Shown one piece after another: positions 1 through 34,630 of a stretch of DNA of 34,630 bases; within the stretch, counting starts at the first letter, position 1; the number at the start of each line of letters is the position of its first letter. The position numbers were made by a program, and so were the translations under genes. The stretch is from a virus, in the IMG/VR virus record IMGVR_UViG_3300044641_003169, positions 1-34,630 of that record, one strand, 5' to 3'. A model generated the notes under the pieces. The model had not been told where the DNA came from, made no database searches, and saw only the letters and a list, made by a program, of their open reading frames with translations.

Positions 1-127
1 GGGGCCGTTTCGCTTTGCATCATCCCTGATCCGGTGCGGATTGCAAGCCCTGCGTGCTGCGCTCCACAAGCCCGCGCACCTCGTCCAACCACGCCTGCCG
101 CTCCTCCGGCGAGCGGTAAAACCCCGC
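1..127. repeat. Terminal direct repeat, left copy (circular contig)
   Basis: The first 127 bases are identical to the last 127 bases of the window. The repeat lies inside the coding sequence of the gene at 20-346 and shows no feature of its own. A length of exactly 127 matches the largest k-mer commonly used by de Bruijn assemblers, so it is most simply an assembly overlap of a circular or permuted genome rather than a biological terminal repeat. Unit length is then 34503 bp. Confidence 0.95.
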
Positions 128-346
128 CGCTGCCTGCTGCATCACCAGCGCGGTCGTGGCCGTGCATCCGATGAGTTTGGAGATGCCACTTGGCGTGCCG
201 TTCGTGAGGCTGTGCAGAGCGTCGTAGGCGAGTCGGCGAGCCGCAACGGCATCCTTGCCGATGCCGCTTCCGGGCCTTGGGAACGCGAAGCCTCGACGCG
301 ACAGGGCTGCTTCGACGGCTGGAATGACGATGGTTGCGGAGTACAT
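20..346 (-). CDS. Hypothetical phage protein (108 aa)
   Basis: I do not recognise the family. The product is a 108-residue soluble, mostly helical-looking protein with no signal peptide or membrane segment. The ATG at 346 overlaps the stop of the upstream Gp157 gene in a TGATG arrangement, which suggests translational coupling. It is the last gene of the leftward run that starts at P2. Around the circle the next gene, 81 bp on, is the DUF1376 replication gene, so a role in early DNA metabolism is a guess from position only. The contig ends fall within this gene, and its 3' half is repeated at 34523-34630. Confidence 0.7.
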   Translation of the reverse strand: MYSATIVIPAVEAALSRRGFAFPRPGSGIGKDAVAARRLAYDALHSLTNGTPSGISKLIGCTATTALVMQQAAAGFYRSPEERQAWLDEVRGLVERSTQGLQSAPDQG

Positions 347-861
347 CAGGAGACTTTCAAATAGGGTTGCTTGGGGACGAACATGGCAAACGGTAGCGTT
401 TGGCCGGATTCAAGCGCGGCGCGAATCGCCTCCTTGTCCGGCACAATTTCAATCTTCTCGGTGATGAACTCTGGCGGAATCTCGCCGACAATCTCCATCG
501 CGGGCTTCCCACCCGGCTGCGCGACCGTCGCACGCCAGCGGGCTGTCTCCAGTTTCTTCAGCCCCTCCGCCTGCATCGTGCGAAGCACCTGCGACTTGAA
601 CCACGCTGCGACGGCTTCATCGCGCCGCGCTCGCTGCTTCAACCTGTCGGCCTCGGCCTTGCGTGCTTCTGCGCGTGCTTCGATGTCGCGGACGAGCGAC
701 AGCACATCGTCGATGGCTGCGGGCAGGCTTTCGGCCTGCTTGGCGAGGATGTCGAAGTGGCCGTCCATCGCCTCGGTCAGTTCGCCTTCGGCTTCGGTCA
801 GCATCGCCTCCAGTTCGCGGGCTGCGCCGGAGGCTTCGTACAGTCGTGTTAGTGCGCTCAT
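346..861 (-). CDS. Siphovirus Gp157-like protein
   Basis: The 171-residue product matches the layout of the siphovirus Gp157 family (Pfam PF05565). It has a long N-terminal helical half rich in Glu, Ala and Arg (about residues 10-85). A beta-type C-terminal half follows with a proline-rich turn near EIPPEF, and the chain ends in a YLKVS tail, close to the family's usual YL+I ending. The family was named from streptococcal phages and is often placed next to single-strand annealing proteins; its biochemical role is not settled. Here it sits directly downstream of the ERF gene. A GGAGACACCC sequence lies just before the ATG and supports this start. Confidence 0.85.
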   Translation of the reverse strand: MSALTRLYEASGAARELEAMLTEAEGELTEAMDGHFDILAKQAESLPAAIDDVLSLVRDIEARAEARKAEADRLKQRARRDEAVAAWFKSQVLRTMQAEGLKKLETARWRATVAQPGGKPAMEIVGEIPPEFITEKIEIVPDKEAIRAALESGQTLPFAMFVPKQPYLKVS

Positions 862-894
862 GGGTGTCTCCTGTGGGTGTGGGGTGAAATAGCC

Positions 895-919
895 GGGGAG
901 GGACTTGCGTCACCTCCCC
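895..919 (-). other. Intergenic RNA hairpin with GCAA loop
   Basis: In the 72-bp gap between the ERF stop and the Gp157 start, the leftward RNA can fold GGGGAGG against CCTCCCC. Above this is a further 3-bp GAC/GTC stem, a single bulged U, and a GCAA (GNRA) tetraloop. No U-run follows, so it is not a standard terminator. It may protect or separate the two cistrons, or pause polymerase. Confidence 0.6.
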
Positions 920-933
920 AGCCTTCCGGGGGT

Positions 934-1839
934 TCAGAACGGAATGTGTTGTTCATCGACCGCGACTGGCGCGGCCTGCTGCTCGGTGGATTCTAGCGTG
1001 GTTCGGATGCCGTAGAGAGTCCAGCCGTACTGGCCCTCTTGAATGAACGCCTCGACCGAATCGCCGCCCATCGCATCCTGCGCGGCCTGCATCACGGTCT
1101 GGTCAAAGCAGGAAGCCCATTGCTCGCCGCCGCCGTCCGTTGCAAACAAGATCGGCCATCGGTTGCCACCCTTGGCCGTGGGCTTGCCTTGCCCCACCTT
1201 GGTGACGCGCAATCCCTGCCTCCAAGTGCAGTCCTTGGCGGGCCGGGAAGCCAGCACCTCGCCAAACGCGCTAGGAGCCGCCGTGGCGGGTTCCTTGGCC
1301 TTGGGTGGGGTCGGGGTAGCCTTTGGAGCCGGGGCGGCTTGTGGGGCATCCTGCTGCGCCGGACGCGGGGCCGGACGCGCCGGGGCCGGGGCTGCTGCTT
1401 TGCGCGGCTGGTACTTGGAATCGTCTTGCCGATCCATTTCGTTTTCATCCTCGCGGGGAACTAACAGCAGGTCGCGCAAGTAGTAACCCATGCTTGCGGT
1501 CAACGCGCCTGCCATCGCCTTATCAATGGGCTGCTGTCCGCGTGGAACGGCGACCCACGCGACCTCATCGGTGACGCTCTCGCCTGTTCCGGCGTGAGTC
1601 AGAATGAATTGGCTAGTGACCAGCCCGCCGCCCTCGGGAGTTCCATCGAACTTCCAACCAGCGCGGCGCAAGGTCAAGCCAGCGCCATGCAACACTTCGC
1701 GGCAAGCCGCGATCATCGTTTCGCTGCTGGTGTAGGCATAACCGTAGGTTCCGCCCTTGAATTGGCTGTCCTTGCCGACGCTCGGCAAAGCCTTCTGTGC
1801 GGCCAGCAACGCGCTGGCGAGTGTCTTGGTGTCTGTCAT
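934..1839 (-). CDS. erf: ERF-family single-strand DNA annealing protein
   Basis: The 301-residue product belongs to the ERF superfamily (Pfam PF04404), RecT-like proteins that anneal complementary single strands in phage recombination and genome circularisation. The family core lies in residues 1-150, with the SxFKGGTYGYAYTSSETMIAACREVLHGAGL stretch in two short pieces: KGGTYGYAYTSS and REVLHGAGLTL. The hallmark KAMAGALTASMGYYLRDLL segment follows. An Ala/Pro/Lys-rich linker (about 160-195) joins the core to a C-terminal part that looks like a small OB-type domain and ends in acidic HIPF. The start at 1839 is chosen because GGAG and the GAGACACCCC leader precede it; the reading frame runs further upstream, but into the neighbouring gene. 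It acts with Gp157 and the replication genes. Confidence 0.9.
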   Translation of the reverse strand: MTDTKTLASALLAAQKALPSVGKDSQFKGGTYGYAYTSSETMIAACREVLHGAGLTLRRAGWKFDGTPEGGGLVTSQFILTHAGTGESVTDEVAWVAVPRGQQPIDKAMAGALTASMGYYLRDLLLVPREDENEMDRQDDSKYQPRKAAAPAPARPAPRPAQQDAPQAAPAPKATPTPPKAKEPATAAPSAFGEVLASRPAKDCTWRQGLRVTKVGQGKPTAKGGNRWPILFATDGGGEQWASCFDQTVMQAAQDAMGGDSVEAFIQEGQYGWTLYGIRTTLESTEQQAAPVAVDEQHIPF

Positions 1840-1866
1840 GGGGTGTCTCTTTTCTCCTGCACGGAG

Positions 1867-1911
1867 CAGGGCAGGCCACCCCAAAGGGTGGCGAGCCTTG
1901 CGCCGTTCAGA
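1867..1911 (-). repeat. Gene-end hairpin repeat, copy A
   Basis: This element is shared with 2403-2447 at 38 or more of 45 positions. It starts inside the stop codon of the gene at 1907-2281. The RNA can form GCCACCC-TTTG-GGGTGGC (1875-1892), flanked by an internal loop and a GGC/GCC clamp. No U-run follows. It lies about 30 nt upstream of the ERF start. Confidence 0.75.
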
Positions 1912-2281
1912 CTTGAACCGCGTTTCCGCTCTTGATAGTGAGGCCGATTGAATCAACGATGCTTTGCATCTGCGTCCTGTGGTTGGCTGCGTCATCGAAC
2001 CACCACCTAGTCCGCGCATCCCACTCCTTGACCGTCCAAGTCTGAAGGTCGCGCAGAAGCGCGTCGAGAGCAGACCAGCAAGACTCTGTGATTGCGCCGC
2101 TAGTCCATGCGCGATCCACCGCCTTCAGGGACTTGCGAATGCGATCCGAAATCTTGATATCTCCATCCAAGAAGAACAGGTCGATTCCATCCAACTGCTG
2201 AATCAACGCTGCGCCCAAAGCATTTGCACCGTCGATTCCAGCACACACGATTGCCGTCTTTGGTTCGATCTTCTGAAGCAT
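1907..2281 (-). CDS. Hypothetical early protein (124 aa)
   Basis: I do not recognise the family. The product is a 124-residue soluble protein with a hydrophobic, strand-like N-terminal part (TAIVCAGIDGANALGAAL, then IDLFFLDGD) and a Trp-rich middle (RTRWWFDDAANH). The start at 2281 is chosen because AAAGGA precedes it and because it lies downstream of promoter P2. The longer frame would run back through the promoter. It is the first gene of the P2 transcript, ahead of the ERF gene. Its stop codon lies within a repeated hairpin element. Confidence 0.75.
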   Translation of the reverse strand: MLQKIEPKTAIVCAGIDGANALGAALIQQLDGIDLFFLDGDIKISDRIRKSLKAVDRAWTSGAITESCWSALDALLRDLQTWTVKEWDARTRWWFDDAANHRTQMQSIVDSIGLTIKSGNAVQV

Positions 2282-2311
2282 GGTCAATTTCCTTTCGGTT
2301 GGGTGTCTCGT

Positions 2312-2328
2312 CCAGCCGCCCCGGCTGG
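2312..2328 (-). other. 5'-terminal RNA hairpin of the P2 transcript
   Basis: The leftward RNA reads CCAGCC-GGGGC-GGCTGG, a perfect 6-bp stem with a 5-nt loop, beginning about 10 nt after the -10 box of P2 and so very near the expected RNA 5' end. The hairpin after P1 has the same core and loop size, with one base pair changed on both sides (C-G here, T-A there). Confidence 0.7.
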
Positions 2329-2337
2329 CACATGCGT

Positions 2338-2398
2338 ACTGTAGCACACATCGGCCCCATGTCAAGGGGTTCTTCTAGATTTCTTCAGATATTTCTAC
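2338..2398 (-). promoter_or_regulatory. Leftward promoter P2 with upstream box
   Basis: Read on the minus strand there is a perfect -35 TTGACA (2360-2365), a 16-bp spacer and -10 TACAGT (2338-2343). The 20-bp AT-rich box at 2379-2398 is identical to the one upstream of P1 and sits exactly 13 bp from the -35 in both. It could be an UP element or an activator/repressor site. P2 would drive 1907-2281, erf, the Gp157 gene and the gene at 20-346. Confidence 0.8.
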
Positions 2399-2402
2399 GG
2401 GT

Positions 2403-2447
2403 CAGGGCAGGCCACCCCGTGAGGTGGCGAGCCTTGATCCGTTCAGA
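2403..2447 (-). repeat. Gene-end hairpin repeat, copy B
   Basis: This is the second copy of the 45-bp element at 1867-1911. The stop codon of the 2443-2745 gene lies inside it. The stem is GCCACC with GGTGGC (2411-2428); the loop differs from copy A (TCACGG against CTTTGG) while the stem is unchanged. It lies directly upstream of the P2 box. Confidence 0.75.
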
Positions 2448-2745
2448 TATCCAGACCGCCGCTCTGCACCATGATCGTTGTGATCGGGTTGCAGGTCAGG
2501 ATGCGGGGTGCGCTCACATATCGCTGCCCACCGTACTGGGAACTGCGCTCCTGTCGGGCGAGCGCATTCATAATGTCCTCGCGGATCATCTCCGTCAGGT
2601 TGCCATAGATCGTGTGAGTCTCACGCCAGCCTTCAGTCGGCTCGTCGCCTTCTTCAAGGGTCTTGATGATGTCAACCCTGAACTCCTTGCCCGTGGTGTC
2701 GTCGCGCAGGCTGCGTTCGTAGGTTTCAGACTTGATCTGCTTCAT
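2443..2745 (-). CDS. Hypothetical early protein (100 aa)
   Basis: I do not recognise the family. The 100-residue product is charged in its N-terminal half (KSETYERSLRDDTTGKEF) and has no membrane segment. The start at 2745 follows a GAAAGGAACACG leader; the frame open further upstream overlaps the zinc-ribbon gene and is rejected. It is the second and last gene of the P1 unit, 23 bp after the zinc-ribbon gene, and its end carries the repeated hairpin element. Confidence 0.7.
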   Translation of the reverse strand: MKQIKSETYERSLRDDTTGKEFRVDIIKTLEEGDEPTEGWRETHTIYGNLTEMIREDIMNALARQERSSQYGGQRYVSAPRILTCNPITTIMVQSGGLDI

Positions 2746-2768
2746 GGTCGTGTTCCTTTCTGCGAGGT

Positions 2769-3071
2769 TTAGGCGTAGGCAATTGCCATAACTTCTTCGT
2801 GAATCTTTCGGATCGACTTGGTGTTTGCCTCGGCGGTGTTTGCGTTTGCTGCTGTCAGTCGATCCTGAAACGCATCGGCCTGCTCCTTGGTGAAATTGTG
2901 GCCGTGGTCGGACATCATGTTCTGAATCTCGCCTTCCAGATTGCAGGCAAGGCACATTCCAAGGCTCGACTCGTCGTTGCCGCTCTCGCGAGTGCGCTTG
3001 CCGCAGCATTCGCAGGTGTAGGTCGAGCCGTTACGGGTGCTGCGGAATCGGTTGTTGTTGCTGTTGCACAT
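2769..3071 (-). CDS. Small zinc-ribbon-like early protein
   Basis: The 100-residue product has a probable zinc-binding site built from C20-x2-C23 (with an extra C22) and C40-x2-C43, followed by a charged helical region (about 47-100). This layout suits a small nucleic-acid- or protein-binding regulator. It is the first gene behind promoter P1, with a leader containing the 5' hairpin, a GAGACACCC sequence and an AAAGGA ribosome binding site. I cannot assign a partner or target. Being promoter-proximal in the earliest leftward unit, it is a candidate host-takeover or transcription factor (inference). Confidence 0.75.
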   Translation of the reverse strand: MCNSNNNRFRSTRNGSTYTCECCGKRTRESGNDESSLGMCLACNLEGEIQNMMSDHGHNFTKEQADAFQDRLTAANANTAEANTKSIRKIHEEVMAIAYA

Positions 3072-3098
3072 TGTGGTGTCCTTTCGTTTGGGTGTCTC

Positions 3099-3117
3099 GT
3101 CAGCCGACCCGGCTGAC
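3099..3117 (-). other. 5'-terminal RNA hairpin of the P1 transcript
   Basis: The leftward RNA reads GTCAGCC-GGGTC-GGCTGAC, a perfect 7-bp stem with a 5-nt loop. It starts about 7 nt after the -10 box, so the RNA should begin at or next to the stem. GAGACACCC follows it immediately, as it nearly does after the P2 hairpin. Confidence 0.7.
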
Positions 3118-3123
3118 AGGTGA

Positions 3124-3184
3124 ACTGTACCACATATCGGCAGGCTGTCAAGCCCTTTGACAGTATTTCTTCAGATATTTCTAC
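3124..3184 (-). promoter_or_regulatory. Leftward promoter P1 with upstream box
   Basis: On the minus strand there is -35 TTGACA (3146-3151), a 16-bp spacer and -10 TACAGT (3124-3129). The upstream 20-bp box at 3165-3184 is identical in sequence and in its 13-bp distance to that of P2. It drives the zinc-ribbon gene and the 2443-2745 gene, and perhaps reads on into the P2 unit. Confidence 0.85.
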
Positions 3185-3259
3185 AGGGTTGCCGTCTACT
3201 ATATAGATAGATGCGCCGGTACTATTTCACAAATCTTTCGGAAATGTTCCTATAGGGGC

Positions 3260-3287
3260 TTGACATTGGGCCGGGATGGGGTAGGAT
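3260..3287 (+). promoter_or_regulatory. Rightward promoter P3
   Basis: There is a perfect TTGACA at 3260-3265, a 16-bp spacer and TAGGAT at 3282-3287. An AT-rich stretch at 3221-3254 lies upstream, with a short run (3231-3245) loosely resembling the P1/P2 box. It drives the rightward early block and is divergent from P1, with their -35 boxes about 108 bp apart. Confidence 0.8.
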
Positions 3288-3293
3288 GTGGGC

Positions 3294-3310
3294 GTGGTCG
3301 GGGCGACCAC
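3294..3310 (+). other. 5'-terminal RNA hairpin of the P3 transcript
   Basis: GTGGTCG-GGG-CGACCAC is a perfect 7-bp stem with a 3-nt loop beginning 7 nt after the P3 -10 box. The position matches that of the hairpins after P1 and P2, although the stem sequence is different. Confidence 0.7.
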
Positions 3311-3345
3311 ACCGCGCGGCCCGGACTGGCCGAGGAGACACAAGA

Positions 3346-3606
3346 ATGAACAAGATCAAGACCGCATGGGACGCTCGGATGGATCGCGTGAACGCAGATC
3401 TCGCAATGCAGGCACGCGACAATCGCATGGCCGCAAAGCGCGCAGCGAAGCGCGGTATAACCGAAGCAGAAGCCTGTGCGCTGGCTGTCAAGGCTGGCCC
3501 GGAGTACGGAACTCTCTGCCGCAACGGTCGCCCGGTGATCTACAAGATCGTCAACGGAGAAGTGGTTGAAATTGATCCCGCAACCCTGATGGAAGGAGGC
3601 CGCTAA
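3346..3606 (+). CDS. Hypothetical early protein (86 aa)
   Basis: I do not recognise the family. This first gene of the rightward block encodes 86 residues. The N-terminal half is very basic and helical (RDNRMAAKRAAKRG), and a strand-type C-terminal half (PVIYKIVNGEVVEIDPATL) resembles a short beta hairpin. The start is set by GGAGACACAAG just upstream. The gene ends with codons for Gly-Gly-Arg whose GGAGGC also serves as the ribosome binding site of the next gene, in a TAATG overlap. It may bind nucleic acid through its basic helix (inference). Confidence 0.8.
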   Translation: MNKIKTAWDARMDRVNADLAMQARDNRMAAKRAAKRGITEAEACALAVKAGPEYGTLCRNGRPVIYKIVNGEVVEIDPATLMEGGR

Positions 3607-3806
3607 TGCGCGACATGTTCTACGAGGTCACGGGTTCCTACGGGTTCGGCGCACGGGTCAACGAGCGATTCCGCACGATTGAGGAGGCCCGCGCCCTGCT
3701 CTGCAAGATGTCCAGCGGCACGATCTGGTACTTGAGCGTCATGGGTCGCATGCGCTTCGAGAATCGCAATCAGGCCATTCGCGCTGCTTTCAAGGGAGGC
3801 CGCTAA
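3606..3806 (+). CDS. Hypothetical early protein (66 aa)
   Basis: I do not recognise the family. The 66-residue product has a compact alpha/beta appearance: an FYEVTGSYGF strand, an FRTIEEARALL helix, a TIWYLSVMGR strand and an NQAIRAAFKGGR helix. The start overlaps the previous stop (TAATG) behind GGAGGC. The gene ends with the same 16-bp sequence that ends its upstream neighbour. Its place in a packed early operon suggests a small host-directed protein. Confidence 0.75.
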   Translation: MRDMFYEVTGSYGFGARVNERFRTIEEARALLCKMSSGTIWYLSVMGRMRFENRNQAIRAAFKGGR

Positions 3807-4141
3807 TGCGTAACACGATCAAGGCAACGGTTGAGGAAATCATCAACCATCACACTCGGCTCAATGGGCCGACGGAGGATCAGCGGATGCGCCAATGCGC
3901 GGAAGCGATCCAGAGCCGCGCCGGGGTTGGCCCCGCGCAACTGGAGGCCGTGCATGTCTACCTCGCAGCCTGTCGTATCCTTGAGCAGCGTCGTGCGGAG
4001 TTTGACCGCGCAGGCGACGGCATGCCCGAACTACAGGCCGAGGCCGCGCTAGACCGCGCCCACAGCGCGTGGATCGAAGCGGAGTCGCACCTGCTGCGCC
4101 TGTGCGCCAATGTGGAAGTGGAGGTCGCTCATGCGGTGTGA
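3806..4141 (+). CDS. Hypothetical early protein (111 aa)
   Basis: I do not recognise the family. The 111-residue product looks all-helical and has three cysteines but no CxxC zinc motif. The start is a TAATG overlap behind GGAGGC. The last 11 bp overlap the start of the sigma-like gene at 4131, whose ribosome binding site GGAGG lies inside this coding sequence. No membrane segment is seen. Confidence 0.75.
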   Translation: MRNTIKATVEEIINHHTRLNGPTEDQRMRQCAEAIQSRAGVGPAQLEAVHVYLAACRILEQRRAEFDRAGDGMPELQAEAALDRAHSAWIEAESHLLRLCANVEVEVAHAV

Positions 4142-4334
4142 CCGCAAGCCGAGCGTGCCGGGAACGGGCGACCGCAAGCCGCTGTGCGGCTTCACGCCCA
4201 TCCGCTCGCATCTGGAAGCCGCTAAAGCGTTGGGCATGACATCGCACCAGTTGCGGCATGCGGAGCAGAAGTTGCTGCTCAAGTTGCGCGAGGCGTTGAC
4301 CATCTACGGCTATGACCGAAAGGAGAACCGATGA
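4131..4334 (+). CDS. Sigma-region-4-like small DNA-binding protein
   Basis: The 67-residue product has a helix-turn-helix at about residues 27-55 (HLEAAKALGMTSHQLRHAEQ, then KLLLKLREAL). It closely follows the sigma70 region 4.2 pattern: a helix ending in an LGM/T turn, a recognition helix, then the conserved xALxKLR ending. It lacks all other sigma domains, so it is not a full sigma factor. Such a protein could bind the beta flap or a -35 element and alter promoter choice (inference). The start at 4131 is preferred over one 21 bp upstream because GGAGGTCGCTC precedes it. Its stop overlaps the next start (ATGA). Confidence 0.75.
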   Translation: MRCDRKPSVPGTGDRKPLCGFTPIRSHLEAAKALGMTSHQLRHAEQKLLLKLREALTIYGYDRKENR

Positions 4335-4468
4335 GCAACTTTCCGAGCGGATTCGATTCCGACTACTGGTTTGGTGATGAACCCGAGCAGGAGCCGGAGG
4401 AGGTGGACGAGGAGCCGGAGCCGCTGGACGAGCCGGAGCCTGACGCATTCCCACGGGAGGAGCCATGA
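4331..4468 (+). CDS. Acidic Glu-Pro-rich 45-aa peptide
   Basis: A 45-codon gene lies between the sigma-like and winged-helix genes and overlaps each by four bases (ATGA at both ends), behind AAAGGAG. Of 45 residues, 18 are Asp or Glu, nine are Pro and only one is basic, giving a net charge near -17. An aromatic N-terminal patch (FDSDYWFG) precedes an EPE-type repeat tail. Such strongly acidic peptides can mimic DNA or block basic surfaces, but no family is recognised and the role is unknown. Confidence 0.75.
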   Translation: MSNFPSGFDSDYWFGDEPEQEPEEVDEEPEPLDEPEPDAFPREEP

Positions 4469-4878
4469 CCTACCGCGATACGAGCCGATCCGCTTACGCG
4501 ACCGCGCAGATCGGCGAGAACGAGGAGCGCGTTCTGTCGTTCGTGAAATCCTCGGGCAGCCACGGGGCTACCTGCGACGAGGCCATCCGCACACTTGGGA
4601 TGCAGCACCAGTCTGCTTCCCCGGCGTTCACCACGCTAGAGCGCAAGGGCTGGCTCCTGCGAACCGACCGCCGCCGGACGACGGGCACGGGCAGCGCGGC
4701 AGCGGTCTACATCTACACAGAACCCGGCACTCTGTTTTCAAGTCCACGGACAGGGCGAGCCGATGGATTACGAGCCGCGATTCGTGCAGCGATTGCTGCG
4801 CGAGCATCGGGCGATTGGACAGCGTTCGATTATGCGGTAGGCGCGTTGCCTGCTGCCGAGCGCAAGAGACTGAACTAG
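4465..4878 (+). CDS. Winged-helix DNA-binding protein
   Basis: The 137-residue product carries a winged-helix domain at about residues 17-88. Helix 1 is NEERVLSFVKSSG, helix 2 is CDEAIRTLGM, the recognition helix is SASPAFTTLERKGWL, and the wing reaches AAVYIYTEPG. This is a frequent phage regulator-like fold found near early genes. The C-terminal 45 residues are helical (RAAIRAAIAARASG) and may mediate oligomers. It is a candidate regulator of the divergent promoters, but it does not resemble CI or Cro closely enough to call a repressor. The start overlaps the acidic peptide gene (ATGA) behind GGGAGGAG. Confidence 0.8.
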   Translation: MTYRDTSRSAYATAQIGENEERVLSFVKSSGSHGATCDEAIRTLGMQHQSASPAFTTLERKGWLLRTDRRRTTGTGSAAAVYIYTEPGTLFSSPRTGRADGLRAAIRAAIAARASGDWTAFDYAVGALPAAERKRLN

Positions 4879-4888
4879 GAGACACCCT

Positions 4889-5089
4889 ATGAGACTCACT
4901 TTGACCGATGACGAGGCACGATTTCTTGAAGCGCAGATGCGCCTGACCGTGATGAACGAGCGCGGCCAAGACAGCCTGCACGCCGAGCGCATCCTTGACG
5001 CGCTGACCGACTCGCGCCGCCTGCGAAGCGCGACCGATCACATCACGGAGATGTTTGCCGACCTGTACCCAGCAGGAGGTCGCGAATGA
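4889..5089 (+). CDS. Hypothetical early protein (66 aa)
   Basis: I do not recognise the family. The 66-residue product is charged and helical (LTDDEARFLEAQMRLTVMNE), resembling many small phage proteins with no assigned role. The ATG follows GGAGACACCC, the same leader seen before the ERF, Gp157 and PAPS-reductase-like genes. The stop overlaps the next start (ATGA). Confidence 0.75.
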   Translation: MRLTLTDDEARFLEAQMRLTVMNERGQDSLHAERILDALTDSRRLRSATDHITEMFADLYPAGGRE

Positions 5090-5193
5090 AGCGCAGCGAG
5101 TCCTACCTTGACTTCTGGCTGGGCTCCTTGTCCGTCGCGGCGTTCCTCGCGGGCAGTTGGGCTAACGCGCTACTCTTGGAGTTCATCCCATGA
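5086..5193 (+). CDS. Single-span membrane mini-protein (35 aa)
   Basis: A 35-codon gene fits exactly between its neighbours with ATGA overlaps on both sides and GGAGG upstream. The product has a short polar N-terminus (MKRSESYLDF) and one hydrophobic segment (about residues 11-33, WLGSLSVAAFLAGSW then ANALLLEF). This predicts an inner-membrane peptide. The function is unknown; superinfection exclusion or membrane anchoring of neighbours are possible but unsupported. Confidence 0.65.
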   Translation: MKRSESYLDFWLGSLSVAAFLAGSWANALLLEFIP

Positions 5194-5525
5194 CACCGAT
5201 CCAAACCGCCGCTGACATCCTCTCCACCATCCCGCAGGTTGCAGCCTGCTGCGGATCGTCTGCCACCCAGCCCGTCAACTGCGCGGCTCTGGTTGCGCTA
5301 CGCGAGGCCGTAGCCAACGCAGCCGACGAGGAGGAGAATCAGGCTCGCCTGCTCGCTCGCATCCGCCCAGTCCTTCGCATGCATGTGGTGCGAATGCAGG
5401 CGCAGGCGGATTCCGATGCCGTTGCCAACGGCGGCACGCCCAACGCCACCAGCGAGGAATGGCTACGCCAAGGCCGTGAACTGCTGCTGGCCGTCGAAGC
5501 GCGACTAGGAGTCACCAATGATTGA
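5190..5525 (+). CDS. Hypothetical early protein (111 aa)
   Basis: I do not recognise the family. The 111-residue product is helical and Ala-rich. The N-terminal part contains three cysteines (VAACCGSS, NCAAL). Residues 35-80 form a long helical stretch and 95-108 another. The start overlaps the membrane mini-protein stop (ATGA) with GGAG upstream, and its stop overlaps the following start. Confidence 0.75.
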   Translation: MTPIQTAADILSTIPQVAACCGSSATQPVNCAALVALREAVANAADEEENQARLLARIRPVLRMHVVRMQAQADSDAVANGGTPNATSEEWLRQGRELLLAVEARLGVTND

Positions 5526-6018
5526 ACTCATGCAAATCCTCATAGGCTGCTCCATCGTGATGGTGTGCGCCTGTACCTACATCGTTCTCACGCATAAGCG
5601 CACGCCGGAGATGCGCGTGGTGCTGCCGGGTGATCCGATGAACCGACCGGACATGGCTTCGCCGATCCCGTGGCACACGCAACGCCTGCCACGCGATGCC
5701 ACGCACATCGCATGGATCATGCACGGGAACGGCCACATCGGGCGCGTCCACACGCTCTACATGCAGTCGCTAGAGAACCTCGCGCATGAGGTGATCCGCG
5801 CAAAGAGTCCGTGGGGGCCAATCATCACGCACAGCATCGAACTGGAATGCGATATCCGCGACCGGGGCTGCGTGCCCGACGGCGAGATCATGTACGCCGT
5901 GGCTCGCATCGACGGCGACGGGAACGAATACTGGCTGGGCAAGCGCGGCGACTGGGTGAACCGCTGGGATGTCGATGCGTCGATCTACGATGTCTTTGGC
6001 GCGGACTCGCACCGCTAG
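5518..6018 (+). CDS. Membrane-anchored hypothetical protein (166 aa)
   Basis: The 166-residue product begins with a hydrophobic span (about residues 4-24, MQILIGCSIVMVCACTYIVL), followed by a basic THKR turn and a soluble domain of about 140 residues. This is a signal-anchor topology, although the basic flank after the span may favour an N-out arrangement. The soluble part is rich in His and Trp and contains paired strands (EIMYAVARIDGDGNEYW). No family is recognised. It is the last gene before the rightward terminator. AGGAG precedes the ATG. Confidence 0.75.
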   Translation: MIELMQILIGCSIVMVCACTYIVLTHKRTPEMRVVLPGDPMNRPDMASPIPWHTQRLPRDATHIAWIMHGNGHIGRVHTLYMQSLENLAHEVIRAKSPWGPIITHSIELECDIRDRGCVPDGEIMYAVARIDGDGNEYWLGKRGDWVNRWDVDASIYDVFGADSHR

Positions 6019-6079
6019 CCGCTACAATCATTCTGCTGCGCCGCCGCCCCCATCACTTCGCGGCGCATGCGGGTGTCTC

Positions 6080-6117
6080 GCCCCTGCCGTACTTCCGTGC
6101 GGTAGGGGCTTTTCTTT
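6080..6117 (+). terminator. Strong intrinsic terminator of the rightward block
   Basis: A 13-bp stem (6080-6092 with 6097-6109, two G-U pairs), a TTCC loop and a TTTTCTTT tail form a classical rho-independent terminator for rightward RNA, 62 bp after the last early gene. On the other strand the hairpin has no U-run, so leftward transcription should not stop here. Confidence 0.9.
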
Positions 6118-6130
6118 GTACGCTTCCCGC

Positions 6131-6418
6131 ATGGCAAGGAAGCCACCACCACGCCCACCATCCATCACAGACATGCTGCGCGATGTCGCGGACACGCTGC
6201 GCGACATGAACGCGCACGGACTCGCCGGGGATGTCGAGGCCGCCAGCGAATCGCTCCGCACCATGCTCGACCTAACCAAGTTTGGCGACTGCCTGTTCGG
6301 GGATGAGATACGCAACATCCTGAACATCCGGCACGCGCTCCGGCCACGGAGAGGCACGGCAATCGATCCGATGCACGGGCAGCGCAAAGACCGCCGCGCA
6401 CGCCGTCCAATGCGTTAG
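6131..6418 (+). CDS. Hypothetical protein beyond the terminator (95 aa)
   Basis: I do not recognise the family. The frame encodes 95 residues: a basic Pro-rich start (MARKPPPRPPS), a helical acidic centre (DMLRDVADTLRDMNAHG) and a basic tail (RKDRRARRPMR). The amino-acid make-up looks like a real protein and its stop interlocks with the stop of the convergent tail gene at 6415. However, the ATG lies only 14 bp after a strong terminator, has no ribosome binding site and no promoter that I can see. It may be expressed by read-through, from a leaderless RNA, or not at all. Confidence 0.5.
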   Translation: MARKPPPRPPSITDMLRDVADTLRDMNAHGLAGDVEAASESLRTMLDLTKFGDCLFGDEIRNILNIRHALRPRRGTAIDPMHGQRKDRRARRPMR

Positions 6419-7779
6419 ATCGTCACCAGCGTGTCGGCAAGGGTGTTGGTTCCGGTCAGAGGCAGGTAGATGCCTTGCCGCTCTGCACCCACCCATCTCG
6501 CAAATCCCTTCATGAACAACCCCGTAGTGCTTGGGTCGCTTACAGCCGCGATGGTTCCCGAGTCGTTGATTGCCCAGTCCTTCGCACCGCAAGTGATAAG
6601 GACGGACGGGCCAGCCGCATAGAGGCGGGTCATGGGAGCCAGCACCAATTCATCGATCATCAGCGTGCCCGTGTTAGCAATAGCCGCCGTGCTGTAGATG
6701 TCGAGATAGAGCGTGGTCGGTAGCGCAGACTTGGCGATGCTGAATGTCACGCTTTGCAGGGCGTAGGTCGTGGTCAGGCTGGCGAGGTTCAAGGTGATCG
6801 CAGTTCCGACCACCGTGCCCGAAGCATCACGCAGCGCAACGCCGACCGTCCCCGTAGTCGATGCAGCCACGCGAGCGTAGAAGGTGAGCGCGTAGTCGGT
6901 TTCAGCCTGCACGCTCGTAGGTGCGCCGGAGCCGGACGCGATCTGCTGACGAATGCGGGTGAGCGTCGAGCCGTTGCCGACGAACTGGAGCGCGTAGGTT
7001 CCACGGAACGGCGTGCTGCCCTGCGTCACCTGCGTGCCAGCCGTGCCAGTGACGATCGTCCATGCACGCGGCGTGTTGCTGCTCCAAGATTCAAAATCAC
7101 CGTTGGCAAGAATGCTCACACCCGGTGCGCCGACGCTAGCGGTGATCGCTGCGCTCGTCGCCTGCACCGTGGTGTTCAAGCCAGAGCCACCCGGCCACGC
7201 GATGTTGTTCATGGCGTATGACGAGAATCCCGTAAATGCAAATGTCGCCTCGCCGAAGTTTCCGATGTCTCCGGCCACCGTGCAGTTCATGCGGATGGTT
7301 TCGTTGTACATCTCCTGCAAGTACAGGCTCGACGAGGCTGGACGGAAGGCACGAACCAACACCGAACCCGTGCCTTGATTGCCGCTAGTCGCCGTGTAGG
7401 TCACGCTGCTCGTTCCAACTGCTTGGAACTTGTAGTCGTCGGCAATCATTTGGTCACGCAACTTGCGAAGCGCAGTCTCCATCGTGCCGTCGTATGCGCC
7501 GTAAAGGTCGCGCATATCGTTGATGATCGTGGCCGTGATGCTCTGCTGAATCGCCGCGTAGATCGGAATGCCAAGCGTGGATGAAAGGCCAGTTGAATAG
7601 TTTGTCAACGGCGCAAGGTTTGCCGTGTCCTGCCGGAACTCCGTTCCCTCGTAAAAGGAAAGAACGGTGTTGATGTTGTTGCCTGCATCCCACAACGGCT
7701 GCGTTGTGGTATACACATTGTTCGCATATCCGAACAGCGATCCGAGGCGAGAACCAAAGTCTGGAAGTTGGCTAGGCAT
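6415..7779 (-). CDS. Tail-associated protein with carbohydrate-binding-like module
   Basis: The 454-residue product is the last gene of the leftward morphogenesis block. Its N-terminal 30 residues contain FGSRLGSLFGYA, and a helical region runs to about residue 115. From about residue 225 a module starting ILANGDFESWSSNTPRAW has the jelly-roll pattern of galactose-binding or CBM4/9-like domains. The protein is a distant paralogue of the product of 15342-16646: both share RLG+LFG, WPGGSGxN, the N-x-F-x-SW-x4-P-x2-WT module start, and an ending with W-x-I-x-D and GIxLP. Such modules usually bind surface glycans, so a tail-tip or receptor-binding role is likely (inference). Confidence 0.7.
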   Translation of the reverse strand: MPSQLPDFGSRLGSLFGYANNVYTTTQPLWDAGNNINTVLSFYEGTEFRQDTANLAPLTNYSTGLSSTLGIPIYAAIQQSITATIINDMRDLYGAYDGTMETALRKLRDQMIADDYKFQAVGTSSVTYTATSGNQGTGSVLVRAFRPASSSLYLQEMYNETIRMNCTVAGDIGNFGEATFAFTGFSSYAMNNIAWPGGSGLNTTVQATSAAITASVGAPGVSILANGDFESWSSNTPRAWTIVTGTAGTQVTQGSTPFRGTYALQFVGNGSTLTRIRQQIASGSGAPTSVQAETDYALTFYARVAASTTGTVGVALRDASGTVVGTAITLNLASLTTTYALQSVTFSIAKSALPTTLYLDIYSTAAIANTGTLMIDELVLAPMTRLYAAGPSVLITCGAKDWAINDSGTIAAVSDPSTTGLFMKGFARWVGAERQGIYLPLTGTNTLADTLVTI

Positions 7780-7788
7780 GGGGTCAGT

Positions 7789-8157
7789 TTACCTTTCGGC
7801 TTCCCACTTTCCCATAGGACAACGCTCCGCAGGCAGTCGCACTTTCAGCCACATGAAACAGCCACATTGCCTGCAGCGGTCATTGCTCCACTGGTCGCAT
7901 CCTTTGCATATCGCGAGCCGCCGCTCGGACATGGGACTGTCGGCGGTCACGGAGGCCACTACCGCCTTGGCTGCGCCTGCGATGTAGTGAATAGGGCCGT
8001 GCGCCGGGGGCTGTTTCAAAGCCTGCTGCGCAGCCTCGTCGCGCTGCCAATAGGTTGGATCGGATGCCTGCTGCTGCGCGTGCTTGGCTTGCAGATCGGC
8101 GATCACCGTCTGCATCTCTTGCATGAACAGCAGCGATGATTTGAACTCCGCAGGCAT
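7789..8157 (-). CDS. Tail-region protein with phage zinc-ribbon domain
   Basis: The 122-residue product has a helical N-terminal half and a C-terminal Cys cluster: C84-x2-C87, C95-x2-C98-x-C100 and C113. It lies in the context RLAICKGC, CGCFMWLK and CPMGKW. This is a recurrent small phage domain (RL-x2-C-x2-C to CP-x-GKW) found near tail genes in many phages; it probably binds zinc, but its role is not established. The gene starts in a TAATG overlap with the Cys-rich gene upstream and is followed by the tail gene at 7779. Confidence 0.75.
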   Translation of the reverse strand: MPAEFKSSLLFMQEMQTVIADLQAKHAQQQASDPTYWQRDEAAQQALKQPPAHGPIHYIAGAAKAVVASVTADSPMSERRLAICKGCDQWSNDRCRQCGCFMWLKVRLPAERCPMGKWEAER

Positions 8158-8810
8158 TAGCAGTTGTAGTAAGTTGGGTTGTTACGAACATCTCGACACG
8201 CTGACGGGTCTTTCAGGCAGCAGCATTCATAGCATCCGGGATTCCAAGGAGGATTCGGCTGGTATCTCTGCGCATAAGACTGGTAAACATCGGTTCGAAA
8301 TTCCGGGGGATTGTAAACTGGTGCTCCGCAAGGGTCGCCGTCGCGATAATTCGGAACGACCTTGAAAGATGCTGGAGATGTCCATGTTTTGATAGTGTCC
8401 GGAGGAGTGGTGCAACATTGCTGTACTACTTCGACCTCATACAAAAAGGTGCAGGTTTCTTGCCATGTGGTCGTCAAACGATCATTTGGATCTGCGCCGT
8501 TGATTTCGACATAGGTATCTACGCCCAATCCGACTATGCGTCCCGATCGCGCTTGGTGTTGAGCATCTTCATCAATCGTCTTGCTTTTGCCGTTGCGCGA
8601 AACAAGCGTAAACCAAGTTTGCCCACTCTGTCCGTTGTAACATCGGTTTGCCCAACTCCCAGTTCCGACCATCGTGTATGTCTCGACGATCAAATACACG
8701 CGAGTGAATGAATACATCGGTCTGAAACTAGAGTCAAAACAACTGCACTCGCCCGGAGGCCCGTTGTCCGGTTGTTTGTTGCAGCAGCACTCAATGAGCC
8801 TGTGGCTCAC
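8157..8810 (-). CDS. Cysteine-rich tail-region protein (217 aa)
   Basis: I do not recognise the family. The 217-residue product has 16 cysteines. They cluster at both ends: CCC at residues 8-10 with CSC at 22-24, and near the C-terminus GCYECCC, then single Cys residues ending in the last residue. A central CC pair (QQCCTTPPD) adds to these. The middle is strand-rich with many aromatic residues. It may bind metal ions or form disulfides after release, giving a stable tail-tip piece. Translation starts at GTG, overlapping the previous stop (GTGA). Confidence 0.7.
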   Translation of the reverse strand: MSHRLIECCCNKQPDNGPPGECSCFDSSFRPMYSFTRVYLIVETYTMVGTGSWANRCYNGQSGQTWFTLVSRNGKSKTIDEDAQHQARSGRIVGLGVDTYVEINGADPNDRLTTTWQETCTFLYEVEVVQQCCTTPPDTIKTWTSPASFKVVPNYRDGDPCGAPVYNPPEFRTDVYQSYAQRYQPNPPWNPGCYECCCLKDPSACRDVRNNPTYYNC

Positions 8811-9121
8811 TCAAACACCCCAGAGCCGACCACCGACAGAACGCCACTTGTGACCGCCCATCCTCGCAGTTCATGCCCATCTGGCACAAGGATGTCATTC
8901 AGCGTGAGGAAGTTGTACCCGGTGATGTCGTAGCGATACACTATGAAATCACCAATCTGCGCGAAGGCTCGGCCCGCCGTCACGGCAAGGTAGAAGTGTG
9001 CCGTGCTGTTTAGGCTGTTGCTGACCGTGATGCTCTTGAAGTAGTACGAGCCGCCCGATGCGATCAGCAGCGGGGACTCCGTATCGGTCATCATCTTTCG
9101 CAGAAGGAAGGGCGTACTCAT
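8807..9121 (-). CDS. Small tail-region protein (104 aa)
   Basis: I do not recognise the family. The 104-residue product looks all-beta after a short N-terminal segment (GGSYYFKSITVSNSLNSTAHFYLAVTAG), typical of small virion or tail-tip proteins. It overlaps its neighbours at both ends (ATGA and GTGA), so it is translated together with the large hub-like protein and the Cys-rich protein. Confidence 0.65.
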   Translation of the reverse strand: MSTPFLLRKMMTDTESPLLIASGGSYYFKSITVSNSLNSTAHFYLAVTAGRAFAQIGDFIVYRYDITGYNFLTLNDILVPDGHELRGWAVTSGVLSVVGSGVFE

Positions 9122-11616
9122 TGCTGGATCATACTAGCGATGCTTGCGCTTTCCGTATCACCGATTCCGCTTGCACCGGACTTCTGCCACGCCGGATTCG
9201 GAGCGGTGAATGGCTGCGCAGTCGGACAAGTTACCTCCACTCCATTGGGAGCCATGAGGTAATACATAGTGAATCCGCTAGGGTGCGCGTATTCGTAACA
9301 GGTCGCAACCCCCTCCGGCGCAGTACGAACGATCAGGGTGTCTGTAGCCGCAGCATCGTATCGCAACAAGCCGCCATCAAAGTTCATGGTCGGAGCCTGC
9401 GACAGACTGCCATTCATCTCACACAGATTGATGGCATTGCCGCGTGCGCCGAGAGCCGAATTGCCGAACTCGTTTCCGGGCGCGAACGATCCGTCAAGCA
9501 GGTTATCAGGGAAGACTTCCGTGAACCGATACAGCCACACATATGGCCTACCGTTTACATCTGCCTTCAGAACTTTCTGTTGCTTGAACTTCGCGAGGAA
9601 CGAACGCACGATGCCGCATCGTTTCGGAATGCTGACTAGGTTGGTAAAACCGTTCGCCTGATACTGCGAACCGAGGCCATACGCTTTCACTCGCGGAGTT
9701 GAAATAAAGTGCGGAACGATCAAGGGATCGGTGTTCTCGCCCCACATGCGATACACTAACGGCTTGGAACCGCATCCGAAATACACTTCGTCCCACTGGA
9801 ATCCGCTGCCGGGACTTTGATTCATCGCCGAATTGGCCGCATACGCAGGCAGGCGATTTAGAATCACATTGCCGTCGATGACGAACTGCGCACGCTTGTA
9901 GCGATTGACCACAACCTCAAGCCGTTCCTCAAGGTTGATCGACCAATCCTTTGACCACCACGCACACTTGCCTTTCTTCTTGTTCCACGGAATCGGTGGT
10001 GGGCCAGCCTGCGATGCCATAGCCGGGTCTTCAAACCAACCCTTCGTGCCTGTACTTCCAACGCCATCTGACTCGTAGCCGACGAACGCAGGCACATGAT
10101 CGCCGATGAACTGCACGCGACCGCCATATGGACTGGTGTTGAGTTGGTAATACAACGGCGGACGCGGAGATGCACCAAGCACCGTATCCCTGTCCGCAGT
10201 CTCGTCGCCGGGAACACGCACGCCATCAGTCGATTGCGATGCGCGAACATCAGTAAACACTTGGCTTCTGCCGCCATTCGTTACACCCCAGCATGACACA
10301 TGACGCACCTGATGCACCGTGCCATACAACAACTGGGGAAGTTCGGTTGTGATCTGACTGAAGCCACCACCGACGCGATACGCGGCGTTGTTAGTTTCCC
10401 ACGAACTCAACAGATATCCGTCAGTCGGCCCACGAAGATACTGGCCCGACATGTCGTTGCCGTAGTCAAGTTTGACCAACGACAACTGCATCTTGTAGCG
10501 ATCCCATCTCCACACGCAACCGATGCGACCAGCGATTTCGTCTAACGCTTCGCCGATGCTGCGGCCACGCAGATCAAGGTTCCACAAGTCGCCACGCTTC
10601 TCTTCGATCTGCACGACCTGCTGATACACATAGGTGATCGGCCAGCGATCCCACGACACCTGCGGGTCTTTGGAGTTTGTCTTCGCGACATAGTAGTTCA
10701 GGATTTCATCCGCATACCACTGCTCATCCTTGTACCAAAAGTCCGGGCAAGGCACGCCGATCATGTCGGCGCGATTGATCGCTCCGGACTTCGACAGGGG
10801 AATCGGCGAAGCCATCTGATCGTCAGGTTCGTAAGCCGTGCTGGACTTGCAGGTGTTCGCTACGAAGTGCAGCGGATTGTCTGCCAACATATTCCACTGG
10901 TCGATCAGATATCCAGCCTTGCTGTCCGATCCATACTCTGCCGAAACGAACGATGCGCCCTGCGCCTGCAAAGCAAATCGCGGATCAACAAACTTCAACA
11001 CCCACAATGCCTTGTTGGTTTGCCACGGAGTCTTCGGAATGTTTATTGATCCGTTGATGTCAGCGAGCAACTGAAATGCGGAGGTGTGAATCATGCCACG
11101 CCACCGCATCGCTCGGCCAAGATTCGTTCCGCCAGCCAACGCAATCGTTCCCGAAGCCGGGGCAGCAGCAGCCGCGAGGTCGGCTACAACACCGCCTCGC
11201 GTTCCCGTTTCAAGTTCATCAGGGGTTGCGCCACCACCCGTATTCGGGCCAGTTTGATCGCCGGGATCGTCAGAACCGCCAGTCGATCCGCCTCCAGTAC
11301 CACCGCCACTCGGTTCTGCAAGGACGATGGTAAATCTGTCTCGCTGATCGAAGCCGCTGAACTTCGCCGCTTGCGGAAGCGGATTCTCGCCACCAGACTG
11401 TGTGAAATCCGTAGCCACCAGCAGCGTGCATTCGCAGTATCGACTTGCGCCGAACAACGGAGTCTTGATGTGGTTGATCGAATTAGGATCGAAGCCAGCC
11501 TCGGCAAGCATGGCATCAATCGTTTCGCTTCGGTTGATCACATAGCCAGCGAATACATCTTTGGCTGGCTGCGTAGCATCTTCGCTCCACCAAATCGAAC
11601 CGCGTACTGCTGTCAT
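9118..11616 (-). CDS. Large tail tip/hub-like protein (832 aa)
   Basis: The largest protein of the genome, 832 residues. Residues 1-100 form a compact domain. A Gly/Ser/Asp linker (about 102-130) follows, then a long region of mixed strands with a segment resembling tail hub proteins (RSIGEALDEIAGRIGCVWRW, then DRYKMQLSLVKLDYG). The C-terminal third is strand-rich. Together with the 637-residue protein upstream it probably builds the tail tip or baseplate hub. The ATG at 11616 is used because it overlaps the upstream stop (ATGA); the open frame extends 195 bp further, but into that neighbour. The assignment rests on position and a weak fold resemblance. Confidence 0.7.
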   Translation of the reverse strand: MTAVRGSIWWSEDATQPAKDVFAGYVINRSETIDAMLAEAGFDPNSINHIKTPLFGASRYCECTLLVATDFTQSGGENPLPQAAKFSGFDQRDRFTIVLAEPSGGGTGGGSTGGSDDPGDQTGPNTGGGATPDELETGTRGGVVADLAAAAAPASGTIALAGGTNLGRAMRWRGMIHTSAFQLLADINGSINIPKTPWQTNKALWVLKFVDPRFALQAQGASFVSAEYGSDSKAGYLIDQWNMLADNPLHFVANTCKSSTAYEPDDQMASPIPLSKSGAINRADMIGVPCPDFWYKDEQWYADEILNYYVAKTNSKDPQVSWDRWPITYVYQQVVQIEEKRGDLWNLDLRGRSIGEALDEIAGRIGCVWRWDRYKMQLSLVKLDYGNDMSGQYLRGPTDGYLLSSWETNNAAYRVGGGFSQITTELPQLLYGTVHQVRHVSCWGVTNGGRSQVFTDVRASQSTDGVRVPGDETADRDTVLGASPRPPLYYQLNTSPYGGRVQFIGDHVPAFVGYESDGVGSTGTKGWFEDPAMASQAGPPPIPWNKKKGKCAWWSKDWSINLEERLEVVVNRYKRAQFVIDGNVILNRLPAYAANSAMNQSPGSGFQWDEVYFGCGSKPLVYRMWGENTDPLIVPHFISTPRVKAYGLGSQYQANGFTNLVSIPKRCGIVRSFLAKFKQQKVLKADVNGRPYVWLYRFTEVFPDNLLDGSFAPGNEFGNSALGARGNAINLCEMNGSLSQAPTMNFDGGLLRYDAAATDTLIVRTAPEGVATCYEYAHPSGFTMYYLMAPNGVEVTCPTAQPFTAPNPAWQKSGASGIGDTESASIASMIQQ

Positions 11617-13526
11617 CCGACGAAATCCTGTTGGGTTTCGTTGCCGTTGGTATCGACCTGCTTCATGCTGAACTTGTTCATGCCGCTGAACGGATTGCGA
11701 CCCTGATACGCTTCGTCGGGCGAATACACCAATCGGGCAGGCCCGATAGATTCCGCACCGCCAACCAACGCAGAACCTATTGCGGCGGATGCTCCGATGC
11801 GCCTGCTCCATCGGCTATTGGTTGTCTGAATCTGAATTGAGCGTTCGGCCATCACCTTCCACACGATACGGCCACCCGCGTCCGGAGAAGCGTGGTCTAC
11901 GACGATCTTCTGTGACTTCACAATGAATGGATCGCCATTCACGCTCGGCCACGGAATCGGGTTAGATCGGTTGCTAGTGACCATCATTACTTTCTGATGC
12001 ACCAGCACAACGGGGGCGCGAACCTGCATGGGCATCAAGAACGCTGCGCCAGTCGGTTCGATAAAGGCCATGCCCGAGTCAACGATCTCGTAGAACTGCG
12101 ACGATTGGCTTTCGCGAATGCAGTTGTCTTTGAAGCCAAGGTCTTTGTCCTTCTTGACATAATCATCCGTCGCCGTTTCTTGAGGCAGAGTCGCATCGGG
12201 TGTCTGCGTCGGCTTGTCTGTATTCGCCGGAACGCCGGGGTCTTCGCCGCTGTTCTGAACGACTTCAATGACTTCTGTCAAGCCTTGGCACACTTGGAAC
12301 TTCAACGGATCGACCGTTGCCTGTCCCATCGTGTAGCCGTGACCAAGTTGATACGGATCAGGAACACCAGTCGCTCCCTGCGTTTTGGCAGCGAGTGAAG
12401 TAAACATCTTCGTCACTACAGTGACGGGAGCCTGCAAGACGCTGGGGTCTGTTCCTCGCGCAACAATCGTGACCGACACCTTGTTGTCGGTGTAGATGTT
12501 GGGTTCGCTGATCGTAATGGACTCAACGATGTCGTTGTTTGGCGGAACCCAAGTGATGCGAGCAGTGCTAGCAATGAAGATGTATTCGATGATCGCTGCC
12601 GGATCGGTGTTGCGATCACAACGCAAAGACATTTCAAATGTCTTACGACCGAACAAGCCGGGATTGTCAGCGAGCGATCTCTCAAAGGTAAATGACGCAT
12701 CGCCATCCGGGTTTCGGATGTTGCCTGCTCGCGTTCCGTTGGGATTCGGAGCAAGATCGGACGGCATCTGCCGGAACAGTTCCTTGTCCGTCACATTCCA
12801 AGTCAGCGTTCGCAGCGATGGCGTGACCGTGTATTCCTGCCGCTGTCGCCGCCACTGATCGCCGGGAAGGGTCGGAGTCACAAGCCTGCGATACAGATCG
12901 GGATAGGGGCCGCGATCATTGTTCTCAATCGTGGTCGGCCCCCAAGTCGTCTGCTTACCGACCGGATTGTTTTGGTTAGTTGAGTTAGACCATGCAGCCG
13001 ACACTTCAAGTGTTCCGCTGTAGTGATGCGTCAAGAAGCCAGCCGTATCAATTTCAGTCGTGATCTGAAAGTCGAATCGCTGAACGCGCTGCTCTGCACA
13101 AGAGAACCACTTGAAATGAAACGCGACAAAGAACGCGGCGTTGCTGTTCTTGCCATACATCTTCGTAATGGTTACTTGAGTCAGCGGCCCGTTTCGTGAG
13201 TCGCTCAAAGACACGGGAACTGCATTTGGAGTAGTGCCATCGTTGCCTTCGCTATTCGCGCAAAGCGTATTAAACACTCCGGCGGTCATGTCATCGAACC
13301 GATAAAGCAGTGGCTTTCGCGGTTCATTCAGCAGGGCGCGAATCGCATCAATCGTGTCCATGCTGTTCGCTGCGTATCCCGAATCGCCCGTGTGAACAAC
13401 GCCGACCCCCTCCAGTTCATACATTCGACCATTTGAGTTGAATGACTCGCCGGGGTATTCGTTCGTGGCCGCGAATCGGTCGATGCGCGCACGCTGAATG
13501 ACAATGCCGTTGTATTTGATCTGCAT
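11613..13526 (-). CDS. Tail tip structural protein (637 aa)
   Basis: The 637-residue product begins MQIKYNGIVIQRARID, like distal-tail or hub proteins that start with a short strand pair, and is largely beta-structured. A low-complexity Pro/Thr/Asp stretch lies near residue 450 (NTDKPTQTPDATLPQETATD). Its place directly after the tape measure gene is where distal tail and baseplate proteins usually lie. I cannot assign a precise family. The start follows the tape measure stop (TAAATG). Confidence 0.7.
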   Translation of the reverse strand: MQIKYNGIVIQRARIDRFAATNEYPGESFNSNGRMYELEGVGVVHTGDSGYAANSMDTIDAIRALLNEPRKPLLYRFDDMTAGVFNTLCANSEGNDGTTPNAVPVSLSDSRNGPLTQVTITKMYGKNSNAAFFVAFHFKWFSCAEQRVQRFDFQITTEIDTAGFLTHHYSGTLEVSAAWSNSTNQNNPVGKQTTWGPTTIENNDRGPYPDLYRRLVTPTLPGDQWRRQRQEYTVTPSLRTLTWNVTDKELFRQMPSDLAPNPNGTRAGNIRNPDGDASFTFERSLADNPGLFGRKTFEMSLRCDRNTDPAAIIEYIFIASTARITWVPPNNDIVESITISEPNIYTDNKVSVTIVARGTDPSVLQAPVTVVTKMFTSLAAKTQGATGVPDPYQLGHGYTMGQATVDPLKFQVCQGLTEVIEVVQNSGEDPGVPANTDKPTQTPDATLPQETATDDYVKKDKDLGFKDNCIRESQSSQFYEIVDSGMAFIEPTGAAFLMPMQVRAPVVLVHQKVMMVTSNRSNPIPWPSVNGDPFIVKSQKIVVDHASPDAGGRIVWKVMAERSIQIQTTNSRWSRRIGASAAIGSALVGGAESIGPARLVYSPDEAYQGRNPFSGMNKFSMKQVDTNGNETQQDFVG

Positions 13527-14897
13527 TTATGGCCTGAATGCGGGACGCGGTGGTGGCGTTGGGCCGAACTGCGAAGAACCCAAGCCGGAGAAAGTGGACA
13601 ATGCCCACAAGTTGATCGTCGGGATACCAGCAGGAGCCGGATTGCTTGCGTTGTAGTTCTTGCGGAACCGCTTCAGTTCTTCAAGCGTGTCGGCAATCGT
13701 AATGTTCATTTCTTCGATGTTCATTCCCGCTTGAACGCCAAGGCCAAGACCTGTCGCCCCGCCAGCAATGGCTCCGATCTTCGCACCGAGAATCGCACCG
13801 GGAATCGCGCCAACACCTCCGAACAACGCGCCGATGCCGCCACCGATCAACGCACCTGCTGCTCCGCCGATGCCAGCACCTCCAACTGCCCCAGTCGCCC
13901 CGAGCGCAATCGCACCGCCAGTGCCGCCAAACATATCTCCGATGCCCTTCAGGACTTCAAGGATGCCGATGACTGCACCGAGAATCAAATCCAACACTCC
14001 GGCGATCAACGGTGCAAGAGCCTTCAGAATGCCAGCCAGCAATGCGGACAGGCCACCCCAAATAGCAGCAAGAGCCGTCTTGATGGGAGTCATTGCATCC
14101 ATCAGGATCAACTGGCTTGTCGCAATCGCATTTGCCAATGGGCCAAGAGCCTCGCCCATAGCCATGCGCTGCTGCATCTCGCCAACCTGAAGTCGCGCAG
14201 CCGCTACTGCGCCGCCGTAGGACAATTTTGCCGCTTCGATTGTCGAGCGTGCCCATTCTTCGGATGCTTGGATTGCCTTGCCGAGAGCATCAGCCAACCC
14301 CACCAGCAGACCTGTGCTTAAAGCAATCGCAGCACCAGCCAACGAGATGCCTGCGGCAACGCTGCCGATCTTTCCGCCCATCTGAATCAAGCCATCAAGC
14401 ACACCGCCGCTAGAGAAGATGCCCTGACCGATGCTGTCGAACGCATCCTGCAACGGCTTGATGCGCTTTGATAACGCATCGCCCTTCGACTCTTCTTCCG
14501 TGTCCGCAGCAGTCTTGGATGCCGTTCGCAAATCGGACACAGCCGAAGCCGTATCGGCGACCGTTCCATCTAGCATCCTCATGCCACCCGAACTCTGTCG
14601 CGTGAAGTTCGCAAACTGATCCAGCATCACCGAGATGCGTGCCAACGAATCGTTGACCGACTTGAGGTGAACCGTCAGTTTGCCGAGATGGCCCTGCATT
14701 CCTGCGCTCGACAGGAACACGGTGTTCAACTTATCAATGCCCTGCGACAGCCGGATAGCAGAGTCGCCTAGATGCCCCACAGCGTCCGCAGATGCTCCGG
14801 TGGCCCCAGCGGGGGCTTGACCTCCCGGGCCGCCCATTGGGGTCGCTGCTTGGCCTGCAAACCGAATGTCGATATGTCCCAGTGATTCGTCAGCCAT
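13527..14897 (-). CDS. Tape measure protein
   Basis: The 456-residue product has the typical make-up of a small tape measure protein. A polar, helical N-terminal half contains heptad-like stretches (residues about 45-160). Long hydrophobic Gly/Ala/Leu/Ile regions follow (about 165-220 and 265-390), with glycine-zipper runs such as GGAGIGGAAGALIGGG, and a Pro-rich end (PTPPPRPAF). It lies between the chaperone/tail tube genes and the tail tip genes, as expected. By the usual ratio of about 0.15 nm per residue the tail would be roughly 70 nm long. An ATG at 14897 is preferred over a TTG six bases upstream. Confidence 0.85.
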   Translation of the reverse strand: MADESLGHIDIRFAGQAATPMGGPGGQAPAGATGASADAVGHLGDSAIRLSQGIDKLNTVFLSSAGMQGHLGKLTVHLKSVNDSLARISVMLDQFANFTRQSSGGMRMLDGTVADTASAVSDLRTASKTAADTEEESKGDALSKRIKPLQDAFDSIGQGIFSSGGVLDGLIQMGGKIGSVAAGISLAGAAIALSTGLLVGLADALGKAIQASEEWARSTIEAAKLSYGGAVAAARLQVGEMQQRMAMGEALGPLANAIATSQLILMDAMTPIKTALAAIWGGLSALLAGILKALAPLIAGVLDLILGAVIGILEVLKGIGDMFGGTGGAIALGATGAVGGAGIGGAAGALIGGGIGALFGGVGAIPGAILGAKIGAIAGGATGLGLGVQAGMNIEEMNITIADTLEELKRFRKNYNASNPAPAGIPTINLWALSTFSGLGSSQFGPTPPPRPAFRP

Positions 14898-15345
14898 CTG
14901 CAAGCACCCTTACGAAAGTTCGGAATGTGGCGGTCGCGTAGGTCAGTCCAGTTTCGGCATCGTAAGTGCCGTTGTCCAGTCGCAAGAACACCTGATTCTC
15001 GGCTCCGGTCGGCTCGTACTTATTCAAGGCCGATGCGGCGTTGAACGCTTCCTGAAACGCACTCTTGTTGTCGACCAACTTCTCTGTCATTCGCTTCGCA
15101 AAGTCATATTCGACCTTGGCAACGGCGTGAACCTTGTACTCCAAGACGAAGATGTTCAAACCAGTTTCGTCGGCCATGATGACCATGCTCGACGGTTCGA
15201 TTTGGAAATTAGGAACCGCAGACTCCTGCAGGTGCAGTTTGTCAACGACGAAACATCGGTTCGCTGCAACGGACATCTGACTACTCAACCGAGTGGCGAG
15301 AGCCTTGAAGAAGTCGCCAATCGTGGTAGTCGAAGTCGTACTCAC
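14890..15345 (-). CDS. Tail-region protein (151 aa)
   Basis: I do not recognise the family. The 151-residue product starts with a Thr/Ser-rich segment and a helix (TIGDFFKALATRLSSQ). Strands come next (SSMVIMADETGLNIFVLEYKV), then a charged helix and a strand-type end. Size and position, between the first glycan-module protein and the tape measure, would suit a tail accessory or terminator-like protein, but the sequence does not prove it. Translation starts at GTG overlapping the previous stop, and the 3' end overlaps the tape measure start. Confidence 0.65.
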   Translation of the reverse strand: MSTTSTTTIGDFFKALATRLSSQMSVAANRCFVVDKLHLQESAVPNFQIEPSSMVIMADETGLNIFVLEYKVHAVAKVEYDFAKRMTEKLVDNKSAFQEAFNAASALNKYEPTGAENQVFLRLDNGTYDAETGLTYATATFRTFVRVLADG

Positions 15346-16646
15346 GGAATCACGCTGTCGGTGATTGTTCCGCCACCAGCAACGGTTGGCAGTTCGATGC
15401 CATTCGCAAACGGAGAGAAGAACTTCTCTGTGTACTCCAAGACCTTGCTCGCGTTGTTGTTAGTCACGGTAAGCGTGATGTAGTCACCAATGCGCCAGTT
15501 CGTGTTGCCGCTGTAAATCTGAAGAAACTGCCCGTTCACGCCACACTGCTGCGGCAAGAAACAACCGAGTGCCGAGAAGCCAGTGACAGCCGTACCCGTG
15601 CTTGGAGCATCCACGGTCAACAGCACATACATACTGGTCGGAGGAGCGGAATAGGGCAACTGCACACTTGTGTACCACCATTCCCAATCGGAACCCGCGA
15701 AATCGCCTCCATCGAAATACTTGTATGCGATCGTGGCGTTTGTCACCGCATCAATCAAGAACAGGTTGACATTGCCGCAAGTGCCGGAAATCTGCTTCGC
15801 ATACACGCCAAAAAGAATGCGTTGGCCGGGGGCAACGGTTACGGGCGGCAGCGTTTGTCGGATCGAAACGGATGTGCCAGCCGCCGCGATCGTTGTCTTC
15901 ATGTTGCTTGAAGTGCGAAAGGTTCCAGTGATCAACTGCGAGATGTTCGCTGTGCCAGTGTCGATCGTCCAAGAATCCGGCACTCCTCCAGTCCAAGACG
16001 AGAACATTCCGTTCACGACCTTGTTCTGACTGTCGGTAAAATCGGTCGACACACGATTCACATTTGCTCCGCTACCTCCCGGCCACAGGGAGGAACCGAT
16101 GTCCGTAACGCGCTGCGAACCACGAACAGAGAACGATTCTCGACCAGCCGTCGCGCCAGTCGTCACATCGGAAACACATTCAATGCGGATCGTTTCGCTC
16201 GCGGACATCTGTGAGTACGGCTGGCAAAACATCACATAACCAGTTCCAGTTCCGCTCACAGCACCACCAGTCACGCTGACCGTATTCCCCTTCAGAGACT
16301 GGGTAGCGGCTCGCATTTGACGATTCAGTTCGATCATCGCAGCGTTTGTGGTCTTGCTGATTGCGGCGTTGTCAGCCGTAATCATCTCGGTCAGCGTCTT
16401 CACGCCACCCTGAACCACATTGCTGATCGAACTGTCCGTGCTGGAATACAGATTCAAGAAGTACGCCAGCACATCGGAAATCATGTACCGAGTGCTTGCG
16501 TCGTACTGCGCATCAAGGCCCGAACCCGTGAAAGAACCCGTGCCCTTCACACGATCCAGCAACGCACTTCGCGCATCGACCTGTGCCTTCGCGATGCCAA
16601 AGAGTTTGCCGAGTCGGTTGTAAAGAGTGGTTAGTGAGATCGCCAT
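15342..16646 (-). CDS. Tail protein with carbohydrate-binding-like module, paralogue of 6415-7779
   Basis: The 434-residue product has an N-terminal helical part (TLYNRLGKLFGIAKAQVDAR), a middle region and, from about residue 212, a module that begins VVNGMFSSWTGGVPDSW. This is the pattern of CBM4/9-like jelly-roll domains. The same order of blocks occurs in the protein at 6415-7779, so the two appear to be diverged duplicates placed at opposite ends of the tail-tip gene cluster. The gene lies between the frameshifted chaperone and the tape measure, an unusual place for a receptor-binding protein. A tail decoration or tube-attached adhesin is possible. Its start overlaps the chaperone stop. 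Confidence 0.7.
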   Translation of the reverse strand: MAISLTTLYNRLGKLFGIAKAQVDARSALLDRVKGTGSFTGSGLDAQYDASTRYMISDVLAYFLNLYSSTDSSISNVVQGGVKTLTEMITADNAAISKTTNAAMIELNRQMRAATQSLKGNTVSVTGGAVSGTGTGYVMFCQPYSQMSASETIRIECVSDVTTGATAGRESFSVRGSQRVTDIGSSLWPGGSGANVNRVSTDFTDSQNKVVNGMFSSWTGGVPDSWTIDTGTANISQLITGTFRTSSNMKTTIAAAGTSVSIRQTLPPVTVAPGQRILFGVYAKQISGTCGNVNLFLIDAVTNATIAYKYFDGGDFAGSDWEWWYTSVQLPYSAPPTSMYVLLTVDAPSTGTAVTGFSALGCFLPQQCGVNGQFLQIYSGNTNWRIGDYITLTVTNNNASKVLEYTEKFFSPFANGIELPTVAGGGTITDSVIP

Positions 16647-17154
16647 TGCTTGCTTCCCTGATTGGCGGAATCAAAAGCCGCCTCAATTTGCGCCTTCGTA
16701 TCCGGCTCCGTTCCAAACAGGGCAGCAGTCAATTCGTTTGCCGCTCCCCTTCCGCCAACCGCAGCCCCGATGGCTTGCGTTGTTGGCAATGCCTTCCAAG
16801 CGAGTGCTGTTCGCATATTCAGCATCATGCCGATTGCGATGTCTTTGGGAAAGTCGAACGGGTTTACGCCATAAACAGCCGTGAAGATGCTTATGGCGCG
16901 AGCGCGTTTCCCAGCGATGCCAACTTCAACTTTGCACGAAGCACGATGGCGAACAGTCGCGTGTCATCAAGACCCTCGACCGCTTCCGCAGGGAACACCG
17001 ACTTCTTGAGCGCAGCAATTTCAGCCTGCGTGTCGCCCTTGTCGAGTGCGTTGTTCAACTGCAGATCGGCGATGAAGATGCTTGCGTCGATACGGAACTG
17101 GCGACCATCGGCCAAGCCAACTTCCAAATCCAGCATTTGAGTGTCGAGTTTCAT
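16631..17154 (-). CDS. Tail assembly chaperone fusion made by -1 frameshift (gpGT-like)
   Basis: A -1 shift at GGGAAAC (codons Gly82-Asn83 of the 87-residue chaperone) joins its first 83 residues to a 91-residue extension (starting RARAISIFTAVYGVN) that has no good start of its own. The predicted product is 174 residues. The arrangement of tail tube gene, short chaperone, frameshifted extension and tape measure is the standard one for lambda-like gpG/gpGT. The extension would contact the tail tube and the short form the tape measure protein. Frame arithmetic agrees: 524 nt plus one reused base is 175 codons including stop. Confidence 0.85.
16891..17154 (-). CDS. Tail assembly chaperone, short form (gpG-like)
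   Basis: The 87-residue in-frame product is helical after two strands (residues 1-27), with an end KLKLASLGNALAP. It follows the tail tube gene and precedes the tape measure region. Length and position match gpG-type chaperones that keep the tape measure protein soluble and guide tube growth. The stop comes five codons after the slippery site. AGGAGCC lies just before the ATG. Confidence 0.8.
   Translation of the reverse strand: MKLDTQMLDLEVGLADGRQFRIDASIFIADLQLNNALDKGDTQAEIAALKKSVFPAEAVEGLDDTRLFAIVLRAKLKLASLGNALAP
16906..16912 (-). promoter_or_regulatory. -1 ribosomal frameshift slippery site GGGAAAC
   Basis: The heptamer GGGAAAC on the minus strand is in the required register: G, then GGA AAC in the zero frame. 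After slippage the next codon begins with the last C. A GC-rich run (GCGCTCGCGCC) begins two bases later and may help to pause the ribosome, although I see no clear pseudoknot. Confidence 0.85.
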
Positions 17155-17168
17155 GGAGGCTCCTGTGT

Positions 17169-17708
17169 TTAGACGGTAGTGAAGGTGTACAGCGTACCGA
17201 AGCCAGCCGTATCCACATCAGGCAGGATTTCACCAGCGAACACGAGTCGAGTGGCCTTGTTGCCGAACTCCTGATAATCCAACTTCGTGGGACGCACGCG
17301 GAACACCGTGATGCCACGACGGTTAGTGATATCAGGGTCAACGGCAAAGTTCACCGTCAGATCGTTCGCGGATGTGCCGGAGCCAGCCTGCGTCAGCGTG
17401 CCGACGATCGGATACTTGCCACTTTCGCCACCCGAATTCGTATTGCCAGTCATGAAAGTCTGCAACTTCCCAGCCTCGGCGGTGTCGTAAGACACAAGGC
17501 TGAAATTGATCGTCGCGGTAATGCCAGTCATGATGGACTCGGCAGGCATATCGCCGAACTCGTTGGTCTGAATGTCCACATACTTGTGGCTCATTTCAAT
17601 CCGGAATAGGTCGTTGTTGTCACCGCGACCAAGAACAGCGGACGCTGCCGTGGAACCCTGTCCCCACTTGATCGTGTGTGGGCCTGTGACATTGATTGCT
17701 GTTGGCAT
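17169..17708 (-). CDS. Major tail tube protein
   Basis: The 179-residue product is mostly beta and matches tail tube proteins in size and pattern. An opening strand (HTIKWGQGS) is followed by segments such as DIQTNEFGDMPAESIMTGIT, the usual paired strands carrying a statement of zero net charge, and a Gly/Ser/Asn-rich loop in the middle (GNTNSGGESGK). It lies between the neck protein gene and the chaperones, which is the standard place. AGGAGATAAAC before the ATG is a strong ribosome binding site, as expected for an abundant structural protein. Confidence 0.8.
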   Translation of the reverse strand: MPTAINVTGPHTIKWGQGSTAASAVLGRGDNNDLFRIEMSHKYVDIQTNEFGDMPAESIMTGITATINFSLVSYDTAEAGKLQTFMTGNTNSGGESGKYPIVGTLTQAGSGTSANDLTVNFAVDPDITNRRGITVFRVRPTKLDYQEFGNKATRLVFAGEILPDVDTAGFGTLYTFTTV

Positions 17709-17729
17709 AGTTTATCTCCTGATTTGATT

Positions 17730-18320
17730 CTAACGCGCACCAAGAGAGCGGGCAATTGCTCGCGCCACCTCTCTCTTTGCAGATGATGGCATCGCCAAAA
17801 TTGGCCGTGCCGGAACTGTTACACCATGCTTCGCATAGCCAAACTCTCCGCGCTTCTTTGCCGCTTCTTGCTTCTTTCTAGCCTTGCCATCAATGTCAAA
17901 CTCGATTTTACTGATGGCGGTCTTTGCTCCACCACGGGCTGCGGCTCTAGTGAACGGAATGATGTTCGGCCCCTTGGTCGTGAATCCGTGATGCTGAAAC
18001 ACGGCATAGAGCGGGCCGCGCAGGAACAGCCTCACGCCGTTTTGGATCGCTTTGGTTGTTCCGTTTAGGCTCTGAAGCAGGTTGCCCGTGTCAGCCAGCG
18101 GCGTGCCGCCAGCCCGGTAGTGCGGTATTTCAACCTGCTTTTTGTTCTTTCCACGACCCTTCCAAACCTTTAGTTTGGCGGTATCAGCCCACAAGCGCGC
18201 GTAGCCGCCAACATCTGCACCCTTGGTTCGAATGCGTTTCTTGGCCTGCATGACAAGTACAAGGCTCAAATTGGCCCCATCTTGTCCTAGCCGCTGGAGT
18301 AGTTCGCGCCCCAGATCCAT
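17730..18320 (-). CDS. Mu gpG/P2 gpS-like virion morphogenesis (tail completion) protein
   Basis: The 196-residue product fits the phage virion morphogenesis family (Pfam PF05069). It has an N-terminal helical region, the PLADTGNLLQSL segment (around residue 75), the YAVFQHHGF segment, and the characteristic VPARPIL motif near the C-terminus followed by a final helix. Family members act in head-tail joining or tail completion. A basic insert (RKKQEAAKKRGEFGYAKHG) precedes the VPARP motif. The ATG overlaps the stop of the connector gene upstream (TGATG). Confidence 0.8.
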   Translation of the reverse strand: MDLGRELLQRLGQDGANLSLVLVMQAKKRIRTKGADVGGYARLWADTAKLKVWKGRGKNKKQVEIPHYRAGGTPLADTGNLLQSLNGTTKAIQNGVRLFLRGPLYAVFQHHGFTTKGPNIIPFTRAAARGGAKTAISKIEFDIDGKARKKQEAAKKRGEFGYAKHGVTVPARPILAMPSSAKREVARAIARSLGAR

Positions 18321-18811
18321 CAGTACGCCTGCGTGCGCCGGGACGGGTAGAAGGTGTCATCCGAAGCCATCCGGAGGCTTCCCCGCGTGGAGGCCGTTAT
18401 GACCGCCACAGAGGCCGTCCCAGCCTGTCGGTTGGCATCCACGGCGAATACCCGCTTGCCGTCCCGGAGCGATCCTAGAGCCTCCTGCGCCCGATTAGCC
18501 TTGGCCTTGACAGACTCCGGCACATCCCCGCCACGCCGCTCAAACAGGTAGCACAAGGCCAAATCGGCCACCAGCCCGCGCACCAGCGCGTTGCCGTCGG
18601 TCGCCAAAGCCTCCAGTTCGGTCACGGTGTAGGCGTTCGACCGGGTGGCTGCGCTAGCCACCTCCTCGCCGCCACGGAGCAGGGCTTCCGTGATGATGTC
18701 GGACGAAGAAATCGTGCCATCCGCGTTGGTGTCGGTCGCCAGTTCCTTGAGCAGTCTCTCGTCGGCGTAGCGGACGAAGAGAGTGTTCGATAGCAGTTGA
18801 GCCATTGGCAT
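18320..18811 (-). CDS. Head-tail connector (DUF1320/Mu gp36-like)
   Basis: The 163-residue product has the pattern of DUF1320 (Mu gp36) connector proteins. It has a DERLLKELATDTNADGT-type opening and an alternating helical core including ITEALLRGGEEVASAA. An LVRGLVADLALCYLFERRGG helix follows, with a C-terminal extended part. These proteins form the ring that closes the head for tail attachment. It follows the major capsid gene after a 73-bp gap that holds a hairpin. The first ATG is used because GGAGG lies at suitable distance; a second ATG two codons later is possible. Confidence 0.75.
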   Translation of the reverse strand: MPMAQLLSNTLFVRYADERLLKELATDTNADGTISSSDIITEALLRGGEEVASAATRSNAYTVTELEALATDGNALVRGLVADLALCYLFERRGGDVPESVKAKANRAQEALGSLRDGKRVFAVDANRQAGTASVAVITASTRGSLRMASDDTFYPSRRTQAY

Positions 18812-18831
18812 AGTTCAGTCCTCCATGAAAT

Positions 18832-18862
18832 AGGGCCGCCCCGGTGTTAGCGGAGCGGCCCT
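18832..18862 (-). terminator. Hairpin after the major capsid gene
   Basis: The leftward RNA can pair AGGGCCGCTCCG with CGGGGCGGCCCT (12 bp, one G-U) around a 7-nt loop, 23 nt after the capsid stop. Only ATTTC follows, so it is at best a partial terminator. Leaky stops or RNA-stabilising hairpins after the capsid gene are common and raise capsid output relative to later genes. Confidence 0.65.
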
Positions 18863-18884
18863 GAAGTTGCAGAGTCAGAGCCGA

Positions 18885-19925
18885 TCAGGAGTTCGCGTCG
18901 GCGATGTACAGACCGGACAGAGCAGCCGTCAGCACGGTCGCGCTGTTGTCGGTCACGCTGCCACGCACGCGACGGTTCCACGGATCGTCCATCGTTTCCA
19001 CGGTCATGTCCTCGTAGGCAAAGATGGTCGCCGTCGAGAACGACGGGCCTTCGTTGCCAATCAGACCGCCGGGACGGCTCACGAACACCATGCCGGGAGC
19101 AGACTCCGTGCCGTAGAGGAAACTACGCGCATCGGTAGCACCCTTGCGACTGGTCACACGAACGGTGTCATCGACCACCACGCCGCCAAGACCGAACAGC
19201 GTCTGCGGCAGACCGTAGGCCGCGAAGGTATCGTCGCCCTTCAAGAACGAGAACGCAGCGGGGTAGTTCTTCACATAGTCACGCACGCCTTCGCTGGTCG
19301 CCATGATGCGAGCAGTCGTTGGATTGACAATCAGCAGAATGTCCTTCGGAGACACCGCGCCGACCGTGTTCTGCACAATGCGCTCAATCGCCGCGCGAAT
19401 GATCTGCTGCACGCCATCGGTGCTGGTGATGTTCACGCCCGTCACCAGATTGGTTGCGGCAGCGTAGTAGTTCTGACTGCCACCGCTGGTGTTGTAGTTG
19501 CTGCTCGTGGTCAACTGCGTAGCCATACGCAGCGAACGGTGAGTCATCATCTTCGCAGCCGCGATGCGGGCATGGCTCGCCACCACATCCCATTGAGCCT
19601 GACGAGCAGTCTCCTGCGGGATGTGGAACGAGGTCTGGAAACGCTGCGTGGTGAACTGGTTGAACTCAAAGTCCGAGTTGATGCCAGTAGGACGATCCTC
19701 ACCAAGAGGCCACAGCAGATCCTGCGTGTTGACCACACGCGCGGTCTCCTGCTCGTCGATCCTCAAATAGTATCCGCTTTGCTGCTGCACGGGCACGATC
19801 TGCGCGTACTGCGTGATGGGGAAGCGGTTGACGCTGCGAGTGAACTCGATCTGAATCTGCCCGGTAGCGGCAGAGAAAGTGGGGACGAAAGTATTCAGTC
19901 CACCACCAATTCCTTCAAGAGCCAT
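18885..19925 (-). CDS. Major capsid protein
   Basis: The 346-residue product fills the standard place between decoration protein and connector. It looks like an HK97-fold coat protein: mixed alpha/beta, with a long helical stretch (about residues 110-135, WDVVASHARIAAAKMMTHRS), a P-domain-like centre (KDILLIVNPTTARIMATSEG) and a strand-rich end. Its N-terminus, MALEGIGGGLNTFVPT, contains nine residues (7-15) also found in the protease/scaffold precursor. The long N-arm usual in scaffold-containing HK97 proteins is short, consistent with a separate scaffold. A strong AAAGGAG ribosome binding site and a 3' hairpin fit high expression. Confidence 0.85.
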   Translation of the reverse strand: MALEGIGGGLNTFVPTFSAATGQIQIEFTRSVNRFPITQYAQIVPVQQQSGYYLRIDEQETARVVNTQDLLWPLGEDRPTGINSDFEFNQFTTQRFQTSFHIPQETARQAQWDVVASHARIAAAKMMTHRSLRMATQLTTSSNYNTSGGSQNYYAAATNLVTGVNITSTDGVQQIIRAAIERIVQNTVGAVSPKDILLIVNPTTARIMATSEGVRDYVKNYPAAFSFLKGDDTFAAYGLPQTLFGLGGVVVDDTVRVTSRKGATDARSFLYGTESAPGMVFVSRPGGLIGNEGPSFSTATIFAYEDMTVETMDDPWNRRVRGSVTDNSATVLTAALSGLYIADANS

Positions 19926-19960
19926 GTTTCATTTCTCCTTTTGTTTGTTGGGCTGTTGGA

Positions 19961-20362
19961 TTAGGCGTAGCGAGCGAAGCCAGCAATGCGCTGGACACGG
20001 ATGATGGTTCCAGAGGCCGCGCTCTGAAGTGCCACATAACCCTGATAGTTCAGACCCGTGGTGGTGGTTGCCGTGATGGCCTTGCCATCGCTGTCCGACT
20101 CCACCATCGCACCGCGAGTGATGTTGCCACCAGCCTCAACCAGCACGACATCGCCACCCTGAAGGGTGATGGGGTCGCCAGTCTCCGCGTGATTTGCGCT
20201 GTTGAACGCCTTGGTGCTGCCGTCGGTCACGCCGAGAACCGGAGTGGTGATGGCAGCGGACTGAAGGCCCGTATCGTCAGCCGAGGTCGAAGGCCGAACG
20301 AAGCGATAGGGCGCAATCGTGCCGCCCGCGATAAGTGCCGGAGTATCAGAGAAAGATCCCAT
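19961..20362 (-). CDS. Capsid decoration/cement protein (DUF2190-like)
   Basis: The 133-residue product is all-beta and resembles decoration proteins of the DUF2190 type. Features are the AGGTIAPYRFV opening, the VLGVTDGSTKAF segment, the GDVVLVEAGG strand pair and the SGTIIRVQRIAGFARYA ending. Such proteins bind the outside of the mature head and strengthen it. The gene lies between scaffold and major capsid genes, with GAAAGGACAAAAGAC before the ATG. Confidence 0.8.
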   Translation of the reverse strand: MGSFSDTPALIAGGTIAPYRFVRPSTSADDTGLQSAAITTPVLGVTDGSTKAFNSANHAETGDPITLQGGDVVLVEAGGNITRGAMVESDSDGKAITATTTTGLNYQGYVALQSAASGTIIRVQRIAGFARYA

Positions 20363-20380
20363 TGTCTTTTGTCCTTTCGA

Positions 20381-21040
20381 TTAGGCCTTCTGGCCCGTGT
20401 ACTTTGCGAACAGTTGCTTGAACTTGGCGAGGTCACCAGCGGCCTCATGCACCGCACGAGCGGTCGCCACCTTGGGGTCGAGGGTTTCGCCACCCTCATC
20501 GGTCACGGTGTGCTGCGCCACGGTCGGAACATTCAGCGGCAAGCGGGCCATCGTGGCCTTCCAAAACGCGATCTTCGCGCCGGGGTTAGCAGCGTCCGAC
20601 AGTTCCTCGACCATCGAATTGCGGAACTTGCCGCAGCGGTAACCGTCGCGGATCATGGAATCGACTTCCTTGCCGAACCGCTCCAACTTCAACTGCTTCT
20701 CAAGTTCCTGCACGCGTGCGAACAGAGCCTTCGTGCTCTTGTCACCCTTGCTCATCTTGGCCTTTCCGCCGTAGGCGGCTTCCATCTCCCCGTCCTCTTC
20801 CTCTTCCTCGCCCTGATGCGAGCCGATGTCAACATGCACGCCGTCGGCGAAGTTCTCCTCGTCCTCATCGCCATCGACGGGGCCAGCGAACTCCATGCCC
20901 TCGGCGGCCATCGCCTCGGCATCAGCCTCCTCGGCCATCTTGTCCTCGTCCTCGTCAACCGCGCACTCCATAGCGGCAGCCTCCAGAGCCTTCTTGGCCT
21001 CCTCGTCGGCTTCCATCTTCTTCTTCATCTTGCTGGGCAT
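20381..21040 (-). CDS. Nested scaffold protein from an internal start
   Basis: An in-frame ATG at 21040 (Met200 of the precursor, reading MPSKMKKKMEADEE) is preceded by AAAGGAAAGAAC, a ribosome binding site as good as those of the phage's own genes. It would yield a 219-residue scaffold without the protease domain, as with lambda Nu3 inside gpC. The product is acidic and helical with a basic start, typical of scaffolds that fill the prohead and are then removed. Confidence 0.7.
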   Translation of the reverse strand: MPSKMKKKMEADEEAKKALEAAAMECAVDEDEDKMAEEADAEAMAAEGMEFAGPVDGDEDEENFADGVHVDIGSHQGEEEEEDGEMEAAYGGKAKMSKGDKSTKALFARVQELEKQLKLERFGKEVDSMIRDGYRCGKFRNSMVEELSDAANPGAKIAFWKATMARLPLNVPTVAQHTVTDEGGETLDPKVATARAVHEAAGDLAKFKQLFAKYTGQKA

Positions 21041-21637
21041 GTTCTTTCCTTTGGTTCCTGCGGACGGGACGAAGGTGTTGAGTCCTCCGCCGACGCCAAT
21101 TTCATCAAACTTTTCCTTGGAGTCAATAGAAACGCGCACCACTCCAAGCGGACGCTCAAAGACCACCTTTGAGCCGTGCTTCGTGAATCGGGTATCCGGC
21201 AGCGGCCTGCGCGGCGTATCGCGCCCGAGCAGAGCCACCTCCGACAAGTGATTGTCTTTCCAAATCTCCGCGCTGCGGCGAGGGAATGCGTTGGTCGCTA
21301 GCAGCGAATCGAACGCCTCCTTCGGCATCTCCACATCGCCGACCACATAGGCAACGCCGTTGCGCTCTTCGTAGCGGACGCTGGTGATGTCGCCGACCGC
21401 CTCGGGCCGCGTGGCCTTTCCGTCCTTCTCGTGTTCGATGACGAGTTTAGGACGCGAGCCGCGCTGGATGAACTTCCCGGTGCGTGAAACGATGTCGCGC
21501 ACCTTGCGATTGTCGTACCCCTGCATGGCCTCGTCATCGTCCGAGTCGATGGACGGATCGAAGCCCATGAACAACTCAAGGTTCTTGATACGAACCTTGC
21601 CTTCTTCGGTCTTCTCGACGGTGTGGGATGCTGGCAT
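20381..21637 (-). CDS. Prohead protease-scaffold precursor
   Basis: The 418-residue product has two parts. Residues 1-160 form a head maturation serine protease of the XkdF-like type. The probable catalytic His69 lies in KLVIEHEKDG and the probable Ser122 in FPRRSAEIWKD, followed by LSEVALLGRD and PLPDTRF. Residues 200-418 are a highly acidic, helical scaffold-like region (Glu/Asp/Ala runs, then a coiled-coil segment ARVQELEKQLKLERF). Between them lies GGGLNTFVP (183-191), identical to part of the capsid N-terminus. The ATG at 21637 comes right after the previous stop; a TTG 30 bp upstream is an alternative start. The protease would cut scaffold and perhaps capsid during maturation. Confidence 0.85.
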   Translation of the reverse strand: MPASHTVEKTEEGKVRIKNLELFMGFDPSIDSDDDEAMQGYDNRKVRDIVSRTGKFIQRGSRPKLVIEHEKDGKATRPEAVGDITSVRYEERNGVAYVVGDVEMPKEAFDSLLATNAFPRRSAEIWKDNHLSEVALLGRDTPRRPLPDTRFTKHGSKVVFERPLGVVRVSIDSKEKFDEIGVGGGLNTFVPSAGTKGKNMPSKMKKKMEADEEAKKALEAAAMECAVDEDEDKMAEEADAEAMAAEGMEFAGPVDGDEDEENFADGVHVDIGSHQGEEEEEDGEMEAAYGGKAKMSKGDKSTKALFARVQELEKQLKLERFGKEVDSMIRDGYRCGKFRNSMVEELSDAANPGAKIAFWKATMARLPLNVPTVAQHTVTDEGGETLDPKVATARAVHEAAGDLAKFKQLFAKYTGQKA

Positions 21638-21639
21638 GG

Positions 21640-22542
21640 TTATGCCCAAGTGAGACTCCAAAGGCAAACGCTTCCGGCTGGCGAGCGAGTCAACTTGAAC
21701 ACATCCGAGAAGTCGCTATCAAACTTGCCACCCTTTTCTATCGCCTTTGCAATTGCCGAGTGATATCCGCTGACATCGGTTCCGGTGTTGTTTGCATAGA
21801 GACACGATCCGGGCTGTCGCGTGATCGCAAACCGCTCCTTGCGGCCCTTGCCGAAGTAGAAGCGATCCTCGACCTTGAAGGTCGCCTTCGCGCCGGGGCG
21901 GGAGAAGCGACCATACTTCTTCACAAGTTTTGGCATCTCCACCTTCAAGTCCGCTCCGCTTGCAAGAATGGCGTTGATGTCGTTCTTGATTTTTCCAGAA
22001 TCCATGATGCTCACGGGTACACCGTGGAAATACTCATAGAACACGGTTTCCCACTTCTCGCGCACCTTTGGCTTTCGCGTAGCCATCATTTCCTTCTCGC
22101 CGAGGCGGGAGGCAAGAATCTTGCTCGCGGCTCGTCGCGCACCAGCCTCGGTCGAATACCACTTGGAATCCACGAAGCGATCATTTGCCTCTCCGGGCAC
22201 AACCTGCTTCTCCTCCTGCATCACGGTCACAACCCATCGACCGTCAGCCTGTGGGCCGCTCAATTCAACTCGCTTGCTGCCCTTTCGCGCAACGACTTCA
22301 CGCGCCATCATTTCCTTCTCGCCGGGGCGGGAGAACTTGATTGTTTCTGCGTATCGCTTCAATTGCTCCACGGGGCCATCCTTGACATTGATTGGGGATT
22401 TACCGGGTTGATGTCGATACAGCGTTCCTCCTCCCCTTTTTGCATCTACCACAATCGTGAACTTTGTTCCGTTGATGGTTGCTTCCCATCCCTCTGACAA
22501 ATCTCCCCAGCCTTGCGATTGCGTACGCGACCAATTAGCCAT
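21640..22542 (-). CDS. Tag-bearing head-region protein (300 aa)
   Basis: I do not recognise the family. The 300-residue product looks like a chain of small domains joined by repeated peptide tags. FSRPGEKEMMARE occurs near residue 71 and SRLGEKEMMATRK near 145. FSRPGAK lies near 212 and VEDRFYFGKGRKERF near 220. The first domain (about 1-68) includes WEATINGTKFTIVVDAKRG. The domain between the two EKEMMA tags resembles its counterpart in the 22535-23179 product in its ARRAASKIL or ARRVASHGYS type end. The C-terminal part includes TGTDVSGYHSAIAKAIEKGGK, reminiscent of KTR or KGG-type small folds. It lies between Mu gpF-like and protease genes, so head assembly or an internal head protein is likely. 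Confidence 0.6.
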   Translation of the reverse strand: MANWSRTQSQGWGDLSEGWEATINGTKFTIVVDAKRGGGTLYRHQPGKSPINVKDGPVEQLKRYAETIKFSRPGEKEMMAREVVARKGSKRVELSGPQADGRWVVTVMQEEKQVVPGEANDRFVDSKWYSTEAGARRAASKILASRLGEKEMMATRKPKVREKWETVFYEYFHGVPVSIMDSGKIKNDINAILASGADLKVEMPKLVKKYGRFSRPGAKATFKVEDRFYFGKGRKERFAITRQPGSCLYANNTGTDVSGYHSAIAKAIEKGGKFDSDFSDVFKLTRSPAGSVCLWSLTWA

Positions 22543-23179
22543 TCTTCACCTCCACATTCCAGTAGCGTCCGATGGACTGCACCGGAGCCGTCGCGCTGTA
22601 GCCGTGGCTCGCCACGCGGCGAGCGAAGTTCCCAGCCACATCGCCGTCCTCAAACGAAATGACTAGCGCACCGCCGCCAGTCTCTACCGCACGCCATCCG
22701 CCCTCGGGCATCTGCTTCTCGGAGAGCAACTTGCCAAGCATGGGCGAGGACGAAGCCGCCGCAAATCCCTTTCGGTCAAGGCTCGACGCATCGAACCGCT
22801 CGGGCTTCTCGTTCTTCATCGGCACGCAGTTCGGCACGGTTCGACCGTCCTTGCGCTTCGTGCCGACAGGCTCGTAGCCATCCCAGCACGCTTCCTCAAG
22901 ATCGAACTCGTCGGGCTGACCGGGGCGGGAGAACACGCCAGCGTATTCCGCAACCTTTCGCCAACCTAAACGCATCCAGTATTCTGGATCATCCTCAAAA
23001 ACCTTTTCCATCGCCGCTTGTGCTTTGACCATTTCTGCCGTTGTTTTGAAATTGCTAACGATCCATGATCGCATTTGTGCGCGCGTCGCGCTTCCCATGC
23101 GACGATCACCCGCACTTTCCTCAAACCGCTCGGGCTGGCCGTGCTTGCCGAAGTAGAACTTGTCTTCAATGCTTGTCAT
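22535..23179 (-). CDS. Tag-bearing head-region protein with CWxGY module (214 aa)
   Basis: The 214-residue product starts with the tag IEDKFYFGKHGQPERF. FSRPGQPDEF occurs near residue 83 and a further tag KPERF near 127. Between them lies a module CWDGYEPVG, then KxKDGRxVPNCVP, recurrent in phage head-region and some giant-virus proteins and of unknown function. The C-terminal domain (about 160-214) has a compact strand-helix-strand look (GGGALVISFEDGDVAGNFAR). The mosaic resembles proteins built by shuffling short domains. It overlaps its neighbours by ATGA and 8 bp, so it belongs to the head operon. Confidence 0.6.
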   Translation of the reverse strand: MTSIEDKFYFGKHGQPERFEESAGDRRMGSATRAQMRSWIVSNFKTTAEMVKAQAAMEKVFEDDPEYWMRLGWRKVAEYAGVFSRPGQPDEFDLEEACWDGYEPVGTKRKDGRTVPNCVPMKNEKPERFDASSLDRKGFAAASSSPMLGKLLSEKQMPEGGWRAVETGGGALVISFEDGDVAGNFARRVASHGYSATAPVQSIGRYWNVEVKNG

Positions 23180-23502
23180 GAAGTCAGCCTTTGCTTTGGT
23201 TCTTTCGTAATTCTACGAGTTGAAACATAAATACTGAAGACCGGATTGTCAGGGTCGCGGATATTTGAATTGACCGCGATGTCAGCCCCATGTGCGCCGT
23301 ACGGCCACAACGCACTAGATAACTTTGCCCTCGCGGGTTGAACATCCTTCTGTCGCTCTTTGCCCTTGTACTCAAAGTACACATACTTGCCATCATCTGT
23401 TACTGCATCTGGTCGAACGCCGATAGAACTTGCGATTTGCTTTACCAATTCAATCTTGGCCTTGACCGACATGCCAAAATAAAACTTGTCTTCTGTGTTC
23501 AT
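23176..23502 (-). CDS. Tag-bearing small head-region protein (108 aa)
   Basis: I do not recognise the family. The 108-residue product begins with the tag MNTEDKFYFG, which is shared with the next two genes. A single small alpha/beta domain follows: helix VKAKIELVKQIASSIG, strand KYVYFEYKGK, a central basic helix, and end strand NPVFSIYVSTRRI. The layout could suit a small nucleic-acid-binding or nuclease-like fold, but no catalytic motif is clear. Codon use (TTT TAT TTT in the tag) is more AT-rich than its neighbours. It overlaps both flanking genes (ATGA). Confidence 0.6.
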   Translation of the reverse strand: MNTEDKFYFGMSVKAKIELVKQIASSIGVRPDAVTDDGKYVYFEYKGKERQKDVQPARAKLSSALWPYGAHGADIAVNSNIRDPDNPVFSIYVSTRRITKEPKQRLTS

Positions 23503-24551
23503 CGTTTGAATCCGGGATCGGGGTAATCGCCTCTGTCGATGATGCGTTGCCGGGTTGCGTTATACCGTGCAAGCGCAGCACGATCTAGAGTTTCGTCCTT
23601 GCGGATGAAGCCCATGCTCTTGGCCTCATCGAAGGTCACAGGCTCTAGCGAGCCTCGGCAGTTGAAGCCGTTCGGCGGCACAAGCCCCTGCGAGCGCATG
23701 TCAGCCGCCGTCGCTATGTAGCCGTCCATCTGCCAATGCGATCCGGGGTTCTTGCTCTTGCCTTTGGGACGGTACACGCCTCCGGGTGCGCCTCGCGTCC
23801 GGCTATCGTGAATCTCGACTAGCCGCACAAGTGGAGCCCATCGCGCAACCGCTGCGCTGTCCATCGTTTCGGCTGTCGCTTCGTTGTAGGCCGTTGCCGT
23901 GTTCGTGCGGTAGACCGTCTCTAGACGAGCCGAGGTCATGCCGATGATGCCCTCGACTTGCGCCCTGCGGATGAACGCCGACAGGCTCCCGGTCTTCAGC
24001 CCCTTCGGGATGGACTGGTTCACCATGCTCTGCGCGATCAGGTCGCGGATGCGGCGAGCCTGCGCGTCGGTCGCGCCCTTGACTCGGAACGATCCGGACA
24101 GCGTGTCTTGCAGGGCTTGCAGCCGCTTGGACAGGTCGCGGATGGCTTCCCGGCTCTCGGCCTTGGCGATGCGCTCGGCCAGCCGTCGCATCTTCGCCCG
24201 AATGCGGCGCACCTCCCACCACGAGCGCGGGATGCGGTTCCTGAAGGCTTGGATGGCCTTCCAGTACGCGCCGGGGCCGAAGCCCGCCTCCGCAGCCGCG
24301 AAGGTGTCCGGACGCTCCTCCGGCCATTCTCCGGCCTCCCAATCGTTCCCCTGCTCCTTGGTGGCCGCGTGAGCCTGCGCTGCGCCCGCTAGGGCCGTCA
24401 GGGTCATCACCTGCCCTAGCACCTCGCCGTACCGCTCCCACGCTTCGGCGGCATCCTCTGGCTCGTCGCGTACCTGCGCGGCTAGGGCCGCGAGATACCA
24501 ACGCCGAACATCGGCAAGCCCGCGCCTGTAAATGCGCTCAAACTCGGTCAC
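23499..24551 (-). CDS. Mu gpF-like minor head protein
   Basis: The 350-residue product contains the gpF/SPP1 gp7 domain in its C-terminal third. The signature YRTNTATAYNEATAETM is followed by VEIHDSRTRG, the SHWQMDGYI segment in place of the usual H-x2-LDG, and PPNGFNCRGSLEPV. Such proteins bind the portal region and are often ejected or structural minor head components. The N-terminal two thirds are helical and rich in Arg/Ala. The GTG start overlaps the portal stop (GTGA); the frame open further upstream runs antiparallel to nothing but overlaps the portal end and is rejected. Confidence 0.85.
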   Translation of the reverse strand: MTEFERIYRRGLADVRRWYLAALAAQVRDEPEDAAEAWERYGEVLGQVMTLTALAGAAQAHAATKEQGNDWEAGEWPEERPDTFAAAEAGFGPGAYWKAIQAFRNRIPRSWWEVRRIRAKMRRLAERIAKAESREAIRDLSKRLQALQDTLSGSFRVKGATDAQARRIRDLIAQSMVNQSIPKGLKTGSLSAFIRRAQVEGIIGMTSARLETVYRTNTATAYNEATAETMDSAAVARWAPLVRLVEIHDSRTRGAPGGVYRPKGKSKNPGSHWQMDGYIATAADMRSQGLVPPNGFNCRGSLEPVTFDEAKSMGFIRKDETLDRAALARYNATRQRIIDRGDYPDPGFKR

Positions 24552-26392
24552 TTGCGACGGCGGGCCTTGGGCTTGCTGGCCTTGGTCTTGCTGCCGCGCT
24601 TCTCGCTCGCGTCCTTGCCCTCGGCGCGATCCAGTTCGGCAGACTTCTTCTTCGCCCACGACTTGCCCGCATCGCCGCCCCAGAGCAGCCACGCGATGTA
24701 GCCCGCGCTGTCCTCGCCCCAGCCCTCGCCTTGCTTGTCGACTTCGTGCCGTGCGAAGTACGAGTTCATGCGGCGCACCGTGGACGGCGAGAGCGTCTTG
24801 CGGTTCGACAAGTCGCGTGCTCGAGCAACGCCGACTTCGGTTCCGCCTCGACCGTGCTTGCGGCGCAGTTCCAGCCCACGAGCAGCGGCCTCGGCTGCGC
24901 CCTTGGGTGGAGTCAGGTCAACATCGGACAAGGCAAAGCGATCCTTGCTGAACGGCTCTGCGTCGCCCTCTGGGCCTGCATCTCCCGGCTCGTCGCCCAT
25001 CGGGCGGACATCAAGCGGAGGCATTCCGCCACCGCCCATGCCGCCTTCGGACGGAGCCTGAAGCACCATCTCGTCATCCTCCGGCTCGGCGAGTCCAAGC
25101 ACCTTGCGTGCCTCGCGCTCGCTGACGCGGCCACCCAACTTGGTGAACGCCTCAATCGCCTTCATGTACTCGTCTGGGTTCGGCTTGCTCACGCTGAATG
25201 AGAACGAAGGCGGCACGGCATCGTCGCCGAAGTTCATGCGGAACAAAGGCGTAACGATTTCGCGCGTGATGGTTTCGGCCAGCGCGTTGGCGATGTAGGT
25301 CACTTGACGGTTGAGCGTCTGCGCGTGCTGGTCGCCGATGCTCGAGCCAAGACCGCTCGACACAGCCTGCGAAGTGCCAGTCTGGCCGAGGATGACTTCC
25401 TTGATGTTCTCCGTTAGGTACTCAACCATCTTGGCGAACGCTTCTGCGTTGCCGCCGTTCGGCTCCTTGATGTCGATGCCGAAGCCTGCATCGCTGCCGT
25501 CTGCGTTCTTGGGAATCAGCACCGAGACATCGCCAAGCAGGTTCTGCATGGCCGACTCCATGTCAGCCTTCGCAGCCTCGTTGCCCACGGGGTAGTTGCC
25601 CACGCGGATGCCCATGCTGTAGCGTTCGATGTAGGTCGCCCAGTTCTGTAGCGCGGCCTGCTTCAGCGACCAGTAGTACCAGACCAGATCGCGCATGCCG
25701 CGACCGAGATAGGCGTTCTCTGCCTCGTATGGATCGTCAAAGTCCACGCCCTGTGGCTGGTAGGTGTGCAGCGCAATGGTGGCTCGCTGCTGATCGTCCA
25801 GCGGCAGCACGCGGCTATCCCAGCCGATTACCGTGCCATTGATCTTGTCCGTATCCGGGGCTGCGCCGCCAATGGTCTGCGTGTAGTAGCGCGGGCCGAC
25901 CTTCAAGCCCAACTGGCCGAGTTCGGTCATGGTCAGGCTGTCGCCGTGGATCGGCATCCAATCTCGGATGTAGATCGTCTCGCCCTGCTTGCCGAAGATC
26001 ATGTTGACCGCCGAACGCCCGTACCAGAGTGCGTCCAACAGATGGCGCATCATGTCCGTGAAGCGCGGGGTGTTCTTCAGCAATTTCTCCACGAACGCGG
26101 CCTGCTCCGTGGCCTGCTCGTCGCCCTGCATGTCGGCGGGAACCTGAACCGCCCACTCCGCGCACGCGACTGACAGTTGCAGCATGACGAGCGGCCCCAT
26201 GATGTCGGGGTCGTATCGCATCTGCCGCTGAAGGTTTCGATCCTTGCGGAACGCCAGCGAACCCTGCCGGAGAATCTTGTTGACGGAGAGGTAGTACGAC
26301 CTCTGCATCTCGACCGGGGTGACGAGTGCTTGGAACACGGGAGCCACTCGGATCTGGTCGCCGCCTTGAGTCTGGTTTGCGTCGCTTGGCAT
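24548..26392 (-). CDS. Portal protein (Mu gp29-like, DUF935) with C-terminal extra domain
   Basis: The 614-residue product forms the ring at the head vertex through which DNA passes. Residues 30-450 match the DUF935 (Mu gp29) pattern: RQMRYDPDIMGPL, the HLLDALWYGRSAVNMIFG region, YYWSLKQAALQNWATYIERYSMG, and KEVILGQTGTSQAVSSGLGS. A Gly/Pro/Met-rich linker (about 455-490) leads to a second domain (about 500-590) with DLTPPKGAAEAAARGLELRR, ARARDLSNRKTLSPSTVRRM and WLLWGGDAGKSWA. This domain is seen in other phages alone or joined to head maturation proteases. A basic Lys/Arg tail ends the protein. The ATG at 26392 is coupled to the terminase stop (TAATG). Confidence 0.9.
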   Translation of the reverse strand: MPSDANQTQGGDQIRVAPVFQALVTPVEMQRSYYLSVNKILRQGSLAFRKDRNLQRQMRYDPDIMGPLVMLQLSVACAEWAVQVPADMQGDEQATEQAAFVEKLLKNTPRFTDMMRHLLDALWYGRSAVNMIFGKQGETIYIRDWMPIHGDSLTMTELGQLGLKVGPRYYTQTIGGAAPDTDKINGTVIGWDSRVLPLDDQQRATIALHTYQPQGVDFDDPYEAENAYLGRGMRDLVWYYWSLKQAALQNWATYIERYSMGIRVGNYPVGNEAAKADMESAMQNLLGDVSVLIPKNADGSDAGFGIDIKEPNGGNAEAFAKMVEYLTENIKEVILGQTGTSQAVSSGLGSSIGDQHAQTLNRQVTYIANALAETITREIVTPLFRMNFGDDAVPPSFSFSVSKPNPDEYMKAIEAFTKLGGRVSEREARKVLGLAEPEDDEMVLQAPSEGGMGGGGMPPLDVRPMGDEPGDAGPEGDAEPFSKDRFALSDVDLTPPKGAAEAAARGLELRRKHGRGGTEVGVARARDLSNRKTLSPSTVRRMNSYFARHEVDKQGEGWGEDSAGYIAWLLWGGDAGKSWAKKKSAELDRAEGKDASEKRGSKTKASKPKARRRK

Positions 26393-27822
26393 TAGGGTTT
26401 GGTTCCGTAGAGTCGCCACAGTTGCGGCTTGTTGCTTTTGATTGTGGCTGGCTTTGCCCGTGGATCATATCGGCGGGTGCGGGCATGCTCTAGCAAATCC
26501 ACCACGGCATCCACGGTGTCATCATGCTCCCCTGCGGGGAATCCAACGAGTTCATCCACGATTGGCTGCTGGGACGCTTCGACCCGGCCATCCGCTCTAC
26601 ACCGAAGCCGGAGCCGATGCTGCTCCACCATCGCTTGCGCCTCGCTAGCCCGCGTGATCTTGTCCTTCGTGCGTGCGACTCTCCGCACGGGTATGCGGGT
26701 GGACTGTTGGAGTTGCTGGCACAGGCCAGCCTGCGGGCCGTTGCCCTCGGCGATGATCTGCGCGACCCCTAGACGGTCGCAGGCATCCACGGCGCGGCGC
26801 AGGAACTCGGGGAAGGTCGCCTGCATGCGGAGGCATTCCAGCACCCACACATTCGCCTGCGCGTCCATTAGCGCGATGACGCACACGCTGTAGTCGCCGC
26901 TGCCTGTGGCGTTTGCGGTGAATGCCCAGTCAATCGCCGCAACCACCGTTCCGTTGGCGGTCGCATCGTGGGCAGGGTCGCCCGTGTAGTAGCCCCGCTC
27001 GAGCCACTCGGGCCGGAAGATCAGCGATTCGTCCGACACGGGGATGAGTTCGTAGGCGCGTGCGTAGCCGAGCGGCCCCATTTCGCGCCGCTGCGCTTGC
27101 AGGATGTCCGGCGTAAACACCTCACCCCACGGACTCTCAAAGCCTCTGCACGGTCGCCAAAACAGCGTGCCGTCCTGCTCGCCTACGCGCTTCCATTCGG
27201 CGGTCAGATCGTCCGAGTGATACGGCGTGAACAGTCGCCAAGTCCGAGGCCGTCCCGCGCTGAAGTCGCGCATGGGCAACCAGTTGTTGCGCCACGCTTC
27301 CTTGACCTTCTCGCGCTCTGCCGGGATGAGAACGGAGTTGCGAAGGTCGCACACATCGTCGCCGATCAGCAGATCCACGCGGCCACCTGCGCGTCCAAAG
27401 ATGTTCGCAGCCTGCATCGTCGGGTCGCGGTGCATACTCTCTGACTTCACGATGATCTCGCTTGAGCCATCGTCATCGGGCTTGGGCTTGACAATCTGAA
27501 TCTCGGGGAAAACCTCGCGGTACACATCCGAGCGCATGATCTGCACCACCATGCGGATCTGCTCCTGCGCTTTCACCACGGTCTGTCCCACATGCTTGAT
27601 GCGGATGTGCGGGTTGCGGCCAATCTCCCACGCTTCGCGGATGCCGATCTGCACGGACTTGCCGTGACCGCGAGGCACGCCGATGGCGGCATCTCCGTGC
27701 TTCGACAGGTGCGCTTGCATATCCGTATGCAGGCCGGACTGGTTGAAGCCCAGCAACTCGGCGAACACATCCGGGCACTCACGCGCTGCCGCGATGACCG
27801 CACTAGTTTCCGGGTCGATCAA
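26392..27822 (-). CDS. terL: Terminase large subunit
   Basis: The 476-residue product is the packaging motor. The ATPase part shows Walker A GVPRGHGKS (residues 48-56) and Walker B VDLLIGDD (149-156). The C-terminal nuclease part carries the expected acidic residues in AAIDWAF (Asp298), IIAEGNG (Glu359) and GEHDDTVDAV (Asp434/435). The start is TTG, preceded by TTAGGA and overlapping the small subunit gene by 20 bp; no better ATG fits before Walker A. The stop overlaps the portal start. No sequence feature here tells whether packaging is headful or site-specific. Confidence 0.93.
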   Translation of the reverse strand: MIDPETSAVIAAARECPDVFAELLGFNQSGLHTDMQAHLSKHGDAAIGVPRGHGKSVQIGIREAWEIGRNPHIRIKHVGQTVVKAQEQIRMVVQIMRSDVYREVFPEIQIVKPKPDDDGSSEIIVKSESMHRDPTMQAANIFGRAGGRVDLLIGDDVCDLRNSVLIPAEREKVKEAWRNNWLPMRDFSAGRPRTWRLFTPYHSDDLTAEWKRVGEQDGTLFWRPCRGFESPWGEVFTPDILQAQRREMGPLGYARAYELIPVSDESLIFRPEWLERGYYTGDPAHDATANGTVVAAIDWAFTANATGSGDYSVCVIALMDAQANVWVLECLRMQATFPEFLRRAVDACDRLGVAQIIAEGNGPQAGLCQQLQQSTRIPVRRVARTKDKITRASEAQAMVEQHRLRLRCRADGRVEASQQPIVDELVGFPAGEHDDTVDAVVDLLEHARTRRYDPRAKPATIKSNKPQLWRLYGTKP

Positions 27823-28216
27823 TGGTTCCTAACCGCTTGGCGATGATCTCGCGGGCGCGTGCTTGGATGGCGGGACTGATCTCCATGCGCTCGGTGGCCT
27901 GTCCGTCATCCAACCTCTCCATCTTGTCGAGCGCGATGGCCGCTGCAACCTTGTCTCGCATCATGGCCGCCAGCACCTCGGCGGCTCGCAGGCGGTCGCG
28001 GGACTGGCTCAAATCGTCGTTCAGGATGCGCGAGCAGATGTCCGGAGCCTGCTCCATGACCGCATCGGGAATCTTCCACCCGGCTGTCACGGCACGCTGT
28101 AGGAGCCGCAGCGATGCCTTTTGGTTGCGCTTGTCGATGTCTAGGGCCGGATGTGCTTCCACCACGGCGGGCGGCTCTACGGGCTTCTCCGGCTGCTTGC
28201 GTGGCTTGCGTGCCAT
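27803..28216 (-). CDS. Putative terminase small subunit
   Basis: The 137-residue product lies directly before the large terminase gene and overlaps it. It has a Lys/Pro-rich N-terminus, helices around residues 30-105 (KASLRLLQRAVTAGWKIP, RDRLRAAEVLAAMMRDKVAAAIALDKM) and a short basic end. Size, helix content and position fit a terminase small subunit that recognises the phage DNA, but no distinct helix-turn-helix signature stands out, so the call rests mainly on position. Confidence 0.7.
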   Translation of the reverse strand: MARKPRKQPEKPVEPPAVVEAHPALDIDKRNQKASLRLLQRAVTAGWKIPDAVMEQAPDICSRILNDDLSQSRDRLRAAEVLAAMMRDKVAAAIALDKMERLDDGQATERMEISPAIQARAREIIAKRLGTIDRPGN

Positions 28217-28225
28217 GCTGCGAGT

Positions 28226-28459
28226 CTAGCGCGGCTCGTCCTTCTCCACGAACGACGGAGGAACGCAATACCAACCCTCTGGTATGGTCACGGCGTTAGG
28301 TGACAGTTCCCACCCGTCACTAGTGAGGGTGTAAACCCGAACTCGACACTCCGGGCCGATGCGAACCGGGCTGCCTTCAGCGACCAATGTGACACGAGCG
28401 CACCCAGTCGCGCACGCGCTCACCAGCGCGAGACAGTAGAGCCTTGTCAGCCTTCGCAT
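28226..28459 (-). CDS. Small lipoprotein, candidate outer-membrane spanin
   Basis: The 77-residue product has a lipoprotein signal: MRRLTRLYCLALVSAC with lipobox VSAC (Cys16), or ATGC ending at Cys20. The mature part is short and has a Tyr/Pro-rich end (GWYCVPPSFVEKDEPR). It overlaps the 3' part of the membrane gene at 28377-28547 in another frame and has its own GGAGG inside that gene. Overlapping membrane-protein and lipoprotein genes near a holin-like gene are the usual form of Rz/Rz1 spanins, which fuse inner and outer membranes at lysis. The partner's short length leaves doubt. Confidence 0.65.
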   Translation of the reverse strand: MRRLTRLYCLALVSACATGCARVTLVAEGSPVRIGPECRVRVYTLTSDGWELSPNAVTIPEGWYCVPPSFVEKDEPR

Positions 28460-28547
28460 CGGTTGCCTCCGTCTTGCCGATCTTGCCGCCGAAGCGGCTC
28501 AACACCTCGGCCACGATGGCCGCGATCAATGCGGACAGCCACGCCAT
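28377..28547 (-). CDS. Small N-terminal membrane protein (56 aa), lysis region
   Basis: The 56-residue product has one hydrophobic segment at its start (MAWLSALIAAIVAEVLSRFGG) and a charged helical rest (KTEATDAKADKALLSRAGER). It overlaps the holin-like gene upstream (ATGA) and the lipoprotein gene downstream by 83 bp. It may be a short inner-membrane spanin or an accessory of the holin; it is shorter than typical inner-membrane spanins. Confidence 0.65.
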   Translation of the reverse strand: MAWLSALIAAIVAEVLSRFGGKIGKTEATDAKADKALLSRAGERVRDWVRSCHIGR

Positions 28548-28729
28548 CAGTCGGCCTTGGTCGCGTCCTTGGCGAGAATCAGACCCACGCCAGCCATGAT
28601 GGCCGCGATGCACGCGCCGATATCCGGCACGGTCGCCGGGTCATTGTCTGTGAACGCCTTCAGGGCCGAGCCAACGGCGACGAGGATGGCAGCGATGCCT
28701 GCGCTAGTGGTCTTCCAGTTGTTCTTCAT
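28547..28729 (-). CDS. Holin-like membrane protein (60 aa)
   Basis: The 60-residue product has two hydrophobic segments, TSAGIAAILVAVGSALKAF (8-26) and IGACIAAIMAGVGLILA (37-53), with a DNDPATVPD turn between them and a charged end (KDATKAD). Small two-span proteins with this turn are common in phage lysis regions and are likely holins or holin-like pore proteins. The start at 28729 follows AAAGGAACCAC. The next two genes are also membrane-related, making a compact lysis unit. Confidence 0.7.
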   Translation of the reverse strand: MKNNWKTTSAGIAAILVAVGSALKAFTDNDPATVPDIGACIAAIMAGVGLILAKDATKAD

Positions 28730-28739
28730 GTGGTTCCTT

Positions 28740-29534
28740 TCAAGATACGAACTGCGCTGCGATAGACAGGTTTTCCCAAGTTGCCGAGCCGCTTTCCATA
28801 GAGGGCGTGACGAGAGCGACCGTTCCAGCCGTAGCAGACATGAAAGACGGGAATGCGACGATTTCCGTACATCCTTGCGTTGCAACTGCTCCGAAGTCCA
28901 TGTTTGCAGCAACAATATTGGGACTTGATGCGGCAGCCATACCGCCGACCGGGAAAAATGCCTTTGTATCTGTAAACATCGGAGTCGGATAGACATGACT
29001 CAAATTGTCCGACGATCCGTAGGTTCCAAAGGTTGCGAGCGCAGGCGTTTGACCTGCGCTGCTTGGGAACGAAATCACCGTGCTGGTTCCGCCGCTTGAG
29101 GCGGTGTAGTTCAGACGACCGAGCATCTTCCAATATCCGTTGGTTGCCGGATTCATCGTGCTAACTCCGCGAGCGAACGGATCACTAGCGTATGGAGACG
29201 CTTGCACATTGAATCGACCAAGAAAGAACACATACAGAACGGTTGCCGAAGCGTGAGTTGCGGTGATTGACAAGGATGAACCGCGAGCAGCGGTAGTATT
29301 CACTCGGATAGTCGGCATCCAGTACGGAATAAATCCTCGCGATCCGACCGGGACGGTTGTACGAACGGTGTTCACGAAGTTCCCGGTAGTACCTGCGACC
29401 AAGTCGTTTGCGTAAATTGGATGGAGTACAGGCTTGGTGAAATCCGTGTGCAGGGTATACAACGCCGAATTGGTAGTCGCGGTCTGCACAAGACGGTAAT
29501 ACTTCGAAGGGTCGTGGCGGTTGAAGAGTGGCAT
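28740..29534 (-). CDS. Hypothetical beta-rich protein (264 aa)
   Basis: I do not recognise the family. The 264-residue product is rich in Ser, Thr, Ala and aromatic residues with little charge, as in virion surface proteins. It contains RGFIPYWMPTIRVNTTAARGSSLSITATHASATVLYVFF in short strand-like pieces and ends AAQFVS. It has no signal peptide. It sits between two membrane-protein genes upstream of the terminases, away from the tail cluster. A head fibre, decoration or appendage protein is possible. It could also be the place where a lytic enzyme would be expected, but no catalytic motif is seen. Confidence 0.6.
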   Translation of the reverse strand: MPLFNRHDPSKYYRLVQTATTNSALYTLHTDFTKPVLHPIYANDLVAGTTGNFVNTVRTTVPVGSRGFIPYWMPTIRVNTTAARGSSLSITATHASATVLYVFFLGRFNVQASPYASDPFARGVSTMNPATNGYWKMLGRLNYTASSGGTSTVISFPSSAGQTPALATFGTYGSSDNLSHVYPTPMFTDTKAFFPVGGMAAASSPNIVAANMDFGAVATQGCTEIVAFPSFMSATAGTVALVTPSMESGSATWENLSIAAQFVS

Positions 29535-29536
29535 GG

Positions 29537-29821
29537 TTACGGCTTCCTTTCAAGTCGGTCGATGCGGGACTGGATGCTGTCGATGCGGGCTGCGTACTCG
29601 CGGTCGGTGGCGGAGAGGGTCGATACGGTGCGAGCGAGGTCTGCGGTGATGGCTGCGAGTTCCTTCATGCGTTCGGCCTGATTGTCGATGGCCGCATCTC
29701 GGCGACCAACCATCAAGAACGCGCCAGCGATGCTGCCGAGCAGCACAACGGTCTGCACGCCCTGCATCAAGGTCTGGAGGCTCACCTGCTTGCCGATCCT
29801 AACTTCCGATTGCTCGCTCAT
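29537..29821 (-). CDS. Single-span membrane protein with coiled coil (94 aa)
   Basis: The 94-residue product has one membrane span (about residues 21-39, GVQTVVLLGSIAGAFLMVG) followed by RRDAA and a long heptad-type helix (45-94, RMKELAAITADLARTVSTLS and on to RIDSIQSRIDRLERKP). This topology fits inner-membrane spanins or holin-associated coiled-coil proteins. The ATG overlaps the previous stop (ATGA); the longer open frame runs through the metallopeptidase gene and is rejected. If it is the inner spanin, its partner lipoprotein is 1.1 kb downstream. Confidence 0.7.
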   Translation of the reverse strand: MSEQSEVRIGKQVSLQTLMQGVQTVVLLGSIAGAFLMVGRRDAAIDNQAERMKELAAITADLARTVSTLSATDREYAARIDSIQSRIDRLERKP

Positions 29822-30120
29822 GGCTTTTGGGATGGTAGCGGCTTCCGTCGCCAGCCTAAAGAGAAAAGCGCACGACCGAGGACGGCGGCTGCATCGGTTG
29901 TGGCCTCCTCGGAAAGCGAAGGCAGCGCAGCGTGCAGGAGTTCGTGGCAGACGATCTCGGCCAGACGCTGCTGCGGGAGGTCGCGGCGCACGCGAATGGT
30001 CGGATGCGGCCCCGGTGGGTGGTCGCAGTCTCCGAAGCGGTCGCGTGGCAGTTCGCTGGCCTTGACCAGTCGCACGCGCCACTTGCGTCCGTTGATCTTC
30101 AGTCGTGCCTCATTGTGCAT
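29818..30120 (-). CDS. Small HExxH metallopeptidase-like protein
   Basis: The 100-residue product contains a zinc-protease motif VCHELLHAALP (HELLH at 59-63), with Glu71/Glu72 available as a third ligand in LSEEATTD. N-terminal strands (RLKINGRKWRVRLVK) come first and a helical end (AAAVLGRALFSLGW) last. It resembles minimal SprT- or ImmA-type metallopeptidase domains frequent in phages, whose targets are mostly unknown. It could remove a host regulator or a blocked protein-DNA adduct; a role in lysis is less likely. It overlaps its neighbours on both sides. Confidence 0.75.
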   Translation of the reverse strand: MHNEARLKINGRKWRVRLVKASELPRDRFGDCDHPPGPHPTIRVRRDLPQQRLAEIVCHELLHAALPSLSEEATTDAAAVLGRALFSLGWRRKPLPSQKP

Positions 30121-31111
30121 CGATCACATCCCAGCAGAGCCGGGGACGGCCCCGGTGATGCCCGTTGTTCGGCTTGTGGCTTTCCCATTGAACCCAGAGC
30201 CGCACCCACTTCTGCCGAATGGGCTTGGGGCCAACGCCCTTCTCTACGATCCAAGAACCTTCGCCTGCCTTCCACTCATTTTTCGTGGAACCGATTCGAC
30301 AGAAGTCCACATGCCGCTGCTTGACTTGATACAGGCCGTTGTGGGAGTCGAGTTTTAGACGAGCCGTCCCGGCCACATTGGAGTCATGGGTGTGGCTCAT
30401 GCAGATCATGTCGCAGCCCTCGACATACGCGAGCGTGCGCTTCGCGTCGAGGATGCCCATGGACTGCTGACCGCCAGAGGATGCGCCGTGCGCGTAGTAC
30501 AGGGTGAATGGCAGGATGGTCTTGTTGATGTTCAGTCGAACGACGATCCAGCCCGTGTAGCCGCCTGCCTGCAACTGGCTCTGCACACGCGACTTCATGG
30601 CACGCGCAAGGTTCTGCACCGGGCAAACCTCGGACTTGTTCCGGTACGCGCTTTCATGGTTGCCCTCGCCGAGAACCGCCCAATGCTCGACCGCGCCGGG
30701 GATCGACGAGTAGAAGTTCGCCGCATCTTCGATGACCGCATCGAAGTAGTTGGAAGCCAGCAGGCTAGAGCGCATGGCCGCCTTGTTTTGCCGCTTGTCC
30801 GCCTTCCCGCCCATCAAGTCGAGCGTGTCGCCGATGCTGCAAATGATGGCTTTCTTCTCGACTGCCTCGCGTAGCAGACGCTCCTCCATCTTCCGGTCAG
30901 CCGATGGATTGTCTGTGTGATTGTCGGCTAGGAGCAGAATCCATTGGCTCTTGCCGCTGGTCTGTCCGAACGGCACATCGACCACATGCACATTCCGTCC
31001 GTGGTGCGTCACCGTCCACGGTGGCTGGATGCCCACGGGAATCTGGGGTGGCGGCACAACGATCTCGCCGATCTTGCTCGTCTTGGTCTTGGGCTTGGGC
31101 TTGCGCTTCAC
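30110..31111 (-). CDS. Calcineurin-like metallophosphoesterase
   Basis: The 333-residue product has all motifs of the metallophosphoesterase fold in order: LLADNHTDN (Asp63, His65), SIGDTLD (Asp95), LGEGNHES (GNHE 150-153), YYAHG (His208) and MSHTHD (239-243). Phage members of this family are often called DNA repair exonucleases or phosphatases; the substrate cannot be read from the sequence. A Lys/Pro-rich N-terminal tail (about 1-25) may be flexible. The start is GTG, overlapping the RusA stop, with AGGAGGCCGC upstream. Its neighbours RusA and the metallopeptidase suggest a DNA-processing role. Confidence 0.85.
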   Translation of the reverse strand: MKRKPKPKTKTSKIGEIVVPPPQIPVGIQPPWTVTHHGRNVHVVDVPFGQTSGKSQWILLLADNHTDNPSADRKMEERLLREAVEKKAIICSIGDTLDLMGGKADKRQNKAAMRSSLLASNYFDAVIEDAANFYSSIPGAVEHWAVLGEGNHESAYRNKSEVCPVQNLARAMKSRVQSQLQAGGYTGWIVVRLNINKTILPFTLYYAHGASSGGQQSMGILDAKRTLAYVEGCDMICMSHTHDSNVAGTARLKLDSHNGLYQVKQRHVDFCRIGSTKNEWKAGEGSWIVEKGVGPKPIRQKWVRLWVQWESHKPNNGHHRGRPRLCWDVIDAQ

Positions 31112-31533
31112 GCGGCCTCCTGTGTGAGATGAAGTTCTACGCGCGGGTTCTTGGGATCGACCGCCAGCACAAGCGGAAGGTGCGTGATGCCGCTGTCATC
31201 GACGAGCAGCCCGGAGTCCGTCAGACCGTCGAAGGTGGCCTTCAGGCTCGACAGGCAGTTGTCACGGTCGCGCCTGCGCGAGTCGCGTGCGTACCAATGC
31301 ACGACGCATGACGCGGCCTTCCAGCCCCCCTTGCAGTTCGTTTCGTGCATGGCTATCTGGGCTTGCGCCCACGACTCGACACGCGCACGCTTGACTGCCT
31401 TGGCCTTGACGGCCCAATGGCAACGCGCGTTCGGACTCAACACCCGAGGGGGGATGCCAACCGTAACGGTGAGGCTCTCGGGCATGCGCGTAGCGTGCCA
31501 CGCCGAGTCTCGAGATGGAAGGGGAAGAGCCAT
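31108..31533 (-). CDS. rusA: RusA-like Holliday junction resolvase
   Basis: The 141-residue product matches RusA endodeoxyribonucleases, dimeric enzymes that cut four-way junctions made by recombination or replication fork collapse. Features are PPRVLSPNARCHWAVKAKA near the start, the RRDRDNCLSSLKATFDGL motif with the catalytic acidic residues, and DSGLLVDDSGITHL. It probably works with the ERF annealing protein. The first ATG (31533) has GGAAG at a usable distance; the ATG 48 bp downstream has no ribosome binding site and leaves the domain intact, so the start is not certain. Confidence 0.88.
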   Translation of the reverse strand: MALPLPSRDSAWHATRMPESLTVTVGIPPRVLSPNARCHWAVKAKAVKRARVESWAQAQIAMHETNCKGGWKAASCVVHWYARDSRRRDRDNCLSSLKATFDGLTDSGLLVDDSGITHLPLVLAVDPKNPRVELHLTQEAA

Positions 31534-31566
31534 CCTTGGCTTCCGGCGCGTCCTGCGCTAGGAATC

Positions 31567-31809
31567 CTACTCCGGCGGTCGCCGCTTCCTGCGTGGGATC
31601 GGTTCAACTGCTGCGAAGACCTGTGCAGCCAGTCGCAGCCCGCTGATGGCCTCGTCCATATCCATCGGGCTGGGATAGTGCCGAAGGCACGCTGCGGCCT
31701 CGTCCCTGATCGGCTTTGGGATCCCCGGCGTGCGCTTGGCATCGCACAACGCGCCCAAAAGGTAGCGCGTCTTTGAGATCGCTCGGAATCGGTCGCGTGG
31801 CAAGGTCAT
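31567..31809 (-). CDS. BPSL0761-like small protein
   Basis: The 80-residue product follows the pattern of BPSL0761-type proteins common in proteobacterial phages and prophages: a start MTLPRDRFRAISKTRYLL, then IRDEAAACLRHYPSPMDMDEA. The function is unknown. A basic Pro-rich tail (PIPRRKRRPPE) ends the protein. A 58-bp gap separates it from the gene upstream; a TACAAT sequence lies there but without a convincing -35. Confidence 0.75.
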   Translation of the reverse strand: MTLPRDRFRAISKTRYLLGALCDAKRTPGIPKPIRDEAAACLRHYPSPMDMDEAISGLRLAAQVFAAVEPIPRRKRRPPE

Positions 31810-31867
31810 GGCAGAGGCTCCCCAACCCCCTCAATTCCAAGGGATTGCGCGTGCATTGTATCGCGGC

Positions 31868-32110
31868 TCATTGCTCCCTCGCTTCAAGTTCCTGCAACTG
31901 ATGCGTGAGTCGGTTGCACCGGGCCTTGAGGTCATCGCATTCGATGACGAGCAGCGAGTTCCGGCGAGCCACGCGCAAGGCTTCATCGTCTAGTTGCGCG
32001 ATGCGTTCGCGCTGCGCTTCGATCTGCGCTGCGGCCTCAACACAGAGCGTCATGCCCGTGCTTCGCCAATGCTCCAGCAGCCGCTCGGCCAGTTCGCTTG
32101 GTTGTGTCAT
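31868..32110 (-). CDS. Hypothetical coiled-coil protein (80 aa)
   Basis: The 80-residue product is helical with a likely coiled coil over residues 30-79 (AAQIEAQRERIAQLDDEALR, then DDLKARCNRLTHQLQELEAREQ). No family is recognised. The start at 32110 is preferred because it overlaps the upstream stop (ATGA) and has AAGGAGCC before it; the open frame extends further upstream through the neighbour. Confidence 0.7.
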   Translation of the reverse strand: MTQPSELAERLLEHWRSTGMTLCVEAAAQIEAQRERIAQLDDEALRVARRNSLLVIECDDLKARCNRLTHQLQELEAREQ

Positions 32111-32382
32111 GCTGGCTCCTTGAAGCAGTCCCAGCCGCGCACGGCTGCGGTGTCCTTGAATGACTTTCCAGAGGTTGCGCCCTGCCACGCACACACTTCC
32201 CGCCTCGCCTCGTCGCGCTCCTGTACATAATGCTTCACCATCTCATCTTGAACCTCAAGCATTCCTCGCAACCGTTCGATCTCACACACCGCTTCATCGC
32301 GCTCGGCTCGAGCCTTGACTTGCGATGCATGCAGATTCGCCACCTGCTGTCGAAGTTGCATGATGTGATCGGAGTCTGTCAT
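32107..32382 (-). CDS. Hypothetical coiled-coil protein (91 aa)
   Basis: The 91-residue product is helical over residues 5-70 (ASQVKARAERDEAVCEIERL, then MVKHYVQERDEARREV) with an end containing WQGATSGKSFKD. No family is recognised. It resembles small coiled-coil proteins found between replication and recombination genes in many phages, and it pairs with the next gene, which is of similar design; the two may form a hetero-oligomer (inference). Starts and stops overlap on both sides. Confidence 0.7.
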   Translation of the reverse strand: MTDSDHIMQLRQQVANLHASQVKARAERDEAVCEIERLRGMLEVQDEMVKHYVQERDEARREVCAWQGATSGKSFKDTAAVRGWDCFKEPA

Positions 32383-32831
32383 CCGTGTGCCTCCTCAATC
32401 GCGGCATAGACCATGCCGACCGTGTACGCGCTCCACTCCTCGACCTTGGGCGACAGCGGCGTGCCGTCGAGCGCACCGACCTTCCGGCATCGTGCGACTG
32501 CTGCTGCGATGACTTCGCGCGGCGCGAGGAGGACGGCGTTGCGTGCCTGCTTGCGCTCGCGTTCGATCTCGTCCGGGTTGATGCCGTCCTTCCACGCCTG
32601 CGCGTGAACCTTCGCTCGCTTGGTGTTGCGCCGGATCTCCCCGGCCAGTTCCTCCGGCTTGACGCTGGAGCGCGAGAGGGTCAGGCGCATCGTCTTGCAC
32701 GCCTGCACGATGTCCTCATGGCTGAACTCATCCAGCACCTTGGCGGCCTCGGCGTGCCGCTTGCTGTCCGGCTTGGCCCATGTGCTGCCTCCGAAATGTT
32801 CAAGGATCACGGCTGCGGTTTCTGTTCTCAT
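32379..32831 (-). CDS. Hypothetical replication-region protein (150 aa)
   Basis: I do not recognise the family with certainty. The 150-residue product is soluble and helical, with TMRLTLSRSSVKPEELAGEI in its middle, a basic region (RRNTKRAKVHAQAW) and a charged helix (PDEIERERKQARNAVLL). Two genes downstream of the DUF1376 replication protein, it could be a helicase loader or a DNA-binding partner, but no ATPase motif is present. The ATG at 32831 lies 7 bp after the PAPS-reductase-like stop. Confidence 0.65.
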   Translation of the reverse strand: MRTETAAVILEHFGGSTWAKPDSKRHAEAAKVLDEFSHEDIVQACKTMRLTLSRSSVKPEELAGEIRRNTKRAKVHAQAWKDGINPDEIERERKQARNAVLLAPREVIAAAVARCRKVGALDGTPLSPKVEEWSAYTVGMVYAAIEEAHG

Positions 32832-32837
32832 TGTGTT

Positions 32838-33632
32838 TTACTCCGTGCAATCGCATGGAATTGTTGAATCGTTGTAGTCATCAAATAGCCTCCCTTGAAT
32901 TGTGATTTGATGAAGCATGGTTGCATAGTTAGGTCGATCCTTGCGGAAGGTTCCCCCGATAAATCCCTCTTGTTCAATCCACCAACGCGCGCTTTCCGGG
33001 CTGTGTTCCATCACTCGTTCCGTTGCGGCCCGGCTCTTGAGAAAGCACAAGTCGCAATTCCCAAAAGCCTGATCGCCGTGTGGCAGGTTCAAATCGAATG
33101 CTGAATCTTTCCAGTACGCCATCACGGTTTCGCGCGTTGCCTTCGCATCCGCCAAAGGCATTTCAATGTCTCGCGTTGCATCTGCTCGCAATCGTGCTAC
33201 GCGATTTGCCTCGTCATAGCGCAGTCCGATGACGGTGGTGAACTCTTCATGTCGCTGCTTCATCCACGCGCTCATCGGCTTAACCTTGAGATCGCTGGTG
33301 CAAAACCTTGCAACTGGGTTGGGCAGATACTTTCGCTTGGCGATCAATGCCGCGAACGGCTCGCCATTTGTGCTGGCTGTTTCGCGAGTAACTTCTGCAA
33401 ATGGCGCATCTGCTCGGTATTCGATCCATGTGATCGGACACCACCTTGATTCAACCTGATGCACAAACAAAAGAGTCGCCGGATGTTCGCGACCCGTGTT
33501 TGCAAATAGCACATGCCCGCCTTCAGGAAGCGTGCCACCCCATGCGTCAAGGATCATTCGCAACATGTAGCCGCTGGTGCGTCCGCCGCTGAATGACACA
33601 TAGAACGGCGGTTCGATCTTGTATGGGTTCAT
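32838..33632 (-). CDS. PAPS reductase-like / PP-loop protein
   Basis: The 264-residue product belongs to the adenine nucleotide alpha-hydrolase fold. The PP-loop is VSFSGGRTSGYML (SGGRTS at 15-20), followed by the VLFANTGREHP strand-turn and the RFCTSDLKVKPM segment typical of phage PAPS reductase-like proteins. A C-terminal GNCDLCFLK motif with other Cys could hold an Fe-S cluster or act in sulfur transfer. Proteins of this type activate a substrate with ATP; in phages they may take part in nucleic-acid thiolation or sulfur metabolism, with no fixed role. The ATG overlaps the upstream stop and follows GGAGACACC. Confidence 0.85.
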   Translation of the reverse strand: MNPYKIEPPFYVSFSGGRTSGYMLRMILDAWGGTLPEGGHVLFANTGREHPATLLFVHQVESRWCPITWIEYRADAPFAEVTRETASTNGEPFAALIAKRKYLPNPVARFCTSDLKVKPMSAWMKQRHEEFTTVIGLRYDEANRVARLRADATRDIEMPLADAKATRETVMAYWKDSAFDLNLPHGDQAFGNCDLCFLKSRAATERVMEHSPESARWWIEQEGFIGGTFRKDRPNYATMLHQITIQGRLFDDYNDSTIPCDCTE

Positions 33633-34441
33633 GGTGTCTCCACAGGGTCAAGGTAGCGGCCTTGCCCGAGCCAAGTCGCCGGGTGCGGTACAAACTTCGG
33701 GTCGGTCGTCTTGTGCTGCTTGGCGAGCGCGTCGATCCGCTCCTCCATCCAAATCAACGCATCGGTCGGCTCGTCATGCTCAAAGTCCTCCATCACCTCG
33801 CGCACGGCCCTGTCTAGCAGCGTCATGGCCTTCTTGCGGCCGACCTTGCGCGGGAACCGCTGCCAGAGCGCGTCTAGCGCGGCCTGCGGGATCGTGGCTC
33901 GTCGGTTCGCCTTCGGATCATTTACGGATGAAACTGGCTCGACGGCAACGCCGTTGAGCGTATGTTTTTGTTCTGGTGTTTGATCTCTGAACTCTGAACT
34001 CTGATCTCTGACCTCTGATCTCTGACTCGCCATACCGTTGCCATCGTTTAGCGATGACTGCTGGATGGCTATAGCCATTCCGTTGCTATGGCTACCCCAT
34101 CGCTGTTCCGCTCCGCGCTTGCCGCGCTCGGCTGCTGACAGGCTCTTGGCTCGCATCGCTTCGCGGTCGCGCTCCTGTCGTGCGTTGCGGCGCATTCCGT
34201 CCGGGCTGATGGGAAACTTGGAATCCAGAACCGACCAGCAAGCCTTCGCGCCGGGAGCCATGCGGTCGATGCGTTCGATCTCTCCGGGCAACCCGCCGTT
34301 CACCCACGAGTACCAGAGCAGCGTGATGTACACGCCGCGCTCCTCCATCGTCCATGCGGCAGTTGCGTTTAGGAAGTCGCTGCCGTAGAACTTCAGGAAC
34401 GCAAGCGGTGCGCCCTCGCTCCGTTCGGGTTGTAGAATCAT
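33629..34441 (-). CDS. DUF1376 replication initiation-type protein
   Basis: The 270-residue product has an N-terminal DUF1376 domain (about residues 14-95: LKFYGSDFLNATAAWTMEER, GVYITLLWYSWVNGGLP). A low-complexity linker (about 120-160) follows, with a C-terminal region ending WLGQGRYLDP that is usual in phage replication proteins of the O/DnaT-like kind. These proteins are thought to bind the phage origin and recruit host helicase. The linker is encoded by six tandem 7-bp repeats, an arrangement that recalls the lambda origin inside gene O. The start at 34441 follows GAGAGG at 7 nt. Confidence 0.82.
   Translation of the reverse strand: MILQPERSEGAPLAFLKFYGSDFLNATAAWTMEERGVYITLLWYSWVNGGLPGEIERIDRMAPGAKACWSVLDSKFPISPDGMRRNARQERDREAMRAKSLSAAERGKRGAEQRWGSHSNGMAIAIQQSSLNDGNGMASQRSEVRDQSSEFRDQTPEQKHTLNGVAVEPVSSVNDPKANRRATIPQAALDALWQRFPRKVGRKKAMTLLDRAVREVMEDFEHDEPTDALIWMEERIDALAKQHKTTDPKFVPHPATWLGQGRYLDPVETP
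33984..34025. repeat. Six tandem heptamers (NCTCTGA), candidate origin iterons
   Basis: Six uninterrupted 7-bp units lie head to tail on the plus strand: TCTCTGA, ACTCTGA twice, TCTCTGA, CCTCTGA, TCTCTGA. Only the first base varies. They lie in the linker of the DUF1376 gene, so the protein there reads like SEVRDQSSEFRDQ. The array and its left flank (a T-rich run at 33963-33982) are less GC-rich than the surroundings, as expected for an origin. Confidence 0.7.
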
Positions 34442-34485
34442 GCCAGACCTCTCTGCGGCTCTTCGCGCCGCGTATGGTTTAGAAG

Positions 34486-34510
34486 CGGCTCCCGCTACAT
34501 ACGGGGGCCG
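34486..34510. other. Hairpin in the 81-bp gap across the contig junction
   Basis: CGGCTCCCG-CTACATA-CGGGGGCCG forms a 9-bp stem on plus-strand RNA (one G-U pair) followed by TTTCGCTTT, a weak terminator-like layout in the rightward direction, where no gene precedes it. On the leftward RNA it has one mismatch and no U-run. It lies between the gene at 20-346 and the DUF1376 gene once the circle is closed. Confidence 0.45.
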
Positions 34511-34630
34511 TTTCGCTTTGCATCATCCCTGATCCGGTGCGGATTGCAAGCCCTGCGTGCTGCGCTCCACAAGCCCGCGCACCTCGTCCAACCACGCCTG
34601 CCGCTCCTCCGGCGAGCGGTAAAACCCCGC
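34504..34630. repeat. Terminal direct repeat, right copy
   Basis: This is an exact copy of bases 1-127. The part from 34523 onward is the 3' end of the gene at 20-346, cut by the window end. It should be counted once when the genome is closed. Confidence 0.95.

Follow-up and report, generated by a model that had tools for sequence, protein, structure and literature searches.

The stretch of DNA analyzed here (the window) is the complete 34,630-base uncultured virus record IMGVR_UViG_3300044641_003169, in which terminase, primosomal, Gam-like, Erf-like, and RusA-like genes are recognized among the subset of proteins that was scanned; no integrase was noticed in that subset. The long open reading frames lie mostly on the minus strand, with one plus-strand cluster at ∼3.3–6.4 kb. 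Inside this cluster sit a gene for a 67-residue protein with a helix-turn-helix (HTH) resembling sigma region 4.2 (4131–4334, +; HTH at approximately residues 26–55, conserved C-terminal GY motif), a gene for a 45-residue acidic, EP-rich peptide (4331–4468, +), and a gene for a 137-residue winged-helix protein (4465–4878, +) that matches phrog_1123, a family of unknown function. All three overlapping genes are present as the first-pass annotation had described them. A gene for a 111-residue protein (3806–4141, +), syntenic in relatives, precedes them and shares 11 nt with the sigma-like gene. Both the sigma-like/acidic and the acidic/winged-helix junctions are ATGA overlaps, with Shine-Dalgarno-like stretches ahead of 4331 (AAGGAG, within the 3′ end of the sigma-like gene) and ahead of 4465 (GGGAGGAG, within the 3′ end of the acidic gene). 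Because the gene ends carry these stretches, the terminal KE residues of the sigma-like protein and the REEP residues of the acidic peptide may be retained for the benefit of the following gene. Overlap is found at 8 of the 9 gene junctions read between 3346 and 6018, so the coupling of the sigma-like and acidic genes is the general style of the operon and no sign of a special pair. Elsewhere in the window, two 51-nt repeats that are 84% identical (1861–1911 and 2397–2447) lie close to where two minus-strand open reading frames end and carry a hairpin, GGCCACCC...GGGTGGC, and a phosphoadenosine phosphosulfate reductase-like gene is located at 32838–33632 (−; phrog_424, E 1e-47).

Searches with either seeds or a profile brought up relatives of the sigma-like protein in another 18 viral contigs. 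The window protein by itself gives weak MerR matches only and no match to a sigma family. Pfam Sigma70_r4 (PF04545) is matched by 8 of 11 family members with a best E-value of 1.4e-4, and the relative in contig L033 reaches 24.7 bits over profile positions 21–50 of 50, against a curated cut-off of 24.1; the other scanned members, the window's included, score below that cut-off. Several NCBIfam sigma models match the L033 and L018 proteins at the same HTH region, and sigma models are the best-scoring models in most members. A search of the family profile against the PDB returns mostly sigma factors as best matches, with region 4.2 of SigA/RpoD aligned over residues 26–55; the best E-value, 8e-7, is a whole-sequence value that combines two stretches, and single stretches are weaker. 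By sequence comparison, then, the sigma likeness is a property of the family and not of the window protein alone. The shared element is the HTH core TLEEVAxxLGLTxEQVRxxExxALxKLR, which aligns with sigma-70 region 4 over ∼30 residues. Unlike that region, the phage protein is a stand-alone 67-residue polypeptide with a C-terminal GY motif of its own. Region 4.1, on which docking to the β flap depends, has no match in the members shown, where alignments begin at profile position 21 or later, and only the putative region 4.2 HTH is matched. Likewise, neither the window record nor any of four relatives yielded a match to sigma region 2 (PF04542); these records may be incomplete, and 10 of 14 control genomes do match it. 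These results uphold the proposal of a sigma 4.2-like protein as far as the family-level HTH match, the early-type operon, and the winged-helix neighbor are concerned, and they do not extend to a full, flap-binding region 4.

In the predicted structure, two confident helices at residues 27–34 and 38–58 give an HTH, and residues 1–20 are of low confidence and contain no helix; the missing match to region 4.1 is thus a finding at sequence level. The top VIA-align rows are mostly sigma region 4 chains, with Z only ∼3.6, and the Foldseek E-values are above 1; the model comparisons thus favor sigma region 4, but weakly. In comparisons with window-like relatives, the sigma-like gene shows dS of 0.33–0.59 and dN of 0.013–0.057, and with dN/dS well below 1 it is under strong purifying selection. 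In the alignment to sigma-70, the −35 contacts R584, E585, R588, and Q589 correspond to S, H, R, and H in the window clade. These base-contact residues are only partly kept, and for this reason the ability to read a −35 element may have been lost in the window clade.

The 45-residue peptide does have a net charge of −17, as first reported, with 18 Asp or Glu residues. Such a charge is rare in the window: −17 or lower occurs in 29 of 27,983 frames of 45 residues, and frames at −12 or lower occur in only three places, the acidic gene, ∼20.85–21.15 kb, and ∼25 kb. The second of these (20850–21150, −), within a 428-residue open reading frame at 20381–21667, falls as low as −18 per 45 residues. A 21-nt tandem repeat at 4389–4430, within the acidic part of the peptide gene, may explain how the acidic stretch grew. 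Like the sigma-like gene, it behaves as a real gene, being under purifying selection within alleles (for example, dS 1.65 and dN 0.10 for L013 versus L009), and the high charge is not conserved across relatives. Two homologous alleles, both starting MSN[FY]P, fill the middle slot: an EP-rich form with charge −14 to −17 (window, L010, L011, L014, L015, and L016) and an arginine-containing form with charge −6 to −9 (L009, L012, and L013). Among more distant relatives, the slot holds a 40-residue EP-rich peptide of charge −7 in L018 and unrelated proteins of 83–87 residues in L017, L020, and L026. It is empty in L033, where the stop of the sigma-like gene directly overlaps the start of the winged-helix gene. 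The window, L015, and L016 share an identical middle protein although their flanking genes differ, which points to allele swapping. Since the middle slot is replaced, changed in charge, or empty in relatives, a role for the peptide as putative DNA-mimic partner is not supported. The first-pass annotation had suggested that the sigma-like protein and the peptide, as a working pair to be sought elsewhere, could redirect host polymerase. The −17 charge of the window allele speaks for that model, as does the fact that the two genes adjoin and overlap both here and in close relatives; against the replaced, arginine-containing, or missing partners and the apparent swapping of alleles, we consider it extremely improbable.

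A winged-helix gene lies 3′ of the sigma-like gene on the same strand in all 50 segments with a profile match (these overlap one another and come from 19 contigs, one of them the window), and thus the sigma-like gene, wherever found, is directly upstream of the winged-helix gene, separated from it only by the middle slot where that is filled. The predicted model of the winged-helix protein has the expected order of helices and wing, and its sequence gives weak MarR-type matches. In L025 the winged-helix gene directly follows the homologue of the 111-residue gene with no middle gene, and the sigma-like gene is not detectable in the L025 and L052 records. Pattern scans of 84,980 bacterial and archaeal genomes returned no relatives of either the sigma-like or the winged-helix family. 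Isolated phages gave no DNA or winged-helix match, and the L033 sigma-like protein found matches there only at E 1 or worse. Terminase and portal gave only distant matches with mixed hosts, and hence no host is named. A search of open-access literature brought up no small phage sigma-like proteins, which is weak evidence.

Positioned to transcribe the operon is a sigma-70-type promoter, TTGACA-16-TAGGAT (3260–3287, +), followed by a leader hairpin, GTGGTC-GGGGC-GACCAC (3294–3310, +). Two similar modules of promoter and hairpin lie on the minus strand, spanning 3151–3099 (promoter 3151–3124) and 2365–2312 (promoter 2365–2338). Two of these three strong early promoters of the window have a TG ahead of the −10 element, as in promoters of the extended −10 kind. 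In the relatives, the spacer of such promoters is 16 nt long and contains a conserved box close to GCCGATRTGTGG; the hairpin, whose GGGGC loop is nearly invariant, comes 6–9 nt after the promoter. We count 28 such hairpins in 12 loci, each preceded by a promoter-like sequence. For the window the number of GGGGC-loop hairpins is 3, versus 0.03 in shuffles, a control weakened by the relatedness of the sequences, and covariation is seen in 5 of 6 stem pairs, with the paired percentage inflated by the choice of near-perfect stems. No Rfam family matches the window at its gathering threshold. The binding element of Q and the putative one of AlpA lie between −35 and −10 (PMC7969949), and the spacer box sits at the same place; a role for the module in antitermination is for this reason a lead rather than a result. 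AlpA also has a predicted winged-helix motif (PMC7969949). The likeness of the antiterminators AlpA and lambda Q to these phages is one of element position, and no homology is seen.

A tie between the sigma-like gene and one promoter class was considered and rejected. L012, L013, and L018 have the same promoter layout with TTGCAA or TTGCGC in place of TTGACA, and sigma-like proteins that are 97–99% identical occur with both kinds of −35 allele (those of L012 and L013 are near-identical to the window's). The GGGGC-loop hairpin was not found in L020, L021, and L026, which have the sigma-like gene, and it is kept with its promoter in L025, in which no such gene is detected. The last case also bears on the expectation that relatives lacking the pair but sharing its early expression would count against the pair: L025 has no middle gene and no detectable sigma-like gene and keeps the same divergent promoters and leader hairpins, which bears this out in part, as a comparison of sequences. 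That the stand-alone HTH reads the early hairpin-bearing promoters as a recognition module split from sigma, either substituting for host sigma region 4 or opposing it, we consider very unlikely.

What, then, does the 67-residue protein do? The reading that we favor, with a probability of about 0.5, is that of an accessory early phage regulator. The protein would bind DNA through its lone sigma-4.2-type HTH and, once bound, would probably tune how transcription starts from promoters of the phage or the host, acting outside any sigma factor and with no need of the acidic peptide. This reading builds on the observed reading frame, family, HTH similarity, purifying selection, winged-helix synteny, and variable middle slot; the early timing is suggested by the gene's position and promoter. 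The protein could instead dock on host RNA polymerase, compete with sigma region 4 at the β flap or the −35 element, and so shift transcription to the phage. Its small size and sigma-4.2 likeness are consistent with this, as are the extended −10 promoters, and small phage factors with the role so proposed are known, T4 AsiA, P23-45 gp39, and Xp10 P7, which act on sigma-4 or the flap (PMC7403470). As described there, they do not figure as imitations of the DNA-reading motif of sigma 4.2, and no tie of sequence or fold between them and the sigma-like protein is seen here. With region 4.1 unmatched, no confident helix before residue 27, and no detectable homologue in L025 and L052, the first of which keeps the same promoters, we regard docking as doubtful. 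A small DNA-binding protein of the MerR or excisionase type, serving genome maintenance instead of transcription and resembling sigma 4.2 by chance, would account for the weak MerR, HTH_17, and HTH_25 matches and the Cox-like excisionase matches in three members (best E 0.13). We judge it unlikely, given that most members score higher with sigma models than with any other and that no integrase was noticed among the scanned window proteins.

These observations indicate that gene overlap and charge are unsafe ground for inferring a functional pair. The promoter and hairpin module, although by-catch, is of greater interest than the sigma-like gene itself, and its spacer box and covarying leader hairpin provide a testable lead on transcription control in these phages. 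For the sigma-like gene, the finding is that a sigma-4.2-type HTH has been kept alone, under selection, in a group of uncultured phages.

Follow-up and report, generated by a model that had tools for sequence, protein, structure and literature searches.

Why does one nine-residue peptide, GGGLNTFVP, occur in two different head proteins of an uncultivated phage? In the window, meaning the whole stretch of 34,630 nucleotides of IMG/VR record IMGVR_UViG_3300044641_003169 that was analysed, the peptide is encoded on the minus strand at 19881..19907, as residues 7-15 in the N-arm of the major capsid protein, and again on the minus strand at 21065..21091, as residues 183-191 of a protease-scaffold precursor. 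A preliminary description made from the DNA letters had reported both identical copies correctly, with a precursor numbering that fits the ATG start at 21637; counted from the TTG start of the open reading frame 20381-21667, the precursor copy becomes residues 193-201. The codons of the two copies differ at six of nine positions, and the capsid copy is followed by Thr and the precursor copy by Ser, both as described, while the acidic-Ile-Gly context described upstream holds in its make-up but not in its order (E-G-I-GGG in the capsid, E-I-G-V-GGG in the precursor). A search of the window in six frames found the loose form xGxx[NSD]x[FY][VI]P only at these two sites.

The two proteins that carry the peptide

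The major capsid protein (346 aa; 18885..19925, minus strand) matches the major head protein family phrog_1005 with an E value of 4.9e-6, and its predicted structure belongs to the HK97 fold, with 3bjq as the best Foldseek match (E 8.7e-11), a Z of 21.5 over 283 residues against VIA, and Z 14-17 against numerous phage capsids and encapsulins. Conservation in the capsid runs from the peptide to about residue 45, with little conserved upstream of it. A cement or decoration protein (19961..20362, minus strand; PF09956, E 6.9e-7) is encoded between the precursor and the capsid.

The precursor (418 aa from the ATG; 20381..21637, minus strand) had been labelled a protease from its sequence. The label finds no support among sequence families, as the window precursor matches 0 Pfam, 0 PHROG and 0 NCBIfam families, and 50 precursor members give scattered weak matches with no protease family among the matches listed. 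The predicted fold gives a hint: residues 4-140 match T4 gp21 best among 995 chains (Z 7.3, 117 residues, 3.6 Å), followed by the herpesvirus assemblin of VZV at Z 5.1, which is tied with unrelated proteins at 4.9, including LetB. The resemblance to T4 gp21 is suggestive only, with a gp21 Z below 8 and a model whose mean pLDDT is 62 and whose confidence is low round Ser122. His69 and Ser122 are invariant in 50/50 precursor sequences, and we take them, by inference and not by superposition, as putative catalytic residues.

The preliminary description also placed the peptide just before an internal scaffold start, and this is supported by the sequence. A conserved Met lies 6-12 residues after the Pro of the peptide in the precursors and is invariant in 50 aligned sequences; in the window its ATG (21040..21038, minus strand) is preceded at 6 nt by an AAGGA Shine-Dalgarno core (21047..21051, minus strand). 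A strong Shine-Dalgarno sequence was found in 42 of 55 distinct upstreams of this Met and none in 2 of 55, compared with 92 strong ones before 802 other internal Met codons. The gene thus has the features of an in-frame internal start that would give the scaffold alone, as in genes of the Mu I/Z type. The predicted free scaffold (219 aa; 20381..21040, minus strand) should lack the peptide, which ends before this Met. Within precursor residues 156-300 the peptide is the best-conserved 9-residue window, scoring 0.816 against 0.669 for the next non-overlapping one. In AlphaFold single-chain models both copies lie in low-confidence segments, precursor residues 135-201 and capsid residues 1-32, which are probably flexible and accessible because their pLDDT is below 50.

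Conservation of the peptide and independence of its two DNA copies

Relatives were searched for the peptide in both proteins, as the preliminary description had proposed. GGGLNTFVP itself or a related form (x-G-x-x-[NSD]-x-[FY]-[VI]-P) was present in both proteins of 179 of 180 distinct listed capsid/precursor pairs, window included, a count that rests on a pattern chosen after looking, because the motif was widened from GGG.NTF[VI]P to [GCP][GAVT][GAV].[NSD].[FY][VILA]P after clades 3 and 4 (our own grouping by sequence) had been seen. Among pairs found without using the motif, 143 of 144 carry it in both proteins. Many of the 180 pairs are closely related (dereplication of 151 left 96), and where a locus search had 101-326 relatives the best 80 were taken, so that the most distant ones are covered in part. 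In the remaining one of the 180 pairs, L048, the precursor frame is broken. Among the listed relatives, the motif occurs in all 164 distinct capsids, with Gly8, Gly9 and Pro15 identical in every one and Gly7 in 163, and in 150 of 154 distinct precursors; the other four precursors either stop at a contig edge before the motif (L047, L389), have the broken frame of L048, or start after the motif (L244).

The two proteins tolerate similar changes: Gly at position 2 and Pro at position 9 are fixed, position 4 is free, and positions 5, 7 and 8 are N/S, F/Y and V/I, respectively. The identical nonamer is found in both proteins in only 42 of the 180 listed pairs, and clade 3 precursors have PG[VA]GNVF[VI]P against GGGL[NS]TF[VI]P in the capsids. 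Lock-step coevolution of the copies is weak, since their changes are mostly uncoupled on the tree. Branches with a change in both proteins number 0 for position 4, 1 for position 5 (P 0.026) and 1 for position 7 (P 0.20); the coupled cases are Asn5 becoming Ser on the branch that leads to a clade of 25 and, in L188, Phe/Tyr changes that run in opposite directions. Five capsids (L374, L376, L378, L381 and L384) have Ser5 without Ser5 in the precursor.

The motif is largely confined to these two genes. Across the paired loci, 3089 further ORFs contain its loose form once. Scanning IMG/VR with a degenerate DNA pattern of the motif only gave at least 153 in-frame matches to GGG.NTF[VI]P, at least 102 of them in precursor homologues, at least 50 in capsid homologues and at least 1 in a 93-residue ORF; three loci (L217, L258 and L296) carry neither homologue among the matches listed. 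No match was obtained in GenBank phages for the window capsid, the window precursor, a clade-4 capsid or the L193 precursor, nor in plasmids for the window capsid. Sequence searches of the PDB up to E 10 returned one weak match each, at E 1.4 and 0.08, which are not credible, and a literature search for the peptide letters found no paper containing them.

It was further asked whether the peptide or its DNA is kept. Codons of the two copies agree at 476 of 1186 positions (40.1%) within genomes and at 41.0 ± 1.1% between genomes. Since agreement is no higher within than between genomes, selection acts on the peptide, and the two DNA copies are independent of each other. The earlier claim that the peptide and not the DNA is kept is therefore strongly supported, together with the conservation across relatives, and DNA-level conservation of the copies was rejected. 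That the peptide arose by chance, recent duplication or gene conversion and has no function is exceedingly improbable: 1.1e-6 shared 9-mers are expected for the capsid/precursor pair, and the peptide persists where identity to the window's proteins is about 50% for capsids and about 40% for precursors; nothing was found in favour of such an origin. Chance and gene conversion were rejected as its origin on this expectation, the codon independence and the near-universal presence in pairs. The next longest peptide shared in the 325 pairs of 26 window ORFs taken as genes has 7 residues.

Candidate readings of the shared peptide

The preliminary description had suggested either a common cleavage or docking site of the protease or a capsid mimic. 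The best explanation, to which we give about an even chance, is a common recognition site in capsid and precursor, which the phage's own protease most likely cuts in each. One recognition element would be used twice, in the flexible capsid N-terminus and in the flexible protease-scaffold joint, and its reader would be the precursor's own T4-gp21-like protease. The protease would free itself by cutting its joint with the scaffold and would trim the first ~6-9 capsid residues inside the procapsid, as P2 gpO is said to do with itself and gpN. Retention in both proteins irrespective of codons, the conservation peak in the linker, the flexible segments, the rarity of the loose motif in other ORFs and the absence from the predicted free scaffold speak for a shared site; the gp21 fold match and the invariant His69 and Ser122 point to the protease as reader. 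The cut site of HK97 also lies within an unstructured stretch, according to the part of the source cited (PMC10275583), which is counted for cleavage. Phage 80-alpha, taken up below, also counts for this reading, as a case in which coat and scaffold have a protease site in common (PMC5744158). On the other side stand the small size of the predicted capsid cut, the modest Z score and model confidence behind the protease fold, and the mostly uncoupled changes and few identical pairs. Nine constrained residues also compare poorly with the short L/I-X-E motif given for T4 gp21 in the cited part of a review (PMC9026906), a motif that GGGLNTFVP does not contain.

In phage P2, the self-cut of gpO falls directly behind its protease domain. 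As predicted for this precursor, gpO joins an N-terminal protease domain and a C-terminal scaffold in one gene; in the portions cited, residues 1-141 form the protease, which takes 31 residues off the N-terminus of gpN, cuts itself and is deficient as S107A (PMC7552001). Unlike the proteins described here, gpO and gpN have no common peptide longer than 4 residues, and those portions report no motif in gpO resembling the N-terminal helix of gpN (PMC7552001). Phage Mu shares the order portal, F, protease, capsid, with G between F and I, and its I/Z gene is annotated with an in-frame internal scaffold start and its own ribosome binding site, the same layout as here. However, in Mu no cement gene separates I/Z from T, and I and T also have no peptide of more than 4 residues in common. 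Mu T appears uncut despite this layout, because amino acid sequencing confirmed its start, according to the annotation; this and the lack of a shared peptide in P2 and Mu count against cleavage. Alignments made with hhalign against Mu I and P2 O, each as a single sequence, were uninformative, and the single-sequence profiles of the Mu proteins, likewise uninformative, showed no similarity.

Another possible reading, rated less likely, is capsid mimicry or docking, where the peptide of the capsid N-arm would fit into a groove of the adjacent capsid subunit and its copy in the precursor would seat the protease against the inside of the shell as it grows. The N-arm would take over the groove after the precursor has left, so that no cut is necessary. 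It is consistent with the cited parts of three papers, in which the HK97 Prohead II N-arm lies at about the position of the scaffold in Prohead I (PMC10275583), density at the former scaffold site of D3 Prohead 2 is suggested to be the N-arm (PMC12749128), and the N-terminal helix and N-arm of P2 gpN grasp the P-domain of a neighbour (PMC7552001). Capsid conservation on to about residue 45 is as expected of a structural arm, and for a cut site a constrained stretch of nine residues with [FY][VI]P at its end is long. Yet the peptide is absent from the free scaffold as predicted, nearly invariant glycines with little conserved upstream would be odd for a docking anchor, and the clade 3 precursors differ from their capsids. 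Cleavage and docking may also be combined, a doubtful proposal, in which a mimic of the capsid N-arm would hold the enzyme in the N-arm groove and self-cleavage there would free the groove for the real N-arm, making seating, release and shell locking one switch.

That a third partner reads both copies, such as a host processing protease, the portal or another head protein, is rather improbable. Its precedent is phage 80-alpha, whose coat and scaffold proteins share a conserved N-terminal sequence cut by the host protease Prp between F and A, in the part of the source cited (PMC5744158). Here too, the same peptide occurs in the coat and in the scaffold-bearing protein, but the precursor copy sits at the internal protease-scaffold joint. 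The F-A bond occurs in no listed motif variant of these phages, and the phage encodes its own protease-like domain, as predicted, joined to one copy. 80-alpha requires its scaffold copy but not the cleavage of that copy, according to the same part (PMC5744158), so a shared site can serve another role, which counts against the cleavage reading.

Significance for protease entry and release

How a phage maturation protease enters the shell and is released is a partly open question even for T4. In the part cited here, a review counts gp21 autocleavage among the major gaps and proposes that gp21 propeptides may target gp21 into the prohead (PMC9026906). A tightly kept peptide that occurs once in each of two head proteins bears on this question. 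The peptide is also a good marker, as the degenerate DNA pattern drew almost only this phage family from IMG/VR among the matches listed. This uncultivated phage family keeps one short peptide at the tip of its shell protein and at its protease-scaffold joint, and the most likely reason is that both have to be recognised and cut by a single partner, probably the protease itself.

The head gene locus and the shared peptide

The Mu-like head genes lie on the minus strand of the 34,630-base viral window in the order terminase, Mu-type portal, F-like minor head protein, three ORFs, protease-scaffold precursor (20381-21637), cement protein (19961-20362) and major capsid protein (18885-19925), the last with an HK97 fold by structure comparison. 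The peptide GGGLNTFVP is coded in frame in both the capsid (19881-19907, residues 7-15) and the precursor (21065-21091, residues 183-191), and the residue numbering of the preliminary description is correct, provided that translation of the precursor begins with ATG 21637. That description had also held that the peptide and not the DNA is kept, which was borne out. The two copies differ in 6 of 9 codons as described, and codon agreement at identical residues within genomes is 476/1186 (40.1%) compared with 41.0 ± 1.1% when genomes were shuffled; identical 27-mers code for both copies in 2 of 150 pairs.

For the window's capsid/precursor pair, 1.1 × 10−6 shared 9-mers are expected, and the next longest peptide shared among 325 pairs of the 26 window ORFs taken as genes has 7 residues. 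The loose motif xGxx[NSD]x[FY][VI]P is found at two places only in the six frames of the window, the capsid and precursor copies, and the 3089 other ORFs of at least 150 residues from the paired loci hold a single instance of a loose form. IMG/VR DNA was scanned using a degenerate pattern blind to genes; among the matches listed, there were 153 in-frame GGG.NTF[VI]P occurrences, of which 102 fell in precursor homologues, 50 in capsid homologues and one in a 93-residue ORF, and three loci (L217, L258, L296) carried neither homologue. In the 2.2 Mb metagenome assembly containing the relative L190, the degenerate pattern occurs twice, on one contig and 1.2 kb apart, with the second match inside the capsid gene. 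This contig (OMJK01000020.1), whose encoded capsid is 88% identical over 91 matched residues, is binned in a Nitrospiraceae assembly, a weak hint of the host given possible binning error. The peptide letters appeared in none of the papers searched.

Another peptide that recurs is F[SA]R[PS]G, in many cases as FSRPGAKA or FSRPGQPE. It was observed with EDKFYFGK units in the ORFs between the minor head and protease genes (21640-23502, minus strand), and likewise in ORFs of relatives L034, L189, L409, L417 and others. F[SA]R[PS]G occurs 90 times in 3341 dereplicated ORFs of at least 150 residues, against 4.6 ± 1.5 after shuffling, and may serve in packaged cargo proteins for targeting, as a linker or as a site of cutting.

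Conservation and position rules among relatives

Relatives from several clades were obtained by six protein-based scans of viral contigs, keeping the best 80 of 101-326 where more existed; in the alignments made, identity to the window's proteins reaches down to ~44% for capsids and ~36% for precursors. The search for the peptide in both proteins of related phages, suggested earlier, found it or a variant in 179 of 180 distinct capsid/precursor pairs, a total that includes the window, using a motif expression widened after variants had been observed. Leaving aside loci first fetched by motif scan, the count is 143/144. Capsid and precursor have the same nonamer in 42/180 pairs; the copies of the remaining pairs differ at one or more positions. 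The sole exception is locus L048, whose precursor frame is broken upstream of the site; L277 matches L048 in its capsid start and in the 167-residue broken piece, yet a separate ORF fragment there does encode the peptide. All 164 distinct capsids and 150 of 154 distinct precursors carry the motif, the other four precursors being two that end at a contig edge, that of L048, and that of L244, which begins after the site. The longest capsid/precursor shared peptide lies at the motif in 146/179 pairs; the remaining 33, whose two copies always differ, have it elsewhere, at 3-5 residues; shared peptides of at least 6 residues occur in 131/179 pairs and in 0/179 against the reversed precursor.

Relatives were grouped here into clades by sequence. 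In the window clade both proteins mostly have GGGLNTF[VI]P, with GGGNNAFIP, GGGPNTFVP, GGGSNIFVP and GGGLNSFVP also in capsids, and GGGSNTFVP and GGGANTFVP in precursors. Clade 2 capsids mostly have GGGLNT[FY]VP (one each GGGLNTYIP, CGGLNTFVP and GGGLDAYVP) and precursors GGGLNTF[VI]P or GGGLNTYVP; clade 4 capsids mostly have GGGLST[YF][VI]P, also GGGQSAYIP and GGGNSPYIP, and precursors GGG[LQI]S[TSAP][FY][VI]P. In clade 3 the capsid has GGGL[NS]TF[VI]P, whereas the precursor has PG[VA]GNVF[VI]P. The copies of relative L193 are FAYTGVGGGQNVFVP and FSYTGAGGGGNTFVP. Across the 164 capsids and 150 precursors, position tolerances are similar in both copies: positions 2 (Gly) and 9 (Pro) are unchanged throughout, 4 is free, 5 takes Asn or Ser apart from one Asp, 7 is Phe or Tyr and 8 is Val or Ile. 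The copies differ at positions 1 and 3, where nearly every capsid has Gly and clade-3 precursors have Pro and Val/Ala, respectively. When 96 dereplicated pairs were placed on a tree, 0, 1 and 1 branches change in both copies at positions 4, 5 and 7 (P = 1.0, 0.026 and 0.20), so changes are mostly non-simultaneous. The copies thus follow similar rules without moving in lock-step. In relatives L006, L002 and L017, precursors are 97-98% identical to the window's and the adjoining capsids only 68-71%, which suggests exchange between capsid and precursor genes with the peptide kept.

Setting of the two copies

Sequence-library searches of the precursor found no family naming the protein. In structure comparison of its predicted N-terminal domain, T4 gp21 ranks first (Z 7.3, 117 residues, 3.6 Å), followed by the varicella-zoster virus protease (5.1), unrelated LetB and the pseudorabies virus protease (both 4.9). 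The T4 gp21 score is ~2 units over unrelated rows; since Z is below 8 and the model has a mean pLDDT of 62, the likeness is suggestive. All of 50 precursor sequences have His69 and Ser122.

In the predicted structure, the precursor motif lies inside a segment of pLDDT <50 (135-201) that links the N-terminal domain to the first helix of the scaffold. Among 9-residue windows of residues 156-300 it has the highest conservation (0.816, against 0.669 for the next one that does not overlap it), and it ranks 31/410 in the whole precursor. Its position just before a predicted internal scaffold start, noted earlier, holds among relatives, with a conserved Met 6-12 residues after the motif end. A strong Shine-Dalgarno precedes this Met in 42/55 distinct upstreams, compared with 92/802 other internal Met codons; L331 and L406 have none. 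An internal scaffold start is annotated likewise in Mu, where Z starts within protease gene I. The predicted free scaffold should therefore be without the peptide. Besides the motif, another short conserved stretch, H[VI]DI[GD]SH, was observed in the scaffold part (residues 267-274, VHVDIGSH) amid an otherwise variable acidic region, in 104/150 distinct precursors. The capsid motif ranks 11/338 windows and lies at the N-arm tip (residues 1-32, pLDDT <50), before the conserved N-arm residues.

Proposed reading of the peptide by a common partner

We propose that a single partner would read both copies, and favor the phage's own protease, with putative cutting of both. The self-cleavage ascribed to P2 gpO is placed directly behind its protease domain. 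Residues 1-141 of gpO are the protease, and gpO is held to cut itself and to trim 31 residues from the start of gpN (excerpt of PMC7552001). This analogy, the probable flexibility of both peptide-bearing stretches in the models, and the confinement of the precursor copy to the protease-bearing form underlie the preference. Unlike the window pair, P2 gpO/gpN and Mu I/T have common peptides of at most 4 residues. Against cleavage, the Mu T start is annotated as confirmed by sequencing, the piece removed from the capsid would be tiny, and a constraint over nine residues is long next to the L/I-X-E of T4 gp21 (excerpt of PMC9026906). A precedent is phage 80-alpha, whose coat and scaffold have in common an N-terminal peptide that the host protease Prp cuts. 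Its mutants are viable when the coat is uncleavable or pre-cleaved, and likewise when the scaffold is uncleavable; that the scaffold nevertheless needs its copy of the peptide, with cleavage dispensable, also speaks against cleavage here (excerpt of PMC5744158).

The main rival is docking, in which the protease could be anchored to the shell by its copy of the N-arm peptide, by analogy with HK97, whose N-arm comes to occupy about the former scaffold position (excerpt of PMC10275583), a replacement also suggested for D3 (excerpt of PMC12749128). The boldest reading combines docking with the favored cleavage by the phage's own protease: the peptide may seat the protease, which would then cut itself.
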